Origin: Caldifarciminota bacterium
GTDB taxonomy: Bacteria; Hydrothermota; Hydrothermia; Hydrothermales; JAJRUZ01
Assembly (NCBI GenBank): GCA_024277525.1
Contig: JAJRUZ010000042.1
Span: 1 to 64,000 of the forward strand
Length of the DNA: 64,000 nt
Reading direction: 5' to 3'
The notes under the pieces were generated by a model. The model did no database searches, had not been told where the DNA came from, and saw nothing but the letters and a program-made list of their open reading frames with translations. A program made the translations under genes and the position numbers. How positions within the stretch are numbered: the first letter of the stretch is position 1; each line of letters opens with the position of its first letter. Positions 1-64,000 of the stretch are shown one piece after another.

Positions 1-1
1 A

Positions 2-130
2 GAGAAGATTTTTGATGAAAAAATGAAAGAAAAGAGAATTTTTAAGAAAAGTCTCCCTCCGGGAATTTATTTTATAAAAATTAAAGGAAGAGACAAAAGA
101 ATTGAAAGAAAAGTGATAATTCTGGATTAA
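2..130 (+). CDS. C-terminal end of a secreted protein with T9SS-type sorting domain (partial)
   Basis: An open frame enters from the left edge and ends at TAA 128-130. Its last residues read LPPGIYFIKIKGRDKR followed by a short basic tail and VIILD. This matches the final beta strands of type A (Por secretion) sorting domains, which typically carry a G-[IV]-Y-F-[IL]-[KR] core. The rest of the protein lies outside the window, so its activity is unknown. The hydrolase at 58305-60242 ends in a similar way. Confidence 0.6.
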   Translation, partial: EKIFDEKMKEKRIFKKSLPPGIYFIKIKGRDKRIERKVIILD

Positions 131-247
131 TTCGGGAGAAAGGATTTGAGATGTTGAAACCAGAGTTTAATAAACCCAATTTAAGAGTTTTTATGTTATG
201 TAAAGTATTCTGTGATTTAACGGTTTTCTGATTAATTTTTTAAAAAA

Positions 248-277
248 TTGAAAAAAATTTTTAATAAAACATATAAT
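248..277 (+). promoter_or_regulatory. Probable sigma-70 promoter of the benzoyl-CoA reductase operon
   Basis: TTGAAA (248-253) and TATAAT (272-277) are separated by 18 nt. They lie 32 nt upstream of the first gene, which has a strong AGGAGGTG Shine-Dalgarno at 298-305. The predicted transcription start is near 284. Confidence 0.6.
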
Positions 278-309
278 AAGTTTATTTCAAAACAAATAGG
301 AGGTGAAAA

Positions 310-1332
310 ATGAAGGCTGCAAGATTTTATGGTTCGAATCAACCATTAAAAATTGAGGATGTTCCGATACCTTCTCCGAAAAGCGGAGAAGTGCTTGTAA
401 AAGTATCGGCGTGCGGTTTATGTCACACTGACCTTCATTATATTGACCACGGAGTCCCCACATTTAAGCAACCCCCTGTTATTCTTGGACATGAGGTCTC
501 AGGAGTAATTGAATCTCTCGGAGATGGGGTTAATAAATTTAAAAAAGGTGATAAAGTATTAATACCCCCTGTTTTTACTTGCGGAGAATGTGAAAGATGC
601 AGAACAGGCAGGGAAAATATATGTGATAATATGATAATGCTGGGTAATAATATTGACGGAGCATACGCAGAATATGTAGTGGTTCCTGCAAAGGATGTTA
701 TTCCTTTACCAGAAGAAATCCCGCTTGAAGAGGGAGCGGTAATTTCTGATGCTATTTCAACACCTTTCCATGCACTTTTAAACAGATCGAAAGTAAAGCC
801 GGGTGATAAAGTTGTGATTTTCGGCTGCGGAGGGCTCGGATTGAATGCTGTACAGATTGCAAAAGCCTTAGGAGCTTTTGTTGTGGCAGTTGATATAAAG
901 GATAAAAAACTTGAATTTGCGAAAAATTTCGGAGCAGATGTTGTTTTAAAATCGGATGAAAAAATTTATAAAGAAATACGGAAAATTACAGCAGGAGGAG
1001 CCGATGTCGCTGTTGAAGCAATAGGAAATCCTCAGGTTATGCAAATTGCATTTTCATCCGTTAAAACAGGCGGGAAACTTATTATAATGGGATATTCGGA
1101 AAAAGATGTCTCCTTTAATGCAGGAAGAATAATGTTCAGGGAGATGGAAATAATAGGAACCCTCGGTTGTCCCCCTTATGTTTATCCAAAACTTATAGAA
1201 CTCATAAGACAAGGCAAATTGAAACTCAAAGAAGTTGTCACCCATAAGTTTCCTCTTGATGAAATAAATAATGCCTTTGACCTTTTAAGAAGCGGTGAAG
1301 AGAGTTTGATAAGGGCAATTGTTATTCCTTAA
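310..1332 (+). CDS. Zinc-dependent alcohol dehydrogenase, probably a 6-hydroxycyclohex-1-ene-1-carbonyl-CoA dehydrogenase-type enzyme
   Basis: This is a 340-residue medium-chain dehydrogenase. CGLCHTDLHY near residue 35 and GHEVSG near residue 60 supply the catalytic zinc ligands. CGECERCRTGRENIC near residues 91-105 is the structural zinc knuckle, and GCGGLGLNAVQIA near residue 173 is the nucleotide-binding glycine loop. The gene opens the operon that encodes benzoyl-CoA reductase. In known benzoyl-CoA pathways a dehydrogenase of this family (Had) oxidises the hydroxylated cyclic CoA ester before ring cleavage. That substrate is inferred from context; the family fold is clear from sequence. 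Start: ATG preceded by AGGAGGTG. Confidence 0.75.
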   Translation: MKAARFYGSNQPLKIEDVPIPSPKSGEVLVKVSACGLCHTDLHYIDHGVPTFKQPPVILGHEVSGVIESLGDGVNKFKKGDKVLIPPVFTCGECERCRTGRENICDNMIMLGNNIDGAYAEYVVVPAKDVIPLPEEIPLEEGAVISDAISTPFHALLNRSKVKPGDKVVIFGCGGLGLNAVQIAKALGAFVVAVDIKDKKLEFAKNFGADVVLKSDEKIYKEIRKITAGGADVAVEAIGNPQVMQIAFSSVKTGGKLIIMGYSEKDVSFNAGRIMFREMEIIGTLGCPPYVYPKLIELIRQGKLKLKEVVTHKFPLDEINNAFDLLRSGEESLIRAIVIP

Positions 1333-1355
1333 AATAAACTTTTTAAAAATTTAAA

Positions 1356-2504
1356 ATGAAAATAAAAAAACTGGTTCAGGATTTTGAAAATAAAATCAAA
1401 GATATAGATTTTAAATACTTAAAAGAGTACAAACAAAAAGAAAATAAAAAAATTTTTGCTCATTTTCCTGTTTATGCTCCGCATGAAATATTTCATTCTT
1501 TTGATGTTCTGCTTTTGGGTTTGAACGGTGCGGGAAATGAAATTGAGATTCTTTATGCCGATGCCAGGTTCGGCTCGTTCATCTGTTCAATTGTGAAAAG
1601 TACAATGGAGCTCGGCTTATCCAACAGGCTTGATTTTATTGACGGTTTCTTTTTTACCGGAATTTGTGATGCTGCAAGGAATCTATGTTTTGTATATAAG
1701 AGAAATTTTCCTGATAAAAATGTAATATTCCTTCATCTCCCCCAAAATCCTGAAACAGAACACGCAATCAAATTTCTTGAATCCGAATTTAAGAGATTAA
1801 TAAAAAATCTGGAAGAAATGACAGGCAAGAGATTTTCAGAAGATAAATTGAGAGAAAGCATAAAAATCCATAATGAGAATAGAAAACTGCAAAGAAAACT
1901 TTATGAAATAAGAAGAAACGAACCCGATAAATTAAGCACATACGAACTTTATACACTTTTAAGAATTGGAAATTTTATTCCTGTGGAAGAACACAATAAG
2001 ATTTTAAAAGAAGTAATAGACTACATCCCTCAGAGAGAGCCTGTCGAAAGGGACAGAATAAAAGTAGTGATAGAGGGTTCCTTTTGTGAGCAGCCTCCTT
2101 TTGAGCTTCTAAAATTGCTTGACGATGTAGGATGTCATATACTTGATGATGACTTTATTTTGGGAAGAAGATTTATCTTAGAGGATGTAAATGAAGATAA
2201 TCCCATTTATTCTCTTGCGGAGGCGTATGTGAAAAAAACAAGATATGCTTCGGTAAAACACTCCGGCAAAAAGTATAAAAGCAAATATTTTATTGAAAAT
2301 GTTAAAAAATTAAAACCGGAGGCGGTGATATTCATGTATGCCAAGTTTTGCGAACCCGGACTTTTTGATTATGTATTATTCAAAAAAGAGCTTGAAAAAG
2401 AGGGGATTCCTTATCTCTTCCTTGAATTTGAGGAAAAAATGTGGAACTTTGACAGGATTCAGCTTGAAATAGAAACATTTTTTGAATCATTGATTTTTGT
2501 ATGA
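1356..2504 (+). CDS. bcrC: Benzoyl-CoA reductase subunit C (BcrC/BzdN-like, HgdB superfamily)
   Basis: The 382-residue protein has the two-domain layout of the 2-hydroxyacyl-CoA dehydratase/benzoyl-CoA reductase family. HFPVYAPHEIFHSF near residues 36-49 is the N-terminal family motif, and FIDGFFFTGICDAARNL near residue 94 holds a candidate cluster-ligand cysteine (Cys104). The length matches BcrC/BzdN (about 380). With the B-type subunit at 3020 and two activator ATPases it forms the four-subunit set of class I ATP-dependent benzoyl-CoA reductase. The gene order C-B-A-D corresponds to bzdN-O-P-Q. Its stop overlaps the next start in ATGA. A related 2-hydroxyacyl-CoA dehydratase is the main alternative. 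Confidence 0.75.
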   Translation: MKIKKLVQDFENKIKDIDFKYLKEYKQKENKKIFAHFPVYAPHEIFHSFDVLLLGLNGAGNEIEILYADARFGSFICSIVKSTMELGLSNRLDFIDGFFFTGICDAARNLCFVYKRNFPDKNVIFLHLPQNPETEHAIKFLESEFKRLIKNLEEMTGKRFSEDKLRESIKIHNENRKLQRKLYEIRRNEPDKLSTYELYTLLRIGNFIPVEEHNKILKEVIDYIPQREPVERDRIKVVIEGSFCEQPPFELLKLLDDVGCHILDDDFILGRRFILEDVNEDNPIYSLAEAYVKKTRYASVKHSGKKYKSKYFIENVKKLKPEAVIFMYAKFCEPGLFDYVLFKKELEKEGIPYLFLEFEEKMWNFDRIQLEIETFFESLIFV

Positions 2505-2827
2505 GGAATAACAAAGAAATAAAGTTAATTCTAAAAAAACTTAAAAATTTTATAGTCAAAAATTATGGAAACAAGGTTAAGAAAGTCATTCTTTACGGGT
2601 CATATGCGAAAGGAAACCCGAAGGAGGATTCTGATATTGATATTATGGTTGTAGTGGATAACTCGGTAAACTCTTATAAAATAGAAGAAGAATTAAATGA
2701 AATCCTTTTTGATATTCTTATTGAATACAGAAAATTGGTTTCTTTACTTGTGGTTAATGAAGGTTTATTTCAGAACTATAAGAGTCCTTTATTTTCAAAC
2801 ATCAAAGAAGAAGGAATAGTTGTATGA
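2501..2827 (+). CDS. Minimal nucleotidyltransferase (MNT) domain protein, antitoxin-like
   Basis: This is a 108-residue pol-beta-type nucleotidyltransferase. The diagnostic GSYAKGNPKEDSDIDIMVVVD region near residues 33-53 contains the GS motif and the Asp-x-Asp metal ligands. In MNT/HEPN modules such proteins act as antitoxins, in characterised cases by AMPylating the HEPN toxin. Here the gene sits inside the benzoyl-CoA reductase operon. It is coupled upstream to bcrC (ATGA at 2501-2504) and downstream to a HEPN-like frame (ATGA at 2824-2827). The motif is directly visible; an antitoxin role is inferred from the pairing. Confidence 0.8.
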   Translation: MRNNKEIKLILKKLKNFIVKNYGNKVKKVILYGSYAKGNPKEDSDIDIMVVVDNSVNSYKIEEELNEILFDILIEYRKLVSLLVVNEGLFQNYKSPLFSNIKEEGIVV

Positions 2828-3027
2828 AGGAAGTCGAAGATTTAATTATGAAGGCAAAAAGATTCATCCGGACAGCAGAGAGAGCTTATGATTCAAGGCA
2901 AAAAGGTGATTATTCAGTAGGCTTTTTAATCCAAAAAGAAGAAGCCGAAAAAAGGTTAAAAGAAGCCAAATCTTTCCTTAAAGAGGTTGAAAAGTATTTA
3001 AGACAACAGGAGAAACAAAATGGATAA
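2824..3027 (+). CDS. Truncated HEPN-like protein, partner of the MNT gene
   Basis: Only 67 residues are encoded, against roughly 110-130 for a complete HEPN protein. The N-terminal part (LIMKAKRFIRTAERAYDSRQKGDYSVG) resembles HEPN helix 1. The C-terminal part (KEEAEKRLKEAKSFLKEVEKYL) resembles the last HEPN helix. The central helices that normally carry the RNase R-x4-6-H motif are missing, as if removed by an in-frame deletion. The protein is therefore unlikely to be an active RNase toxin. It starts in ATGA overlapping the MNT stop, and its own stop overlaps the bcrB start by 8 nt, so the chain of translational coupling is unbroken. Confidence 0.6.
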   Translation: MKEVEDLIMKAKRFIRTAERAYDSRQKGDYSVGFLIQKEEAEKRLKEAKSFLKEVEKYLRQQEKQNG

Positions 3028-4282
3028 AAAGAAGAAATATCAGGGAAGGATGCACGGTCTTCAGAGAGAGTTAATGGAGAGATGGTATAGAAAATTGCAT
3101 GAGATTTATGAACAGGACAGAAAAGAAGCGGTTTACATAATGATTTCGGGTAATCCTGTTGAACTTATAAGGGCTTTTGACATGGAGCCTGTCTATCCCG
3201 AAATAAATGCATTACAACTTGCAATAAGAAAACAGGCACTCCCTGCTCTTTTAAAGGCAGAAGAAATGGGATATTCCACCGATAATTGTAATTATGTGAA
3301 AGCAGATGTAGGAATGTTTTTCATGAACTCACCTACTTCCTTAGGAACCAGAATACCCAAACCTGCTCTTATTTTATGTAATTTTGTCGGGTGCAACACA
3401 TATATAAAATGGTTTGAACACCTTGCAGAGTATACGGGTTCTCCTCTTTATATGCTTGATATTCCTTTTATGAGACATGAGGAACCTACCCAAGATGATA
3501 TAAACTATGTTGTGAATCAATTAAAAGAAATAATTGAAATTTTGGAAAACATAACGGGTAGAAAATTTGATATTGATAAACTCAGAGAAATTGTGAGGAA
3601 AGCAAAAATAATGGAAGAACTGTGGGCAAAGGTGAAAGATCTTGCAAAAGCAAAACCGGCTCCCTTTGATGCTTATTTTGATTCAACAACAATGATGGGA
3701 CCTCTATATGTTTACAGAGGGACGGATGACGGAATAAGGTTTTTTGAAGAGGCAATAAAAGAATTTGAAGAAAAAATTGAAAAGGGTATAGGAACGGTTC
3801 CTGAGGAAAAATTCAGAGTTGTAGTTGAAGGACCTCCTCCCTATCCTTATTTCAGGGTCATGAGAGACCTTCTTGCAAAATGGGGAGCTGTTGCTGTTCA
3901 GTCAACATATTCTACGGTAGGAGGTATATGGGAATTCGGTTTCAGACACGATGAAAATGACCCTTTAAAAGCAATTGCACTTCACATGATAACCGCAAAT
4001 TTACCCAACAGAAATTATCTCCAGAGATACGAACAAATCAGAAGGTACATAAAAGAATGGCATGCGGATGCTCTTATAATTCACGGAGTTAAAAGTTGCA
4101 GATTATTTTCATGCGGTCAGGGAGATATGAGGGAATTCTTTATTCAGGAAATCGGTGTTCCCACACTTTATATAGAATCGGACCTTGAGGACCCCAGGTA
4201 TTTCTCGCCCGCACAAATGCAAAACAGAATTGATGCATTCTTTGAGGCACTTGAGCATAAAAAGGCAATTTCTAAGGTTTAA
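3020..4282 (+). CDS. bcrB: Benzoyl-CoA reductase subunit B (BcrB/BzdO-like)
   Basis: The 420-residue protein belongs to the same superfamily as bcrC and is close to the usual BcrB/BzdO length. LCNFVGCNTYIKWFEHLAEY near residues 115-134 and HGVKSCRLFSCGQGDMREFF near residues 355-375 contain cysteines suitable as [4Fe-4S] ligands. The C-terminus has the family pattern E-x-D-x2-D-P-R-Y followed by R-I-D-A-F-x-E-A-L. It would form the substrate-reducing half of the reductase with BcrC. The start overlaps the HEPN-like stop. Confusion with a 2-hydroxyglutaryl-CoA dehydratase alpha subunit is possible, but two separate activase genes favour benzoyl-CoA reductase. Confidence 0.75.
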   Translation: MDKKKKYQGRMHGLQRELMERWYRKLHEIYEQDRKEAVYIMISGNPVELIRAFDMEPVYPEINALQLAIRKQALPALLKAEEMGYSTDNCNYVKADVGMFFMNSPTSLGTRIPKPALILCNFVGCNTYIKWFEHLAEYTGSPLYMLDIPFMRHEEPTQDDINYVVNQLKEIIEILENITGRKFDIDKLREIVRKAKIMEELWAKVKDLAKAKPAPFDAYFDSTTMMGPLYVYRGTDDGIRFFEEAIKEFEEKIEKGIGTVPEEKFRVVVEGPPPYPYFRVMRDLLAKWGAVAVQSTYSTVGGIWEFGFRHDENDPLKAIALHMITANLPNRNYLQRYEQIRRYIKEWHADALIIHGVKSCRLFSCGQGDMREFFIQEIGVPTLYIESDLEDPRYFSPAQMQNRIDAFFEALEHKKAISKV

Positions 4283-4710
4283 ATGGGACACATTTATCTT
4301 GATGTCATTGTGAAAGGGGAGAAAGGAAAAAAATGTTGAGGAATGTTCCTGTGGATACAGGAGCGACTTATACTGTGTTATCCGAAAAAATTTTAATGGA
4401 AATAGGGGCTTATGAATTAAAGGTAGATGTAAATGTAGAGTCGGGGGACGGTAAAAAGATAAAGGCAAAATCCTTTGCAGGTATGATTGAATATAAAAAA
4501 ACAAATATTCCTTCGATTTTTATAACCTTTAAAGGCGCCGAGAACGTTCTCGGAGTCGAATTCCTTGAATCCTTGGGTGCTGAATTAGATGTAAAAAATA
4601 AAAAATTAAAATTCAAAAGAAAAAAAGGACAGGCATTATTTTACAAAAAAAATATTGTAGGAGCGGTTTCCAAACCGCGAATTAAAATAATAAAAGGAAG
4701 AGAATCATGA
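4283..4710 (+). CDS. Clan AA (retropepsin-like) aspartic protease, interrupted by a frameshift at an A7 run
   Basis: The frame beginning ATG 4283 encodes [18 protein letters not shown] and stops at TGA 4337. The adjacent frame then continues [16 protein letters not shown] to TAA at 4708-4710. Joined, they give a normal small aspartic protease: an N-terminal beta strand, then the catalytic DTG ([10 protein letters not shown]), then a [13 protein letters not shown] segment. Families like this have a single DTG and work as homodimers. The two frames meet at A7 (4327-4333), where a -1 shift restores continuity. Residues near the C-terminus (VGAVSKPRI) come from a dispersed palindromic repeat. A decayed gene, programmed slippage or an assembly indel would all fit. 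Confidence 0.6.
4656..4680 (+). repeat. Dispersed palindromic repeat, copy 1
   Basis: The core GCGGTTTCCAAACCGC (4663-4678) is a perfect inverted repeat with 7-nt arms, preceded by TGTAGGA. The same unit recurs at 6289, 43450 and, inverted, 50433. This copy lies inside the 3' end of the protease frame and is translated. Confidence 0.75.
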
Positions 4711-5507
4711 ACAATCAAATCATTGTTTGCGGTATTGATGTCGGTTCAACTCAGACAAAAGGTGTTTTATTGAATGATAAAAAAGAGATTATTGAAAAGG
4801 TTCTTATTCCTACAGGAGCGAATGTTCAAAAGGCTGCGGAAAATGCTTTTAGAGAACTTTTAAAAAAAACAGGATTTAACAAGTCTGATATAAATTTTAT
4901 TGTGGGGACCGGTTACGGTAGATATAAAGTTACTTTCGGGGATACCCAGATAACAGAAATTTCCTGTCATGCAAAAGGAGCCCATTTTGTTTTTCCGAAT
5001 ACAAGAACCGTTATAGACATGGGAGGTCAGGATACAAAGGCAATAAGGGTCGGTGAAAAAGGGGAAGTTATTGATTTTGCCATGAATGATAAATGTGCTG
5101 CTGGAACAGGAAGGTTTTTAGCTGCATGTGCGGATGTTGCGGATTGTTCAATTGATGAAATAGGTCCTTTATCTTTAAAAGGTGAAAAACCCTCACGATT
5201 GACATCTGTATGTACTGTTTTTGTTGAATCGGAAATAATGTCTTATCTTGCAAAAGGTGAAAAATTGGAAAATATACTTGCCGGTGTGCACAGAGCAATA
5301 GCTGCAAGAACGGTTTCACTTGTAAGAAGGGTAGGAGTTGTACATGAAGTAACTTTTACCGGAGGAGTTTCAAGAAATATCGGGATGGTAAAAGCACTCG
5401 AAGAAAAGCTCGGAGTGAAGTTAAATGTGAGTCCTTTGTCTCATTATATGGGAGCAATCGGTGCTGCCCTCTTTGCTCTTGAAAGAGCACTCGGAAGGGA
5501 GGTTTAA
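4707..5507 (+). CDS. bcrA: Benzoyl-CoA reductase ATPase subunit A (BcrA/BadF/HgdC family)
   Basis: This 266-residue ASKHA-fold ATPase starts with the phosphate-1 motif [14 protein letters not shown]. It contains [10 protein letters not shown] (phosphate-2 region) and [12 protein letters not shown], whose Cys binds the intersubunit [4Fe-4S] cluster. [10 protein letters not shown] supplies a second conserved Cys, and TGGVSRN is the adenosine motif. It hydrolyses ATP to push low-potential electrons to the BcrB/C active site. The length matches BzdP/BzdQ-type subunits rather than the longer Thauera BcrA. It starts 4 nt inside the end of the protease frame and is followed 2 nt later by bcrD. Confidence 0.85.
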
Positions 5508-5509
5508 CC

Positions 5510-6307
5510 ATGTATTTTGCGGGTGTTGATGTCGGTTCAGGAAGAACAAAAATGGTTGTATGTGATGAAAAAGGAAATATAATTGCAAAGGTAATGAAAA
5601 AAACACATGCAAATTTCCAGAAGCTTGTTAATGAGATCCTGGAACAGGCTCTTTCACAGAATGGAATAAAAAGGGAAGATATCAAGTATATCGTTTCAAC
5701 AGGACTCGGAAGATATTCGGTTCCTTACAGGGATTTTCAGGTTACGGAATTAACGGCAGGAGGCTTTGCAGCGAAAAATCTTTTCCCGGATACAAAATGT
5801 GTTTTAGACATAGGTGCACAGAGTACAAGGGCTTATAAAGTTGATGAGAGAGGAATAGTGAGGCATTTTAAAGTAAATGACAAATGTGCAGCAGGTTCGG
5901 GTAGTTTTATTGTAAAGGCTGCAAAATATCTTGAAATAAAACTTGAAGATGTTGGAAGATTATCCCTTTATTCTCAAGACCCTGTGCCTATTTCAAGTAT
6001 ATGTGCGGTTCTTGCGGAGTCCGAGATAATAAATCATATAACAGAGGGTAAGAAGATCGAAGATATAATAAGAGGAATCCATGATTCCCTTGCGGATAGA
6101 GCCATTGCACTTTTAAAATCAGTCGGTATAGAGGAGGAGATTACATTTATAGGTGGTGTTGCTGTTCAAGACGGAATGGTTGCCTCTTTACAGGAGAAAC
6201 TCGGAAAAAAGATAAATGTACCCGACGAGCCGGAATACACGGTTGCTTACGGTGCTGCACTTCTTGCAAAAAGAAGATTTTCAAAATTGGTAGGAGCGGT
6301 TTCCTAA
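5510..6307 (+). CDS. bcrD: Benzoyl-CoA reductase ATPase subunit D (BcrD/BzdQ-like)
   Basis: This is a second ASKHA ATPase of 265 residues, clearly paralogous to the preceding one. Motifs are GVDVGSGRTKMVVCD, DIGAQSTRAY, NDKCAAGSGSF (cluster Cys), SSICAVLAESE and FIGGVAVQDG. Two different activase subunits in one operon are characteristic of class I benzoyl-CoA reductases; dehydratase systems normally have one homodimeric activator. The last residues (LVGAVS) and the TAA stop lie within a degenerate copy of the dispersed palindromic repeat, so the original C-terminus may have been altered by its arrival. Confidence 0.85.
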   Translation: MYFAGVDVGSGRTKMVVCDEKGNIIAKVMKKTHANFQKLVNEILEQALSQNGIKREDIKYIVSTGLGRYSVPYRDFQVTELTAGGFAAKNLFPDTKCVLDIGAQSTRAYKVDERGIVRHFKVNDKCAAGSGSFIVKAAKYLEIKLEDVGRLSLYSQDPVPISSICAVLAESEIINHITEGKKIEDIIRGIHDSLADRAIALLKSVGIEEEITFIGGVAVQDGMVASLQEKLGKKINVPDEPEYTVAYGAALLAKRRFSKLVGAVS

Positions 6308-6313
6308 CTGTGA
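6289..6313 (+). repeat. Dispersed palindromic repeat, copy 2 (degenerate)
   Basis: TAGGAGCGGTTTCC matches copy 1 exactly, while the second arm has decayed (TAACTGTGA instead of AAACCGCGA). The copy encodes the last codons and stop of bcrD and overlaps the GTG at 6310. Confidence 0.65.
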
Positions 6314-7059
6314 AAATGCTTTTAAAAAATAAAGTTTCTCTAATTACAGGAGCAAATAAAGGAATAGGGAGGCAAATAGCAATTGAATTTGCAAAAGAGG
6401 GTTCGGATATCGCATTTACGGATATAAAAAGGGATAAAAATACTGGTTCTCTGATAGAGGAAATAAAAAAGATCGGGAAAAAGGCTGTATTTTTTGAAGC
6501 GGATGTCAGAGATTTTAAAAGGGCGGAAGAGGTTGTTCAGGGTGTTGTGGAGGAATTCGGAAAAATAGATATACTTGTAAATAATGCAGGAATAAACAGG
6601 GATAGGGTTATATGGAAAATGAGCGAAGAGGAATGGGATATGGTAATAGATACGGATTTAAAGGGCGCTTTTAATTATATAAGAGCGTGTGTTCCTTACA
6701 TGAGGAAAATGAGTTACGGCAGAATAATAAACATAAGTTCAATTAACGGTTTAAGAGGTAAATTCGGGCAAGCAAATTATTCTGCTGCAAAGGCGGGTCT
6801 TGTCGGTTTAACGAAGACATGTGCAAAAGAGCTCGGAAAGTTCGGTATAACTTGTAATGCAATTGCACCGGGTATGATAGAAACGGATATGATAAAGAAT
6901 TTACCGAGTGAAGTATTAGAAGAAGCAAAAAAGGAGACGGTTTTGGGAAAATTCGGGAAGCCGGAGGATGTTGCATATTTGGCAGTTTTCCTTGCAAGTG
7001 ATAGGGCAGGACACATAACAGGAGAAATTATAAAAGTTGATGGAGGACAATATATTTAA
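6310..7059 (+). CDS. Short-chain dehydrogenase/reductase, FabG-like
   Basis: The protein of about 249 residues has the classical SDR signature: TGANKGIGRQIA for NAD(P) binding near residue 14, NNAGINRD near residue 90, and the catalytic YSAAKAG with its upstream INISS serine. IKVDGGQYI closes the protein as in FabG. It is the last gene of the benzoyl-CoA reductase operon, so it may act on a pathway hydroxyacyl-CoA rather than in fatty-acid synthesis. Family membership is seen; substrate is inferred. The start is either GTG 6310 or ATG 6316; neither has a strong Shine-Dalgarno. Confidence 0.8.
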   Translation: MKMLLKNKVSLITGANKGIGRQIAIEFAKEGSDIAFTDIKRDKNTGSLIEEIKKIGKKAVFFEADVRDFKRAEEVVQGVVEEFGKIDILVNNAGINRDRVIWKMSEEEWDMVIDTDLKGAFNYIRACVPYMRKMSYGRIINISSINGLRGKFGQANYSAAKAGLVGLTKTCAKELGKFGITCNAIAPGMIETDMIKNLPSEVLEEAKKETVLGKFGKPEDVAYLAVFLASDRAGHITGEIIKVDGGQYI

Positions 7060-7105
7060 CCGGGAATACTTTGCAGAGAAATAGGCTAAAGACCTTCCTT
7101 AAATC

Positions 7106-7684
7106 CTAATAACCTGCGGAATATTTAAACGAAGTCAAATAGAATTCCCTGCTTATTATCCTTGACTCATCCTCAATTATTGTTAAAACATGCGGACCCG
7201 GATCAAGTTCTAAATTTTCGGCTAAGAAATAAAAAACATTACCCTCATTTTTCAGTGAATCGGTTATATCTATATCATCAATATAAACCCTGTAATTTCT
7301 TAATTTCCTCATTTTAAAAGCAAATAAAACTTCCTCGGGCGTTAAAACCGCCTGTTTACCCGGTGAGAAAATCACTATGTCTTCCTTATTTTTCTCTTTC
7401 ACAAAAATGAAAACAAATAAAATAACCGCAAGCGCTGTCAAAAGCGAGGGAACAAGAATAAATCTGAATTTCTCCTTCTTTTTCACTTTTTCAAATATTC
7501 TGTTTTTTATTTTTACCTTTGCATCAAAAGGCACCTCAATTTGAACCGTTTCAATAAATTCCCTTATTTTTTGATAGTTGATTTTACACTCCTCACAGGC
7601 TTTTATATGCTCTTCAAGTTCCTTTATCCTTTCATCCCTTTTTTCAATTATTTCAAAGATTTCGTTAATATCAAAACATTTCAT
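7106..7684 (-). CDS. Putative membrane anti-sigma factor
   Basis: The 192-residue protein has an N-terminal H-x3-C-x2-C pattern (HIKACEECK near residues 27-35) typical of zinc-containing anti-sigma domains. A transmembrane helix follows (LVPSLLTALAVILFVFIFV near residues 77-95), then an extracytoplasmic domain of about 95 residues. It overlaps the ECF sigma gene upstream by 4 nt, the usual sigma/anti-sigma arrangement. It would hold the sigma factor at the membrane until an envelope signal arrives. The external domain is not recognised. Confidence 0.7.
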   Translation of the reverse strand: MKCFDINEIFEIIEKRDERIKELEEHIKACEECKINYQKIREFIETVQIEVPFDAKVKIKNRIFEKVKKKEKFRFILVPSLLTALAVILFVFIFVKEKNKEDIVIFSPGKQAVLTPEEVLFAFKMRKLRNYRVYIDDIDITDSLKNEGNVFYFLAENLELDPGPHVLTIIEDESRIISREFYLTSFKYSAGY

Positions 7685-8163
7685 TTTAAAAGCTCCATCA
7701 AAAGTTCCCTTGCCCTTTTTAACCTTGTTTTTACAGTGCCTTCAGGAATATTGAGCATTTCCGAAATTTCCCTTATTTTGAAATTTGATATGTAATATAA
7801 TTCAAGTATTTCTTTCAATTCCTTAGGCAACAGTTTCATTTTTTCAAATACTTTCTCCTTTTTTTCGTTTTTATGATATGCAAAATGTTTTTCATCAACC
7901 ATCTCCAGTGGAATGAATTTTTTAAACCGCATTTTTCTGAAAAAGGAATATACCGTATTCATGGATATTCTGAAAATCCATGTATAATAGGAACTTCTTC
8001 CCTCAAATTTGTCAAGACCTTTCCATACTTTAATAAAAATCTCCTGCATAAGGTCCTCCGTATCCTCCCTGTTACCGGTTTTGTAATAAACATACCTCCA
8101 TATTCTCTGGAAGTATTTTTCATAAAGTGTATTAAATAATTCCTCTTTTTCATGATAATCCAT
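7681..8163 (-). CDS. RNA polymerase ECF-type sigma factor
   Basis: The 160-residue protein shows sigma region 2 (YVYYKTGNREDTEDLMQEIF, contacting core polymerase and the -10) and region 4 (LPKELKEILELYYISNFKIREISEMLNIPEGTVKTRLKRARELL, the -35-binding helix-turn-helix). No regions 1 or 3 are present, as expected for the ECF group. It lies between a Spy/CpxP-like gene and its probable anti-sigma factor, so an envelope-stress role is likely. Start: ATG after an AAGGTG Shine-Dalgarno. Confidence 0.88.
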   Translation of the reverse strand: MDYHEKEELFNTLYEKYFQRIWRYVYYKTGNREDTEDLMQEIFIKVWKGLDKFEGRSSYYTWIFRISMNTVYSFFRKMRFKKFIPLEMVDEKHFAYHKNEKKEKVFEKMKLLPKELKEILELYYISNFKIREISEMLNIPEGTVKTRLKRARELLMELLK

Positions 8164-8164
8164 T

Positions 8165-8605
8165 TCACCTTACTTGTCTGGGTCTTCTTTCCGGTCGTAT
8201 CTCTTTTAATTTTCTTCTGATTTCATTGAACCTTTCATCCCCGAGTTTTTCACATATTTTTCTGAAGGCCCTTAACTGAGTAATGCGCAACTCAGCATTT
8301 AAATCCGTAAGTTCCTTGATAAGCTTCTCTGCTTTATTAAAATCAATTTTCTCTGATTGTATTATTTCTTCAAGTTCAATTTCTTTAAGTCTTATTTCCG
8401 ATTTTATTTTTTCTGTATTTTTTCGTGTTTCAAAATAAACATCTTTAAACAATTCTATTTCTTTTTCATCCAGACCCACCTTTTCCTGAATTCGCGGTTC
8501 AAGAGCAAGTGCCCTTATAATAAGTTCAGGATTTTTTCTCAGAATCCATCTTTGAATGGGACCCGGCTGATTTATGAGAAAAATTAAAGGAATTAAAAGT
8601 TTCAT
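8165..8605 (-). CDS. Spy/CpxP-like periplasmic helical protein
   Basis: The 146-residue protein begins with a short hydrophobic segment (LLIPLIFLI) that may be a signal peptide. The rest is a charged alpha-helical domain with long amphipathic stretches and a final Arg-rich tail. The layout resembles the periplasmic metal-resistance/CpxP/Spy group. It is the first gene of the sigma/anti-sigma operon, with an AAGGAGG Shine-Dalgarno, so it may be the sensor or a chaperone regulated by the sigma factor. The family call rests on overall layout only. Confidence 0.5.
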   Translation of the reverse strand: MKLLIPLIFLINQPGPIQRWILRKNPELIIRALALEPRIQEKVGLDEKEIELFKDVYFETRKNTEKIKSEIRLKEIELEEIIQSEKIDFNKAEKLIKELTDLNAELRITQLRAFRKICEKLGDERFNEIRRKLKEIRPERRPRQVR

Positions 8606-8687
8606 TTTTAACCTCCTTATAAATTTTAAGGGCTTTGAACCCTTATTTTACATTTGACGCAATTTAAAATAAAACGGTTCATTTGTT

Positions 8688-8693
8688 TATAAT
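8688..8693 (+). promoter_or_regulatory. -10 element placed for a leaderless transcript
   Basis: TATAAT ends 6 nt before ATG 8700. There is no Shine-Dalgarno and no well-spaced -35. Confidence 0.55.
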
Positions 8694-8699
8694 AAATTG

Positions 8700-9722
8700 A
8701 TGCCAAAAAAAAGAAAAAGATGCCCTTTACATAAAGATAAATTTTTAACAAGGAAATGTTATAGATGTAAAAAACCGATCTGTTCAAAATGCACCTATAG
8801 GAAATTTCATCATTTCTTCTGTTCAAAAAAATGTGCCTATCTTTTTGTTTATGAAAGTTTTAAAAAGAAGAGGATTTATAAAGAGCCCCTTTCCTATCCC
8901 TCCTTAAAAATTGCCTTTTCTTTTTTTATATTTTTATTTTTCATCTCAATATATCTGCTCTTCAATAAACCGATCGTTAAGGAAAAATATTTTGTTTTTA
9001 AAAAAATTTATATTAAAAAAATAGAAAAACCCGTTTTTTACGAAGGTTCTATAATAAGGTTTAAAACCCCGCAAAAAGAGATTTTTTTGACCTTTGATGG
9101 CGGAAGTTATGCTGAAAGGGCTGATCTTATTTTAAGGATTTTAAAAAAACATAACATAAAGGCTTCTTTTTTTCTTACGGGAAATTTTATGAAAAAATTT
9201 CCCGGAGTTGTAAAAAAAATTGTAAATGATTCGCATGAAGTTTTAAATCATACTTATTCACATCCCCATTTAACCACTTATGAAATTAACGGCATCAATA
9301 ATACTTTGATGACTTTAAATCCTGAAAATGTTTTCGGAGAACTTTACAGAGCAGAGAAAATTTTTAGAGAAATCACCGGTAAAAACATGCCTTTTATATG
9401 GAGAGCACCTTATGGAGAGGAAAATAAAGAGATAAGGGAATGGGCGGCAAGGATGGGTTATGTTCATGTAAGGTGGACATATGACTTTCTTGACTGGAAA
9501 AGCATCAGGGATTATTATAAAAGACTTGAAAAGTTTTTGAAAATAAAAGATAAAAGGGGATATATTCTTCTATTGCATTTGGGTTCTGCTCAAATGGATA
9601 CAGCAGAATATAAAATTTTTCTTGAAAAACTTATAAATGAACTTGAAAAAGAAGGCTATACTTTTAAAAAAATTTCTGACAAAATAAAGGAGGAAATTTT
9701 ATGGAACCGAAAGAAATTTTAG
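8700..9722 (+). CDS. Zinc-finger membrane protein with polysaccharide deacetylase domain
   Basis: The 340-residue protein has three parts. An N-terminal B-box-like zinc finger (residues about 7-46) carries C-x2-H, C-x2-C, C-x2-C and C-x3-C pairs. A transmembrane helix follows (LKIAFSFFIFLFFISIYLLF, about 67-86). The last part is a NodB-type deacetylase domain. That domain shows EIFLTFDGGSYAERA (motif 1, as in PdaA-type enzymes), NHTYSHPHLT (metal-binding H-x4-H) and RAPYGEEN (motif 3). The deacetylase would face the envelope and act on peptidoglycan or polysaccharide, with the finger in the cytoplasm. The ATG is chosen over the preceding TTG because it fits the leaderless -10. Confidence 0.8.
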   Translation: MPKKRKRCPLHKDKFLTRKCYRCKKPICSKCTYRKFHHFFCSKKCAYLFVYESFKKKRIYKEPLSYPSLKIAFSFFIFLFFISIYLLFNKPIVKEKYFVFKKIYIKKIEKPVFYEGSIIRFKTPQKEIFLTFDGGSYAERADLILRILKKHNIKASFFLTGNFMKKFPGVVKKIVNDSHEVLNHTYSHPHLTTYEINGINNTLMTLNPENVFGELYRAEKIFREITGKNMPFIWRAPYGEENKEIREWAARMGYVHVRWTYDFLDWKSIRDYYKRLEKFLKIKDKRGYILLLHLGSAQMDTAEYKIFLEKLINELEKEGYTFKKISDKIKEEILWNRKKF

Positions 9723-10258
9723 AAAAACTCGGTGTTTTGAAAAAAGGACATTTTCTTTTAACATCAGGAAATCACTCTGATACATATTTTGAAAAATACA
9801 GAATACTTTCAAATCCTTATTATCTTCATAAATTACTTGAATTTTCTTTTGATTTCATTGATAAAATTGATTTTGATGTGATAATAGGACCTTTTACAGG
9901 CGGAGCACTCATTGCAGAAATTCTCGGACTTGTGAAGAATAAAAGAACAATTTTTGCAGAAAAGGATAAAGAAGGATTTGTTATAAGAAGGGATTTCGGA
10001 ATTTCTTATCCTGTAAAAGCATTGATTGTAGATGATGTGATAACAACAGGAGGCTCTGTCAAAAAAGTTATTTCAGCAGCAAAGGATATTGCTGAGATAA
10101 GAGGAATTCTTGTATTAATTGATAGAAGGGAGGAAAAGGAGGAGTTTCCTTATCCTTTTTATTCAATTTATAAAGAAAAGGTGAAAATTTACTCCCCTTC
10201 AGAATGCCCTTTATGTAAGGGAAATATACCGCTTTTAAAACCCGGCGGGAAAACTTAA
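9701..10258 (+). CDS. pyrE: Orotate phosphoribosyltransferase
   Basis: The 185-residue protein carries the PRPP-binding motif ALIVDDVITTGGSVKKVI near residues 107-124 and TSGNHSDTYFEKY near residue 21, both typical of PyrE. It transfers ribose-5-phosphate from PRPP to orotate in pyrimidine synthesis. A C-terminal C-x2-C (CPLCKGNIPLLKPGG) is common in thermophile and archaeal-type PyrE. The start (ATG after AAGGAGG) lies inside the 3' end of the deacetylase gene, a 22-nt overlap that implies co-transcription. Confidence 0.9.
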   Translation: MEPKEILEKLGVLKKGHFLLTSGNHSDTYFEKYRILSNPYYLHKLLEFSFDFIDKIDFDVIIGPFTGGALIAEILGLVKNKRTIFAEKDKEGFVIRRDFGISYPVKALIVDDVITTGGSVKKVISAAKDIAEIRGILVLIDRREEKEEFPYPFYSIYKEKVKIYSPSECPLCKGNIPLLKPGGKT

Positions 10259-10280
10259 TTGCATCCCCGGGTGTTTTGAA

Positions 10281-10973
10281 TTAAATCAATCCCAGCCAGT
10301 CATGAATCAGAAAGTAAAATCTTCCGATTAAGAGTGAAATTCTTGCCATTACCGTATATCCGAATGCTGCTCCGAATCCTATCATTATAAAAATTATTCC
10401 CATTCTTGAAAGGGGCTTTAATATTCCTTTTCTTTCTGTTGAAAAGAAAAAGTATGTTAATACAGAAAATGTTCCTATAAAAATTATAATTGCGTTTAAA
10501 AAATACATTGTATTTGAAAATTGAGGTAAAAATGTGTCTTTTAACTGGTCAAATATCCTTGCTTTGAAGGTTGGGTAAAGTGATAGACCCGCTCCTATGC
10601 CCATTAAAAAAGCTATGGGATACCTTATAAGCCATCTCTGTCTCGGAAAGGCTAAGGCAAAGAAAAGAATTCCGAAACCTAAGGGTAGAAGATACATAAC
10701 CCATGATAAAAGAGAGAAAATAACACTTACATCAGAATAAAGTTCGGGCCAGATTATTTTATAATAAAATTTGGAGAAATTTTTTATTAACGGTCCTATT
10801 ATAAATCTGTAAATTGCATTGTGCCAGTAAATTGCAGCATAATAACCCGCGGAAATTCCGACAAATAAATGCTCTGCAAATCTGAATAAGGGATTATCCT
10901 TATACAAAAATGAAAATATTGCGAGTGTTAAAAGTGCTCCTATCCATACCCATATATCACCGCTGATATTCAT
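10281..10973 (-). CDS. Conserved multi-pass membrane protein (last gene of unknown membrane operon)
   Basis: The 230-residue protein has about seven hydrophobic segments, beginning with DIWVWIGALLTLAIFSFLY. A conserved-looking FAEHLFVGISAGYYAAIYWHN region sits near residues 32-52, and the C-terminus ends in RFYFLIHDWLGL. No catalytic motif is recognised. It overlaps the gene upstream by 4 nt (ATGA) and is the last of five collinear genes, of which this and the three before it encode membrane proteins. Its function is unknown. Confidence 0.6.
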   Translation of the reverse strand: MNISGDIWVWIGALLTLAIFSFLYKDNPLFRFAEHLFVGISAGYYAAIYWHNAIYRFIIGPLIKNFSKFYYKIIWPELYSDVSVIFSLLSWVMYLLPLGFGILFFALAFPRQRWLIRYPIAFLMGIGAGLSLYPTFKARIFDQLKDTFLPQFSNTMYFLNAIIIFIGTFSVLTYFFFSTERKGILKPLSRMGIIFIMIGFGAAFGYTVMARISLLIGRFYFLIHDWLGLI

Positions 10974-11809
10974 CTTGTTCTTCTCCTTTTCAGTCTGTAA
11001 AAATAAGCAATGTTGCCCAGAACAACAAAAAGAATCATAAAAATATTTGCCAGGGAAATTGAATTCATACCCCTTGTAGCAAGATTTTTAGCATCTATGA
11101 GTTTTTCATATTCCGCAGCTCCCCTCATACCTCCCAAGATTCCGATAAATTGTTTACTTCTGTAATAAGGATAAAGCTGTGCTGCCATAACTGCCGTAAC
11201 TCCTGCCACAACATTTGCCCCGTATCTTCCATTTGCATAAGTCATCCATATTTCAGGATAACCTGCACCCGAAATGGACACAGAAAGTTTTATATCATCA
11301 TAATTTTTAACACCTTTAAAAGCAGGAATTTTATCAAAAGGAACCCCGAAATAATCGCTTTTAAAAACATCCCTTATATCTTCTCCTATGCTTAAAATGG
11401 TAGCAGTTGGTGAAGGGAAATAGCCGACAAATACGATGTCTTCTCTCTCTTTGAGATTGTATTCCTTAATCACTCTGTTATAAATATCAAGGGCAAGTCC
11501 TGCACCTGCAGGGTGAAGGGTAATGATAAATATTCTCAATTTTTTCCTTGCCATGTGTCTTGCGATGGCAAGAGCCATGGGGTGACATTCTGGCAATACA
11601 TCAGGGGAATAATCACAGGATATAATAACCGGTGTGCCTTCCGGCAAGGATTCTATAAAATCATAAACATCCTTGACAGGTCTCAAGACATTTAAAGGTA
11701 ATGTAAATTTAAAAAGCAAAGGAATTAAAACAGCAAGACCTATTACAAGAAATATTATCTGCCTCGGTATCTTACCCAGACCTTCAAAAAACTTATCCCA
11801 GAAGTTCAT
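10970..11809 (-). CDS. Membrane-anchored protein with a Rossmann-like soluble domain, unknown function
   Basis: The 279-residue protein has one N-terminal helix (IIFLVIGLAVLIPLLFKF) and one C-terminal helix (NIFMILFVVLGNIAYFY). The roughly 200 residues between them alternate beta and alpha (VIISCDYSPDVLPE, RIFIITLHPAGAG, DIVFVGYFPSPTATIL). No standard glycine loop or catalytic set is recognised. ISGAGYPEIWMTYANGRYGANVVAGVTAVMA looks strongly constrained. Genes before and after overlap it by 4 nt, so the proteins are probably made in equal amounts and may form a complex. Confidence 0.6.
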   Translation of the reverse strand: MNFWDKFFEGLGKIPRQIIFLVIGLAVLIPLLFKFTLPLNVLRPVKDVYDFIESLPEGTPVIISCDYSPDVLPECHPMALAIARHMARKKLRIFIITLHPAGAGLALDIYNRVIKEYNLKEREDIVFVGYFPSPTATILSIGEDIRDVFKSDYFGVPFDKIPAFKGVKNYDDIKLSVSISGAGYPEIWMTYANGRYGANVVAGVTAVMAAQLYPYYRSKQFIGILGGMRGAAEYEKLIDAKNLATRGMNSISLANIFMILFVVLGNIAYFYRLKRRRTR

Positions 11810-12420
11810 TCCAACCAGCTCCTTTCAATACCGAGCATTATTTTTAAGGAAGTGGCTAATATTCCGAGAGCAACTCCGAAATATATTCCCCTTTGGGCAG
11901 CAAGGTTCGGAACATCAAGAACCCATTGGGCAAAATAGGGCAGATTTTTTGAGATTAAATCACCGAAAGAGGTCAAACCTATCATTAAAACAAAGGCGGA
12001 AAGCAAAAGCAGGGTTGCTTCCACATTTCTTGCTTTAAAAGCCCTGTAAGCAGCAGACGCCATATAAAAGGCAAGAAGGGAAAAGGTTGTTGCATTTAAA
12101 GGAACCATAACAAATTCATATAGTTTATCAAAAACAGAACCCTTTTCTATTCCTAAGAATAAACCCAAAAACATCATTCCGTAAAGGCTTATAAGGGTGA
12201 CCGAAGAATAAAATACATTTTTCTTTCTCTTTATGTTATTCCAATGTCTCATGGTAAGGGAAACAATAGCCATTATTATAGCCATACCTGCCACACCCTG
12301 ATACCATTCAAGGAGAACACGATAGGTATTTTTGGATAAAGGACCGGTGATAAAATATTGGAGTCCGGAAATGAGCCCTATTATAAAGACAATTAAAAGC
12401 GGGAGTTGTCTCTGAAACAT
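11806..12420 (-). CDS. Multi-pass membrane protein of unknown function
   Basis: The 204-residue protein has about six predicted membrane helices, including LPLLIVFIIGLISGLQYF at the N-terminus and FGVALGILATSLKIMLG near the C-terminus. No family motif is recognised. It starts 2 nt after the upstream DUF6754-like gene stops and overlaps the next gene by 4 nt. It could be the membrane scaffold for the two neighbours that have soluble domains. Confidence 0.6.
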   Translation of the reverse strand: MFQRQLPLLIVFIIGLISGLQYFITGPLSKNTYRVLLEWYQGVAGMAIIMAIVSLTMRHWNNIKRKKNVFYSSVTLISLYGMMFLGLFLGIEKGSVFDKLYEFVMVPLNATTFSLLAFYMASAAYRAFKARNVEATLLLLSAFVLMIGLTSFGDLISKNLPYFAQWVLDVPNLAAQRGIYFGVALGILATSLKIMLGIERSWLE

Positions 12421-12421
12421 T

Positions 12422-13198
12422 TTAAGGGAATAAAAATTCTAAAATATGGGTTTTCCCGAGCAAACCGAGCATGCTTCCCAAAATTAACAAAATTCCTATG
12501 AGAAATTTGAGAGCATCCTGAGCCCTGATTGTTGAAATCAAAACAGGTTCTTCGGACAAATATGCACTTGCACAGTAAAATTCCTCTCCTATGAGGGTAT
12601 AATCACAGGCTGTTATAAAGAAAGGAAGCTGATTAAGAGCATCGGTTCCTGCAATCTGAATTGCTCCTGTTACTGCTCCCGTTTCTGCAAGTAAAAGTGA
12701 TTCTGCCCAGAACATTCCCATAAAGAAATTTGTTGCTGTTTTTTCCCTTACCATTATGGCACACACCGCAGCAGTATAACCGAACTGAGAATCTGTAACA
12801 TAAAACACATTTTCATCCTTAAACAGGTCCGGTCTGCCGATGGATGTATAAGCCTGTCTCACAACTTCTTTTGTTATTGTATAAACAACCGGATTTCTGT
12901 TCGGAACAATAATATCCGTCTCATATTCACCTGCCTTTCTTGCAACCCTCGCGAGAATGTTCAAAGAAGCAATCGTTGCAACATCATCAATTGTTGAGAG
13001 TCCGGGAATATAAAGAATGGGTCTTCCCATCTCCGTTGCCCTTCCTATTGCCTCATCTACTGCCTCTATCCCGGGAATTTTTCTCAAAAAAAGCTTTATT
13101 CCTTTTCTTGCCTTTGAGATATAATAAATAATAAGGAAAGTGTAAATAATTATAGCAAAAAATACCGGCAATTTGGGCACATCAATTCCTATTTCCAT
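12422..13198 (-). CDS. DUF6754-like membrane protein
   Basis: The 258-residue protein has an N-terminal helix (PVFFAIIIYTFLIIYYI), a soluble middle domain and a C-terminal helix (LKFLIGILLILGSMLGLLG). The middle begins AVDEAIGRATEMGRPILYIPGLSTIDDVATIASLNIL and later has FFMGMFWAESLLLAETG. I recall this arrangement as the DUF6754 family, but I cannot confirm it here. The topology mirrors that of the 10970-11809 protein: helix, Rossmann-like domain, helix. Biochemical function is unknown. Confidence 0.55.
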   Translation of the reverse strand: MEIGIDVPKLPVFFAIIIYTFLIIYYISKARKGIKLFLRKIPGIEAVDEAIGRATEMGRPILYIPGLSTIDDVATIASLNILARVARKAGEYETDIIVPNRNPVVYTITKEVVRQAYTSIGRPDLFKDENVFYVTDSQFGYTAAVCAIMVREKTATNFFMGMFWAESLLLAETGAVTGAIQIAGTDALNQLPFFITACDYTLIGEEFYCASAYLSEEPVLISTIRAQDALKFLIGILLILGSMLGLLGKTHILEFLFP

Positions 13199-13199
13199 A

Positions 13200-13595
13200 T
13201 TAATAAATCCTTATTATTTTAATTTTATCTTTAATAATTTCAAACATTTTTCCTTTATAAGATATCACGATTTTAAATTTCAAATATTTCTTCTCTTTTA
13301 TTTGAGGAATTATTTTTACAGGAAATTTTAAAACCCACACATTTTCCCTTTTATTTTTTTCAAAAGGGATCCCGAATTCCATATTTTTATACAAAATGCT
13401 CACCTTTTTTATCTGTGGATTTTCAGCGAAAGTGCCTTTTAATTCAATGAACCCCTTCAGGATTCCTTTTCTGGGTAAAGGACCGGGCATTAAATTTGCC
13501 CTTATATAAACATTCAACTCAAAATCCTTCGGCAATTCAACGGATTTAAAACAGAAAAAAATAATAAATAATAAGAAATATAATTTTTTATTCAT
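13200..13595 (-). CDS. Small secreted beta-rich protein, first gene of the membrane operon
   Basis: The 131-residue protein starts with a signal-like segment (KKLYFLLFIIFFCF), after which Ile/Val/Lys-rich strands predominate. Its cysteine lies at the end of the hydrophobic core, but no clean lipobox is visible. The gene ends 2 nt before the DUF6754-like gene begins, so it heads the five-gene unit. I recognise no family. Confidence 0.5.
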   Translation of the reverse strand: MNKKLYFLLFIIFFCFKSVELPKDFELNVYIRANLMPGPLPRKGILKGFIELKGTFAENPQIKKVSILYKNMEFGIPFEKNKRENVWVLKFPVKIIPQIKEKKYLKFKIVISYKGKMFEIIKDKIKIIRIY

Positions 13596-13757
13596 AAAGG
13601 TGCCAAATTTTACTATAAATAGTAATATGAAAGCAATATCTTCTTGAATTTCGGAAGCTATAGCGGTTGCATTTCTGCAATTTTTTAGATTTTCTCTCTA
13701 CGATTTATTTTTAAAGTCATACATACGAAATAGTAATTTTATTGTAAAAGATTTTCA

Positions 13758-14348
13758 TTAAGGTAAGGGAAAATATTTTTTTATTATTTTTTTGGTTTTT
13801 TCTGGAAAGGGGACCAAAAGTTTTTTTACTTTTTCCTTATTAAGTTTTTCAAAGTTTATTGAAGAGAAATCAGGAGAATATTTTCCGAAGGAATAAAGAT
13901 ATACGGAGTCTATGAAAGCTTTCTCTTTTTCAGCGATTAAAATTCCATTTTTTTCAATGAATCCATTAAAAAATTCTTTTTTTATCTTAAAGAAATTAAA
14001 GAATATAGTTCCGAGATCTATTATTTTTGTTCTTTTTAAACATACACTCTCTATGAATGTGCCTGACCTCTCCTTTAAAACTCCGTAATGGGAAAGGGCT
14101 GTAAAAAGTGAAATATATGAAGGAATCTGCAAACTATTTGCTATTTTAAGAAAATCTTCCTCCCTTAAATAATCAATTATGTTAGATGATATGTAAAAGT
14201 TTCTTTTTAACCTTATAAATATACCTTTTTCAACATATCTTGTGCATAAAACTTTTGCCGAGGCATACTTTATATTGAATATTTCCGCCACATCCTGCGT
14301 GGTGAAATATAATTTTTTACCGAGTCTTCTTAAATTATAAAATTTCAC
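13758..14348 (-). CDS. AbiEi-like antitoxin/transcriptional regulator (orphan)
   Basis: The 196-residue protein begins with a winged helix-turn-helix (YFTTQDVAEIFNIKYASAKVLCTRYVEKGIFIRLKRNFYI), as in type IV AbiEi antitoxins. The following region (IPSYISLFTALSHYGVL, IAEKEKAFIDSVYLYSFG) matches the AbiEi C-terminal pattern. No AbiEii nucleotidyltransferase toxin lies next to it, so it is an orphan or a domesticated regulator. A perfect palindrome overlaps its own promoter, consistent with the autoregulation known for AbiEi. Confidence 0.65.
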   Translation of the reverse strand: MKFYNLRRLGKKLYFTTQDVAEIFNIKYASAKVLCTRYVEKGIFIRLKRNFYISSNIIDYLREEDFLKIANSLQIPSYISLFTALSHYGVLKERSGTFIESVCLKRTKIIDLGTIFFNFFKIKKEFFNGFIEKNGILIAEKEKAFIDSVYLYSFGKYSPDFSSINFEKLNKEKVKKLLVPFPEKTKKIIKKYFPLP

Positions 14349-14360
14349 ACTGAGTATAAA

Positions 14361-14382
14361 TAATTAACAATTTTGTTAATTA
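14361..14382. promoter_or_regulatory. Perfect palindromic operator upstream of the AbiEi-like gene
   Basis: The arms are TAATTAACAA (14361-14370) and TTGTTAATTA (14373-14382), separated by TT. The right arm overlaps the minus-strand -10 box, so a bound dimer would block transcription. Confidence 0.65.
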
Positions 14383-14408
14383 TAAGTTCTGAGAAATAAG
14401 TTTGTCAA
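14379..14408 (-). promoter_or_regulatory. Promoter of the AbiEi-like gene
   Basis: On the minus strand a perfect TTGACA (14408-14403) and TATAAT (14384-14379) are separated by 18 nt. The -10 lies inside the palindrome. Transcription would start about 25 nt before the gene. Confidence 0.7.
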
Positions 14409-14447
14409 GAGAAATATGTGTGATGGAGCATGTCTCCGGAGATGTTC

Positions 14448-14485
14448 CCGAACACTCGGCGGATGAAAACGAGAAAGATGTTCGG
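14448..14485 (+). other. Potential structured element upstream of the NYN gene
   Basis: CCGAACA (14448-14454) can pair with TGTTCGG (14479-14485), and CTCG (14455-14458) can pair inside it with CGAG (14470-14473). An alternative fold pairs TGTTC (14443-14447) with GAACA (14450-14454). The two are mutually exclusive. It lies about 120 nt upstream of the NYN start. It matches no riboswitch class I can name. Confidence 0.35.
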
Positions 14486-14604
14486 TAAAAAATCTTTATA
14501 ATATTAGAGATGAATTTTCAATATTTACAGTATTTTGCAAATGTTTGATATTTCTTATTAAAATTAATTTTATTTTGAAATAAAAAATAAAAAGGAGAAT
14601 GATT

Positions 14605-15150
14605 ATGAGTAAAAAACTCGGAATTTATATTGATGTGCAAAACCTACAAGCAACCTTTGAAAAATTTTCACAGCATGTGAGATATGATAAGTTCCTTGAA
14701 TATGTAAGAAGCAAATACGGAGAACCCTTTAAAGCGGTCTGCTTTGTCCCCTATAATCCGGAGGACCTTCACAGAAAAAGATTAATTGATGCTCTTGCTC
14801 TTATGGGATACAGGGTCGTTACAAAAATGATAAAACAACTGCCGGATGGAAGCGTTAAGGCAAATATGGACCTTGAAATATGTCTTGAAGTTGTAAAAGC
14901 ATCCAACTATTTGGAAACAATCATACTTGTTACGGGTGACGGAGATTTTGTCCCCCTTGTTGAAGAATTGAATCGAAAAGGATGCAGGGTTATTGTTATA
15001 GGACCGATGAAAGGAGCCACCTCCCTTGAACTCATAAGGGTTTCAGATGAGTACTACAACCTCAATGAAATAGATGAAGTTGTTGTGCCCAGAAGTACTC
15101 ATTTTGATGAAAATCTTCCCTACGGAGAAAAATCAGAGGATATTTATTGA
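14605..15150 (+). CDS. NYN-domain (LabA/DUF88-like) PIN-fold protein
   Basis: The protein of about 181 residues starts KLGIYIDVQNLQATF, with the first catalytic Asp and the Asn of NYN domains. MDLEICLEVVKASNYLETIILVTGDGDFVPLVEELNRKGCRVIV follows, with the conserved Asp residues of MDxxI and TGDGDF. These acids form the metal site of PIN/NYN RNases. The domain ends near residue 160. ATG 14605 is preferred to 14599 because the AAGGAG at 14592-14597 then has a 7-nt spacing. The stop overlaps the next start. The RNA target is unknown. Confidence 0.8.
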   Translation: MSKKLGIYIDVQNLQATFEKFSQHVRYDKFLEYVRSKYGEPFKAVCFVPYNPEDLHRKRLIDALALMGYRVVTKMIKQLPDGSVKANMDLEICLEVVKASNYLETIILVTGDGDFVPLVEELNRKGCRVIVIGPMKGATSLELIRVSDEYYNLNEIDEVVVPRSTHFDENLPYGEKSEDIY

Positions 15151-16106
15151 AAAAAATTATTTTTATTTTAATTTTTCTATCATTTTGTTTTAAAGACATA
15201 ATAATTTTTAAAGGCGATTTCAATACCCTGATACTTTCCTCAGGAAATTTGAAAAGAGCAAAAAAATATTTAAGAAACATTATGGAAAAAGTACAATATA
15301 CTCCGAGAGAAGAAAACATTTTTGAAATTTTTGAAATGGACTCGGTAGAAAAAAAGGAAAGATTTTTATATAGATACTACATAATTTTATCAATTCCTGC
15401 TTCCGAAAATGAAGAATTATTTAAAAACATATTCGGCAGAGTTGAAAGAAGCGGAATATATATAAAAGAAAGCCCGTTTTTACCCGGTTCATTTGTTATG
15501 GGAATATACGGAGAAAGGGAAGAAGAAATAATGAGAATCATAATGGAAAAAAAGGACACAATTTTTAAAATTTTCTATAACAGGATGCTCCGAAGTCTGA
15601 AAGAAATTGCTTACTTTCCCGGAGTCAAAGAAGATTTAACTCAGAAATTAAAAGAAAAAACCGGTCTTAATATAAAAATACCCAAAGGATACAATCTATT
15701 TAAGGAGGGGAAGGACTATCTGGTGATTGTGAGACATTATCCGGATAGATTTATATTTTTCTGGAAGATAAATAAAAAACTGAATCTTGTCCCTCAGGAA
15801 GTAGTAAGATTAAGAAATGAGTTCGCAAAAAAAGTTTATGCAGGCGATAGTGTGATAATGAAATATTTAAAATATGATTACAGAAGGATAAGAGGCATGA
15901 ATGCACTTTACTTAAACGGAGTTTGGGGTAATTATGCATTAAAAGTCGGTGGCGGTTTTGAATCCCTTGTTATAAGTAAAGATGGAATAAGTTATTTTAT
16001 TGACATCGGAGTTCATGAGCCGAGAAAATGGAAATTAAAATATTTAAAAATGATGGAAAGCTGGGCATTTTATCCGGAGTTTGAAAATGACGGAAAGAAT
16101 AATTGA
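15147..16106 (+). CDS. DUF4837-like secreted protein/lipoprotein
   Basis: The 319-residue protein starts with a hydrophobic leader (IIFILIFLSFCFKD). Its cysteine could be lipidated, although the preceding residues do not make an ideal lipobox. The body contains two similar halves, as in DUF4837 proteins of Bacteroidetes-type bacteria. One contains YIKESPFLPGSFVMGIYGE and the other MNALYLNGVWGNYALKVGGGF. The TTG start overlaps the NYN stop by 3 nt (TTGA). The function of DUF4837 is not known. Confidence 0.55.
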   Translation: MKKIIFILIFLSFCFKDIIIFKGDFNTLILSSGNLKRAKKYLRNIMEKVQYTPREENIFEIFEMDSVEKKERFLYRYYIILSIPASENEELFKNIFGRVERSGIYIKESPFLPGSFVMGIYGEREEEIMRIIMEKKDTIFKIFYNRMLRSLKEIAYFPGVKEDLTQKLKEKTGLNIKIPKGYNLFKEGKDYLVIVRHYPDRFIFFWKINKKLNLVPQEVVRLRNEFAKKVYAGDSVIMKYLKYDYRRIRGMNALYLNGVWGNYALKVGGGFESLVISKDGISYFIDIGVHEPRKWKLKYLKMMESWAFYPEFENDGKNN

Positions 16107-17097
16107 ATTTTTAAAAAATCCCTTAAATTATCAAGAAAAACCCGAAAAGATAGAACTAAGGGAAACCCATATTTCGGTTGTTTTTCTTACGGATAAATTT
16201 GCTTATAAATTAAAAAAACCCGTGGATTTCGGCTTTCTTGATTATACGGACCTTGAAAAACGCAAATATTTTTGTGAAAAAGAAGTGGAACTGAACAGGA
16301 GAATGGCAGAAGGTTTATATTTAGGGGTAATTTTTATAGGTGAAGAAAATAAAAAACTTGTGTGGGGAAAAGGAAAACCCGTTGAATACCTCGTAAAAAT
16401 GAAAAGAATACCTGATGAGAGCCTGTTATCTTATAAGGTAGAGAAGAATCTTGCAAATGAAGATATGCTTTTTAAAGTCGGTGAATTTCTTGGAGAATTT
16501 CATTCAAAGGCAGAGACAAATGAAAAAATAAGCAAATTCGGGGAGCCGGATCTATTTAAAGTAAATACGGATGAAAATTTTGAACAGACCGAGGACTTTC
16601 CGGATGATGTGATTTCAAAAGAAGATTTTGAATTTTTGAGAACAAAAACTGAACGCTTTTATGAAAAATACCGTCCTTTGATGAAAAATAGGGTTAAAGA
16701 AGGCAAAATAAAGGATTGCCACGGAGATATAAGGCTTGATCATGTTACATTTTTTGAAAACAAAATAAGAATAATTGATTGTATAGAGTTTAATGAAAGA
16801 TTCAGATTCGGTGATATACTTCTTGATGCGGTTTTTTTGAAAATGGAACTTGATGAGAAAGGAGAAGAAGCTCTCGGTGATGCATTCATGAAAGGATGGT
16901 TAAAAAAGACGGGAGAGAGTTTTGATGAAATTAAACCTCTTTATTATTTTTATTTATCTTACAGGGCATATGTAAGGGGCAAAGTAACCGGATTTTTATT
17001 AAATGACCCGAATATAAAAGAAAAAGAGAAGATAAAGAAAAGGGCAAAAAAATTGTTTGAAATGTCTAAAAGATATATAGAGATGTTGGAGTTTTAG
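16087..17097 (+). CDS. Aminoglycoside phosphotransferase/kinase-fold protein (COG2187-like half)
   Basis: The protein of about 336 residues has a kinase-like N-lobe (VFLTDKFAYKLKKPVDFGFLDY, with the ATP-binding Lys). The catalytic loop CHGDIRLDHVTFF contains the HGD motif, and IIDCIEFNERFRFGDILLDAVFL is the metal-binding segment. This pattern is the N-terminal half of proteins that elsewhere carry a C-terminal P-loop kinase; that half is absent here. The substrate is unknown. ATG 16087 follows a CGGAG at the right distance and overlaps the upstream gene. Confidence 0.65.
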   Translation: MTERIIEFLKNPLNYQEKPEKIELRETHISVVFLTDKFAYKLKKPVDFGFLDYTDLEKRKYFCEKEVELNRRMAEGLYLGVIFIGEENKKLVWGKGKPVEYLVKMKRIPDESLLSYKVEKNLANEDMLFKVGEFLGEFHSKAETNEKISKFGEPDLFKVNTDENFEQTEDFPDDVISKEDFEFLRTKTERFYEKYRPLMKNRVKEGKIKDCHGDIRLDHVTFFENKIRIIDCIEFNERFRFGDILLDAVFLKMELDEKGEEALGDAFMKGWLKKTGESFDEIKPLYYFYLSYRAYVRGKVTGFLLNDPNIKEKEKIKKRAKKLFEMSKRYIEMLEF

Positions 17098-17102
17098 AAA
17101 AC

Positions 17103-17132
17103 TTGAAAATTTTATTAATATATCGGTATAAT
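17103..17132 (+). promoter_or_regulatory. Promoter of the tRNA-Thr/Tyr/Gly operon
   Basis: TTGAAA (17103-17108), an 18-nt spacer and TATAAT (17127-17132) place the transcription start close to the first tRNA base at 17141. Confidence 0.6.
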
Positions 17133-17140
17133 ATAATTGT

Positions 17141-17212
17141 GCCGGGGTAGCTCAGCGGTAGAGCAGCTGATTTGTAATCAGCAGGTCGTGGGTTCGAATC
17201 CCTCCCCCGGCT
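17141..17212 (+). tRNA. tRNA-Thr (anticodon TGT)
   Basis: The acceptor stem GCCGGGG pairs with CCCCGGC. The anticodon stem GCTGA/TCAGC encloses loop TTTGTAA with anticodon TGT at 17173-17175. The T arm contains GGTTCGAATCC. CCA is not encoded. Confidence 0.95.
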
Positions 17213-17216
17213 TTAC

Positions 17217-17300
17217 GGGAGGGTACCCAAGTGGACAAAGGGGGCGGGCTGTAAACCCGCTGGCTTTACGCCTTCGGGGGTTCGAATCCCTCCCCTCCCA
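17217..17300 (+). tRNA. tRNA-Tyr (anticodon GTA)
   Basis: The acceptor GGGAGGG/CCCTCCC ends with discriminator A. Anticodon stem GCGGG/CCCGC encloses CTGTAAA with GTA at 17251-17253. A long variable arm (GGCTTTACGCC) is present, as expected for bacterial tRNA-Tyr. Confidence 0.95.
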
Positions 17301-17309
17301 TTTATAAAC

Positions 17310-17382
17310 GCGGGCGTAGCTCAATCGGAAGAGCATCGGCCTTCCAAGCCGAGGGTTGCGGGTTCGACTCCCGTCGCCCGCT
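17310..17382 (+). tRNA. tRNA-Gly (anticodon TCC)
   Basis: The acceptor GCGGGCG/CGCCCGC ends with discriminator T. Anticodon stem TCGGC/GCCGA encloses CTTCCAA with TCC at 17343-17345. The order Thr-Tyr-Gly equals the conserved thrU-tyrU-glyT cluster that usually precedes tuf. Confidence 0.95.
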
Positions 17383-17434
17383 TTTAAACGCAGATTTACT
17401 GGTTCAAAGCCGGGTTCTGTGACTAATTCCTTAT

Positions 17435-18160
17435 ATGGAATCAATCGTTCATAAAATCCTCAAAGATTTCAAATCAGGGAGTGAAGAGCTCCTTCTTACC
17501 TTTCTGAAAGGTGTTCTTACATCGCGAAAAAAAATCGAAAAGGATGAACTTTTAAAAGCCATTTCCAAAATTATTGAAGTGCATCCTTCAATGGCTGTAT
17601 TTTACCGATTAATGGAAGAAACGGTCAAAACACCGGAAGAAAATCTCAAAGATTTTCTTATAAACCTTACAAGAAAGGTAGAAGAAACACCGAAAAAAAT
17701 AGCACAGAAAGTTCACCCCTTGCTTAAGGATAAAAAATCCATCCTCATCCATTCGCGAAGTTCAACTGTAATAAAAGCTTTGAGAGAACTTAAAAAAAGA
17801 GAAGTTAATTTCAAAATTTTCTGCACAGAATCAAGACCCGGAGACGAAGGAAGGACAACTTTCAAGGAGTTAAAAAAAGCCGGATTTGAGACAGAACTGA
17901 TTCCTGATCTTTATGTAACAAAATTAAGTGATAACCTTGAAGCAATACTTTTCGGAGCAGATGGAGTTTATGAGAATAAAATAATAAATAAGGTCGGAAC
18001 ATATTCACTTGTATTGATAGGAAGGCATTTCGGTATTCCTACATTTTGTTTCACAAGCAGTTTAAAAATATCAAACAACCTGAAAAACCTGCCGAGAACA
18101 AATGAACTCTTTGAGGAAATTCCCTTGAATTTGGTGGATCATTTCATTACGGATGAGTGA
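17435..18160 (+). CDS. eIF-2B alpha/ribose-1,5-bisphosphate isomerase-like protein
   Basis: The 241-residue protein has a helical N-terminal region. An eIF-2B-type Rossmann domain follows: ILIHSRSSTVIKALRELKKR, then FCTESRPGDEGRTTFKELKKAG, then AILFGADGVYENKIINKVGTY and FGIPTFCFTSSLKI. The E-S-R-P-x2-E-G-R motif and the G-A-D-G-V motif are diagnostic. Bacterial members include sugar-phosphate isomerases, so a role in nucleotide or sugar salvage is as likely as one in translation. It lies just downstream of the tRNAs without an evident Shine-Dalgarno and overlaps trmFO by 8 nt. Confidence 0.75.
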   Translation: MESIVHKILKDFKSGSEELLLTFLKGVLTSRKKIEKDELLKAISKIIEVHPSMAVFYRLMEETVKTPEENLKDFLINLTRKVEETPKKIAQKVHPLLKDKKSILIHSRSSTVIKALRELKKREVNFKIFCTESRPGDEGRTTFKELKKAGFETELIPDLYVTKLSDNLEAILFGADGVYENKIINKVGTYSLVLIGRHFGIPTFCFTSSLKISNNLKNLPRTNELFEEIPLNLVDHFITDE

Positions 18161-19469
18161 AAAAATATATGTAATAGGCGGAGGATTAGCAGGAACAGAA
18201 GCAGCATGGCAGATTGCCAAAAGAGGAGAAAAGGTTATCCTTTATGAAAAAAGACCGGAAAAAACAACACCTGCACACAAAACTGGGTATCTTGCCGAAC
18301 TTGTTTGTTCAAATTCATTCAAATCCAAAGAGATAACTCATCCTCACGGTCTTTTAAAAGAAGAACTTAAAAAACTCGGATCAATTGTCATGGAAGCTGC
18401 TTTTAAATTTTCCCTACCAGGAGGAAAAGCACTCACAGTGGACAGGGAGAAATTTTCAAAATATTTAACCGAAAAAATTGAGTCCAATCCGGATATTGAA
18501 TTAAGAAGAGAAGAAATAAAAGAAATTCCACAGGATGGGATTGTGATAATTGCCACAGGTCCTTTAACCGGGGGAGAATTTGCCGAACAGATAAAAAAAT
18601 TAACAGGAAGCGATTTCTTTTATTTTTATGATGCTTTATCTCCTATTGTGGATGCGGAGACTCTTAATATGAAAAAATTGTTTTTTAAAGACAGACACGG
18701 CTGGGATGATATGGGATATTTGAATGCTGTGATGAGTGAAGATGAATATAAAAAATTCTGGGAGGCGCTTGTTAATGCCGAAATTCATGAGCCGAGGGAA
18801 TTTGAAAAAGAAATCAAATTTTTTGAAGGCTGTCTTCCGATTGAGGAAATGGCGAAAAGAGGATTTGATACTTTGAGATTCGGTCCTTTAAGACCTGATG
18901 GGATAATAGACCCTGAAAAAGGAAAAAAGCCCTTTGCATGTGTGCAGTTAAGAAGGGAAGATACGGAGGGAAGGGCATATTCACTTGTAGGATTTCAGAC
19001 CCAGCTCAAAATTAAAGAACAGGAAAGGGTTTTCAGGTTGATTCCCGGGCTTGAAAATGTAAAGTTTTTAAGATACGGAGCAGTACACAGAAATTCTTAT
19101 ATTCTGGGACCGAAATTTTTAAATCCTGATTTAAGTTTTAAAGGTAATCCAAAAATTTTCTTTGCAGGTCAAATTTCGGGAACAGAGGGTTATACAGAGG
19201 CAGTTGCAGGAGGGCTTGTTGCAGGAATTAATGCTTACATGCTGAAAAAATGGGGGAGAACAATTATATTTCCGAAGGAAACTGCAATAGGAGCCCTTAT
19301 TAATTATGTAACAAGTTCTGACCCGAAGAGATTTTCACCCATGAATATAAACCTCTCCCTTTTTCCTGATGTTCCGAGAATAAGAAACAGAAAAAGAAAG
19401 ATGAAATTCATAAGTGAAAGAAGTTTGGAAGTTCTTGAAGATTTTATTCAAAATGTATTAAAATTATAA
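18153..19469 (+). CDS. trmFO: tRNA (uracil-54-C5)-methyltransferase, folate/FAD-dependent
   Basis: The 438-residue protein opens with the FAD-binding GGGLAGTEAAWQIAKRG. YEKRPEKTTPAHKTGYLAEL and VCSNSFKS follow, and both are TrmFO hallmarks. FAGQISGTEGYTEAVAGGLVAGINA near residue 335 is the second conserved block. The enzyme uses methylene-tetrahydrofolate to make ribothymidine-54 in tRNA. Its position after tRNA genes and near two other RNA/folate genes (THUMP methyltransferase, formyl-THF cyclo-ligase) fits a translation and one-carbon cluster. Confidence 0.95.
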   Translation: MSEKIYVIGGGLAGTEAAWQIAKRGEKVILYEKRPEKTTPAHKTGYLAELVCSNSFKSKEITHPHGLLKEELKKLGSIVMEAAFKFSLPGGKALTVDREKFSKYLTEKIESNPDIELRREEIKEIPQDGIVIIATGPLTGGEFAEQIKKLTGSDFFYFYDALSPIVDAETLNMKKLFFKDRHGWDDMGYLNAVMSEDEYKKFWEALVNAEIHEPREFEKEIKFFEGCLPIEEMAKRGFDTLRFGPLRPDGIIDPEKGKKPFACVQLRREDTEGRAYSLVGFQTQLKIKEQERVFRLIPGLENVKFLRYGAVHRNSYILGPKFLNPDLSFKGNPKIFFAGQISGTEGYTEAVAGGLVAGINAYMLKKWGRTIIFPKETAIGALINYVTSSDPKRFSPMNINLSLFPDVPRIRNRKRKMKFISERSLEVLEDFIQNVLKL

Positions 19470-19540
19470 ATGAGCCGGGCTCCCTTTTTCGGTGACTTTG
19501 AGCTTTTAAAAGCAAGAAATTAAAAAAGGAGGGAGAAGAA

Positions 19541-19873
19541 ATGCTTAACTATGAAGAAAAAAACATAAGGGAACAAACACAAAAAAAGAACATTTTTGAT
19601 GAGAGGCACCCGGTGCACGGGAACCCTTATATTGTTATAAAAGCACAAGAAGACGGTGTTAGAGTCATGGGATTGACACGAGGAATGCAAACAAGGGTTT
19701 CACATACTGAAATTTTATCAAATGGAGAAGTGATAATATGTCAACTTACAGAATATACTGCTGCTTTTAAAATAGTTGGTAAAGCCCAGGTTATAACACC
19801 ATACGGAGAAATAATCGCAGAAGGAACCATACCCAGATTGAAAGAATTTAAAGAAAAAGTACCCGAATTTTAA
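19541..19873 (+). CDS. TRAP (MtrB) homologue, trp RNA-binding attenuation protein-like
   Basis: Residues 30-90 of this 110-residue protein align without gaps to Bacillus TRAP: YIVIKAQEDGVRVMGLTRG, then GEVIICQLTEYTAAFKIVGKA. With an offset of 21, the tryptophan-pocket positions Thr25, Thr30, Gln47, Thr49 and Thr52 correspond to Thr46, Thr51, Gln68, Thr70 and Thr73, all retained. Of the RNA-binding Lys37/Lys56/Arg58 triad only Lys56 (Lys77) is kept; the others are Ile58 and Val79. A charged N-terminal extension of about 28 residues and a C-terminal tail of about 20 are extra. It likely forms a tryptophan-binding ring, but RNA binding of the Bacillus type is doubtful. Start: ATG after AAGGAGGG (19526-19533). 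Confidence 0.8.
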   Translation: MLNYEEKNIREQTQKKNIFDERHPVHGNPYIVIKAQEDGVRVMGLTRGMQTRVSHTEILSNGEVIICQLTEYTAAFKIVGKAQVITPYGEIIAEGTIPRLKEFKEKVPEF

Positions 19874-19877
19874 TTAT

Positions 19878-21044
19878 TTGGAAATAACGGGGAGCCCGGC
19901 GCCCATAAACTTATACATTTCCACATCCATCGGTATTGAAGATATTACAAAAGAAGAAATCAAAGAAGTTTTAAAAGATAGGGAAATAAAGGTTAATCCT
20001 TTTGAATTCAGGGGAAAGATTTTTGTAAGAGATGTTAATTTAAAGGAAATACCGCATATTTTTTTCAAATTAAGAACGACTGAGAGAATCGGAATTCTTA
20101 CGGGTGTATTTGAATGTGATTTAAATAAATTAAAAAATTATGTCTTTTCTCTGAATATAAAGGATTTTTACAAAAAAAACCTTTCAATTGCTGTTAGGTG
20201 CAAAAAAAGAAATAACAAAATTAAACTTTCAAAACAAGAAATATCCGCGGAAATAGGAAAATGGCTGATTCGGAGAATAAGGGATGAGTTTGATTTTACT
20301 CCTTCTGTTAATCTTGAAGAGCCCGATTTTATATTGAGATGTGATATTTCCGAAAGATATATTACTTTCTGGCTTGATTTAACGGGTAATTCCGCAATGC
20401 ATATAAGGAAATACAGGGTTTTTGAGCATCCCGCACCCATAAAAGGAAATATTGCTTTTGCTCTGATAAAAAAGATGGGGATTAAAGAAAATAAAATTTT
20501 TGTTGACCCCATGACAGGCGGAGGAACAATTCCCATAGAGTGTGCAATGTGGGCAAAAAATATTTCTCCCTATCATTTAAGAAATGATTTTCTGATTTTT
20601 AAATTAAAACCCTTTGAAGATTTAAAAAAAGAAGATTTTATGAAGACAGGGGAAAGAGAGAAAAATTTAAAAATATTCGGTTCTGATATTAATCTTGAAT
20701 TTTTGAAAGGTGCAAAGGAAAATGCGAAAAGGGCGGGTGTTGAAGATTATGTAAAATTTATAAATCTTGATGCAAAGGATCTTTCAAAGGCATTCAAAAA
20801 AATAGATTATATTGCCTTTAACCCGCCTTACGGTTTGAGGATGAGAATCGGTGAGGAGGAAAAGGGAATAATGAAGAAATTTTTTGAGGAGGCGGAGAAG
20901 GTTTTATCCGATAAAGGGAAAATAGGTATAATAACCGCGAGGATGGATCTTGTGAGAAAACACAGAAGGGATTTCAGAATTATATGGAGAAGAAAAATCT
21001 TTCACGGAGGGGTGAGGATTTTCGGATTTATATTGAGGAAATGA
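19878..21044 (+). CDS. THUMP-domain class I SAM-dependent RNA methyltransferase (RlmL/Trm14-like)
   Basis: The protein of about 388 residues has an N-terminal THUMP region (residues about 10-160). A methyltransferase domain follows, with FVDPMTGGGTIPIECAMWA (SAM-binding motif I), IFGSDINLEFLKGAKENAKRAG (motif II) and IAFNPPYGLRMR (the N-P-P-Y of N2-guanine methyltransferases). The likely substrate is a guanine in rRNA or tRNA. The start is uncertain: TTG 19878 is the first candidate after the MtrB-like stop, and no clear Shine-Dalgarno is present. It overlaps the next gene in ATGA. Confidence 0.8.
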   Translation: MEITGSPAPINLYISTSIGIEDITKEEIKEVLKDREIKVNPFEFRGKIFVRDVNLKEIPHIFFKLRTTERIGILTGVFECDLNKLKNYVFSLNIKDFYKKNLSIAVRCKKRNNKIKLSKQEISAEIGKWLIRRIRDEFDFTPSVNLEEPDFILRCDISERYITFWLDLTGNSAMHIRKYRVFEHPAPIKGNIAFALIKKMGIKENKIFVDPMTGGGTIPIECAMWAKNISPYHLRNDFLIFKLKPFEDLKKEDFMKTGEREKNLKIFGSDINLEFLKGAKENAKRAGVEDYVKFINLDAKDLSKAFKKIDYIAFNPPYGLRMRIGEEEKGIMKKFFEEAEKVLSDKGKIGIITARMDLVRKHRRDFRIIWRRKIFHGGVRIFGFILRK

Positions 21045-21739
21045 ATAAAAAGCGGAAAATAAGGGAGAGAATATGGAAATTGATGGAGGAAAGGGGGGTG
21101 GTGAGGTTCCCGGGTGCCTTCGGAAGAATCCCGAATTTTGAGGGAGCGGAAAAGGCAGGGGAAAACTTATTTAAACTTGAAATATGGAAAAAGGCAAAAT
21201 TTATAAAATCAAATCCTGATTCACCTCAAAGAATAATAAGGGAGAGGGCTTTAATTGAGGGAAAGGTTGTTTATATGGCTGTTCCGAGATTAAGGGAACT
21301 CAAATGTTTTATAAAACTTGAGCCGGATAAAATCATGAATCCAAAATTTGCCTCCACGATAAAAGGTGCCTTCAGACTCGGTAAGCCCGTTCATCCTTCT
21401 GAGATTGAAAAAATTGATTTAATAATTGCCGGTTCTGTTGCGGTTAACATGAACGGTAAAAGGCTCGGTAAGGGAGGGGGATATTCTGACCTTGAATATG
21501 CAATAGGAAGGCATTTCGGTTTTATAAATGAGAATACCCCTGTTATAACAACTGTCCATGAGATTCAGATAATTGAGGAAGATATTCCTTTTTTGCTTCA
21601 TGATGTCCCGGTAGATTATATAATCACACCCCGAAGAGTAATAAAAACTTATGGGAATTTGAAAAAGCCCGAAAGGATTTACCCGGAGTTTCTTGATAAA
21701 GAAAAAATTAAAAAAATTCCGATTTTATCCATTATTTAA
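21041..21739 (+). CDS. 5-formyltetrahydrofolate cyclo-ligase family protein
   Basis: The protein of about 232 residues shows the family pattern: RERIWKLMEERGVVRFP at the N-terminus, IIRERALIEGKVVYMAVPRL, then LIIAGSVAVNMNGKRLGKGGGYSDLEYAI, in which G-K-G-x-G-Y-x-D is the ATP-phosphate signature. It converts 5-formyl-THF to methenyl-THF. The long form resembles archaeal and MTHFSD-type proteins. ATG 21041 overlaps the upstream stop and follows TTGAGGAA; a frame opening upstream at 20984 would overlap the methyltransferase by 61 nt and is rejected. Confidence 0.8.
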   Translation: MNKKRKIRERIWKLMEERGVVRFPGAFGRIPNFEGAEKAGENLFKLEIWKKAKFIKSNPDSPQRIIRERALIEGKVVYMAVPRLRELKCFIKLEPDKIMNPKFASTIKGAFRLGKPVHPSEIEKIDLIIAGSVAVNMNGKRLGKGGGYSDLEYAIGRHFGFINENTPVITTVHEIQIIEEDIPFLLHDVPVDYIITPRRVIKTYGNLKKPERIYPEFLDKEKIKKIPILSII

Positions 21740-21770
21740 ATAAAGTTTAATACCCGACTTTAGATTTTCT

Positions 21771-24149
21771 TTATAACTTATTTTGTAAAAAATCTTCCTT
21801 AGGAGGCTCAACTTTTATCGGTTCAGGGAATTTAAAGTCAATTATTTTGTCAGGACCGACCCGTTTTTTATCCCTTTCAATTGCTTCAAGAACCTTATCA
21901 GGAGTTATCGGAATTTCATCAAATCTTATCCCTATTGCATCATAAACAGCATTGCAAAGAGCAGGTATAACCGGCAAAAGAGGACCCTGCCCCACTTCTT
22001 TTGCTCCGAAAGGACCTTTCTCCTCATAAGTCTCTATTACATAAACATCAATTTCTGGCATATCTTTCATACTCAAAGTTTTATAATCAAGAAATGAAGG
22101 ATTTTTCAAAAAACCTTCTTTTGTATAATCACTTTTTTCCATCAATGCTTCTCCGAGTGCCATATAAACACTGCCTTCAATTTGACCTTCCACATTTTTT
22201 CTGTTAATACATTTTCCTATATCATGGGCAATCCATACTTTTATGGGTTTTATAAAACCCGATTCCGTATCAACTTTAACCTGAACCACACATGCGGTAA
22301 AACTGTAAGCAGGAGAAGGTCCAACACCCGCACCTTTGTATTTACCCAAAATAGGGGCAGGTTTATAACTCCCTGAAAATGAAAGCGCACCGAATTTTTC
22401 CTCCGCCTTCTTAATTGCATCCTTAAGAGACACAAATTTTTCAGGATTATTTTTACTTATAATTTTCCCTTCTTTAAATATCAAATTTTCTTCACTTTCT
22501 TCAAGAATCTCTGATACTGCTTCTGAAAGGGCACGCTTTAACTTCATTGCAGCTTCATAAGCAGCATTTCCCATCATCATTGTTACTCTACTTGAATAAC
22601 TTCCGAGATCAGGAGGAACACTATCCGTATCCCTTAAAACAAGAGCTATCTCCTCAGGCTCTATACCCAGAGTTTCTGCAACAATATAACTTAAAACCGT
22701 GTCAGAACCCTGACCTATCTCGGTATGTCCTGAATAAACAGATATAACACCAGACCTATCCGCTTTTATAATCACTTCTGAATGAGGTGTTTCTCCCCAA
22801 TAAATGGGAAGCGCTGCTCCGGAGAGATACGAACTTACCGCAAAACCTACACCCTCTCCATAAGGTAATTTTCTGAATTTTTCTTTAAATTTTGACTCAT
22901 TTATAACCTTTTCTATGCACTCTTTCAAACCGTTTGTTGTTATCTTTAAATAATTACATGTTACAGAATAAGGTTCTGTTAAATTTTTGAGTCTTAAATC
23001 AACAGGGTCAATGTTTAAATCCTCTGCAATTTTATCAAGATGACATTCAAGAGCAAATCTCGGCTGGGGTGTTCCGTGTCCCCTTTTAGGTCCGCACGGA
23101 GGTTTGTTTGTGTAAAATCTTACGGTCTGAACTTTATAATCAGGAATTTTATAAGTGACGGGCTGGAGCGCTCCCTGATAATAAGCACATGCGACTCCGA
23201 AACTTCCGTAAGCTCCTCCATCAAGAAATGATTTAAAATGCATTGCCCTTATTTTGCCGTTTTTAAGCCCTGTTTTTACCCATGTAAGTACGGGATGCCT
23301 TCCCCTGTGATTGTAAAATACCTCTTCCCTCTCAAGAGTTATTTTAACCGGCTTTTTTGCTATCATTGAAAGTTTTGAAGCACAAACAATTTCAGGAAAA
23401 GGATCAAGTTTGCCCCCGAATCCTCCTCCTACATAAGGAATTATAATTTTTATATTTCTTTGCTCAATTTCCAACGCCTTTGATAAAATTAAATGCAAAT
23501 AATAAGGAGCCTGATGTGAAGCATATACCGTTAATCTTTTTCCGTCAAAATACGCAACAACGGAGTGCGTTTCCATGGAAAGATGAGTACTACCCGAATA
23601 AAAGAAAATATCCTCCCTTACATAATCGCATTCCTTAAACGCAGTTTCAGTATCACCGAATTCAAGTGAAATAACCCTGTGAGCATTACCTTCAAATTTT
23701 TCGGATTCATGAACCCTTACATGCTTTTTCTCAAATGCTTCTTCAATGGAAAGGACTTTATCAAGTTCCTTATATTTTATCTCAACAAAATCAAGGGCTT
23801 TTTCTGCTATTTCCTCTGTATCTGCACAAATTGCAACAACCGGCTCTCCGACATACCGGACTTTATCTATTGCAAGAGCAGTTTCATCCTGAGTAACAGG
23901 TAATATCCCGTATTTTATAGGTAAATCCTTTCCTGTTATAACCGCTCTCACACCCTCAATTTCAAGGGCTTTTGAACAGTCAATACTTTCAATTATCGCA
24001 TGAGCATACGGACTCCTTTTTAATTTCCCGTATAACATATCAGGAAAATAAAAATCATCCGTATATTTTGCAAAACCCCTTATCTTTGAAGGAGCATCAA
24101 TCCTCTCCTTTTTTATTCCTACGGTTTTGAATTTTTTATTATTTTGCAT
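21771..24149 (-). CDS. Xanthine-oxidase-family molybdenum subunit, probably 4-hydroxybenzoyl-CoA reductase alpha-like
   Basis: The 792-residue protein has the aldehyde oxidase/xanthine dehydrogenase layout: an N-terminal a/b hammerhead (residues about 18-125), then the two molybdopterin-binding domains. PYVGGGFGGKLD, CGPKRGHGTPQPRFALE and GQGSDTVLSYIVAETLG are cofactor-contact motifs, and GPFGAKEVGQGPLLP contains the catalytic Glu. The R-G-H-G-T motif and the aromatic CoA context suggest 4-hydroxybenzoyl-CoA reductase, which removes the para-hydroxyl before ring reduction. That substrate is inferred; another hydroxylase of the family is possible. It overlaps the 2Fe-2S subunit gene by 11 nt. 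The FAD subunit is not in the window. Confidence 0.75.
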   Translation of the reverse strand: MQNNKKFKTVGIKKERIDAPSKIRGFAKYTDDFYFPDMLYGKLKRSPYAHAIIESIDCSKALEIEGVRAVITGKDLPIKYGILPVTQDETALAIDKVRYVGEPVVAICADTEEIAEKALDFVEIKYKELDKVLSIEEAFEKKHVRVHESEKFEGNAHRVISLEFGDTETAFKECDYVREDIFFYSGSTHLSMETHSVVAYFDGKRLTVYASHQAPYYLHLILSKALEIEQRNIKIIIPYVGGGFGGKLDPFPEIVCASKLSMIAKKPVKITLEREEVFYNHRGRHPVLTWVKTGLKNGKIRAMHFKSFLDGGAYGSFGVACAYYQGALQPVTYKIPDYKVQTVRFYTNKPPCGPKRGHGTPQPRFALECHLDKIAEDLNIDPVDLRLKNLTEPYSVTCNYLKITTNGLKECIEKVINESKFKEKFRKLPYGEGVGFAVSSYLSGAALPIYWGETPHSEVIIKADRSGVISVYSGHTEIGQGSDTVLSYIVAETLGIEPEEIALVLRDTDSVPPDLGSYSSRVTMMMGNAAYEAAMKLKRALSEAVSEILEESEENLIFKEGKIISKNNPEKFVSLKDAIKKAEEKFGALSFSGSYKPAPILGKYKGAGVGPSPAYSFTACVVQVKVDTESGFIKPIKVWIAHDIGKCINRKNVEGQIEGSVYMALGEALMEKSDYTKEGFLKNPSFLDYKTLSMKDMPEIDVYVIETYEEKGPFGAKEVGQGPLLPVIPALCNAVYDAIGIRFDEIPITPDKVLEAIERDKKRVGPDKIIDFKFPEPIKVEPPKEDFLQNKL

Positions 24150-24603
24150 GTTTATTTAATATTTTTATACATGCATCTAATATCTTTTTATATCCTGTGC
24201 ACCTGCAAAAATTACCCGAAAGTTCCTCTTTAATGTCAAGTGAGTTATTAAAACCACAATCTTTTAAATATTTCATCATTATAACCATTCCCGGGGTACA
24301 GAATCCGCATTGCACCGCTCCTTCTTCTGTTAAAATTTTTTCAATTTCTTCCATTTCTTTTTCGGGTATGCCCTCTACGGTTGTTATTTCTTTTCCTTCA
24401 CAAAATACAGCAAGGGTTAGACATGAAAGTTGAGGAATTCCATCAATTAACACAACACATGCTCCGCATTCTCCTGTATCACAACCCCATTTTGTTCCTG
24501 TTAAATTCAAATCCTCTCTCAAAACTTCAAGAAGAGTTCTATTATCAGAGGAAAGTATTTCATAATTTTTTCCATTAATTTTCAAATTTAGAATTCTTTT
24601 CAT
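24139..24603 (-). CDS. [2Fe-2S] subunit of the molybdenum hydroxylase (CoxS/HcrC-like)
   Basis: The 154-residue protein has two cluster-binding motifs. GCDTGECGACVVLIDG with an upstream LxGTKWG is the plant-type ferredoxin cluster; CGFCTPGM and CRCTGYKKI form the C-terminal cluster near the pterin. It passes electrons between the molybdenum centre and the flavin subunit. The gene starts in an ATGA overlap with the thiolase upstream and overlaps the large subunit downstream, so all three are translated together. Confidence 0.92.
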   Translation of the reverse strand: MKRILNLKINGKNYEILSSDNRTLLEVLREDLNLTGTKWGCDTGECGACVVLIDGIPQLSCLTLAVFCEGKEITTVEGIPEKEMEEIEKILTEEGAVQCGFCTPGMVIMMKYLKDCGFNNSLDIKEELSGNFCRCTGYKKILDACIKILNKHAK

Positions 24604-25805
24604 AAATTCACTTTTTCAAGAATAATTGCTATTCCTTGACCCAGACCTATGCACATTGTTGCAAGTCCGTATTTTGCGTCCCTTCTTTTCATTTCATGAA
24701 TTAATGTTGTAACAATTCTTGCTCCTGAACAGCCTAAGGGGTGTCCCAATGCAATTGCTCCGCCGTTCGGATTGATCTTTTCTTCAGAAATGTTAAGCTC
24801 TTTTAAACATGCAAGCACCTGAACCGCAAAAGCCTCATTTATTTCTATTATGTCAATATCCTTTAATTCAAGTACTGCTTTTTTTAAAGCTTTCGGAACC
24901 GCCTTTACGGGTCCAAGACCCATTAAATCAGGATGGATACCTGCAATTGCATGAGAAAGAACCCTGAAATATGTCTTATATCCCATTTTTTTGGCTTTTT
25001 CTTCTTCCATCATAAGTACAAGAGCTGCACCGTCGGATAGAGGACAGGAGTTGCCTGCTGTTACGGTTCCGTTTTCTTTAAAAACAGGCTTTAATTTTGC
25101 AAGTTTTTCAAGTGATGTATCTTCTCTCGGTCCCTCGTCTTTTTCAACAATTAAAGGGGGCCCCTTCCTTTGAGGAACCTCAACAGGAATAACCTCATCC
25201 TTAAATTTTCCTTCCTTCCATGCCTTTATTGCTTTCATATGACTTTCATAAGCAAACCTGTCCTGCTCTTCCCTCGGTATTTTATATTTTTCATAAATAA
25301 CCTCTGCGGTCTCTCCCATTGAAAGGGGTCTTATTCTTTCAAGAATTTTCGGGTTTTCAAATCTCCAGCCTATTGTTGAATCATATACTTTAAAGCTCCC
25401 GTAAGGAAAGGCTCTTTCGGGTTTTAAAAAGACAAAAGGACCCCTTGACATGCTTTCAACACCCCCTGCAAGGAAGATTTCTCCGTTTCCTGTTTGAATC
25501 ATTGCACTTGAACTCATAATTGCCTGCATGCTTGAACCGCATAGTCTGTTAATGGTTTGTCCGGGAACCTCAAAAGGAAAACCCGCAATTATAATCGCCA
25601 TTCTTGCAACGTTTCTTGAATCCTCTCCTGCCTGATTTGCACATCCGATGATTACATCCTCAATTTCCTCATAATTTATATTATGCCTTTTAACCATTTC
25701 TTTAAGAAGAAGAGCAATCATATCATCGGGTCTTATTGCAGAAAGGACACCTCCGTATTTTCCGAGAGGCGTTCTTATACCATCAACAATAACTGCGTTT
25801 TTCAT
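24600..25805 (-). CDS. Thiolase (acetyl-CoA C-acyltransferase)
   Basis: The 401-residue protein has all thiolase motifs: NRLCGSSMQAI with the nucleophilic Cys near residue 88, GGVESMSRGPF, NEAFAVQVLACL, NPNGGAIALGHPLGCSGARI and CIGLGQG with the second catalytic Cys. It resembles the 3-oxoadipyl/3-oxoacyl-CoA thiolase group and would cleave the ring-derived beta-ketoacyl-CoA. It is coupled to hicA upstream (ATGA 25805-25802) and to the 2Fe-2S subunit downstream. Confidence 0.92.
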   Translation of the reverse strand: MKNAVIVDGIRTPLGKYGGVLSAIRPDDMIALLLKEMVKRHNINYEEIEDVIIGCANQAGEDSRNVARMAIIIAGFPFEVPGQTINRLCGSSMQAIMSSSAMIQTGNGEIFLAGGVESMSRGPFVFLKPERAFPYGSFKVYDSTIGWRFENPKILERIRPLSMGETAEVIYEKYKIPREEQDRFAYESHMKAIKAWKEGKFKDEVIPVEVPQRKGPPLIVEKDEGPREDTSLEKLAKLKPVFKENGTVTAGNSCPLSDGAALVLMMEEEKAKKMGYKTYFRVLSHAIAGIHPDLMGLGPVKAVPKALKKAVLELKDIDIIEINEAFAVQVLACLKELNISEEKINPNGGAIALGHPLGCSGARIVTTLIHEMKRRDAKYGLATMCIGLGQGIAIILEKVNL

Positions 25806-26056
25806 TTTGTTTTATCCTTAAGTTTTTCAATTAATTCGTTACGTGAAATATTATTCCAAAGTGCTATTTTTGAAAGAATGTCACTTAGAGTTCCTTTTGC
25901 TATTTCCCTATGAAACGGGCCGGTAATATTGTGTATTCCCGAGGGTGTTTTTTTTCTTAACCTCACATGACTTCCCTTTTGCCTTATAACCTTATATCCC
26001 ATTCTTTTAAGAAACTTGATAAGTTCCTCTCCACTAACTTGAGGAAGTTTAGGCAA
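25802..26056 (-). CDS. hicA: HicA-type toxin
   Basis: The 84-residue protein has the HicA/YcfA double-stranded RNA-binding-like fold. SGEELIKFLKRMGYKVIRQKGSHVRLRKK contains the catalytic His in GSHVRL, and HREIAKGTLSDILSKIAL is the C-terminal helix region. HicA toxins are ribosome-independent mRNA interferases. Here the gene follows hicB with an 8-nt overlap and is coupled to a catabolic thiolase by ATGA. Confidence 0.88.
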   Translation of the reverse strand: MPKLPQVSGEELIKFLKRMGYKVIRQKGSHVRLRKKTPSGIHNITGPFHREIAKGTLSDILSKIALWNNISRNELIEKLKDKTK

Positions 26057-26267
26057 AAGATGGAACCTCCATTTCGGTAAGAATTAAAATTTTGATATTG
26101 CCTCTTTTTAAGAAATTCTCAAAGTGAATTTCTACTGCTTCTTTTATATTTTTTAATAATTCTTCCATATTTTCTCCTTGTGTAAAAATATCTTCTCCTA
26201 TACCTCTTGCACACCAATATCTTCCATCATTATAAACTTCAAATTTTACGAGTTTAATTTTATTCAT
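26049..26267 (-). CDS. hicB: HicB-type antitoxin, short form
   Basis: The 72-residue protein has only the RNase-H-like N-terminal domain of HicB: FEVYNDGRYWCARGIGEDIFTQGENMEELLKNIKEAVEIHFE. The usual C-terminal DNA-binding helix-turn-helix or ribbon-helix-helix is absent. It should neutralise HicA but may not bind DNA by itself. It begins with TAAAAT only 6 nt upstream of the ATG and heads a unit that continues through hicA, thiolase and the molybdenum hydroxylase. Confidence 0.85.
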   Translation of the reverse strand: MNKIKLVKFEVYNDGRYWCARGIGEDIFTQGENMEELLKNIKEAVEIHFENFLKRGNIKILILTEMEVPSFA

Positions 26268-26273
26268 AAATCA

Positions 26274-26279
26274 ATTTTA
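26274..26279 (-). promoter_or_regulatory. -10 element for leaderless hicB transcript
   Basis: Minus-strand TAAAAT is followed by TGATTT and then the hicB ATG, a gap of 6 nt. There is no Shine-Dalgarno. Confidence 0.5.
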
Positions 26280-26316
26280 ACCTTTTACAAGTATTTTTCT
26301 CAATTTTTATAATTTC

Positions 26317-27510
26317 CTACACTGCTTCAACAATTATTGCTATCCCCTGCCCTCCGCCTATGCAGGCTGATGCGATTCCGTATTTTTTATTTCTTCTTTT
26401 TAATTCCAGTAAAAGGGTATAGATAAGTCTTGAACCCGTTGCAGCAAGAGGATGTCCTATTCCTATTGCACCTCCGTTAACATTGACTTTTTCCCTGTCA
26501 AGTTCAAGTTCCTTTTCAACAGCAAGGTATTGTGCTGCAAAGGCTTCGTTTATTTCAAAGAGGTCAATCTGGGATAAATTCATGTTTGCCCTTTTAAGAG
26601 CATTCCTTATCGCAGGGACGGGTCCTATTCCCATTATATCGGGTTCAACTCCTGCAACACCCCATGAGACAATCCTTCCGAGAACGGGTAAGTTCTTCTC
26701 CTTAACTTTTTTTTCTGAAGCAAGTATTAAGGCACAGGCACCATCTACAATTCCTGATGCATTACCCGCAGTAACCGTCCCTCCTTCACCGAAGGCAGGT
26801 TTCAGTCTTGAAAGTCCTTCCATTGTGCAATTGGGGACAAAATGGTCGTCATCAGTAACCTCTCCTTTCTTTGTTTTTACCGGTACAATTTCCTCCTTAA
26901 ATTTTCCTTCTCTAACGCTCTTTGTTGTGAGGGTATGGCTTCTTAAAGCGTATTCATCCTGTTCTTCCCTTGATATTCCTTTTTTCTTAGCAAGATTCTC
27001 TGCTGTTTGAGCCATGTAAAGACCGCACATCGGATCAAGCAATGATGCAAGAAGATAATCTTCAAGTTGAAGGTGTTTTAATTTTACGCCTCTTCTTGCA
27101 CCTCTTATAACAAGCGGAGCCTGACTCATATTTTCTGTTCCGCCGACTCCCACAATTTCTGCCTCACCGAGTAAAATATGCTGAGCACCTGTTACAGCAG
27201 CCTGGATTCCGGTTCCGCATATTCTGGATATTGTAAGTGCAGGGACCTCTACAGGGACACCTGCTTTTAATGCAACATGTCTTGCACCGTAAATTGCATC
27301 AGAACTTGTCTGAAGGCAGTTCCCGAAAATAACATGGTCAATGTCTGAAGGTTCAATATTTGCTCTTTTAATTGCCTCTTTCAGTGCTATTGCACCCAAA
27401 TCAATAGCAGTAACATCAGCCAGCGCACCTCCGGGTTTTCCATCACCTCTTTTACCACCGACCCATTCACAAAAAGGTGTCCTTGCACCCGAAATTATTA
27501 AGATATCCAT
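26317..27510 (-). CDS. Thiolase (acetyl-CoA C-acetyltransferase)
   Basis: The 397-residue protein has the catalytic Cys in SRICGTGIQAAVTG near residue 89, FEINEAFAAQYLAVE, NVNGGAIGIGHPLAATGSR and CIGGGQGIAI. It is about as long as its neighbour at 24600 but differs throughout, so the two probably have different chain-length preferences. It lies between the FadN-like gene and hicBA on the same strand. A minus-strand TATAAT 9 nt before the ATG suggests its own, nearly leaderless start. Confidence 0.92.
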   Translation of the reverse strand: MDILIISGARTPFCEWVGGKRGDGKPGGALADVTAIDLGAIALKEAIKRANIEPSDIDHVIFGNCLQTSSDAIYGARHVALKAGVPVEVPALTISRICGTGIQAAVTGAQHILLGEAEIVGVGGTENMSQAPLVIRGARRGVKLKHLQLEDYLLASLLDPMCGLYMAQTAENLAKKKGISREEQDEYALRSHTLTTKSVREGKFKEEIVPVKTKKGEVTDDDHFVPNCTMEGLSRLKPAFGEGGTVTAGNASGIVDGACALILASEKKVKEKNLPVLGRIVSWGVAGVEPDIMGIGPVPAIRNALKRANMNLSQIDLFEINEAFAAQYLAVEKELELDREKVNVNGGAIGIGHPLAATGSRLIYTLLLELKRRNKKYGIASACIGGGQGIAIIVEAV

Positions 27511-27564
27511 AGTATCAAAATTATAAGATTACGGAAATTTGCGATTCAATTAAAAATATATATC

Positions 27565-29925
27565 TCAGTTTCTCAGGGGTTTGCCTTTTAAAAGCATGTG
27601 TTCTATTCTTTCCCTCGTCTTCTGAGTACCGCAAAGATATAAAAATGCCTCCCTCTCAAGGTCCAAAAGCTCTTGCTCATCTAAATATGTACCTGCCGGA
27701 ATATCTCCGCCTGTCAAAACCTTTGCAATCTGTTTTGCAATAAGGGATTCATGTTCCGTAATTCTGTTTCCGTCCTTTAAGTTAAAAATAAGCATTTCAA
27801 GATAAGCCATTCCGTCCCTTCCTGTCATTTTTATCTTCCTCTTTCTCGGTGGCTTATATCCCATTTTTGCAAGATGCAAGACCTTTTCTTTTGCATCATG
27901 GATAAGATGGTCCTGATTTATGGTTATTCCATCACTTTCCCTTAAAAATCCGAGTTTCTTAGCCTCATAAGCAGACATTGATACTTTTGCCATCCCTATT
28001 ATTTCTATAATTCTTCTTAAATAGGGATAAAAGTCAACTTCGGTATCAGGAGGTATTAAATCCATATGTCTTAAAAGCATTTCTTTTGTTCCGCCACCCG
28101 CAGGTAAAAGTCCTACCGCAATTTCAACAAGTCCCATGTAGAGTTCGGCAGACGCCTGTATGTGGGCAGAATGAAGGCATATCTCACATCCACCTCCCAG
28201 CACCCTTCCGAAAGGAGCGGTTACAATCGGTTTTGAAAAATACTTTATAGCAGTCGTCATTCTCTGAAATTCTTTTACTAACATTTCAAGTTCATCCCAT
28301 TCTTCTTCCTGAATTATCATTAAAATCATTGCAAGGTTTGCTCCTGCTGAAAAATGCCTTCCTTGATTTCCTATTACAAGACCGTTTAAATCTTCTTTTT
28401 CAACATAATCAATTGCTTCAAAAGTCATCTCAGCAATACCGGGTCCTATTACATTTGCCCTTGTATGAAATTCAAGACATACAACTCCGTCTCCCAAATC
28501 AATAAGAGAACTTTCGGGATTTTCTTTTATAACTTTACCTTCTTCTTTTAAATCAATTAAAGAAATATAATAAGGACTCACATAAAGTAACTTGTAATCC
28601 TTTTCAGGATAATAAAAATAAAATTTTTTACTTTTTTCCTTTCTATAAAAACTTTCTTTACCTGAGTCCAAAAATTCTCTTATCCATTCAGGGATATTTT
28701 TCCCTTCCTCTTCCATTCTTTTTACACTTTCTTTAACTCCTATGGAATCCCATATTTCAAAAGGACCCATATCCCAGTTAAATCCCCATTTCATTGCATT
28801 GTCTATGGAAATAATATCATCCGATATTTCAGGAATTCTTCTTGCACAATAAAGTAAAGTCTCTGAGAGTGATTTCCATGCAAATTCTGCTCCTTTATCT
28901 TTTCCCTGAATAAGATATTTTATCCTGTCTTTAACTTTCTCCTCCTGCATGGCTCTTTCAAGAGAAGGAAAACTTGATTTTCTATATTCCCTATATTCCA
29001 TTTTGTTTATATCAAATGTAAATCTCTTTGTTTCTCCGTTCTTTTTTTCTTTTTTATAAAAACCTCCGCCTGATTTATCTCCCAAGATCCCCGAATTTAC
29101 CATTTTTTCAAGGAATTCCGGGGGTTTAAAAAATTCCCTCATTTCATCATGTTTTGCTCTTTCATATAAGTTTTTTGCAACATGGTAAAGTATATCAAGT
29201 CCGACCATATCAAGCGTTCTGAAAGTTGCTGTTCTCGGTCTTCCCATCACCCTCCCTGTAAGTGCATCAATTTCTTCCGGAGAAAGTTCCATTTCTTGCA
29301 TTAACTTTAATATATACATTATTGTAAATACACCTATCCTGTTTGCTATAAAATTGGGTGTATCCTTTGCAATTACTACTCCTTTTCCCAATTCCCTTTC
29401 CGCGAATTTGATGAAGTTTTGGATAATCTCCCGAGATGTGTCCTTTGAAGGAATAATTTCCAATAGTTTCATGTATCTCGGAGGATTAAAAAAGTGTGTT
29501 CCGAAGAAATGTTTTTTGAAATCTTCATTTCTTCCTTCACATATTTCGTTCACAGGAAGCCCTGATGTATTTGTAGTAACAATTGTTCCTTTTTTCCAGT
29601 ATTTTTCAACATTTTCAAAAAGTTTTCTTTTAATCTCAATATTTTCTATAACAGCCTCAATGACCCAATCAACATCATTGACAAGTTTTAAATCGTCTTC
29701 AAAATTCCCGACTTCAATATCATCGGCAAAATCAATATCATAAAAGGCAGGGGGAAAAATCTTTTTTGCTCTTTCAAGTCCCTGTTTTGATAGTTTATTT
29801 TTATCTTCTCCTTCTTTCGGAACAATGTCAAGCAAGTAAGTTTTTATTCCTATATTTGCCAAATGGGCAGCAATTTGACTCCCCATTGTTCCTGCACCGA
29901 GGACCAAAGCTTTTTTGATTTTCAT
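27565..29925 (-). CDS. 3-hydroxyacyl-CoA dehydrogenase/enoyl-CoA hydratase, FadN-like bifunctional enzyme
   Basis: This is a 786-residue fusion. Residues about 1-320 form the NAD-dependent dehydrogenase: [32 protein letters not shown], and [19 protein letters not shown] with the catalytic His. A second dehydrogenase C-domain follows. Residues about 480-700 form the crotonase domain: [15 protein letters not shown] and [41 protein letters not shown], with the oxyanion hole and acids. Dehydrogenase-then-hydratase order is that of FadN, the reverse of FadB. It performs the hydration and oxidation steps of beta-oxidation. Shine-Dalgarno: AAGGAGG. Confidence 0.9.
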
Positions 29926-29970
29926 TGTTACCTCCTTGATTAATATTTTATCTTAATATTTTATGATTTT

Positions 29971-31080
29971 TCACTTGATGCCCGTTTTTAAATTATTTAT
30001 AAAATATTTTATCTCTTCTTTATCATTGAAAAAATGGGGAGAAACTCTTATGTAATTGTTTCGCAGAGAAATTATTATTTTTTTATGGGTTAATTTCTTA
30101 AAAAGTCCAACAGAATCAGGGGCTTTAAAAGATATAATACCGCTTATTGTTTCATTCACCCGTTCAGGCAATATTTCAAAATTTAATTCCATAAGTGCTT
30201 TTCTGAGAATATTTACTAAGTTTTTGACTTTTTTGTAAATATTTTTTATACCGTATTTTTTTAAAATTTTTATATTTTCATTAAATCCGAATACAAGTAT
30301 TTCAGAATAGGTGCCTTCTTCAAAAACCTGAGCTCCTTTTCTTAAATCCGGTAATTTGCTGAAATCTTCAAAATTTTTCCAGTTCAAAGAGATCCAGCCT
30401 ATGTAATTTCTATTTAATTTTTTAATTGTTTCGGAATTCACATATATAAATCCTATCCCCCTGGGACCGCACAGCCATTTTGCTGCTTGGGTAATAAAGA
30501 AATCTATTTTAAGTTCATTAAGATTAATCGGGATTACACCCCCTCCCTGGATTCCGTCAACAATTAAAAATATCCCTTTTTCCTTGCAAAAATCGGATAT
30601 TTCTTTTAAATTTAATACATATCCTTTATAAAAATGAACCCAATCTATCAGGACTGCCTTGGTATTTTTGTTTATTTTATTTTTTAAGTTTTTTACGGGG
30701 TCTTTTGAGAAATCACAGAATATCACTTTATGCCCTGAATAAAGTGCGGGAATTTTTATTGCAGGAAAAGAGTCTTTTTGGACTATTATGTTTGAATTTT
30801 TATTAAAAGGGATTGAAAGAAGAGACAAAAGTATTCCCTGAGAAGTATTTTTTATAAACCCTATTTCGTGTTTTTTGCATCCGAAAAATTCTGACAAATT
30901 CCTTCTCAGTTCTTCCAGAACCGGTAACAGGTCTCTGAAAAAGTCAAGTTTGCCGGTACACATACTTATCCTGCATGCTTCTTTCATTTTTTCAAAGGCA
31001 GGCTTTGAAATAGGTCCTGTTGATGCGGAGTTCAGGTATACAATTTTTTGCTTAACCGGGAACAATTTTTTAAAATTCAT
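29971..31080 (-). CDS. Class V aminotransferase/cysteine desulfurase-family protein
   Basis: The 369-residue PLP enzyme has LNSASTGPISKPAFEKM at the N-terminus, LIVDGIQGGGVIPINL (the Asp binding the pyridine nitrogen) and FITQAAKWLCGPRGIGFIYV, in which Lys forms the Schiff base. No conserved desulfurase cysteine loop is obvious. The exact reaction cannot be told from sequence. It is a single gene with a leaderless-type -10 and lies upstream of the minus-strand beta-oxidation genes. Confidence 0.8.
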   Translation of the reverse strand: MNFKKLFPVKQKIVYLNSASTGPISKPAFEKMKEACRISMCTGKLDFFRDLLPVLEELRRNLSEFFGCKKHEIGFIKNTSQGILLSLLSIPFNKNSNIIVQKDSFPAIKIPALYSGHKVIFCDFSKDPVKNLKNKINKNTKAVLIDWVHFYKGYVLNLKEISDFCKEKGIFLIVDGIQGGGVIPINLNELKIDFFITQAAKWLCGPRGIGFIYVNSETIKKLNRNYIGWISLNWKNFEDFSKLPDLRKGAQVFEEGTYSEILVFGFNENIKILKKYGIKNIYKKVKNLVNILRKALMELNFEILPERVNETISGIISFKAPDSVGLFKKLTHKKIIISLRNNYIRVSPHFFNDKEEIKYFINNLKTGIK

Positions 31081-31086
31081 TCTTTA

Positions 31087-31092
31087 ATTTTA
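31087..31092 (-). promoter_or_regulatory. -10 element for leaderless aminotransferase transcript
   Basis: Minus-strand TAAAAT is followed by TAAAGA and ATG 31080, a gap of 6 nt. Confidence 0.5.
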
Positions 31093-31113
31093 AGTCTAAT
31101 ATTATTAAAATTT

Positions 31114-31142
31114 TTGAATTTTAATGAACAATGGTGTATAAT
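31114..31142 (+). promoter_or_regulatory. Promoter of tRNA-Asn
   Basis: TTGAAT (31114-31119), a 17-nt spacer and TATAAT (31137-31142) end 8 nt before the mature tRNA. Confidence 0.65.
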
Positions 31143-31150
31143 ATAAACAT

Positions 31151-31223
31151 GCCCCGGTAGCTCAACTGGTAGAGCGGCGGGCTGTTAACCCGTAGGTTGC
31201 AGGTTCGAGTCCTGCCCGGGGCG
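31151..31223 (+). tRNA. tRNA-Asn (anticodon GTT)
   Basis: The acceptor GCCCCGG/CCGGGGC ends with discriminator G. The anticodon loop CTGTTAA carries GTT at 31184-31186. The T arm contains GGTTCGAGTCC. CCA is not encoded. Confidence 0.95.
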
Positions 31224-31285
31224 TTTTTAAATAAAAATCGAGGTTTTTATAAAGCTTTTATGAGTTTTAACTTTTGATTTTTTTC

Positions 31286-31740
31286 TTATTTCCCTGTTTC
31301 GGAGTTTGCCTTCTTGATGTCGGTCTTTTTGGTTTTTCCCCTCCGTTTAAGGAATTGTATTATATCCTTCTTTTTAAAAAGACTATCAAAAGTAAATATT
31401 TGAGCATTTGCTTTTTGAGCAAGGACTATAGTTGAAAAATCTACAAAACCGAATTTCTTATTTTTATTTTTTAAAAAACTTCCCATATTTGCTTATGTAA
31501 TTTTTCATCTATCCAGAAAATTTCAAAGTTTTCCACTATAGGAGGGATTACTTTTAAAAGAATTTCTTTTCCGAGTCTATATTGAACAAGAGCTATTGTC
31601 TCAAGCAATACGTAATTGGAAGTATATAAAATGCAATTTTTTGATAGAATCTCTTCATACCTTCCTTTTGCTTCCTTGTGGAATTTATCGGTTTTTGAGA
31701 TCAAAGCGTAGAATGCCGAGGTATCAAAGAATACTCTCAT
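31286..31740 (-). pseudogene. VapC-like PIN-domain toxin, frameshifted
   Basis: The first frame (31740 to 31471) gives MRVFFDTSAFYALISKTDKF and TSNYVLLETIALVQYRLG, the first half of a PIN domain with its first Asp and Glu. It stops at ...IWEVF. A -1 frame (31486 to 31286) continues KNKNKKFGFVDFSTIVLAQ, with the later Asp residues. The break is at a T6 run on the minus strand near 31467-31472, where one extra T would restore a full PIN domain of about 140 residues. The start overlaps the upstream antitoxin-like frame by 17 nt, as in vapBC pairs. The toxin is probably inactive unless slippage occurs. Confidence 0.7.
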
Positions 31741-31912
31741 TTATGTACTTATTGTGTTCCAGCGAAGTATCTTTACTATCTTTTGCAATTCCAACAAAAC
31801 TCATCAATTTTTTTCTTTTTTTAATTTTTTCTTTATTCGGCTCTATCTCTATAATTTCACCATCCCACCCTAATTTAATCACGACTCCTAATAAAATTTC
31901 TATAGATTCCAC
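31724..31912 (-). CDS. VapB-like antitoxin (probable, start uncertain)
   Basis: A frame of about 62 residues ends with LMSFVGIAKDSKDTSLEHNKYINESIL. A short Ser/Gly-containing stretch followed by a H-[DN]-x-Y-[IL] motif is common at the end of antitoxins that bind PIN toxins. It overlaps the toxin start by 17 nt. GTG 31912 is the first start, but the frame stays open upstream (KIDFNKEINKVYKF), so an N-terminal part may have lost its start codon. I recognise no DNA-binding domain. Confidence 0.45.
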   Translation of the reverse strand: MESIEILLGVVIKLGWDGEIIEIEPNKEKIKKRKKLMSFVGIAKDSKDTSLEHNKYINESIL

Positions 31913-31968
31913 AGGTTTTTTATCCGAGAATTTATAAACCTTATTTATTTCTTTATTAAAATCAATCT

Positions 31969-32073
31969 TTAGGTTTTTTCAATAATGTTTATATAAGTTT
32001 CATAGTCCTCAATCTCGCTTAATCCGAGAAATATTAATGCTTCCAGGAGTTTTAAACCTTCTTCCTTTGACAT
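31969..32073 (-). CDS. Short frame of unknown origin upstream of the vapBC remnant
   Basis: Thirty-four codons read MSKEEGLKLLEALIFLGLSEIEDYETYINIIEKT. The frame is open further upstream (HFKKSKTKFEKNKR), so it may be the end of a decayed gene. It lies in the AT-rich interval between tRNA-Asn and comM. I cannot assign a family. Confidence 0.25.
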   Translation of the reverse strand: MSKEEGLKLLEALIFLGLSEIEDYETYINIIEKT

Positions 32074-32488
32074 TCTTTTATTTTTCTCAAATTTTGTTTT
32101 ACTTTTTTTAAAATGTCTAAATAAAATTTTTTTCTCTTGCTGTCAATTCAAACCTTTTGTGCCTTCTGTTAAAAAATAGGGAAGTTAAATTTTTTTCTTT
32201 CTTTTTTGTTTTTTTTAAAGATTGTAAATTTGAGGAGATAATTCTAATATTTTCTCAGGTTCTTTTTCAAAAATTTCATTTATTTTATTTTTGCTTTTCA
32301 TTTTTAAAAAGTTTAAAGCATAAAGATAATTGAAATCATTTGTTATAAATTAGTTTTACATTAACTATGGAAATTTACATCCGTTCCGGTTCTTTCCATA
32401 AATTCCTTAGCATAAGTATGTCCCTATTTCGGGGTTTGACCCTTTTCCGAGTCTTCGAACCTCTAATCCTTGCCCGGGCGTTTCCCAA
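32074..32488. other. Gene-free AT-rich stretch with a degenerate tRNA-Asn 3'-end-like sequence
   Basis: I see no gene here. At 32466-32484 the sequence TCCTTGCCCGGGCGTTT resembles the tRNA-Asn 3' end (TCCTGCCCGGGGCGTTTT at 31209-31226) with two one-base gaps. At 32421-32440, TCCCTATTTCGGGGTTTGAC matches 31291-31310 at 17 of 20 positions. Confidence 0.35.
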
Positions 32489-34033
32489 TCAAATATAACT
32501 CAACCAGTATTCCCGATCAAGGGTCCTGTAATTTATTGCCTCTGCTACATGATGCGGCTTTATATGTTTTGAACACTCAAGATCCGCTATGGTACGTGAT
32601 AATTTCAATATTCTGGAATAAGCTCTTGCAGATAAACCTAAGGTTTCCATCGCCTTTAATATAAGATTCTCACACTCCCCATCAATTTCTATATATTTCT
32701 TTATTAATCCTGAATCAAGATGAGAATTAGAATAAATACCTTTTTCATTTTTATATCTCTCAAGCTGAATTTCCCTCGCTTTGATCACTCTCTCCTTTAT
32801 TCTCTCCGAAGGCTCTCCTTCTTCTTTATCTTTAAGCTCCTCCGGAGATAAAGCAGGAACCTCAATGTGTATGTCAATTCTGTCAAGTAAAGGACCGGAT
32901 ATTTTTCTCGTATATCTCCTTATCTCATTTGCAGTACATCTGCACTCCCTTCTTCTGTCAGTCAAATAACCGCATGGACAGGGATTCATCGCAGCAATAA
33001 GCATGAATCTTGAAGGATAAGAAAGCGAAGTTTTCGCCCTTGAAATTGAAACAAACCCATCCTCAAGAGGCTGCCTCAGAACCTCGAGTACATCCCTTTT
33101 AAATTCCGGCAATTCGTCAAGAAATAAAACACCGTGATGAGCAAGAGAAACTTCTCCTGGCTTCGGAATCTGTCCTCCTCCTATCATCCCTGCTGAGGAG
33201 ATTGTGTGATGAGGGGACCTGAAGGGTCTTGTTGCTAAAAGAGGCTTGTCAGGAGGCAATGTCCCTGAAACAGAATGTATTTTTGTAACTTCAAGTGCCT
33301 CCTCAAGAGAAAGGGGAGGCAAAATCGAAGGAACCCTCCTCGCAAGCATTGTCTTTCCCGAACCCGGCGGACCTATCATTAAAACATTATGCCCTCCTGC
33401 TGCTGCAATTTCCAATGCTCTTTTCGCATGAACCTGCCCTTTTACATCTTTAAAGTCCTCTTTATAAGTCGAAAGAACCTTAAAAATGGAAACCTTGTCC
33501 ACCTTGAAAGGTTCCAAACTTTTTTCATTTTTTAAAATTTCTATTGTATGGTTCAATGTTTTAACAGGATAGACATTCAATCCGTCAACAAGAGCAGCCT
33601 CTTTTGCATTTTCTTCGGGCACAAATAGATTATCTATTCCCTTTTCTTTCAACAAAAGAGCCACAGGCAAAACCCCTTTTACTTTTCTCAATTTTCCGTC
33701 AAGGGATAACTCTCCGAGAAATGCCTTGTTTTTCAGAATATAAGATTCAATAAGCCCGGCTGATGCCAATATTCCGAGTGCTATCGGAAGGTCAAATCCT
33801 GCCCCTTCCTTCTTGATATCAGCAGGTGCCAGATTTATAACTATTTTTTTAACCGGTAATTGAAACCCGGAATTTTTAATTGCGGATAAAACCCTTTCTT
33901 TTGATTCCTTAACAGCAGTTTCGGGCAGACCAACAAGTGTATATCCTGGAAGACCATGAGACAGGTCAACTTCTACCTCAACAAGAAATCCGTTTATCCC
34001 GAAATAGGAGGCAGATATAACCTTCTCAACCAT
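32489..34033 (-). CDS. comM: YifB/ComM family magnesium-chelatase-like AAA+ ATPase
   Basis: The 514-residue protein has an N-terminal Lon-protease-like S5 fold region (SYFGINGFLVEVEVDLSHGLPGYTLVGLPETAVKES). The AAA+ core follows: Walker A GPPGSGKTMLARRVPSIL, Walker B HGVLFLDELPEFKRDVLE, and AAMNPCPCGYLTD with a Cys cluster. The C-terminal lid is typical of YifB. ComM homologues are branch-migration helicases in natural transformation. It starts 7 nt after sixA ends, so the two are probably co-transcribed. Confidence 0.92.
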   Translation of the reverse strand: MVEKVISASYFGINGFLVEVEVDLSHGLPGYTLVGLPETAVKESKERVLSAIKNSGFQLPVKKIVINLAPADIKKEGAGFDLPIALGILASAGLIESYILKNKAFLGELSLDGKLRKVKGVLPVALLLKEKGIDNLFVPEENAKEAALVDGLNVYPVKTLNHTIEILKNEKSLEPFKVDKVSIFKVLSTYKEDFKDVKGQVHAKRALEIAAAGGHNVLMIGPPGSGKTMLARRVPSILPPLSLEEALEVTKIHSVSGTLPPDKPLLATRPFRSPHHTISSAGMIGGGQIPKPGEVSLAHHGVLFLDELPEFKRDVLEVLRQPLEDGFVSISRAKTSLSYPSRFMLIAAMNPCPCGYLTDRRRECRCTANEIRRYTRKISGPLLDRIDIHIEVPALSPEELKDKEEGEPSERIKERVIKAREIQLERYKNEKGIYSNSHLDSGLIKKYIEIDGECENLILKAMETLGLSARAYSRILKLSRTIADLECSKHIKPHHVAEAINYRTLDREYWLSYI

Positions 34034-34040
34034 GATAATT

Positions 34041-34499
34041 TTAAAGAACCGAAGGAATAATTAAAAACTTTATTTTGAATTCATTATTTTCTTTTAAAAT
34101 ACAGATGCATCCCGCGTATTCAAATTTTATAATTTCTTTCTCTGAATCTCCGACCAATAAAAGAGAAGCAAGTCTTGAAAGGAAAGGGAGATGCCCGACT
34201 AACATTATATCCTTATCCTCTTTTTTTAAAGCATCAAGCCAATATCCGGGATCATCAAGAGGATTTAAATTCTCCCTCTTTTCAACAATTTGAGGATTCA
34301 GATATTTTGCATAAATAAAAGCAGTTTCTTCTGCCCTTGTTTTTCCGCTGTGATATATTTTATCTATTTTAATATTTCTTTCCGCCAAAAATTTTGCGAC
34401 TTTTTCCGCATCTTTCCTGCCTTTTTCGGTAAGATGTCTTTCAGGGTCTTCTTCCTTTGATTTTGCCTCACCGTGCTGAACAAGAAATATCAAACCCAT
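34041..34499 (-). CDS. sixA: SixA-like phosphohistidine phosphatase
   Basis: The 152-residue protein has the histidine phosphatase N-terminus LIFLVQHGEAKSKEEDPERHLTEKGRKDAEKVA. The catalytic His follows Gln instead of the usual Arg of R-H-G, a variant I recall from other SixA-like proteins. HSGKTRAEETA and MLVGHLPFLSRLASLL supply the other conserved residues, including the second His. It would dephosphorylate phosphohistidine or small substrates. Divergent leaderless-type promoters separate it from the UbiA-like gene. Confidence 0.8.
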   Translation of the reverse strand: MGLIFLVQHGEAKSKEEDPERHLTEKGRKDAEKVAKFLAERNIKIDKIYHSGKTRAEETAFIYAKYLNPQIVEKRENLNPLDDPGYWLDALKKEDKDIMLVGHLPFLSRLASLLLVGDSEKEIIKFEYAGCICILKENNEFKIKFLIIPSVL

Positions 34500-34505
34500 A
34501 AATAA

Positions 34506-34546
34506 ATTTTAAAATTTTTAAAAATGTAAATTCAAATCCGTAAAAT
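34506..34546. promoter_or_regulatory. Divergent leaderless-type promoters between sixA and the UbiA-like gene
   Basis: Minus-strand TAAAAT (34511-34506) lies 6 nt before the sixA ATG, and plus-strand TAAAAT (34541-34546) lies 7 nt before ATG 34554. The whole intergenic space is only 54 nt, and neither gene has a Shine-Dalgarno. Confidence 0.55.
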
Positions 34547-34553
34547 TTAATTT

Positions 34554-35429
34554 ATGAGCAATTTTCCGAAAAGATTTTATCTCTATCTCAAAGAAAGATT
34601 TCCGCCGTTTTTATATTTCATTTTTATACTCCTTTTTTTCTTCTCCATTTACCTCTCAACAGAACCTGCAAAATTCTCATGCTTTACAATATTGGGCTTT
34701 TTAACCGTGTTTTTGGTCTTCCTTCATTTAAGATTAATGGATGAAATAAAAGATTTTGAAGAGGATAAACTATATTTCCCCGATAGACCCGTACAAAGAG
34801 GATTAATTTCTTTAAAAGAAATAAAAGTTGTTCTTTTGATAACAATATTTGCCGAAATTCTCCTTAATATGTTTCTGAGTTTAAAAATCTTTATATCCTT
34901 TTTATTTGTGCTTTTCTATTCCTTTCTTATGTTTTTTGAATTCTTTTTGAAAAAAATTTTAAGAAAAAATATTTTGTATTATTCATTGCCCCATCTTTTG
35001 ATAATTCCCTTATTAGCCTTTTATATTTTTCAATACAACCCCGACTTTGCCCTTGCACCTCACTCTTTGTTATTGCTAATCTTTGTTTATTCTTCAGGAC
35101 TTTGTCTCGAAATTTCAAGAAAATTAACCCTTCCATCTTCTCATTTACCACCTTTTTATTCCTACACCCACGCTATCGGTTTTAAAAATGCTTTTCTTAT
35201 CCTTATTTTTTCCCATTTGGTCTCTATATTTTTAATATTATATTTCCTCATCCTGAGAGGCAAAAATTTTTCTATCCCTTTGGGTTATTTAATATTTTCT
35301 TTATTTTCCATCCTTTACAGCTTTTTTCTTTTTCAAAAAACCTCCCCTGATTTCACAAAAAAAATTACTTTTTCTTATAATATTTACGTTTTTATTACCT
35401 ATCTTTTTGTTTTGATTGCTTCATTATGA
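34554..35429 (+). CDS. UbiA-like prenyltransferase, membrane protein
   Basis: The 291-residue protein has about eight to nine membrane helices. LHLRLMDEIKDFEEDKLYFPDRPVQRGLIS near residues 60-90 is the acidic D-x3-D prenyl-diphosphate motif followed by the P-x-R-P-x2-R-G signature of UbiA enzymes. It would attach a polyprenyl group to an acceptor at the membrane; the acceptor is unknown. The stop overlaps the next start in ATGA. Confidence 0.75.
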   Translation: MSNFPKRFYLYLKERFPPFLYFIFILLFFFSIYLSTEPAKFSCFTILGFLTVFLVFLHLRLMDEIKDFEEDKLYFPDRPVQRGLISLKEIKVVLLITIFAEILLNMFLSLKIFISFLFVLFYSFLMFFEFFLKKILRKNILYYSLPHLLIIPLLAFYIFQYNPDFALAPHSLLLLIFVYSSGLCLEISRKLTLPSSHLPPFYSYTHAIGFKNAFLILIFSHLVSIFLILYFLILRGKNFSIPLGYLIFSLFSILYSFFLFQKTSPDFTKKITFSYNIYVFITYLFVLIASL

Positions 35430-37918
35430 GAATTGTTGATATTAAAAAAGATAAAAAAATTAATCTGGAAGAACTCGGAGGAAAGGGAAAAAATCTTTAC
35501 CTCCTTTATAAAGCCGGATTCAATATACCCGATTTTTTTGTTATTCCCCTATCCTTTTTTCAGGATTTTATAAAACCTGTAATAAACAAGATTAGAGATA
35601 TAGAAAAAGAATGTATTAAAAATCCTAATCCTGCTGAAATAAGCAGAAAAATGAAAACACTTTTTGATAGTCTTGAATTCACATCAACACAAATTAAAGA
35701 AATAAAAGATTTTTTAAATATTTATAATTTTGAAAAAATTGCGGTTCGTTCATCCTGTGAACTTGAAGATGAGAAAGGTCTTTCTTTCGCAGGGCAATAT
35801 GATTCGTTTTTAAATGTTGAAAAAAGTAAAATTTTTGAAGCAATAAAAAAAGTTTATTCATCTCTGTTTTCCGAGAGAGCAATAGAATATAGAATGAAAA
35901 ATGATTTACCGATTTTTGATATAAAAATGGCTGCAATTGTGCAAAGAATGATTGATGCGGAGAAATCAGGAGTCATTTTTACCCAAAGTTTTTATGAACC
36001 GAATAAAATCACAATATCGATTACATCAGGACCGGGAGATAGGCTTGTAAAAGGAGAGAGTGTACCCGAACAAAGACTTTTTTATTACAGGGATAAAAAG
36101 AATTTTAATGTGCAGGGAGATAAAATTTTAACCTCTAAAGAGATAGAAAAAATTGTAGAACAAGCGCTTAAAATTGAGAAATTTTTCGGTTTTCCTCAAG
36201 ATATTGAATGGTGTTTTAAGGATGAAACCCTTTATATTCTTCAAGCCCGTCCTTTAAGTTTTATTAAAAATTATCTTGTATGGGATAATTCCAATATTAT
36301 AGAGAGCTTTCCGGGTCTTACAAAACCGCTCACTTTTTCAATAGCAAATGAATGTTATTTCATAATATATAAAACGGTGTGCAAGATACTCGGAGCAAGT
36401 GCTAAAAAAATAGAAGAAAATGAGGACATTTTCCTGAACATGATAGGTTATGTAAAAAACAGAATTTATTACAATCTTTTGAGTTGGTATAAAGCACTTG
36501 CTTTGCTCCCCGGATTTAAATATACAAAAGGATTCATGGAACAGATGATGGGATTGAGAGAAAAAAAGGAATTTAAAGAGGAAGAATTCAGGACAAAAAT
36601 TTTATCTTTACCTTTCCTTTTTTATACCTTTTTAAGAATTTTCATTAATTTTCTTTTAATTGATTTGAAAACAAAAAATTTCTTTAAAAATTTTGAACAA
36701 ACAATATCTTATGTTAAAAGAAAAGACTTCTCTCTCCTTTCTCCTTCGGAGTTGCTTGACATTTACTTCTATATGAGAAGAAGACTCATATATAAATGGA
36801 ATGCCCCTATAATAAACGATTTTTTCACAATGATATTTTTCGGACTTTTAAAGAAATTTGTTGAAAAAAGAACAACTGATAAAGAAATATTTGCTTATCT
36901 TCTATCCGGTGAGGAAAAAATGTGGAGTCTTTTACCTTTGATAGAGCTTGAAAGAATTGTAAAGAGAATAAGGGAAAAGAATGTAAAGGACTGGAAAAAA
37001 GATGAGGAAATTAAAAATTTAATTGAATATTATATGGAAAGATTCGGATACAGAACAATAAATGAATTGAAACTTGAAGAAAAAAGTTTAAAGGAAGATG
37101 AAGAATATTTGAGTTTTCTGATAAACAGTTTGATTGAAGTCCCGCTTGAAGAAAGAATGAAAAATTCAAAAGAAAATTTTAAAAAGGCAAAAAGAAAAAT
37201 GATTAACATTTTAAGGAAAAAACCATTTAGATTTTTATTTGATTATTCAGTTTTTAATTTTTTACTTACAAATGCACGAAAATGTATCAGAAGAAGGGAA
37301 GATATGAGATTTGCAAGAACTTTTATATTCGGGATATTGAGAGAGTTATTTAGAGAGATGGGTAGAAAATTTAAAATTCTTGATATAATAGAGAATGAGG
37401 AAGATGTATTTTATTTACATATAGGGGAAATAATTGGTCTTTTTAAAGGAACACTTATAAATGAGGACTTAAAGAGGATAATAAGAATAAGGAAAGAGGA
37501 ATTTGAAAAAAATAAAAAAACGGAATATTTCCCCGAACATTTTGAAACACATGAGATTGTATATAAGAATAAGATAGTTTCGGAAATTCATAAAGAAAAA
37601 GGAATTTTGAAGGGAATTCCTTGTGTTCCGGGTGTTGTTGAAGGAGAAGCGGTTATTGTTAAAGACCCGAAGAAAGCCGACTTTTTGAAAGACAAGATTA
37701 TAATAGCAGAGAGAACCGACCCCGGCTGGGTTCATATTTTCGGAATAGTCAGGGGAATAGTAGTGGAAAGAGGCAGTGCCTTATCACATTCTGCTATTAT
37801 AGCGAGGGAACTCGGGGTTCCCCTTGTGATAGGAGTTAAAAATGTAACCAGATTGTTAAAAAACGGAATGAGAATAAGAATGGATGCTTTTGAAGGTAAA
37901 ATCGAGGTTTTAAGTTGA
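35426..37918 (+). CDS. PEP synthase/rifampicin phosphotransferase-like protein
   Basis: The 830-residue protein has an N-terminal PPDK ATP-grasp domain (residues about 15-290). LGGKGKNLYLLYKAGFNIPDFFVI, VRSSCELEDEKGLSFAGQYDSFLNV and DIEWCFKDETLYILQARPLS are its markers. A long helical linker follows. The phosphohistidine swivel domain at the C-terminus contains GSALSHSAIIARELGVPLVIGV with the catalytic His. There is no TIM-barrel PEP domain, so this is the layout of small-molecule phosphotransferases such as the rifampicin enzyme rather than PEP synthase. Coupling to a UbiA-like enzyme suggests phosphorylation of a prenol or related compound; that is inference. Confidence 0.8.
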   Translation: MRIVDIKKDKKINLEELGGKGKNLYLLYKAGFNIPDFFVIPLSFFQDFIKPVINKIRDIEKECIKNPNPAEISRKMKTLFDSLEFTSTQIKEIKDFLNIYNFEKIAVRSSCELEDEKGLSFAGQYDSFLNVEKSKIFEAIKKVYSSLFSERAIEYRMKNDLPIFDIKMAAIVQRMIDAEKSGVIFTQSFYEPNKITISITSGPGDRLVKGESVPEQRLFYYRDKKNFNVQGDKILTSKEIEKIVEQALKIEKFFGFPQDIEWCFKDETLYILQARPLSFIKNYLVWDNSNIIESFPGLTKPLTFSIANECYFIIYKTVCKILGASAKKIEENEDIFLNMIGYVKNRIYYNLLSWYKALALLPGFKYTKGFMEQMMGLREKKEFKEEEFRTKILSLPFLFYTFLRIFINFLLIDLKTKNFFKNFEQTISYVKRKDFSLLSPSELLDIYFYMRRRLIYKWNAPIINDFFTMIFFGLLKKFVEKRTTDKEIFAYLLSGEEKMWSLLPLIELERIVKRIREKNVKDWKKDEEIKNLIEYYMERFGYRTINELKLEEKSLKEDEEYLSFLINSLIEVPLEERMKNSKENFKKAKRKMINILRKKPFRFLFDYSVFNFLLTNARKCIRRREDMRFARTFIFGILRELFREMGRKFKILDIIENEEDVFYLHIGEIIGLFKGTLINEDLKRIIRIRKEEFEKNKKTEYFPEHFETHEIVYKNKIVSEIHKEKGILKGIPCVPGVVEGEAVIVKDPKKADFLKDKIIIAERTDPGWVHIFGIVRGIVVERGSALSHSAIIARELGVPLVIGVKNVTRLLKNGMRIRMDAFEGKIEVLS

Positions 37919-38028
37919 GTGCGAAAAAAGTTTGTGCCCGAAGGAAATTGCAAGGGGTGATATATTACAAATGCTTTATTGTTTATCCCGGAGGAAATTA
38001 AAAATTTACATTGAAAGATAGCTTATTT

Positions 38029-38034
38029 TATAAT
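38029..38034 (+). promoter_or_regulatory. -10 element for leaderless transcript
   Basis: TATAAT ends 6 nt before ATG 38041. A TTGAAA at 38011 has only a 12-nt spacer and is unlikely to serve as its -35. Confidence 0.5.
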
Positions 38035-38040
38035 TAATTG

Positions 38041-38604
38041 ATGCTTTTAATACTTTTTTCATTAAATTTTTATTCAGGATTTGGGATATTTAACGGTCTT
38101 TCCGAATTCGTAAATTTAACTTACGGATTTATCCCTTGTTTTAACATGGGTATTGAAGGAAAAGGAACTATAGAGTATTTTGAAGAGATAGAACTTTTGG
38201 GGGATAAAGGAGCATATTCTTATTGTTATCTGAGTAATAAGCGTGAATTAAAAATGTCCTTTTACGGGTTTTTATTTAAAGCAGGGATAAATTTTTCGGA
38301 AGAATTATCTTTATTAAAAAATCTTGGAATAGGGGTGATATTGGGATGGATTAAGGAAAAAAGACCTTTGGATTACACCGACGGTAACTCGACAGAAATT
38401 TTGGAAGGGTCAGATACTGCTCCCGGAATTTTTTTCTATTTTAAAACAGGCAAACATGAGCTGTTTCACAAAATTAAAACAAATTTAAGAGCCGAAATGC
38501 TTTTTATCTCCTTCAGAACAATCAGAATCTCTTATGATTATCTCTATATTTCCGGGCTTTCACTTGATGGAATAAAAATAAATCTTATTTTTTATTATGA
38601 GTAG
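38041..38604 (+). CDS. Secreted beta-rich protein, possibly outer-membrane, unknown
   Basis: The protein of about 187 residues starts with a hydrophobic leader (LLILFSLNFYSGFGIFN) and alternates short beta-strand-like segments ending in aromatic residues. It finishes KINLIFYYE, reminiscent of a beta-barrel C-terminal strand. No family is recognised. It overlaps the next, frameshifted gene by 8 nt. Confidence 0.5.
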   Translation: MLLILFSLNFYSGFGIFNGLSEFVNLTYGFIPCFNMGIEGKGTIEYFEEIELLGDKGAYSYCYLSNKRELKMSFYGFLFKAGINFSEELSLLKNLGIGVILGWIKEKRPLDYTDGNSTEILEGSDTAPGIFFYFKTGKHELFHKIKTNLRAEMLFISFRTIRISYDYLYISGLSLDGIKINLIFYYE

Positions 38605-39527
38605 TTGTTTGATTTTTTTAATTTTCAACACAGAACCGCTTCCACCCTATTCCTTCTTTTTTAATGGCGTGATATGGATTTATAAGAATAAAAAAAACCG
38701 AGGTTTTAATCCATTCCTATCCTTTTTACATCTATTATTCAGTAACGGATTCAAATTACTATAATCTTGTTATTCCATTCAAAGATATGCCTGATAGCGT
38801 GAAGATTTTACATTCCAGTATATTTGATGAGATTTCATATATATCAGAACCTGTTGTGATAAAAAATAATAAAATATTATCCTGCTTTTACTTGAATAAA
38901 ACTTCTGAATCATCAGAATATCCTCCGCCTCTGTCATATTATTCTGATATAACACCATATTTTAAAATTGATATTCTTTATGAAAAGAACATCGATTCAC
39001 TTGTTTCAAAAATCAATAATCTGGGCTATAAGATAAATAACGAACAAATAAGTTTATTATCACTTTATTTAAATGAAAATTTCAGATACTTTGTAATCTT
39101 CAGAGATACATCAGAAGGATATTATTCTTTTTATAAAACCATCATCAGAATTTTCTTTTACGATTCAATCGACACAGTTCCTATCAGAATTATTTCAAAT
39201 TCATCCAAAGATTTTTATTTCTTTACAATCGGATATCATAAGACTAAAATAAAAAATTTTGAACTTCTTTATGCTGAAAAATTTGATTTAAATGAACTGA
39301 ATTTTGTAAATAATTGTTTACATAATTTAAATGTATATCTGGAAAAGGATATGTTTCTGACATCCTTTAAGTCGGGTTCTGTTGATTTGTTTTTAAAAAT
39401 TCAGAAAAACTCGGATGATTCCGAATATCAAAGAATCATTTACAGTTTTCTTTACTTTTTTGAACCAACAATTATTTTAATCCTTTTATTTTCCTTCTTA
39501 CTTATTTTAAATTTTCATTCTGAGTGA
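38597..39527 (+). pseudogene. Unknown secreted/membrane-anchored protein, split by a frameshift in an A8 run
   Basis: From ATG 38597 the frame reads MSSCLIFLIFNTEPLPPYSF and NGVIWIYKNKK, then fails soon after A8 (38690-38697). The frame one base over continues without break: TEVLIHSYPFYIYYSVTDSN, VIPFKDMPDSV and onward to TGA 39525-39527. Removing one A joins them into a protein of about 309 residues. It ends in a hydrophobic anchor (PTIILILLFSFLLILNF) and may be exposed outside the cytoplasm. I recognise no domain. The intact downstream frame suggests a recent lesion, slippage rescue or an assembly error. Confidence 0.55.
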
Positions 39528-39640
39528 CTTTCCGAAGTTTAAATTTCACTTTTTGATTTGAAGACCTTCACTTTACACGGTTTTCCAGAAACACCCTTGG
39601 GTTAACTGATTTGTTTTAGTAATTTTTTTCCTTTTTTCTT

Positions 39641-39646
39641 TATAAT
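39641..39646 (+). promoter_or_regulatory. -10 element for leaderless metG transcript
   Basis: TATAAT ends 6 nt before the metG ATG. No Shine-Dalgarno is present; the upstream sequence is T-rich. Confidence 0.55.
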
Positions 39647-39652
39647 TTTCTT

Positions 39653-41641
39653 ATGGAAAAAATACTTGTTACTTCCGCGTTGCCTTATGCAAATGGTCCT
39701 TTACATTTAGGACACATAGCAGGCTGTTATCTTCCTTCTGATATTTATGTGAGATATTTGAGAATAAAAGGGAAAAAGGTTATCCATATATGCGGGACCG
39801 ATGAACATGGTGTCCCCATTACAATAAGTGCTGAAAAGGAAAATAAGACTCCTCAGGAACTTGTTGATTATTATTATGAAATAATAAAAAATTCCTTTGA
39901 AAAACTCGGAATTTCTTTTGAATATTTCGGAAGAACTTCAACAGAGCGTCATAAAAAACTTTCTCAGGAGTTCTTTTTAAAAATTTACGAAAAGGGATAT
40001 ATAGAGAAAAGAGAAGAGAAGAATTATTATTGTGAAAACTGTAAAAGATTTTTACCTGACAGATACATTGAGGGGACATGTCCTCATTGTGGTGCAGAGG
40101 GAGCAAGGGGTGACCAGTGTGAGAGTTGTGGAAGATGGCTTGAAGCTTTTGAACTTCTAAACCCGAAATGTAAAATTTGCGGTAACACACCTGTTTTAAA
40201 AGATACTTTTAATTATTACTTTCTTTTGCCCAAATTAAAAGATGATTTGAAAAAATGGCTTGAAGAGAAAGAAAACTGGAAGGATTTTGTAAGAAATTTT
40301 GCCCTTTCATGGACCACAGAAGGTCTGAGAGCCAGGTCAATAACACGGGATTTATCATGGGGTGTGCCTGTTCCCTTGGAGGAGGCAGAGGGAAAGGTTT
40401 TATATGTATGGTTTGATGCTCCAATAGGTTACATCTCGATAACACAGGAATGGGCAAACAAAAATAATGAGAATTGGGAAGACTGGTGGAAAAACAAAGA
40501 AGTAAAACTCATTCATTTTCTTGGAAAGGATAACATTGTTTTTCATGCTGTTATATGGCCTGCAATGCTCATTGCTCACGGTGAGTATATTCTTCCTGAT
40601 GAAATTCCCGCAAATCAGTATCTTGTTATGAAAGGCGGAAAAATGTCCACATCCAGGGGAATGGCTTTATGGCTGGATGATTTTCTCGACCGGTACCCTG
40701 CCGATTATGTGAGGTTCGGAGTTGCGAGAGTTTTGCCCGAGACAAAGGACTCCGAATTTTCCCTTGAAGATTTTGAAAGGGAGTGTGACACATATCTTGC
40801 AAACGACATAGGAAACCTTGTCTCAAGGGTTTTCAGATTATTTGAGAAATATTTTAATAACAGGGTACCTGAGGGAGAAACTTCAGGAGAATACGAAAAT
40901 AGGATGTGGGAAATAATCAATTCAAAGATTGTAAAAATAGAGAAAAATTTCGAAAGCTTTAAATTCAGACAGACATTGCAGGATATAATTGAAATTGCCC
41001 AGGAAGTCAATAGATACATTGATTTTACAAAACCCTGGGATGTTCTGAAAAAAGATAAGGAAGAAGGTGGAAAAATAATTTATAATTCCCTTTCTGCAAT
41101 AAGATTGCTTTCTGTTCTTTTATACCCCTATTTACCTTTTACAATGAAAACCTTGAGGGATTCTTTGAATTTAGGAGAACCTTCCTGGGATGAGGTTAAA
41201 AATCCCTTTTTAAATGAAGGTGAAGTTTTGAAATCCCCGCCCATATTATTTCCGAGAATCAGGGGGAAGGTCAAGGAGGAAGTTACCGAAGAGAAAGAGG
41301 AGGAACCCAAGGAGGAATACATTACTTACGAAGAATTCAGGAAGGTTAAACTTGTTGTCGGAAAGGTTTTGAATGTGTATGATATCGAAGGTGCTGATAA
41401 GTTGTATAAACTTGAAGTTGATACAGGTGATAGAGTGAGAACAATTGTTGCAGGAATAAGGGAACATTATAAGAAAGAGGAATTAGAAGGTAAAAATATT
41501 ATAATTGTAGCAAATTTAAAGCCAAGAAAAATAAGAGGAATTTTATCAGAGGGAATGCTTCTTGCAGCAGAGGATAAGGATGGAAGGGTTATAATTCTTA
41601 CAACTGAGAAGGAGACAGAGCCAGGGCTGGGAGTGCTATAG
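39653..41641 (+). CDS. metG: Methionyl-tRNA synthetase
   Basis: The 662-residue class I synthetase has the HIGH-type motif PYANGPLHLGHIAG near residue 11. Its zinc domain has four C-x2-C knuckles (CENC, CPHC, CESC, CKIC, residues about 126-180). FLGKDNIVFHAVIWPAML precedes the signature loop GGKMSTSRG. A C-terminal tRNA-binding OB domain (FRKVKLVVGKVLNVYDIEGADKLYKL) is fused on after a Glu/Lys-rich linker. It charges initiator and elongator tRNA-Met. It is a single gene with a leaderless-type promoter. Confidence 0.97.
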   Translation: MEKILVTSALPYANGPLHLGHIAGCYLPSDIYVRYLRIKGKKVIHICGTDEHGVPITISAEKENKTPQELVDYYYEIIKNSFEKLGISFEYFGRTSTERHKKLSQEFFLKIYEKGYIEKREEKNYYCENCKRFLPDRYIEGTCPHCGAEGARGDQCESCGRWLEAFELLNPKCKICGNTPVLKDTFNYYFLLPKLKDDLKKWLEEKENWKDFVRNFALSWTTEGLRARSITRDLSWGVPVPLEEAEGKVLYVWFDAPIGYISITQEWANKNNENWEDWWKNKEVKLIHFLGKDNIVFHAVIWPAMLIAHGEYILPDEIPANQYLVMKGGKMSTSRGMALWLDDFLDRYPADYVRFGVARVLPETKDSEFSLEDFERECDTYLANDIGNLVSRVFRLFEKYFNNRVPEGETSGEYENRMWEIINSKIVKIEKNFESFKFRQTLQDIIEIAQEVNRYIDFTKPWDVLKKDKEEGGKIIYNSLSAIRLLSVLLYPYLPFTMKTLRDSLNLGEPSWDEVKNPFLNEGEVLKSPPILFPRIRGKVKEEVTEEKEEEPKEEYITYEEFRKVKLVVGKVLNVYDIEGADKLYKLEVDTGDRVRTIVAGIREHYKKEELEGKNIIIVANLKPRKIRGILSEGMLLAAEDKDGRVIILTTEKETEPGLGVL

Positions 41642-41810
41642 TGTAATATCTACGGAGATGGACCCCAGGTGGTAGGTGTTCGAGTATGAGGGGTGGGAGT
41701 GCCCTAAGAGGTTTTTAGGTATTTTGTGGTATTGGGAGAGTTGAGAGTAGGGTGTTTTACCTTTAAGGTTTTTACCGAAATTTTTTCATCAGAAAAACAT
41801 AAAAATCTCG
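41642..41810 (+). other. G-rich non-coding stretch with many GAG/TAG triplets
   Basis: No gene is visible. Between 41655 and 41750 there are twelve GAG or TAG triplets on the plus strand, which is unusual against the A/T-rich surroundings. The stretch may be a remnant of foreign DNA next to the insertion sequence. Confidence 0.3.
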
Positions 41811-41948
41811 TTATTTTGTCTTTTTTCTTATCTCAATTATCATTTTTTCAATTTCTTCCGGAGTTTTATTTGGCATTTTCTTAGGTCTTTTTGATTTCGG
41901 TTTTAATCCTTCTTCACCTTTTTCTTTATAAAATCTGAGAACCTTCAT
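41811..41948 (-). pseudogene. Fragment of a helix-turn-helix transposase/integrase-type protein
   Basis: Forty-five codons read VLRFYKEKGEEGLKPKSKRP, then KKMPNKTPEEIEKMIIEIRKK. This is the end of the first HTH and the inter-HTH linker common to IS481/IS630-type or homeodomain-like transposases (W/F-x-R-Y-x2-G-x-x-G-L). Both the N-terminal HTH and the catalytic domain are missing. The fragment begins at the edge of the IS256 element, so it was probably cut by that insertion. Confidence 0.5.
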
Positions 41949-42116
41949 AGTGGCAGTTTAATTGTGTATGATATGTTAAAGTTGAGGTGTTATTCAAGTT
42001 AGGTTTATTTTTCATTTTTGGTATTTATCAAAGAAGAAAGAGAAGTGGGGTAATTTATGTTTTGTTCTTTTTTCATTCAATTCTTTTATAATGATAAACA
42101 GGATTTTTCGGCTGAT

Positions 42117-43262
42117 TCATGGGGGTGGAGTATTTCCATTGAGGGGCTTGCCCCTCAAACTCCCCAAGAGAATAAATATCAAAAGGTTAAAAAACTTTAT
42201 CATTTCAGGTAAGAGATATTTTAATTTGAAAATGTTCCGACCGAGGCGAAGCCTCTGTCTTTTTAGTCTTCTTTTGATTTCTTTGATAGTTCTTTCAAGG
42301 GAGTTTGTTGTATAGATGAATTTTCTTACAGGTTCAGGAAATTTAAGAAAGGTTGTAAAAAATTCAAACTCTTTTTCAAGTGTTAGAAAAGTTTTTGGAT
42401 AGAGTTTTTTCCATTTGTTGAGGAGTATTTTTAATCTCATTTTTGCTTCTTTTTCATTGAGAGAAGTATAGATAGTCCTCAGGTCATAAGCAACTTCTTC
42501 TCTGTGGATTTTTCTTACTTTATTAATTATATTTTTCGTGAGGTGTAACCAGCAGTATTGAAGTTCTGTATCAGGAAAAACTTTGAATATTGCTTCTTTT
42601 AATCCTTTTAACCCGTCAGTGACAAAAAGCCCTACTTTCTTTAATCCCCTCTCTTTAAGCTCTTTTAATATCTCTTCCCATAATTTACTTGACTCTCCCT
42701 CAGAACCGAAAATCCAAAAGCCCAAAATTTCCCTTGACCCGTCTCTCTTTATTGCGTAAACAATGTATATAGGCTCTTTTTTAAACTGAACCCTTTTTAT
42801 AGGGAAAAAGAAAGCATCCATGAATATAACAGGATAAAAATCTTCCAATTTCCTTTTTTTCCATTTCTCTATAATTTCTTTTGAAACATCTATTATTCTT
42901 GAAACAGTCTGATGTGAAATTGCTTTTCCATATATCATTTCAAGGATTCTCCCTATTTTTCTGGTTGGGACATTAGCTTGAAACAAATAAAAAATAAGTT
43001 CCTCAAGTTCAGGAGACATCCTTTTTCTGTAAGGAATTATAGAACTCTTAAATTTTGAGTCTCTTGTCCTTGGAACCCTGAGATTTTCAATATTACCGAA
43101 TATTCCTGTTAATTCCCTCTCGTAAAAACCGTTTCCCACTGATTCAGGATTTTCCTCCTGAAATATTTTCCTTTCTTCCAGCATAATCTCCTCCAAAACC
43201 TGTTTGACAATCGGCTTTAAAAACTCTAAAATATTTATAGGTTGGGAATGTTTTTGTTTCAT
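42117..43262 (-). CDS. IS256-family (mutator-type) transposase
   Basis: The 381-residue protein has the IS256 N-terminal region (FYERELTGIFGNIENLRVPRTRDSKF) and SHQTVSRIIDVSKEIIEKW. The DDE triad is visible as YPVIFMDAFF, GLFVTDGLKGLKEAI and TNSLERTIKEIKRR. QYCWLHLTKNI is the C-x2-[CH]-type insertion motif. The length is within the family range (about 380-410), so it may be active, though its C-terminus runs into a short GC-richer tail. Start: ATG after AGGAGG. Confidence 0.92.
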   Translation of the reverse strand: MKQKHSQPINILEFLKPIVKQVLEEIMLEERKIFQEENPESVGNGFYERELTGIFGNIENLRVPRTRDSKFKSSIIPYRKRMSPELEELIFYLFQANVPTRKIGRILEMIYGKAISHQTVSRIIDVSKEIIEKWKKRKLEDFYPVIFMDAFFFPIKRVQFKKEPIYIVYAIKRDGSREILGFWIFGSEGESSKLWEEILKELKERGLKKVGLFVTDGLKGLKEAIFKVFPDTELQYCWLHLTKNIINKVRKIHREEVAYDLRTIYTSLNEKEAKMRLKILLNKWKKLYPKTFLTLEKEFEFFTTFLKFPEPVRKFIYTTNSLERTIKEIKRRLKRQRLRLGRNIFKLKYLLPEMIKFFNLLIFILLGSLRGKPLNGNTPPP

Positions 43263-43279
43263 CCCGTAACCTCCTTTCT

Positions 43280-43303
43280 GCCCCGACTCTGTCGGGGCTT
43301 TTT
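43280..43303 (+). terminator. Hairpin at the transposase end of the IS
   Basis: GCCCCGAC (43280-43287) pairs with GTCGGGGC (43291-43298) around TCT and is followed by TTTTT on the plus strand. It can stop plus-strand transcripts running antisense into the transposase. On the minus strand it sits just upstream of the transposase Shine-Dalgarno and could limit translation from read-through mRNA. Confidence 0.65.
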
Positions 43304-43335
43304 AATTTTAACATAAAATCCCATACACAATTAAC

Positions 43336-43440
43336 GTTACACAACCTAAAGAAATACTTGGAGGATTTGAAAAATATTTGGTTGAGGAAAGAAAAGATTT
43401 TTATGGAAATAAAAGAATATGGGTTTTCAAACGGATATAA
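43336..43440 (+). pseudogene. C-terminal gene fragment next to the IS
   Basis: An open frame begins at the IS edge and ends at TAA 43438-43440, encoding PKEILGGFEKYLVEERKDF and YGNKRIWVFKRI. It looks like the end of a real protein cut by the element. I cannot name the family. Confidence 0.3.
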
Positions 43441-43449
43441 AAGCAAACA

Positions 43450-43474
43450 TGTAGGAGCGGTTTCCCAACCGCGA
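43450..43474 (+). repeat. Dispersed palindromic repeat, copy 3
   Basis: TGTAGGAGCGGTTTCC followed by CAACCGCGA. The core GCGGTTTCCCAACCGC has one mismatch to a perfect palindrome. It lies between the IS flank and the 3' end of the DUF2357 gene. Confidence 0.75.
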
Positions 43475-43485
43475 TACAAATTTTT

Positions 43486-45276
43486 TTAAGGTAAAAAAGG
43501 AATCCAGCCTATTCCTTTATAATCTTTTTCTTTAAGTTTGCTTTCTTCTTTTTCTGTATTTTCATAATTTATAAAATATTTCAGAATATCTTTAAGACTT
43601 ATATTTACCTCTTCCTTCTTCTCTTCAGAATAAAATAGTCTGTTTTCTTCTTTATCCTCTGCAGGGTATAACACAATGGCAGATTTTGCTTTTAAAGCAT
43701 CCTTATAAGCATGCATTTTCACTATGTCTGAAAATTTTGGTTTAAAATATTTTGTCGTTTCTGCACCTTTTATTATTTCGGAATCCAGTCCTTCTTCAGA
43801 TTCAGCACTTTCAGTCTGTTCAAAAATATCAAATGAAAATTTGGCATCAAGAATCAAAATAGGTTTTTCATCCTTATCAGTTATAACAAAATCGGGTTTA
43901 AGCTTAAGTGGTGTATAAGGATATTCTTTATTTTCACTATATCGGTACCCTTTTTGATAGATAAATTTTTTATCTTTTATTATAGCTTTTATTTCAGGAT
44001 ATTCTGGTAATTCTCCTTTTGCTCTGAACACAAGTTTGTCAACCCCGATTTCCTTATCATTCAACATCTTACACAATTTCAAGGCACACCAGAATTCATA
44101 CAAGTCATAGACCTTTCTCAAGTCAATTGCTTCCTGGATTTTTTCAAAGGGTTTTCTTGAAAATAGATATTTTAAATAAAGGGAATAAAGTTCCCTGTAT
44201 CCGTCCCTCATTCTCAATACTGTTGAGGTTGAGGGAAATATAAGGAGTTCTCCCACCTCCTCCCATACAGGGTCCTTAACAAAATCCTCAAAAAGTCCTT
44301 TTAGATTTTCTATATCTTTTTTTGTTTTTCCAAAATCTTTATTTTTCTCTTCTTTAAAAATTTCTTCTATTTCTTCCATTAAATCTTCTATATCCCTTAA
44401 AAGTAATTTGACAAAATACAGGACGAATCTGTTTTCCGGTGTATCAAGGATTTCGTATTTTACGGGTTGCAGTAATTTTAAAGGGGCATAATATTTACCT
44501 TTTACTTCAAATCCTGTTTCACATTCATACAAATATTCCGGATGTGTTAGTATATTATAAATTGTGTCATTATCAATTTCCGAAACCTCGCTTATATTTA
44601 CAAATTCCTTTTCCTCTGACAAAACCCTGTATGGATTTGCTCTTATTATATTGAGGGAAGATTTAAGTTCATTTGCATAGTTTTTAAGAAAAAAGAAAGT
44701 GAAAATTTTGTGAGGAGCACCCGTAGAAAAACCCGATGACACAAATACAGGAGTTTCAATGTTAAAGGGAAGGGCAGAGATTAATCTCCATATCTCATCT
44801 ATAAGTTTTGTAACAAAATTTTTATAAAAAAGCGGAGAATCAAAGTCAAGCCCGTCTTCTCCATTTTTGGGAATAAGGGTTTCTGATACTACTTCTACCG
44901 GAACTTTTTTAATTTTACCTGTTTTTCTGTTTTTGATTATTATTTCTGATTTGCCGATATAATTTGTAAACGGAATTTTATGGGTGAGCGTGATTTTTTC
45001 ATTGTTTTTTTCTCTCGTGATTTTATTTTCCTTACCTATTTTCTCAAGTTCCCATTCATCTGATTCAAATTTATACTCCTTAAATTCAAAAATCCATAAC
45101 GGAGATAATTCCTGCTCTTTTATTTTTAATAATTCTTTATTATTTGAATTAAAAAGAAAAAATTTGCCTTTAAGGGTCCCTATATTTTTTATTTTTATCT
45201 CATTACCTTCTATGTATTTTTCAACGCTTGAAGTATAAATTTTACCGTCCTCTATGTTTATGTAAACTTCTTCCAT
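43486..45276 (-). CDS. DUF2357/McrC-like PD-(D/E)xK nuclease
   Basis: The 596-residue protein has a beta-rich N-terminal half (about 1-270) and a helical middle. Its C-terminal nuclease core is PLKLKPDFVITDKDEKPILI then LDAKF, giving D-x(n)-D-A-K as in McrC-type PD-(D/E)xK enzymes (around residues 455-485). DUF2357 proteins are the usual cleavage partners of McrB-like AAA+ motors in type IV restriction. The gene starts 2 nt after the DUF5618 gene stops and lies in the same orientation as the McrB gene, so these form one locus. A cleavage role against modified DNA is inferred. Confidence 0.75.
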   Translation of the reverse strand: MEEVYINIEDGKIYTSSVEKYIEGNEIKIKNIGTLKGKFFLFNSNNKELLKIKEQELSPLWIFEFKEYKFESDEWELEKIGKENKITREKNNEKITLTHKIPFTNYIGKSEIIIKNRKTGKIKKVPVEVVSETLIPKNGEDGLDFDSPLFYKNFVTKLIDEIWRLISALPFNIETPVFVSSGFSTGAPHKIFTFFFLKNYANELKSSLNIIRANPYRVLSEEKEFVNISEVSEIDNDTIYNILTHPEYLYECETGFEVKGKYYAPLKLLQPVKYEILDTPENRFVLYFVKLLLRDIEDLMEEIEEIFKEEKNKDFGKTKKDIENLKGLFEDFVKDPVWEEVGELLIFPSTSTVLRMRDGYRELYSLYLKYLFSRKPFEKIQEAIDLRKVYDLYEFWCALKLCKMLNDKEIGVDKLVFRAKGELPEYPEIKAIIKDKKFIYQKGYRYSENKEYPYTPLKLKPDFVITDKDEKPILILDAKFSFDIFEQTESAESEEGLDSEIIKGAETTKYFKPKFSDIVKMHAYKDALKAKSAIVLYPAEDKEENRLFYSEEKKEEVNISLKDILKYFINYENTEKEESKLKEKDYKGIGWIPFLP

Positions 45277-45278
45277 TT

Positions 45279-45680
45279 CTAAGAAATAATCTTATCAATA
45301 AATTTTTTTGCCAACTTAAACACTTCTTTAATAGGGTTTATTCCTCTTAAGCCTCCCCTGTAATAGCCCGTTATGTGAATATCATGATACAGGTCATCTG
45401 CCCATTTTTTCAGTTTTCCGTTTTTGGGTCTAAGGTATTTATCAATATAGAGTTCGTAGGTTTCCCATTTTTGGGGTAAATCCTTTTCTTCTAATTTTCC
45501 GGTTTTAATTAATGCATAATCAATAGCTTTTAAGATTGCGAGCCATAATGTTCCGAATGCTTCCTGGACATATTTTATATTGTTATATGTGCCTGTTTCA
45601 TAGTCCGGTTCTGCTTTTTTCAATATTTCTTTTGCATTTTTATAATATTTTAAAACCTCAGATTTTGAATTTCTTTTCAT
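45279..45680 (-). CDS. DUF5618-like HEPN-fold helical protein
   Basis: The 133-residue protein begins VLKYYKNAKEILKKAEPDYE, followed by NIKYVQEAFGTLWLAILKAIDYAL. This is the helical pattern I associate with DUF5618, a HEPN-like family. No canonical R-x4-6-H RNase motif is clear. It lies between the McrB gene and the DUF2357 nuclease and is 2 nt from the latter, so it is probably a third component or regulator of the restriction system. It starts with TATAAT 6 nt upstream of the ATG and no Shine-Dalgarno. Confidence 0.6.
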   Translation of the reverse strand: MKRNSKSEVLKYYKNAKEILKKAEPDYETGTYNNIKYVQEAFGTLWLAILKAIDYALIKTGKLEEKDLPQKWETYELYIDKYLRPKNGKLKKWADDLYHDIHITGYYRGGLRGINPIKEVFKLAKKFIDKIIS

Positions 45681-45686
45681 GTTTAA

Positions 45687-45746
45687 ATTATATTTCTGTT
45701 TCCTGATTTTTTCAATTTTAAATTCATGGCATTTTCCGTATATAAT
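45687..45746. promoter_or_regulatory. Divergent leaderless-type promoters in the McrBC-like locus
   Basis: Minus-strand TATAAT (45692-45687) is 6 nt before the DUF5618 ATG at 45680. Plus-strand TATAAT (45741-45746) is 6 nt before the UPF0175 ATG at 45753. The intergenic region is 72 nt. Confidence 0.6.
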
Positions 45747-45752
45747 TAGTAT

Positions 45753-45959
45753 ATGAAAAAAATAAATATCAGATTGCCTGATATAAATATGAAAGAAGAA
45801 GAAATAAGATTTTTTCTTGCTGTCAAACTCTTTGAGGAGTGGTTAGTGAGTCTGGGTAAAGCAGCCGAAATAGCAGGTTATTCCGAGAGGACTTTTGCGG
45901 AACTTTTATTAAAAAAGGGTATTTCGTCTTTAAGGTTTGAAAAAATTGATACAGATTGA
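45753..45959 (+). CDS. UPF0175 family small protein, antitoxin-like
   Basis: The 68-residue protein has the UPF0175 pattern: RFFLAVKLFEEWLVSLGKAAEIAGYSERTFAELLLKKGI, an all-helical HTH-like fold. Members often occur with PIN or other toxins. Here no partner toxin is next to it. It is encoded on the opposite strand between the McrB and DUF5618 genes, so it may regulate the restriction locus. Its 3' end is 23 nt from the end of the McrB gene. Confidence 0.8.
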   Translation: MKKINIRLPDINMKEEEIRFFLAVKLFEEWLVSLGKAAEIAGYSERTFAELLLKKGISSLRFEKIDTD

Positions 45960-45982
45960 CAAAAAGAGAATAAATAAGCTTC

Positions 45983-48900
45983 TCACAGATATCCCGTATA
46001 CCCATCCGTATGCAATTTATAAAGCATTTCAAGGACCTTTTTTGCGGTGTGGTGGAATTTGAATTTGTTTTTAAATTCTTTAAATTTTTCCAATAGATTG
46101 ATAATATCTTGTGGACCCGGTTCTTTTTCTTCCTCTTTAATTTTATTCCATATTTTTTTCTTATCAATCTCCTTTATTTCTTCGGACGGATTTAAGCACC
46201 AATTTAAGACTCTCCAGAGCGGTTCTTCCAGTTTAGCCCTGCTTCCGTGAAATTTCGGTAAAACTTTCATCAGAACAGCCAGGTCAATAATTTCATCATC
46301 ATTTTTAAATGATACAATTTTGTTCTTTTTTGCCTCTTTTGCATTTTTATAAAACAATGCAATTTCATCAAGCACGCGATAGGCAAAATGGAGGTTATAG
46401 GGTTTGAGAATTGTTGACAAATTTTTTAATCTATCATAAAATTTTTCTGAAGATTTAAGCATCGTTAAAGCGTCAGATATACTATCTTTCATAGAGTAAG
46501 AAATAATAAATTTCCCATAATTTGAGAAGTCTTGTTTAATTGTTCCTGAAAAATTTTTAGTCCATTTTTCTAATTCTTTCTTGTAGTTAAACCATCCTAC
46601 TGTATTTATATTATTGTAGAGGCTTTCTGCTAAACTCTCCCATTTGTCTTTTAGTTCTTCTAATGTAGAATTTTCAATTTCAAATCTAATTGATGGCTTT
46701 TCTTCTTCTCCTCTTTTTTCCCTTGTTTTTCTAAAATTAAAGATATACCCCATCCAAGCTTTCTCAAATTTTTTGTTCTCTTTATTTACTTTTATAAATA
46801 AAGCCGGAGCTTTTTCCACTGTTATTATCTGTGAAACATCTAAGTCATATATTTTCTCTTCCCAATAATAAGAGTCTTTTATTTCATCAAAATGTCCTTC
46901 CCAATTTGATATCATTAAAAATTCGGGAGCAAATGGTTTATATTTATCAAAATCCACCTCTTTAAACTCAATGGTAAAAGCCCTGTCAAGGACTTTTGGA
47001 GAGAACATAAAGGTTGTTTCGTCAATATTCACCGTTCCTATGAAATAGAGATTTGGAGGGAGTTTTAATTCAATATAGGTTTTATATTCTTCCCTCCCTT
47101 GATGGGAGGGGTTGGGGGAGGGTGATTTATAGTCAATCTTTGCTTTTTCCAATAGGTCAAATAATTCCTTTTGTTTTTCTTCCTGTTTCTGTGGATTTTC
47201 TCCTGTTATCTGAATTTTAATCCCTTCCTTTGTGAATCCCTCTTCATCTCTTCCGCTTTCTAAAATGCTCAAAAAATCTGCAAAATAGTATTCAACCCTT
47301 GCAAGGTTCATTTCGTCAAGGATAACAAAATAAGGAGAGGTATTTTGTTTGTTTTCTTTATAATCCGCAATTGCCTTTAAAATAAATTCAAACAAAGGAG
47401 TTGATTCATATCTATTCATAATAGGGTTATAGTAACCTATTAAAGATTTTGAATCCTTCCAGTCAGGACGAACGGGGAGGAATTCAACTTTATCTTTTCC
47501 GAACAACTCTCCGAACAACTGAGCCATCTTGGTTTTCCCCGTCCCTGAAAGTCCCGCAAGAATAACAAATCCCTTTGTTTTAAGTGCGGTGTAGAAGGAG
47601 GAGATTTGATGGGGTTGGAAATGGAAGTTTTTGGATTGGAAGTAAAGATTAAGCATAGATTTTTTATTCATTTCTTCACCTCCTTCATTTAGAATATTTA
47701 AAACCTTTTTAATTTTCTCTATGATAATCTCATACTCTTTTTTCTCATTTTCATCTTTTATCTCTTTCAATTTATTCTCATGTTTGTTCAGAGCCTTTTT
47801 TAATAATATCTTTGCTGTATCTATTGTATAGTATCTAGGTCCTGAACCAGGTAATCTTAACTCCTCCTTAGTCTCAACTTCTTTAAAGTTAATTTTTTCT
47901 TTTAAATAAGTGGAGAACTCCTTTCTTCCTTTTATTCTATATTTGTATTCAAATTCTTTATCATTCTCATAATCCTCGACTAATTCCTTATCTTTTTCTT
48001 CCAGAATCTCTTTTAATTTTTCTTTATCCTCTTCTGGTATTAATTCTTTCAGTTTTTTTTGGGATACTACTTTCCCTTCTTCAATAACAGAATTTCCATA
48101 GAAACCTACGAAATATCTATCTTCATTATCTTTATCCATCGGATTCTTAGAGAAAAATAAAACAACAGGATATTCCTTGACTTTGGGTTTACCAGGTTGA
48201 TAGTAATATCCATAAAAGTATTCATCACCCTTAAAATCATAGAAATTCCACCATTCATGTCCGAACCCATATTTTTTAGGGAAATCACCTGCTCCCATTT
48301 TTTTTCTGTATTCTTTATCCTTATGAAATTTATGAAAACCTTCTTTGTCCCAGCCTCTCCAATTATTGTTATTCCAAGCTAAATTTAATGCTAATATTTC
48401 TCTCGACTCCTCTTCGCCTTTTCTTTCTTCTCCATACCTTACCATATAGTATCTGGCTTCCATCATGTCTTCTACACTTATATCTTTACAAATATTTTTA
48501 AACTCTTTAAGAATTTCTTCAAATTTGCTTCTTTTCTTCCCTTTCCATACTTTAGGGATTTTATTATCTTCAAAAAATCCACGAAGCCGGTCATCCAATA
48601 CAAAAGCCCATTTTTTATCTATTAAAAATGCAAGAAAAGAAATAGTAGATACAGCTGAAGGGAATTGCTTTCTCATCTTTATGCAAAAATCTGACAATTC
48701 TTGGGGACCGGATATTTCTTCTTTTTCCATAATCCTTATAAAGTCTTCTTTGTTTTTTATTTTGTCCACATAATCTAAGTATCCTACAAAATTAGAGATT
48801 ATGATGTCAAAAAATTTATTAACACTTTCTTTATTTTTATATTTCCTTTCTTCTATATTATGTTTGATATTCACTACCTTAGAATTTATTTCTTTTTTCG

Positions 48901-49054
48901 ATGCTCTTAAATCTTTAAGATTTAATAAAAACCCTTTTAAAAAATCATTTTTTATAGTATTTCTCAGATCTATATACATATTATTAAAATCTGACTTCAA
49001 AACTTCATACTCCTCACCGAATTTTTCCTTAGCTTCTTTAAGTGATTTTTTCAC
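45983..49054 (-). CDS. McrB-like AAA+ NTPase with a large N-terminal recognition region
   Basis: This is a 1023-residue protein. Residues about 1-480 form a helical and mixed region including EYPVVLFFSKNPMDKDNEDR then YFVGFYGNSV, which looks like a PUA/EVE-type modified-base reader. The AAA+ motor follows: Walker A GLSGTGKTKMAQLFGELFG (about 525), Walker B SPYFVILDEMNLARVEYYFA with the McrB-type N-L-A-R-V-E, sensor I YFIGTVNIDETT, and VLDRAF with the arginine finger. An in-frame repeat-derived peptide (SPSPNPSHQGR, about residues 644-654) lies between Walker B and sensor I. It should power DNA translocation for the DUF2357 nuclease. The GTG start has no strong Shine-Dalgarno and is uncertain. 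Confidence 0.8.
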   Translation of the reverse strand: MKKSLKEAKEKFGEEYEVLKSDFNNMYIDLRNTIKNDFLKGFLLNLKDLRASKKEINSKVVNIKHNIEERKYKNKESVNKFFDIIISNFVGYLDYVDKIKNKEDFIRIMEKEEISGPQELSDFCIKMRKQFPSAVSTISFLAFLIDKKWAFVLDDRLRGFFEDNKIPKVWKGKKRSKFEEILKEFKNICKDISVEDMMEARYYMVRYGEERKGEEESREILALNLAWNNNNWRGWDKEGFHKFHKDKEYRKKMGAGDFPKKYGFGHEWWNFYDFKGDEYFYGYYYQPGKPKVKEYPVVLFFSKNPMDKDNEDRYFVGFYGNSVIEEGKVVSQKKLKELIPEEDKEKLKEILEEKDKELVEDYENDKEFEYKYRIKGRKEFSTYLKEKINFKEVETKEELRLPGSGPRYYTIDTAKILLKKALNKHENKLKEIKDENEKKEYEIIIEKIKKVLNILNEGGEEMNKKSMLNLYFQSKNFHFQPHQISSFYTALKTKGFVILAGLSGTGKTKMAQLFGELFGKDKVEFLPVRPDWKDSKSLIGYYNPIMNRYESTPLFEFILKAIADYKENKQNTSPYFVILDEMNLARVEYYFADFLSILESGRDEEGFTKEGIKIQITGENPQKQEEKQKELFDLLEKAKIDYKSPSPNPSHQGREEYKTYIELKLPPNLYFIGTVNIDETTFMFSPKVLDRAFTIEFKEVDFDKYKPFAPEFLMISNWEGHFDEIKDSYYWEEKIYDLDVSQIITVEKAPALFIKVNKENKKFEKAWMGYIFNFRKTREKRGEEEKPSIRFEIENSTLEELKDKWESLAESLYNNINTVGWFNYKKELEKWTKNFSGTIKQDFSNYGKFIISYSMKDSISDALTMLKSSEKFYDRLKNLSTILKPYNLHFAYRVLDEIALFYKNAKEAKKNKIVSFKNDDEIIDLAVLMKVLPKFHGSRAKLEEPLWRVLNWCLNPSEEIKEIDKKKIWNKIKEEEKEPGPQDIINLLEKFKEFKNKFKFHHTAKKVLEMLYKLHTDGYTGYL
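47091..47124 (-). repeat. Palindromic repeat inserted in frame in the McrB-like gene
   Basis: On the plus strand CCCTCCC and GGGAGGG flank TTGAT (47093-47111), followed by GGTTGGGGGAGGG. This G/C-rich block contrasts with its surroundings. It reads SPSPNPSHQGRE in the gene frame, a peptide I recognise from repeat-derived insertions in many unrelated bacterial proteins. Confidence 0.7.
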
Positions 49055-49232
49055 TTTTTCTTTATTTTTAATTACTTATTGTGCTATTTTTTCCTCCGAA
49101 TTTATTTAATTCGGACTTGAACCCTTTATATTATAAAATCCATTTTTAAAACTTCACAATTTTTTAAACAGAAAATCCATAAGGGGAATTGAACCCCTGA
49201 GATACCGTTAATTTTTATCACGATCCGAATTT

Positions 49233-49469
49233 TTAATTCAGTCTGAGGATTTTCAAAAAGATAAAGAATACAATCGGGATAATTATAATTAGAATCAGGG
49301 ACAGTATTATTCCCAGTTTTCCCGCATTCCGAAATTCTTCGGATAATGTATATTTATTCAGAAGTATTCCTGCAATGAGACCAAGTAGAGGATTTGCGAT
49401 GCATAGCATAATAAGACCTATTTTTGTTATTTTGGTTACATCTTTTGCGAATTTTTCATATGCTTCCAT
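49233..49469 (-). CDS. Small two-helix membrane protein
   Basis: The 78-residue protein has two hydrophobic helices (IGLIMLCIANPLLGLIAGILL and LGIILSLILIIIIPIVFFIFL). An AGGAGG lies at the correct distance upstream, and TATAAT occurs just before it. No family is recognised. It is between the McrBC-like locus and the RecB-like nuclease. Confidence 0.5.
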   Translation of the reverse strand: MEAYEKFAKDVTKITKIGLIMLCIANPLLGLIAGILLNKYTLSEEFRNAGKLGIILSLILIIIIPIVFFIFLKILRLN

Positions 49470-49503
49470 TTTATCCTCCTCATGTTATATATTATAACGG
49501 TTT

Positions 49504-50145
49504 TTATAAAAAATTTGTTTCATTTATTTTTAATACATACTTACAAAATACACACCCTTTCGAAGGTTCTGGAATTTTATCTTCTTTCAAAATTTTATCA
49601 ATCTCCATTATAAATTTTTTTAACCTTCTAAGATTTATCTTATGCTCATAAAGTTTTATATTCCATCTTATTCTTTTTTCATCCTTTGAATAATAGGGAA
49701 CAAAATAAAAAACATAACCTTTATCATCTATGTTAAAACCGTTGAGTTTAAATAAAAGGGAATATGTGTCAAGTTGAAGTTGAACCGGAAAGGGAAGTTT
49801 TTCGGGAAATTTTGATGATGTTTTATAGTCAAGGGGAATAAGTTTTGAGTTTTCGTCTTCAATAATTTCGTCGGGAATTCCTCTTAAAATTAAATCGGTT
49901 TCTTCAATTTTTTTATCCTCAAGTTTTATCTTTCTTAATCTTCCCTTTAATCCGAATTTTTTAAAATAAGAGGGCAAATCTCTTTCCCTGAACTCTTCTG
50001 CTACCTCTTTAAAAATCCTGTCAAGAGCAGATGGAATTCCCGGAAAAAACTCAACAGGTCTTTTGATATTTCTTTTAACTTCAAGATAAAAACATCTCGG
50101 ACACGAAACATAAAGAAAAACTCTTGATGCGGATATCCGATACAT
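49504..50145 (-). CDS. Cas4/RecB-like PD-(D/E)xK nuclease
   Basis: The 213-residue protein starts with SRVFLYVSCPRCFYLEVKRN, the first Cys pair of Cas4-like iron-sulphur nucleases. It continues LRGIPDEIIEDENSKLIPLD then YKTS (active-site Asp and D-Y-K) and PFPVQLQLDTYSLLF (QxxxY motif). CVFCKY near the C-terminus provides the other cysteines. Such proteins trim DNA ends in CRISPR adaptation or repair. No CRISPR array or cas genes are in the window, so a stand-alone role is more likely. A leaderless-type TATTAT lies 5 nt before the ATG. Confidence 0.8.
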   Translation of the reverse strand: MYRISASRVFLYVSCPRCFYLEVKRNIKRPVEFFPGIPSALDRIFKEVAEEFRERDLPSYFKKFGLKGRLRKIKLEDKKIEETDLILRGIPDEIIEDENSKLIPLDYKTSSKFPEKLPFPVQLQLDTYSLLFKLNGFNIDDKGYVFYFVPYYSKDEKRIRWNIKLYEHKINLRRLKKFIMEIDKILKEDKIPEPSKGCVFCKYVLKINETNFL

Positions 50146-50150
50146 TTAAA

Positions 50151-50156
50151 ATAATA
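50151..50156 (-). promoter_or_regulatory. -10 element for leaderless nuclease transcript
   Basis: Minus-strand TATTAT ends 5 nt before ATG 50145. No Shine-Dalgarno. Confidence 0.4.
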
Positions 50157-50179
50157 ATTTAAAACCTTTTAAAAATCCA

Positions 50180-50359
50180 TACTTTCTTTATTCCGTAAAA
50201 CTTGATTTCAAAAATCTTATGGAACTCCTTGCTTTAAGAAACGGGTGTATTCTTAATGAGATGCTTATTTCAAGGGAACTATCAATGAGTCAACCAACCG
50301 TTCACAGATATATAAATATTCGTGAAGTTTCGGGATTTTATATAAGGTGGTTCAATTAG
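50180..50359 (+). pseudogene. Remnant of a DUF4143-type ATPase gene
   Basis: The open frame KLDFKNLMELLALRNGCIL then NEMLISRELSMSQPTVHRYI matches the winged-HTH segment of the DUF4143 half of archaeal/bacterial AAA ATPases (F-x-x-L-L-x-L-R-x-G, then L-S-x-P-T-V-x-R-Y). It has no start, lacks the P-loop domain and stops at TAG 50357-50359 after a frame-altering end. It is a gene fragment. Confidence 0.55.
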
Positions 50360-50390
50360 AAATATTTCAACAAACATCTAAGTCACATTT

Positions 50391-50429
50391 ATGCGACAAA
50401 TTATTTGTGCGAGAAATCGCATCCCTACA
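50391..50429. repeat. Composite palindromic repeat
   Basis: ATGCGA (50391) and TCGCAT (50417-50422) form an outer stem. Inside are ACAAAT-T-ATTTGT and GCGA-GAAA-TCGC. CCCTACA follows. On the minus strand the unit begins TGTAGGGATGCGA, which resembles dispersed repeats known from other uncultured bacteria. Confidence 0.5.
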
Positions 50430-50432
50430 CAT

Positions 50433-50457
50433 TCGCGGTTAGGAAACCGCTCCTACA
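50433..50457 (-). repeat. Dispersed palindromic repeat, copy 4 (inverted)
   Basis: On the minus strand TGTAGGAGCGGTTTCC is followed by TAACCGCGA, the same unit as copies 1-3. It directly follows the 3' end of the MetE-like gene. Confidence 0.75.
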
Positions 50458-50477
50458 TTTTGTTTCATAAAGAAATT

Positions 50478-51632
50478 TCAGAGCCCTGCCTCTTTCTCTG
50501 CAAGATATTTTCCCTCCACCATGTTTTTCAACTTTTTAAAGGCTATATCCCATGTTCTTGTTCTTAAACCGCAATCGGGTGCAACATAAATTCTCTGAGG
50601 GTCCTGAATTATATCAAGGGCATATAAAATTCTGTCCCTTATAAGTTCAGGCGGTTCTATGAAATCTGTATGAACATCAAGAACACCCAGACCCACGACA
50701 AATTTGTTATTTTTAAATTTCTCAAGAATTTCATAACCTTTTCTTTTCTCAGAATTAACACCCATTTCCCTTGTGTCCCTGTTTGCATATTCAAAATGAA
50801 TTTCATTCAAAATACCTTCAAGCTCTTCAATTGCAGGGAACAAAAGGAAATAATCGGAAAAACATATATGGGTTCCGAAAAATACCTTTCCCTTTAAATC
50901 ACTGATGGATTCCTTCATTGTTAAAATAAATAGATCAATTTCATCCCTTTTTGTTGTTGCAGCAGGTTCGTCTATCTGTAAATACCTTGCTCCTTTTTCA
51001 TAAAGGGATTTTAAAACAGGATATATTACATTCCTTGCAATTTCCAGCAAAAACTCCCTTCTTGCGGATTTCCTTTTTTCTCTTATATTTCCCTCACCGG
51101 GTTTTATATCTTTTAAAAAATATTCATCATAGGACCAGTCAACAATTGTGTATGCACCTGTTACAGGTATCTTAACAGGCTTTTTAGCAAAAGAATTTAT
51201 TCTTTCAAATTCTTTATCATGGTAGAATTCCCTTAATTCAGGTTCTGATGTAAGGGATGCCTTTCTGTAATACTTATTATCAAAACTTCTTACATGTCCC
51301 TTAAATTCAAAACCCCTTATTCTTCTCACAGGGTATTCATACATTTCAACCCTGTGCTGTTCTCCGTCATAAACCAGGTCAATTCCTGCCTTTTCAAGCA
51401 TTCTGACAGCATAAAGGGAGGAAAAATGAAGAATTTTCTCCTTTTCCTCCTTTGTAAAATTTTCTCTTTTTGAAAGTATTTCAAACAATTCATTTCTTTC
51501 ATCAATTTCAAGAAACTCTCCCCATCTTTTTGCATTTTCAATATCATTATCAGTAAGTTTTATGTTTCTGAAGGGCTTCACCCTCCATGAGGGTTTTGCA
51601 AGTGAACCGATTTCATGGGTCAGAAGTTTCAT
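50478..51632 (-). CDS. Core MetE-like methionine synthase (C-terminal catalytic half)
   Basis: The 384-residue protein corresponds to the catalytic barrel of cobalamin-independent methionine synthase. LLTHEIGSLAKP opens it, QIDEPAATTKRDE carries the substrate Asp/Glu, GTHICFSDYF supplies His and Cys zinc ligands, HFEYANRD the Glu and APDCGLRTR the last Cys. Short core-MetE proteins of this sort occur in archaea and deep-branching bacteria and may take methyl groups from a corrinoid protein rather than folate. Its start overlaps the stop of the MetE-N-like gene upstream by one base. Confidence 0.8.
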   Translation of the reverse strand: MKLLTHEIGSLAKPSWRVKPFRNIKLTDNDIENAKRWGEFLEIDERNELFEILSKRENFTKEEKEKILHFSSLYAVRMLEKAGIDLVYDGEQHRVEMYEYPVRRIRGFEFKGHVRSFDNKYYRKASLTSEPELREFYHDKEFERINSFAKKPVKIPVTGAYTIVDWSYDEYFLKDIKPGEGNIREKRKSARREFLLEIARNVIYPVLKSLYEKGARYLQIDEPAATTKRDEIDLFILTMKESISDLKGKVFFGTHICFSDYFLLFPAIEELEGILNEIHFEYANRDTREMGVNSEKRKGYEILEKFKNNKFVVGLGVLDVHTDFIEPPELIRDRILYALDIIQDPQRIYVAPDCGLRTRTWDIAFKKLKNMVEGKYLAEKEAGL

Positions 51633-52555
51633 TACAATCCCCCTATTTTGTTTAAATTTTTAATTTTTTCATCCATAATTTCTCTCGGAAGAAGCTCAGG
51701 AACCCCTGAAGGGCAGAGATATATTTTATCCGTATCAATAAATTTACTGATTTTATCAATAAAATCAACAATCATTTCCCTTTTCTCAATAAGCGTGGAA
51801 TCAGTATTTATAATTCCTGCAAGAAGAAATTTATTCTTCGGAAAATTTTGCATTATTTTCTGGACAGAATTTGAATAAAAATCAAAGCCGTATCCATCAA
51901 AATCAAGGGAAAATATAAAGGGAATTTCCTTCTCCACATCAAAGAAAAAGGTATGAAGGAAAAATTTCGTGTTTTTAAACTTTTTTAATTCCTCGGCAAA
52001 TAATTTTGCCTCTTTTCTTTCATCCTCATCCAGATTTCTCCATCCGAAAGAGGGCTCATAAAAAACGATTATTTTGTTACCCCATTTATCTATCTCACTT
52101 ATAACATATAAGAGAAGTTCTTTAATTTCCGGGACGCGAATCCCTCTACTGTATTCTTTAAAAAAGAAAACAAAGGGAAATGTAAAAACAAGTTTTTCTT
52201 CTTTTTCAAACATGCCGTCACATAAAAGATAATGATTAAAGAAATTTTCATTTTCTTTTAATTTAAAATTTTTGAAAATAAGGGTTCTGTAAAAGCAGTT
52301 CGTTTCATAAAATCTTTTAAGACCGTTTATCTCCACTTCCTCTGTGATTTCAGAAAAGGGTCTTAAAAGGTCCTGAAAATAAAACTGCCCCTGTGTTTTA
52401 TATTCAAAATTCTTCTGCAGTTCCCTGAGAGCATTGATATCCTCTTTGAACACCTGATTCAACTCTTCCTGTGTTATCCTTTTTCGGTCATAGTCCCTGG
52501 TCGCCTGGACCAGTTTTTCACTTCTCGGATATACTCCGTGTAAAATTATTTTCAT
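51632..52555 (-). CDS. MetE N-terminal-domain-like protein
   Basis: The 307-residue protein resembles a MetE-type barrel without zinc ligands. GVYPRSEKLVQATRDYDRKRITQEELNQ near the start is the MetE N-terminal helix pattern. KIIVFYEPSFGW and KFFLHTFFFDVE occupy the strand positions of the barrel, and KIYLCPSGVPELLPREI its end. It lies between the MTHFR-like gene (4-nt overlap) and core MetE. It is likely the second half of a split methionine synthase or a methyl-donor-binding partner. Confidence 0.65.
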   Translation of the reverse strand: MKIILHGVYPRSEKLVQATRDYDRKRITQEELNQVFKEDINALRELQKNFEYKTQGQFYFQDLLRPFSEITEEVEINGLKRFYETNCFYRTLIFKNFKLKENENFFNHYLLCDGMFEKEEKLVFTFPFVFFFKEYSRGIRVPEIKELLLYVISEIDKWGNKIIVFYEPSFGWRNLDEDERKEAKLFAEELKKFKNTKFFLHTFFFDVEKEIPFIFSLDFDGYGFDFYSNSVQKIMQNFPKNKFLLAGIINTDSTLIEKREMIVDFIDKISKFIDTDKIYLCPSGVPELLPREIMDEKIKNLNKIGGL

Positions 52556-53421
52556 AGCCTTCTCCTTATTTCTTTAATTATTTTTTCCGATAATTCAAGA
52601 TTTGAATACATTACATGTTCAACATTAAAGCCCAATTTTAATCTTTCCTTTCTCATAAAATCAAAGATTTCATCAAGCATTCTCTCAATTACCTCAAAAG
52701 TTCTTGATTCAACCTTTCTTTCATTTTCTGTTATGTAAAAATGGACAGCGGTGGGAAATTCCACACCCAGCCATTTCATGAATTCAATATCTTTTATTCT
52801 CTTTGCAGGTGCAAGGGAAACATAAATATCGGGAAATTTCATCTGTTCAAGTTTGACAAGACGCCATAAATGCAAGAGAACCTGTTTCATATTTGAAGTT
52901 TCAAAGATGATCTGTGAGACAAAAAATTCAATTCCGCTTTTCATCTTTTCAAGAATTCTGTAAGGTTCTTTATATCTTGTAAAAATTGTAATTCCTCCGA
53001 GTTTTATATCAGGAAAGTTCTTTTTTATGAATTTTGCGGATTCAATTACAGAATAGCCCGGGTATTTGATTTTGCTTGACTCCCCTCCCACCAATACAAG
53101 ATGTCTTATTCCCTTTTTGTAAATTCTTAAAATCCATTCTTCAAAATCTTTCTTTTTAATTCTCACGCAAATTTTATTTATTATTGGTTTGAATTCAAAT
53201 TTTTTATTTAAGACCGAATAAAACTTAATATTGTCAATTTTTTCCCTATAAGGCACGGTTCTTTTTTCTTTTCTTGAACTTTCATCTACTACTTCCGGGA
53301 GGTTAAGGAACTTAATTTCATTATTTTCCAATATTTTAATAATTTTTTTTGAAAAATTCCTTATTTTTTCTTTCTCCCAGTCAACCGGTGGAGGGATTAC
53401 TTTAAAAATTATTTTTTCCAT
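52552..53421 (-). CDS. Methylenetetrahydrofolate reductase-like barrel protein
   Basis: The protein of about 289 residues shows a MetF-like order: VIPPPVDWEKEKI (cf. E/V-x-x-P-P), PEVVDESSRKEKRTVPYRE, GIRHLVLVGGESSKIKYPGYSV and FFVSQIIFETSN (cf. F-x-x-T-Q). It may reduce methylene-THF or act as a methyl-branch protein. It heads the split MetE operon, which supports a role in methionine synthesis. ATG 53421 is chosen because TAAAAT lies 7 nt upstream; a frame extending to 53556 would run through the divergent promoter. Confidence 0.6.
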   Translation of the reverse strand: MEKIIFKVIPPPVDWEKEKIRNFSKKIIKILENNEIKFLNLPEVVDESSRKEKRTVPYREKIDNIKFYSVLNKKFEFKPIINKICVRIKKKDFEEWILRIYKKGIRHLVLVGGESSKIKYPGYSVIESAKFIKKNFPDIKLGGITIFTRYKEPYRILEKMKSGIEFFVSQIIFETSNMKQVLLHLWRLVKLEQMKFPDIYVSLAPAKRIKDIEFMKWLGVEFPTAVHFYITENERKVESRTFEVIERMLDEIFDFMRKERLKLGFNVEHVMYSNLELSEKIIKEIRRRL

Positions 53422-53428
53422 TTTTTGG

Positions 53429-53434
53429 ATTTTA
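53429..53434 (-). promoter_or_regulatory. -10 element for leaderless MTHFR-like/MetE operon
   Basis: Minus-strand TAAAAT is followed 7 nt later by ATG 53421. Confidence 0.5.
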
Positions 53435-53448
53435 ATTTTAACAGAAAC

Positions 53449-53477
53449 TTGACAAATTTTAAAATTTATGGTATAAT
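53449..53477 (+). promoter_or_regulatory. Consensus sigma-70 promoter
   Basis: TTGACA (53449-53454), a 17-nt spacer and TATAAT (53472-53477) match the consensus perfectly. It drives the secreted protein at 53517. Confidence 0.8.
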
Positions 53478-53516
53478 TAAAAGGATGGTTCAAACCCAAA
53501 AAAATAAAACAAAAAA

Positions 53517-54350
53517 ATGAAGAAACTATTAATAATAAGTGCTTTAATATTTTCAATTTCTTATGCTGAATTTGAGAATACTTTCTCGCAAATAGACATT
53601 CCGACTGCTCTTCTTCCTGCTACTCCTGGTTATGCTGAAATTTCCATTTACACTCATTTCGGATTAAGGAAAGAGTGGAATTATGTGAAAAATTTTGATC
53701 CTTCAAAGCCTTTTGATTTTGATTTATACGGAACAATGGCTTTAGGAAATGTTTTCGGGACATTGAAAATCTATACCTTAACTGACTGGGCACTTGATAT
53801 TATTTACAGGGTTATGCCCGAAATAGGAGGGACACCTGCTGTTGCAGTTGGAATTTATGATTTGACTTATAGGAAACATATTTCTTCAACCGGCTCCAGC
53901 CCGCCTGAAGGTGGATATAATGATGATAATTCTTATTATTGGGATGTATGGAAGGCAGGAGATACAACGCGAATGATAGAGACTTTTTCTCTCTTCTTGG
54001 TGGCTTCAAAACACTTATCTTATCAGTTCATTTTAACCGCAGGACTCGGAAGAGGAAGATTTGTTGGATACGGACCGAGGTCAAGACTTTTCAATTTTGA
54101 TATTTTCACAGGTTCAAAACATAATTGGACTTTCGGACTTTTCTGGGGTCTTACTTATATAATAAATGAAAAATACAGAGTAATGGTCGATTTTGACGGA
54201 AGGGATTTCAATATCGGATTCCGATACACCCAGCCGATGCTGGCAGTAAATATTGCTATTACAAAATTTGAACACTTTTTTGGTTCTTGGAAGTTTTCAC
54301 CGAGATTAGGTTTCAGTGTTATAATAAATCCTAAGATTTTTAAAAAGTAA
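53517..54350 (+). CDS. Secreted beta-rich, possibly outer-membrane protein of unknown function
   Basis: The 277-residue protein has a signal peptide (KKLLIISALIFSISYA, cleavage likely after Ala). It is followed by alternating strands rich in aromatic residues and Gly, e.g. AEISIYTHFGLRKEWNY and FGTLKIYTLTDWALDIIYRV. It may be a beta-barrel or a beta-sandwich. No family is recognised. A perfect promoter upstream suggests strong expression. Confidence 0.55.
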   Translation: MKKLLIISALIFSISYAEFENTFSQIDIPTALLPATPGYAEISIYTHFGLRKEWNYVKNFDPSKPFDFDLYGTMALGNVFGTLKIYTLTDWALDIIYRVMPEIGGTPAVAVGIYDLTYRKHISSTGSSPPEGGYNDDNSYYWDVWKAGDTTRMIETFSLFLVASKHLSYQFILTAGLGRGRFVGYGPRSRLFNFDIFTGSKHNWTFGLFWGLTYIINEKYRVMVDFDGRDFNIGFRYTQPMLAVNIAITKFEHFFGSWKFSPRLGFSVIINPKIFKK

Positions 54351-54400
54351 AACGAAAGTAAAACTTTTTAAATAAGATAAAAAAATTATATTAAAAAGAT

Positions 54401-54658
54401 TTGATTTTAAGTAGTATATTATTTGTAAAGCTTTTGACAGGAAGCTTTCCGAGTAATAAGAATGTAAATGTGTACAAATTCCCTGAGAATGTTTATTTAT
54501 ATGAGGGAAAGTGTCTGATTTTTTCTCCTTTGGATACAAATTGCTTATTAATAGTAAACAGATGGAATGAAATCGGGTACAAATGGGAATTCAATTTGAA
54601 AGAAAAAAAGTGGCAAAAATCTAAAATATTTTCAATCACAAGTTTAAACATCTATTAG
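54401..54658 (+). CDS. Doubtful short frame
   Basis: Eighty-five codons begin TTG and include VNVYKFPENVYLYEGKCLIF and NRWNEIGYKWEFNLKEKKW. Composition resembles local coding DNA, and another frame stays open just downstream, so it may be a decayed gene. There is no promoter or Shine-Dalgarno and no recognised family. Confidence 0.25.
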   Translation: MILSSILFVKLLTGSFPSNKNVNVYKFPENVYLYEGKCLIFSPLDTNCLLIVNRWNEIGYKWEFNLKEKKWQKSKIFSITSLNIY

Positions 54659-54800
54659 AAAATTCTGGAAAGACGAATTATATCCCAATCTTTTATGGAT
54701 TTATTCTCCTTATAGAGCATGAGAATATTGATATTTTCTTACTTCCTTTATTAAAATTCAACATGAAGCCCTTAATTATTTCCGTTTAAGAGATTTTCTT

Positions 54801-55742
54801 TCATAAAATACCAAGTTTTCTTTCAAATTCTATCCATGCATTTTTCTTATTGTAAAGTGTCTCAATTTCATTTGCCATTATGATTTTTAATTTACCCTGT
54901 ATTTCATGGAATGTTCCGTGTAAGAGCGAGAACACTCTTTTTTTATCTTTATTGTTTAATATTATTAAAAATACATTACTGTTCCAAAGATCATATGCAT
55001 GCTTTAATTTACTTAAAGCTCTATATATTTCTCCTCCTACTTGGATTTCAAAGACATAGGTGGGAGCCCCCTTTTCGATTCTCCTCCACACACAATCAAA
55101 TTTTAAATTTTCGTACACATATTCCTTTTCACTTATAAAATTATTCATTTTTCCGATTTTTATTAATAATGTCTGTAAATAAGAATGTAAACTATGTCTT
55201 AGTTTATTACGTTCTTCTGGAAGTTTCGGTATTTCTTTCTCTTCTATATCAAGTTTATATTTAAATTTTTTCTGGAACTCTTGGTAAAGATAAGTTAAAA
55301 GCCTTTTATGGCGAATAAAGTTTATCCCTCCTCTAAGTAAGTCAGCTGATGCTCCTTTTCCTAATTCTTTATAAATAAATTGAGTTATTGTAATTCCACT
55401 TATTTTCCACTCTTTCTCAGGAAGAATAAATTCTATTACGAATTCAAACCTTAAAGGGTACAACACTTCATTTCTCTTTAATTCATCAGGCCAGAGGGGT
55501 TTATGTTGAATGAATTTGTTTCCGACTTTTCCTATTCCTATAATCCTTTTTATATTATCGCTTACATAAAAAAACAAAACATCACCTTTTGAAAGTGCTT
55601 TCCATTGAGGAAACCATTTGTCGTAAACTCCCCATATATTGGGTGTAGAAAATAAAGCATATTTAAAATTTTCTTTACTTCCAGATAATATCCAGTGAGG
55701 ATTTGAAAATATATTATATTTCCGCTTCATTTTATTTTTCAT
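54801..55742 (-). CDS. EVE/PUA-like domain fused to a putative PD-(D/E)xK-type nuclease domain
   Basis: The 313-residue protein has an N-terminal domain resembling EVE modified-base readers: YNIFSNPHWILSGSKENFKY, WGVYDKWFPQWKALSKGDVLFFYVSD, and IIGIGKVGNKF (residues about 10-150). The C-terminal part (about 190-300) has FDCVWRRIEKGAPTYVFEIQ, with D-x(n)-E-x-Q spacing like an unusual restriction nuclease core. Reader plus nuclease would be a single-chain modification-dependent restriction enzyme. The gene overlaps capA by 11 nt. Both domain calls rest on motif spacing and should be tested by structure prediction. Confidence 0.55.
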   Translation of the reverse strand: MKNKMKRKYNIFSNPHWILSGSKENFKYALFSTPNIWGVYDKWFPQWKALSKGDVLFFYVSDNIKRIIGIGKVGNKFIQHKPLWPDELKRNEVLYPLRFEFVIEFILPEKEWKISGITITQFIYKELGKGASADLLRGGINFIRHKRLLTYLYQEFQKKFKYKLDIEEKEIPKLPEERNKLRHSLHSYLQTLLIKIGKMNNFISEKEYVYENLKFDCVWRRIEKGAPTYVFEIQVGGEIYRALSKLKHAYDLWNSNVFLIILNNKDKKRVFSLLHGTFHEIQGKLKIIMANEIETLYNKKNAWIEFERKLGIL

Positions 55743-56715
55743 AAAGATTGTTTTTATTATAAATTATACAAACCCTATTTTTCTCAATTTCAACACCTTT
55801 TAATTTATCCTCTTTTATAAGTCTTTTCAATAATTTTATTGCTCTTTCCTCTTTATCATATTCAGGAATTCCGGGAGGTTTTAAAACTAAAGGAATAATT
55901 TCTCCATCAATAAATTCTCCCTTTTTATTAACTCTTATTTTCAAAATAAATGAAATATTTCTGGGATATTCAAGATTAAATCCTCCATAACAGGCAAAGT
56001 TTCCAAGTGAATAAGCAATTATTCTATTTTTATAAATTTCAATTCCTCTTATGACATGCGGTCCATGTCCGAAAATAATATCCGCCCCTGAATCAATTGC
56101 CATTCTCGCAAATCTTTTAACATTTCCCCTTTTTTCTCCATAAAAATACTCAAATTTATCCTTAACATGCATTGCAGAATCTCCTTCAACTCCTGCATGC
56201 ATTGAAACAATCAAAATATTCGTTTTTTCCGAAAGTTCTTTTATCATATTTTTTGCTTCCTCTTCCTTAAGTAAATTGTTTGTGTAATCATAAACAGAAA
56301 AGGCAATAAAACCTACTTTAATTCCTCTGAGAGTCAGAGTATCCCATGTTCCCTTTAATCCCGAAACAATAAAACCTTTCTTTTTCAGAATTTCATAGGT
56401 TTTTCTTGCTGATTTTTCTCCTGAGTCAAAAATATGATTGTTTGCAATTGAAAATCCCTTTATTCCGCTTTTTTTTAGACCTTTTATAGAAGTTAAAGGT
56501 ACAATAAACCTGAATTCTTTTTCCCTTTCTACTTCCTCTCCTTCAAAGGTTCCCTCAAAATTTGCGAAGGAAATATCGGAATTTTCAATAAATTTATGAA
56601 CTTTTTCAAAAAGAATAAATCCTGAATCAGGTGGAATTCTATTTTTTAAAACATTTCCAGGCAAAAGGTCACCCATTAAGGCAATTGTTAAAATAAGGGA
56701 ATCTGCTAAATTCAT
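55732..56715 (-). CDS. CapA/PGA-synthesis-type metallophosphatase-like protein
   Basis: The protein of about 327 residues has the CapA pattern: IALMGDLLPGN, SDISFANFEGTFEG, GFSIANNHIFDSGEKSARKTYEILKKKG, VSMHAGVEGD and ADIIFGHGPHVIRGIEIY, then IAYSLGNF. These supply the metal-binding Asp, Asn and His residues of the calcineurin-like fold. CapA-family proteins act in poly-gamma-glutamate or other polymer biosynthesis. ATG 56715 is preferred because TAAAAT lies 7 nt before it; the frame is open to 56763, but that start is a TTG. Confidence 0.8.
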   Translation of the reverse strand: MNLADSLILTIALMGDLLPGNVLKNRIPPDSGFILFEKVHKFIENSDISFANFEGTFEGEEVEREKEFRFIVPLTSIKGLKKSGIKGFSIANNHIFDSGEKSARKTYEILKKKGFIVSGLKGTWDTLTLRGIKVGFIAFSVYDYTNNLLKEEEAKNMIKELSEKTNILIVSMHAGVEGDSAMHVKDKFEYFYGEKRGNVKRFARMAIDSGADIIFGHGPHVIRGIEIYKNRIIAYSLGNFACYGGFNLEYPRNISFILKIRVNKKGEFIDGEIIPLVLKPPGIPEYDKEERAIKLLKRLIKEDKLKGVEIEKNRVCIIYNKNNLYEK

Positions 56716-56722
56716 AGAAATA

Positions 56723-56728
56723 ATTTTA
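56723..56728 (-). promoter_or_regulatory. -10 element for leaderless capA transcript
   Basis: Minus-strand TAAAAT ends 7 nt before ATG 56715. Confidence 0.5.
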
Positions 56729-56901
56729 GGATTCGGGAATTTTAAATGAAAAATAAAGGACAAAAAATTACTTTATTAAGATTTCATCTTTACAATTTTA
56801 ATAATATTATTATTGAACATTAAGCCGTTTGACATAAATTCCTTATACATAATGAATGAGATATAACGTATACGGTAAGTGTAAAGTAAATAGAGTGAAA
56901 A

Positions 56902-57717
56902 TCATAAATTCAATTCCTTCTTTTTATTATAAATTTGGGGTAATAATTTTTTAAATCTTGATAATGTTTTTAAAATCCATTCATCAAAATGTTTCTCCAA
57001 ATTTTCTCTTGTCCATCTATGATTGTTTAAATCCTTTTCATCAAAATAAAATCCGTCATCTTTTAAAATCGCAGGGGTTAAACAGATAGGGCATCTGTAT
57101 TTGTTTCCCTCAATATACTCAAAAAAAGTACTGTAATCCACGGGACAGAATTTTGAAATACATGAGACAAAAGGCTTTTCCTTATAATTCAAAATTTTGT
57201 TTACACTCTCCTTGACTCTTTTCAAATTTTCATCCAGCAAAACCTCACCCGGACCTGCTCCGAATACCAAAAAACTGTCAATAACCCTGAAACCCATTGA
57301 TAATAAAAATAAATTCATGAACGGCAACTGGAACTGATAATAATCTATGGGAGAAGCAACACCTATACTGATTGCAGGCTTTGGAGGTTTATTTTTTATT
57401 AATTCATAAATAGAAAGAAACTTGTCCATCAGAGTCTTCAATTTTCCGGGAATTGTAAGTACATAGGTAGGAGCAATTAAAATAAGGGCATCATTGTTTA
57501 AAATTTCATCCATTAATTTATAAAGGTCATCTTCAATTGTACATTTTTTCTTTTTGAAAACACATGCCATACACCCGTTACATTGCTTTATTTCAAAATC
57601 TCTTAGATATATAAGTTTTATAAACAAATTGTTCTCCGCATTGTTTAAAATAAACTTTCCAAGAATCTCGGAATTTCCCTTTTTTCTATGTGAAGCAATG
57701 AGAATACCTATCTTCAT
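56902..57717 (-). CDS. NADPH-dependent FMN reductase/flavodoxin-family protein
   Basis: The 271-residue protein begins KIGILIASHRKKGNSEIL, the FMN-phosphate loop of multimeric flavodoxins. CNGCMACVFKKKKCTIEDDL follows, a C-x2-C-x(7)-C segment common in iron-sulphur flavoproteins. IAPTYVLTIPGKLKTLMDKFL is the second FMN segment. A C-terminal extension (about 180-271) has further Cys pairs (CISKFC, CPICLTP). It is joined to the nitroreductase gene by a TGATG overlap, so the two probably share electrons or substrate. Confidence 0.75.
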   Translation of the reverse strand: MKIGILIASHRKKGNSEILGKFILNNAENNLFIKLIYLRDFEIKQCNGCMACVFKKKKCTIEDDLYKLMDEILNNDALILIAPTYVLTIPGKLKTLMDKFLSIYELIKNKPPKPAISIGVASPIDYYQFQLPFMNLFLLSMGFRVIDSFLVFGAGPGEVLLDENLKRVKESVNKILNYKEKPFVSCISKFCPVDYSTFFEYIEGNKYRCPICLTPAILKDDGFYFDEKDLNNHRWTRENLEKHFDEWILKTLSRFKKLLPQIYNKKKELNL

Positions 57718-58292
57718 CAGTCAGAGCAAAATTTATTAAAATATAATATATCTTTCAGTTTCTTTCTGTTTTTTATTTTCATTTCTTTCACATTTTCCTC
57801 TGTATAAATCGAGTCAGGATAGCCTATTGCCATTAATAAGATGACCTTATATTTTTGCGGAATACCGAGAAGTTTCTTTATACCTTTTTCATTGAAATAT
57901 CCTATGTAACATGTTGCAAGTCCGAGTTCGGTTGCCTGTAAAACTAAATGTTCACATGCAATCCCGATGTCTATTAAATAATAATCCGTTCCCATCACTT
58001 TTCCGCCTACCTGAGCAATAAATTTTTCTTTGTCAGCAAATATAACTATTATTGCGGGTGCTGTGGGAAGAAATCTATTTATAACACCATAAATCCCGGA
58101 AATGGCAGTTTTTGCAAGTCTATCTTTAAGTTCCGGATCATCCACAATTATAAATCTCCACGGCTGAGAATTGCAGGCAGACGGAGCATACCTTGCAGCT
58201 TCAATACACTTTATAATTTTCTCCCTCTCAACGGGTCTGTTTTGAAATTTTCTGCAACTAAACCTTTTTAAAACAAGATCCATGAATTTCAT
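57717..58292 (-). CDS. Nitroreductase-family flavoprotein
   Basis: The 191-residue protein has the nitroreductase N-terminus RFSCRKFQNRPVEREKI and the FMN-binding YAPSACNSQPWRFIIVDD. ATELGLATCYIGYFNE lies near residue 125, and the helix that follows has the family's G-I-P. It reduces an unknown substrate with NAD(P)H. It lies 13 nt after the S15 hydrolase gene and overlaps the flavodoxin gene. Confidence 0.88.
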   Translation of the reverse strand: MKFMDLVLKRFSCRKFQNRPVEREKIIKCIEAARYAPSACNSQPWRFIIVDDPELKDRLAKTAISGIYGVINRFLPTAPAIIVIFADKEKFIAQVGGKVMGTDYYLIDIGIACEHLVLQATELGLATCYIGYFNEKGIKKLLGIPQKYKVILLMAIGYPDSIYTEENVKEMKIKNRKKLKDILYFNKFCSD

Positions 58293-58304
58293 TTGAAAAT
58301 CAAA

Positions 58305-60242
58305 TCACTTAAAAATAACAAATTTGTAACTTCTTTTAAGTTTTTTATTATTGATTCTTAAAAAATAAACACCTGCTTTAAAGTCGGAGAGATTGATTTT
58401 GGTATCCCTTTCTATTTTTGTTTTATTTTTCAGAAGTCTTGCTCCTTTTATGTCATAAACAGCAAATTCTATCTCAAGGGGATAGGGTGCTTTTAAAATT
58501 AAAGATGTATTCTTATTTTCATATTTTACAAAAAACTTTAAATCCATATTCTCCTGTTTTGTGTTTTCTTTTGCGTAAAGGGGATGAGGCCACCAGAGAG
58601 GCAAAAGAATATGGGAAGGATAGGATGTATTGTGATAAATTGTATTAACCGCTTCAACCCAGTTTGAATCATTTCTCATAAAAGGAGCACCTGTTTGAGG
58701 ATTTACCTCGAATCTCGGATAATTGGAGGAAGAGATTATTATCCTTATTCTGTGTCCTTTATTAAACACATATGCAGTACTCCATAATTCAACATAAAAA
58801 GTATCTATTTCTCCTGGTATAAGCAACTCCTCATTTTTAAATCCGTGTCTGAATCTTGCTTTTAGAATATTATCTTGGATAAGTATTGTTCTTCCATCAG
58901 GATATACATCACATAATCTTACGCTGAAATCGGTATCATAGGCATCGGATGAAGCGTATAAAACAGCAACTGGTTTTCCGACCACTGCATAAGAAGTATC
59001 CAAAGGCTCTGATGTGAAAACCAGAATGTCATCCCTTGAGAGGATAGGAGTTTGATCCATCGGACCGTAGGCATCGTTCGGAATTCCTATGAACTCATTA
59101 CCTCCAATTGTGGGAACAGGGTCCCATGGTCTTGAAACATAGGATGAAAATGTATCGTTAATGTCAGGCGGGTATAAAGAAATTGAACTATCGGAATGTA
59201 AAAAGAATTTATAATATTTCACGCCCGGGGGCGGAAATGTATCTGATGTATACCATCTGTTAAAAACAACGGTATCTGTATCGTTCACATCTCCCATTAA
59301 ATAAAACTGAACCCTGGGACCGAAAATTAAAAAGGAATCATCGGGATCATTGATAACACCATTTAAATAATAATCATACCATTTAAATTGAACATCAAGA
59401 ATTGTTAAGTCAGATAACCAGTCTGCATTTCCGGGAAACACGAGATCCCCTTGAACACTGTCTCCGAATGTTTTATGTCCCCAAGGACCGATAATAAGTT
59501 TCTGCTGTCCCCTTGCACTTTGATTTGCTAAAAAGTTTATTTTTGTAAATGCCTCTATTTGAGATTCAAGGAATATATCAAACCAGCCTGTGAAATGAAA
59601 CATGGGATGTATAATGGAATCAAGTCTTGTATTTAAATTTAACTGTTCCCATACAGAATCATAAGCAGGATGGTTACAGACCGTGTCAATGAGAAAGGGC
59701 GTGCCTATTCCTGTTAACCAGTTTTCAACAAGTGCTTTCCTGAATTCACCTCCCGGAAAGGCAGCATAGTAATACATGTTATCACAGGCAATCCAAGGGA
59801 TGGCTGTATTTAAATTGGAAGGCGAGGCACCCACCACCATATACTGGGTTATTCCGAGTGCAGATGGTCCGAACAATCCTATATCTCCGTTACAGAAATC
59901 CTGATTACTTACCCATTCAATTAAGTCATAACCATCCTTTAATTCTCCCCAACCATCGGTTAAAAATACGGTGGGTTCTCCTTCAGAACCCTGATATCCC
60001 CTGACACTTTGGATAACCAAAATATAATTGTAAATATCACAGATTAAAAACCTTAATTCATCACTCAATATTTGGTCTCTCGGATAAGGTGTTCTTGAAA
60101 TTAAAACAGGACTGGGGTCAGGAAATATACTGTACCACCAGGGATAACAGACCTCTGTAACAAGATTAACTCCATCTCTCATCGGAACCAAAACCGTGTC
60201 TACGGAATAGAAAAATAAAAATAAATAAATTAAGTTTATCAT
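58305..60242 (-). CDS. Secreted CocE/NonD (S15-type) hydrolase with T9SS sorting domain
   Basis: The protein of about 645 residues has a signal peptide (INLIYLFLFFYSV). An alpha/beta hydrolase domain follows, with VPMRDGVNLVTEVCYP (oxyanion region) and GLFGPSALGITQYMV, where Ser is the nucleophile. IGPWGHKTFGDSV is the His region. A jelly-roll C-domain and a final segment ending AGVYFLRINNKKLKRSYKFVIFK, a type A sorting signal, complete it. It is probably a surface or secreted esterase/peptidase. ATG 60242 is used rather than an upstream TTG because TAAAAT lies 7 nt before it and it gives a proper signal peptide. Confidence 0.8.
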   Translation of the reverse strand: MINLIYLFLFFYSVDTVLVPMRDGVNLVTEVCYPWWYSIFPDPSPVLISRTPYPRDQILSDELRFLICDIYNYILVIQSVRGYQGSEGEPTVFLTDGWGELKDGYDLIEWVSNQDFCNGDIGLFGPSALGITQYMVVGASPSNLNTAIPWIACDNMYYYAAFPGGEFRKALVENWLTGIGTPFLIDTVCNHPAYDSVWEQLNLNTRLDSIIHPMFHFTGWFDIFLESQIEAFTKINFLANQSARGQQKLIIGPWGHKTFGDSVQGDLVFPGNADWLSDLTILDVQFKWYDYYLNGVINDPDDSFLIFGPRVQFYLMGDVNDTDTVVFNRWYTSDTFPPPGVKYYKFFLHSDSSISLYPPDINDTFSSYVSRPWDPVPTIGGNEFIGIPNDAYGPMDQTPILSRDDILVFTSEPLDTSYAVVGKPVAVLYASSDAYDTDFSVRLCDVYPDGRTILIQDNILKARFRHGFKNEELLIPGEIDTFYVELWSTAYVFNKGHRIRIIISSSNYPRFEVNPQTGAPFMRNDSNWVEAVNTIYHNTSYPSHILLPLWWPHPLYAKENTKQENMDLKFFVKYENKNTSLILKAPYPLEIEFAVYDIKGARLLKNKTKIERDTKINLSDFKAGVYFLRINNKKLKRSYKFVIFK

Positions 60243-60249
60243 TATTAAA

Positions 60250-60255
60250 ATTTTA
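60250..60255 (-). promoter_or_regulatory. -10 element for leaderless hydrolase transcript
   Basis: Minus-strand TAAAAT ends 7 nt before ATG 60242. Confidence 0.45.
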
Positions 60256-60310
60256 AAACAACTTCCCAAAAATTTCAATAAAATTCTTATTTTAAAATTT
60301 TAAAAAATAC

Positions 60311-60339
60311 TTGACAAATTATAAAAAAGATTTTATAAT
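60311..60339 (+). promoter_or_regulatory. Consensus sigma-70 promoter of the SHOCT-like operon
   Basis: TTGACA (60311-60316), a 17-nt spacer and TATAAT (60334-60339) are perfect matches. An AAAGGAG precedes the first gene. Confidence 0.8.
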
Positions 60340-60400
60340 TTATAATATTAATTTTATAAATTGGTTCAATTCCATAAAAAAATTGAAAGGAGTTTAAAAA

Positions 60401-61114
60401 ATGGATGAAATAAAAAAGGTTTTGGAGTTGCTTGAGGCAGGTAAAATAAGTGCGGAAGAAGCGGAAAGATTAATAAAAGCAATAAGAGATGTAAATGAAG
60501 AAAGAAAAGAAGATGAATCCGGATTTTTCGGAATTTCGGGGCTTATTTCGGACATTGTGGGTAAAACGGTAAAGGATGCTATAAAATTCTCAAAGACATC
60601 CTGGTCAAGGGCTGTTTCAACTGAAATTCCTGTAAAGGATGATATAAATATTTCCATTCTCGGAGGAGAGGTAAGAATAAGAGAGGGGAATTCTGATAAA
60701 GTTCTTATTGAAAGCAAAGGTGGATTCTATCATCTTGAGGAGGAAAAAGAAATAAGAATAAAAGGTGAAGCAGATGTTCAAATTCCTGCTTTTAAAAATC
60801 TTTATTTAAAAGTCTTGGGTGGAGAGGTTGAAATGGAAGGAAGATGTAAAAATTTTTCTGTGAAGTTAATGGGAGGTGAGATTTATTCAGAAGCCGATTT
60901 TGAATATGCGGATATTTATGTTATAGGAGGTGAATTTGAATTAAAGACAGAAAGAAAGCCCATGGTTGTAAAAGTGAGGGAATTCGGAGGAGATATTGAT
61001 TTACCCGCAGGATTTGTTAAAAAAGAGGGAAAATATGTCTTCGGTGAAAATCCGGAGAAAAAAATCTCCCTGAATTTAACCGGAGGCGAATTTATATTAA
61101 GGTTCAAATCCTGA
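60401..61114 (+). CDS. SHOCT-like/DUF4097-type protein (YvlB-like)
   Basis: The 237-residue protein has an N-terminal helical hairpin (EIKKVLELLEAGKISAEEAERLIKAI, residues 3-28). A beta-helix-like region of repeated strands with G-G-E motifs follows (ISILGGEVRIREG, LKVLGGEVEMEGR, VKLMGGEIYSEAD, YVIGGEFELKTE, NLTGGEFIL). That is the DUF4097 adhesin-like pattern. It is the first gene of four that share the helical hairpin. No signal peptide is seen, so it is probably cytoplasmic. Related Bacillus YvlB belongs to the envelope-stress LiaRS-type network. Confidence 0.7.
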   Translation: MDEIKKVLELLEAGKISAEEAERLIKAIRDVNEERKEDESGFFGISGLISDIVGKTVKDAIKFSKTSWSRAVSTEIPVKDDINISILGGEVRIREGNSDKVLIESKGGFYHLEEEKEIRIKGEADVQIPAFKNLYLKVLGGEVEMEGRCKNFSVKLMGGEIYSEADFEYADIYVIGGEFELKTERKPMVVKVREFGGDIDLPAGFVKKEGKYVFGENPEKKISLNLTGGEFILRFKS

Positions 61115-61134
61115 TTAAAAATTGAATATTAAAA

Positions 61135-61482
61135 ATGAAGGAAGAAATTAAAAAAATATTAAAAATGGTTGAACAAGGTAAAATAACATCCGATGAAGGG
61201 ACAAGGCTCATTGAAGCCCTCTTTTCCGAAAATGTTAAAAAAAGTAAGAAAATCCTGAAAATTCATATAGAGGATGAAAAGGGTGAAGAAGTAAAAGTAA
61301 ACCTTCCCCTTTCTCTTGTGAAGTTTGCTCTCAGATTTATTCCGAAGGATAAAATAAAAGAACTGAGAGAAAAAGATATTGATATTGAATCAATTGTCTC
61401 TTCCCTGTCCGAGGATGTTGAAGGTGAAATTGTATCCATTGAATCAGAAGAGGGTGAAGTTGTAAGAATATGGGTTGAATAA
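61135..61482 (+). CDS. SHOCT-like helical-hairpin protein
   Basis: The 115-residue protein begins EEIKKILKMVEQGKITSDEGTRLIEAL, the same hairpin as the preceding gene. A segment KKSKKILKIHIEDEKGEEVKVNLPLSLVKFAL follows, then acidic strands. The second part resembles the region between hairpin and adhesin in other YvlB-like proteins. No transmembrane segment is present. It is followed directly by the membrane gene (overlap of one base). Confidence 0.65.
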   Translation: MKEEIKKILKMVEQGKITSDEGTRLIEALFSENVKKSKKILKIHIEDEKGEEVKVNLPLSLVKFALRFIPKDKIKELREKDIDIESIVSSLSEDVEGEIVSIESEEGEVVRIWVE

Positions 61483-61751
61483 TGAGGAGGAAAATTATGG
61501 GTACAGGAATTTGGTTTATTGTTATAGGACTTATAGTCTGGGGACTTAATCTGGGAGTCTTTTCTTTCTGGAAATGGAGCAGGGATTGGCCCTTGATTTT
61601 TGTGCTTATAGGAATATATCTGGTTTGTGAGAGTATTGCCAAACGATTGAAAAGGAAAAAACCTGACAAAAGAAAGGTTAAAGAAGTTATAAAAAAGCTT
61701 GAAAAAGGGGAAATAAGCCCTGATGAAGCAATAGATGAGTTAAAGGAATGA
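61482..61751 (+). CDS. Two-helix membrane protein with SHOCT-like C-terminal hairpin (LiaI/DUF5668-like)
   Basis: The 89-residue protein has two hydrophobic helices (GIWFIVIGLIVWGLNLGVF and WPLIFVLIGIYLVCESI), as in LiaI/LiaF-type DUF5668 domains. It ends with KEVIKKLEKGEISPDEAIDEL, the same helical motif as its neighbours. The start could be ATG 61482 or ATG 61497; AGGAGG lies just before the second. It may anchor the other operon products at the membrane. Confidence 0.65.
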   Translation: MRRKIMGTGIWFIVIGLIVWGLNLGVFSFWKWSRDWPLIFVLIGIYLVCESIAKRLKRKKPDKRKVKEVIKKLEKGEISPDEAIDELKE

Positions 61752-61752
61752 G

Positions 61753-62127
61753 ATGAGAAAATATTTGATGACAAGATGTCCTGTGTGCGGTTCGGAGCTC
61801 AGAATCAGGAAATATTATTGTCCTGAATGTGAAACAGAAATTGAAGGCAATTTTTATTTTTCTCCGCTTTTAAATCTTGATAAGAAGGATTTTGAGTTTC
61901 TGTGTTTGTTTCTCAAAACCAGGGGAAACTTGTCCGAACTTGCGAAGATTATGGGAGTTTCGTATCCTACAATAAGGGTAAAATTTGAGGAATTTCTCGA
62001 AAAAATCGGAATAGAACCGCAACCCGAAAAGCCCGATGAAAGAATACCGGAGATTCTTGAAATGCTTGAAAAGGGAGAAATAACCGTGGACGAGGCTGAA
62101 AAGAGGATAAAAGAAATGAGAGGATAA
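61753..62127 (+). CDS. DUF2089-like zinc-ribbon/HTH protein with SHOCT-like tail
   Basis: The 124-residue protein has a zinc ribbon (CPVCGSELRIRKYYCPEC, residues about 9-26) and a helix-turn-helix (LSELAKIMGVSYPTIRVKFEEFLEKIG). Its tail repeats the shared hairpin (RIPEILEMLEKGEITVDEAEKRIKEM). The first two parts match DUF2089 regulators. It is the likely DNA-binding member and probably controls the operon. It starts one base after the preceding stop. Confidence 0.75.
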   Translation: MRKYLMTRCPVCGSELRIRKYYCPECETEIEGNFYFSPLLNLDKKDFEFLCLFLKTRGNLSELAKIMGVSYPTIRVKFEEFLEKIGIEPQPEKPDERIPEILEMLEKGEITVDEAEKRIKEMRG

Positions 62128-62217
62128 TTAGAAAAAAAATTACAAAGAAAAATTGCAAATTATTCCCCGTAAAAATACAGTTATCATCCCTATGTATGAT
62201 TTTCATGTGCAGTCGAC

Positions 62218-62246
62218 TTGACAAATCGGAATATTTAATGTATAAT
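62218..62246 (+). promoter_or_regulatory. Consensus promoter of the tRNA-Trp/rpmG/secE/nusG/rplKA operon
   Basis: TTGACA (62218-62223), a 17-nt spacer and TATAAT (62241-62246) match the consensus exactly and lie 20 nt before tRNA-Trp. Confidence 0.85.
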
Positions 62247-62266
62247 TTAATACCCCTTTTTATTAT

Positions 62267-62340
62267 AGGCCCGTAGCTCAACTCGGGAGAGCGTCGGATT
62301 CCAAATCCGATGGTTGGGGGTTCAAATCCCTCCGGGCCTG
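62267..62340 (+). tRNA. tRNA-Trp (anticodon CCA)
   Basis: The acceptor AGGCCCG/CGGGCCT ends with discriminator G. Anticodon stem TCGGA/TCCGA encloses TTCCAAA with CCA. It is the first gene of the ribosomal operon, as in many bacteria. Confidence 0.95.
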
Positions 62341-62369
62341 TTTGAAATTGTGAGGGTAGGTGCCTCATA

Positions 62370-62525
62370 ATGAGGGATATTATTTTTTTAACTTGTTCTG
62401 TTTGTAAAAGACGAAACTACAGAACCACAAAATCAAAACAGAAAAAGATGATTAAAATGGAATTGAAAAAATATTGTAAATGGTGCAGAAAGCACACCTT
62501 ACATAAAGAAACAAAAATAAAATGA
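62370..62525 (+). CDS. rpmG: Ribosomal protein bL33
   Basis: The 51-residue protein reads [20 protein letters not shown] onward, with C-x2-C near the start and [12 protein letters not shown] near the end. This is the zinc-binding form of L33. It overlaps secE in ATGA (62522-62525). It is a large-subunit protein near the E site. Confidence 0.93.
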
Positions 62526-62713
62526 GATATGTCAAAAGTTTTATAAATTTTTTAAAGGAGGTAAAAGTTGAAATGGAAAGAGTTGCATGGCCTGATCGAA
62601 AATTAACAATGAATGCAACCGTAGGTGTCATTATATTCTCAATTATTGTTGCAATTTTTATCGGTTTGCTTGACTTCATTTTTTCAAGAATCATAGGAGT
62701 GATATTGCAATGA
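62522..62713 (+). CDS. secE: Preprotein translocase subunit SecE
   Basis: The 63-residue protein has the SecE amphipathic helix with the conserved V-x-W-P ([21 protein letters not shown]) and one transmembrane helix ([20 protein letters not shown]). It is the short single-helix form. It clamps the SecY channel. It overlaps rpmG and nusG by 4 nt each. Confidence 0.95.
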
Positions 62714-63279
62714 CAGAGGTCAAAGAAAAAGAAGAAACACAATGGATTGTTTTCTGGACACTTTCTGGAAGGGAAAAAAGGGTTAAAAAGATCCTTGATA
62801 ATTTTATTAAAGAGAATAAATTGGAGGAGAAAATTAAACAGGTTCTTGTTCCAACGGAGACAAAGGTCAAAATATTAAAGGATGGAAAGAGGGTTCCGCA
62901 TGAAAAACCGCTTTTTGCAGGTTATGTTCTGGTTGAAATAAGAAAAGATGCAAAGGATGTAATCAGCATGCTTCAGAGTTATGCAGGTTTAAGACCCCTT
63001 CTTGCCCGTGACCCCAAAAAGGATATTCCTGTGCTTAAAAAAGAAGAGGTTGAAAAGCTGCTCGCGACCATAAAAGAGGAGCAAGAGAGAAGAAAAGCAG
63101 AAAGTCCGTTTCTGCCCGGTGATAAGGTCAGAATTATGGCTGGCCCGTTTGAGAATTTCACAGGAGTTGTTGATAAGGTTTTTCCTGATAGGGGGAAGCT
63201 CAATGTGGTTGTTACAATTTTCGGAAGAGCGACAATGGTAAGTGATCTCGATTTTGATATGGTTGAAAGGGTGAGGTGA
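62710..63279 (+). CDS. nusG: Transcription termination/antitermination factor NusG
   Basis: The 189-residue protein has the N-terminal NGN domain ([21 protein letters not shown], then [12 protein letters not shown], the conserved P-x-F-P/A-G-Y region). The C-terminal KOW domain reads [20 protein letters not shown] then VDKVF. It binds the polymerase clamp and couples transcription to translation or Rho. It stands in its conserved place between secE and rplK. Confidence 0.97.
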
Positions 63280-63283
63280 AATT

Positions 63284-63718
63284 ATGAAATCAAAAAAAGA
63301 GGTAATTGCTGAAATAAGATTGCAGATTCCGGCAGGACAGGCAAATCCTGCTCCGCCGGTCGGTCCTGCACTCGGTCAACACGGAGTCAATATAATGGAA
63401 TTCTGTAAAAAATTCAATGATGCAACGAAAAATATGGAACCCGGACTCGTTGTTCCTGTCGTAATAACGGTTTATAAGGACAGGTCCTTTTCTTTTATTA
63501 TAAAAACCCCCCCTGCCTCGGTACTGTTGAAGAAAAAAGCGCAAATTGCAAAGGGTTCCGGAGAACCGAATAAAGTAAAAGTGGGAAAAGTCACAAAAAA
63601 GGACATTGAGGAAATTGCAAAAATGAAAATGAAAGATTTAAATGCAGGTTCCCTTGAGGCAGCCATGAGAATAATTGAAGGAACAGCAAGAAGCATGGGG
63701 ATTGAAGTTATTGACTAA
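63284..63718 (+). CDS. rplK: Ribosomal protein uL11
   Basis: The 144-residue protein has [20 protein letters not shown] then [15 protein letters not shown], the invariant L11 N-terminal proline-rich block, and [42 protein letters not shown] is the rRNA-binding C-domain. It forms the GTPase-centre stalk base. Confidence 0.98.
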
Positions 63719-63732
63719 ATAAGGAGGAAAAG

Positions 63733-64000
63733 GTGGCAAAACACAGCAAAAGATACATTGCATTACTTGAAAAGGTGGACAGGAGTAAATTTTACACACC
63801 TGAAGAAGCTATCCCTCTTTTAAAAGAACTTGCAACTGCTAAGTTTCCCGAGACAGTTGAATGTGCAATTAAATTAAATGTTGATCCCAGGAAAGCAGAT
63901 CAAATGGTAAGAGGAACATGCATGTTGCCTTACGGAACGGGTAAAAAAATAAGGGTTCTTGTTTTAACGCCCGGAGAGAATGAAAAAGAGGCAAAGGAGG
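63733..64000 (+). CDS. rplA: Ribosomal protein uL1 (partial, runs off the right edge)
   Basis: GTG start after AAGGAGG (63721-63727). The visible 89 codons read [49 protein letters not shown]. The conserved V-R-G-x-x-x-L-P-[HY]-G-T-G-K block identifies L1; Cys-Met replace the more common Val-x in the middle. It is the L1-stalk protein and, in many bacteria, represses its own operon. Confidence 0.97.

Follow-up and report, generated by a model that had tools for sequence, protein, structure and literature searches.

What does a TRAP ring do once the residues with which it reads RNA have been replaced? TRAP is a tryptophan sensor that normally shuts off the tryptophan-making genes by gripping their RNA, and it serves as a model of how a symmetric ring recognises RNA under the control of a ligand. 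The question is raised by a TRAP-like gene in a 64,000-nucleotide stretch of DNA (hereafter the window) from a Caldifarciminota bacterium (contig JAJRUZ010000042.1 of assembly GCA_024277525.1), a member of the order of Hydrothermus, which comprises heat-loving, mostly uncultured bacteria. An earlier note on this DNA proposed that the encoded protein keeps the tryptophan pocket while having lost two of three RNA-binding residues. Here, we describe the gene, its relatives and its surroundings, and we weigh what the ring might act on.

A TRAP homologue in the order of Hydrothermus

The ORF encodes a genuine TRAP/MtrB homologue and a member of the TRAP structural family, as the earlier note had claimed. 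Its 110-residue product matches the whole TrpBP domain (PF02081; 95.6 bits, E 1.7e-27), well above the cut-off of 21.3, and by sequence it matches the TRAP entries in the PDB (1wap, 8e-19). The gap-free alignment to Bacillus TRAP is likewise borne out over the core, with 53% identity. An AF2 monomer model built from a 28-sequence alignment has a core pLDDT of 93–97, and a Foldseek search with this model returned TRAP chains only, up to E 1e-3, the best being 1c9s (TMt 0.96, rmsd 0.7 A). The N- and C-terminal arms reported as new are indeed present, the C-terminal one being kept across the whole order and the N-terminal one within the family only; both fall in the low-confidence part of the model outside residues 29–93, where a helix at residues 4–14 is weakly predicted. 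These arms distinguish the protein from Bacillus TRAP. The gene is single-copy in the window's genome, and a search for viral relatives of the protein found none. The ORF misses the NCBIfam MtrB equivalog cut-off (NF009724; 95 vs 117 bits), and by this score, by its RNA-binding residues and by the outcome of the array searches (both below), it is not a member of the functional MtrB class.

Among 147 genomes examined from the phylum (WOR-3 / Hydrothermota / Caldifarciminota), TrpBP is carried by four, all in one order: the window's genome (G000), G002 and G003, which belong to the same family, and Hydrothermus pacificus JdFR-72 (G004; L009), which belongs to the same order. These and the other genome-wide results rest on family, pattern and profile searches. 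The TRAP-less genome G001 was left out of the evidence, since trmFO is absent from it too. In a 109-row tree, the four carriers form one clade (100/100), whose branch is by far the longest; the 64 columns do not resolve the branching further down. Among the three family members, dN/dS is 0.04–0.07 (dN 0.065–0.137, dS 1.6–2.0), values that are rough because dS is near saturation, and the gene is therefore not decayed. The TRAP-like genes of the order are an intact, vertically inherited TRAP subfamily.

The order IF-2B-like gene, trmFO, TRAP is common to all four species (Table 1), with an 8 bp overlap between trmFO and TRAP in G004. In several TRAP-less members of the class, xerC follows trmFO. 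The earlier description of tRNA-modification and folate genes as neighbours, with no trp genes among them, agrees with what we found, and adjacency to trmFO rather than to trp genes is a further difference from Bacillus TRAP. The product of the gene downstream of TRAP resembles archaeal Trm14 (260 bits, slightly below the equivalog cut-off of 280), and its family homology starts at residue 11, past the stem arm described below.

Table 1. Features around the TRAP-like gene (window coordinates)
Feature	Position	Strand	Remarks
IF-2B-like gene	17435..18160	+	5′ of trmFO in all four species
trmFO	18153..19469	+	Neighbour of TRAP on its 5′ side, conserved in the four species
5′ stem arm (GCCGGGCTCCCT)	19474..19485	+	Complementary to 3′ arm; in trmFO–TRAP gap
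TRAP-like gene	19541..19873	+	110 aa, ATG start, GGAGG upstream
Trm14-like THUMP tRNA methyltransferase	19878..21044	+	3′ of TRAP in the window's genome only
3′ stem arm (GGGGAGCCCGGC)	19889..19900	+	Just past TRAP stop; overlaps the next ORF's first codons if TTG 19878 is its start
5-formyltetrahydrofolate cyclo-ligase family gene	20984..21739	+	Immediately 3′ of TRAP in G003

Tryptophan pocket and RNA face

The Trp-pocket residues Thr25, Thr30, Gln47, Thr49 and Thr52 (Bacillus numbering) are retained in all four species of the order, which confirms and extends the first reading of the window's protein. Bacillus TRAP binds L-Trp with a Kd of 2.8–6.9 uM (PMC3435397). The alignment also confirms the replacements of Lys37 by Ile58 and of Arg58 by Val79 (window numbering). 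The homologue comparison that had been suggested as a check was run: the same Ile and Val are fixed in all four species, and no close homologue carries the Lys or Arg that would mark this copy as merely decayed. The count of two lost residues out of three is correct for Lys37 and Arg58 and understates the extent of the change, as F32V, H33S, D39S and H51Y are switched as well.

We call a core position switched when it is fixed to a residue other than the near-invariant one at that position. A comparison with 72 other distinct TRAPs yields seven such positions (I22M, F32V, H33S, K37I, D39S, H51Y and R58V); in addition, position 20 holds a private Arg, fixed in all four members of the order. Val32, Ser33, Ile37, Ser39, Tyr51 and Val58, which correspond to V53, S54, I58, S60, Y72 and V79 in the window's protein, are present in 4/4 carriers. 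Six residues were scored as base contacts (32, 36, 37, 39, 56 and 58), and four of them (32, 37, 39 and 58) are switched, while none of the Trp-pocket positions is (hypergeometric p for the switch on base contacts 8e-4, or 5e-3 when limited to conserved columns). Among the ~120 other TRAPs from Bacilli, Clostridia and Aerophobota, 119 have Lys37, and the same count applies to Asp39 and to Arg58; none of the four from the Hydrothermus order has any of the three. The Clostridia part of this sample consists of the 30 best-scoring members and is biased to typical ones. Judging from these sequences, the RNA face of TRAP is nearly invariant across the three groups.

The Bacillus-type complex has Phe32 stacked on G3, which also receives two hydrogen bonds from Glu36; Lys37 stacks on G1 and Asp39 gives G1 two hydrogen bonds, and Arg58 pairs with Glu42; Glu36, His34 and Lys56 contact one another with or without RNA, and G1 adds little to the affinity of Bacillus TRAP (PMC4854314). 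In the Hydrothermus-order TRAPs, neither the G1 site nor Arg58 is left, and the Glu36/His34/Lys56 cluster, invariant in the four species, is shared with Bacillus. Its retention means that some G recognition could remain; because the three residues interact independently of RNA, it may also be structural. Overall, the alignment supports well a retained Trp pocket together with a probable loss of (G/U)AG reading. Such a clade would separate the sensing and reading halves of TRAP and offer a test of whether the ring can be given a new specificity.

TRAP beyond Bacillus

TRAP is not a Bacillus oddity: it is carried by 11 of 17 Aerophobota and by 200 of 399 sampled genomes in the phylum of a genome titled Clostridia (bin_86, L072). 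The Aerophobota TRAPs, also non-Firmicutes, resemble those of the Hydrothermus order in having Ile or Val at position 32. They differ in keeping K37, D39, K56 and R58. Where the flank is long enough, most of their genes adjoin trpE, trpB2 or trpC/trpF-like genes. In L157, TRAP and trpE are separated by a NAG array of 10 repeats and by a terminator, and shorter NAG arrays are present in L158, L159, L160 and L162. Thus, the face is kept in Aerophobota along with arrays and trp linkage, whereas in Hydrothermales, where the face is replaced, neither was found. The Clostridia bin_86 TRAP shares Ile at position 37 with the Hydrothermus order; D39 and R58 are kept there, which makes it a single change and not one of the whole face.

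Several further observations concern these relatives. In Aerophobota L156–L162, TRAP lies 5′ of trpE or trpB2, and the space between the genes holds (G/A/U)AG arrays and terminators; these are putative TRAP attenuators outside the Firmicutes. Five of the 11 Aerophobota TRAPs (L155, L160, L162–L164) have Ile or Val in place of Thr52 with the RNA face kept, a mirror image of Hydrothermales. TRAPs of the Clostridia phylum are often away from trp genes, those of L058 and L072 lying between dnaE and pfkA. The folE–mtrB region of L038 (titled Arthrobacter) groups with Sporosarcina in the tree, and this assembly is probably mislabelled or contaminated.

The trp pathway and (G/U)AG arrays

Neither a chorismate-binding enzyme (PF00425) nor TrpF (PF00697) was found in G000, G002 and G003 (95–96% complete), and the only trp remnant, present in G000 and G002, is a trpB2-like gene. 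The trp pathway is absent in three of the four TRAP-carrying species, the window's genome included, so that the protein would sense Trp in bacteria that do not synthesise it.

In the fourth, G004, the trpEGDCFBA operon is complete, and aro and tyrA genes come after it. Its leader encodes two tandem leader peptides, MKTLRLLKIYYWYFRKSGGLGVEI and MMMPGSLPLYYYWFIRRGGGPGIMG. To each belong a terminator ahead of a U run and a possible antiterminator (-28.6 and -27.9 kcal/mol). Both tandem units have the layout of ribosome-mediated attenuation by aromatic amino acids, which is the predicted control of this operon. Tyr/Trp/Phe control codons (IYYWYF, LYYYWF) stand ahead of the joint trp/aro/tyrA operon (L110 12650–13100, minus strand). 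No (G/U)AG array was found in this leader.

Run, density, all-triplet and profile scans of the four Hydrothermales genomes gave no credible (G/U)AG array. As controls, the run scan recovered an 11-repeat array in L084, and the profile, made from six Bacillus trp leaders and applied to 150 candidates per genome, found a TrpP-like transporter leader in two Bacillus genomes (E 0.004 and 0.014). Aerophobota also served as controls, and their arrays were recovered. The same profile gave nothing up to E 1 in G000, G003 and G004, an absence that is supportive and not conclusive in view of the weakness of the profile and the limit of 150 scored candidates per genome. The single sub-threshold match, in G002 (E 0.54), lies antisense inside a respiratory-complex-like ORF.

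A stem bracketing the TRAP cistron

In G000, G002 and G003, the TRAP cistron is enclosed by complementary arms of 12–17 bp, for which RNAfold gives pair probabilities near 1 across ~400 nt. For each of 162 ORFs in eight Hydrothermales stretches, we took the 80 nt on either side and computed the strongest helix without interruption that the two flanks can form with each other. The three TRAP genes rank 1–3 (-37.0, -33.8 and -31.7 kcal/mol; next -16.6), in what is the cleaner test, yet one chosen after the stem was seen. When ranked by the total duplex energy of the flanks, they come 1, 6 and 9, a less clear result because neighbouring tRNAs inflate the energies. Across the three sequences, 93.3% of the cells of the arms are paired, against 30–60% in slid versions, and three pairs have changed on both sides; a shuffle control of the arms (35/500) is weak with three sequences only. 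The bracketing stem, which is new here, is thus a complementarity conserved in three species with compensatory changes, and it is an unusual, testable RNA element in itself. The only Rfam matches in the window are tRNAs.

The arms are absent in G004, though TRAP sits at the same place there. Since that species lacks the stem, which is known from three sequences, the protein's role does not depend on it. The same armless gene bears on a reading of the arms as a DNA-level inverted repeat forming the ends of an invertible or mobile cassette, with no RNA stem. Arms of this length around a 400-bp segment have the form of such ends, and they would also stay alike through inversion. However, TRAP has an identical orientation in all three species and the departures from perfect pairing within the helices are G–U wobbles, so that we consider a DNA repeat unlikely. 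A dispersed repeat was also considered and rejected, as the other AGCCSGGYTC copies fall within unrelated ORFs, next to a tRNA or inside a TPP-riboswitch-like element, and the G004 gene has no arms.

RNase III cuts the stems that flank rRNAs, and excision or protection of the TRAP mRNA in a similar way is a possible role of the TRAP stem, as are insulation and autoregulation. That the stem is connected with the protein at all is inferred.

What the ring may act on

With a probability of roughly 55%, we favour a Trp-gated ring with a rebuilt (G/U)AG belt that is off trp control and most likely acts on a different target. The protein would very likely still fold as a TRAP ring with L-tryptophan between its subunits. 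The belt that reads (G/U)AG appears to be rebuilt through F32V, H33S, K37I, D39S, H51Y, R58V and the Arg at position 20, so that classical TRAP sites should go unbound and trp biosynthesis should not be controlled. The ring would then act elsewhere, and the transcript of its own operon, with the stem-enclosed TRAP cistron, comes first among the candidates; the array searches of the four genomes and the neighbourhood yielded no target. A different job is made probable by the replaced and fixed RNA grip, the absence of the trp pathway in three of four species and the stem around the gene. The more elaborate proposal of a TRAP subfamily wholly outside trp regulation, Trp-gated, with new RNA or protein specificity, a cistron excised or insulated by the stem and possibly autoregulation, is tentative.

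The rebuilt belt might instead be a protein-docking surface, as the residues that took over (V, S, I, S, V) are small and either neutral or hydrophobic, the C-terminal arm is kept across the order, and Anti-TRAP docks on this same RNA-face surface of TRAP (PMC11255114). We give this reading a modest chance, considering that no partner candidate was identified, that the Arg gained at position 20 could be used for RNA, and that the conserved stem enclosing the gene points, if only indirectly, to a role with RNA.

It is improbable, in our view, that the ring still binds (G/U)AG or NAG arrays via Glu36 and Lys56, more weakly or with altered spacing, at targets that were missed (e.g. a Trp transporter leader). 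The invariant Glu36, His34 and Lys56, the little weight of G1 for affinity in Bacillus (PMC4854314) and the Ile or Val already present at position 32 in array-bearing Aerophobota would all be compatible with it; Asp39, Lys37 and Arg58 are, however, all replaced and fixed, and the profile, run and all-triplet scans gave nothing credible. A decayed remnant that outlived the trp pathway, which is indeed missing in three of four species, is largely refuted, as the low dN/dS and the identical substitutions fixed in all four species, the Trp prototroph G004 included, rule out decay and the ORF is intact in every one of them.
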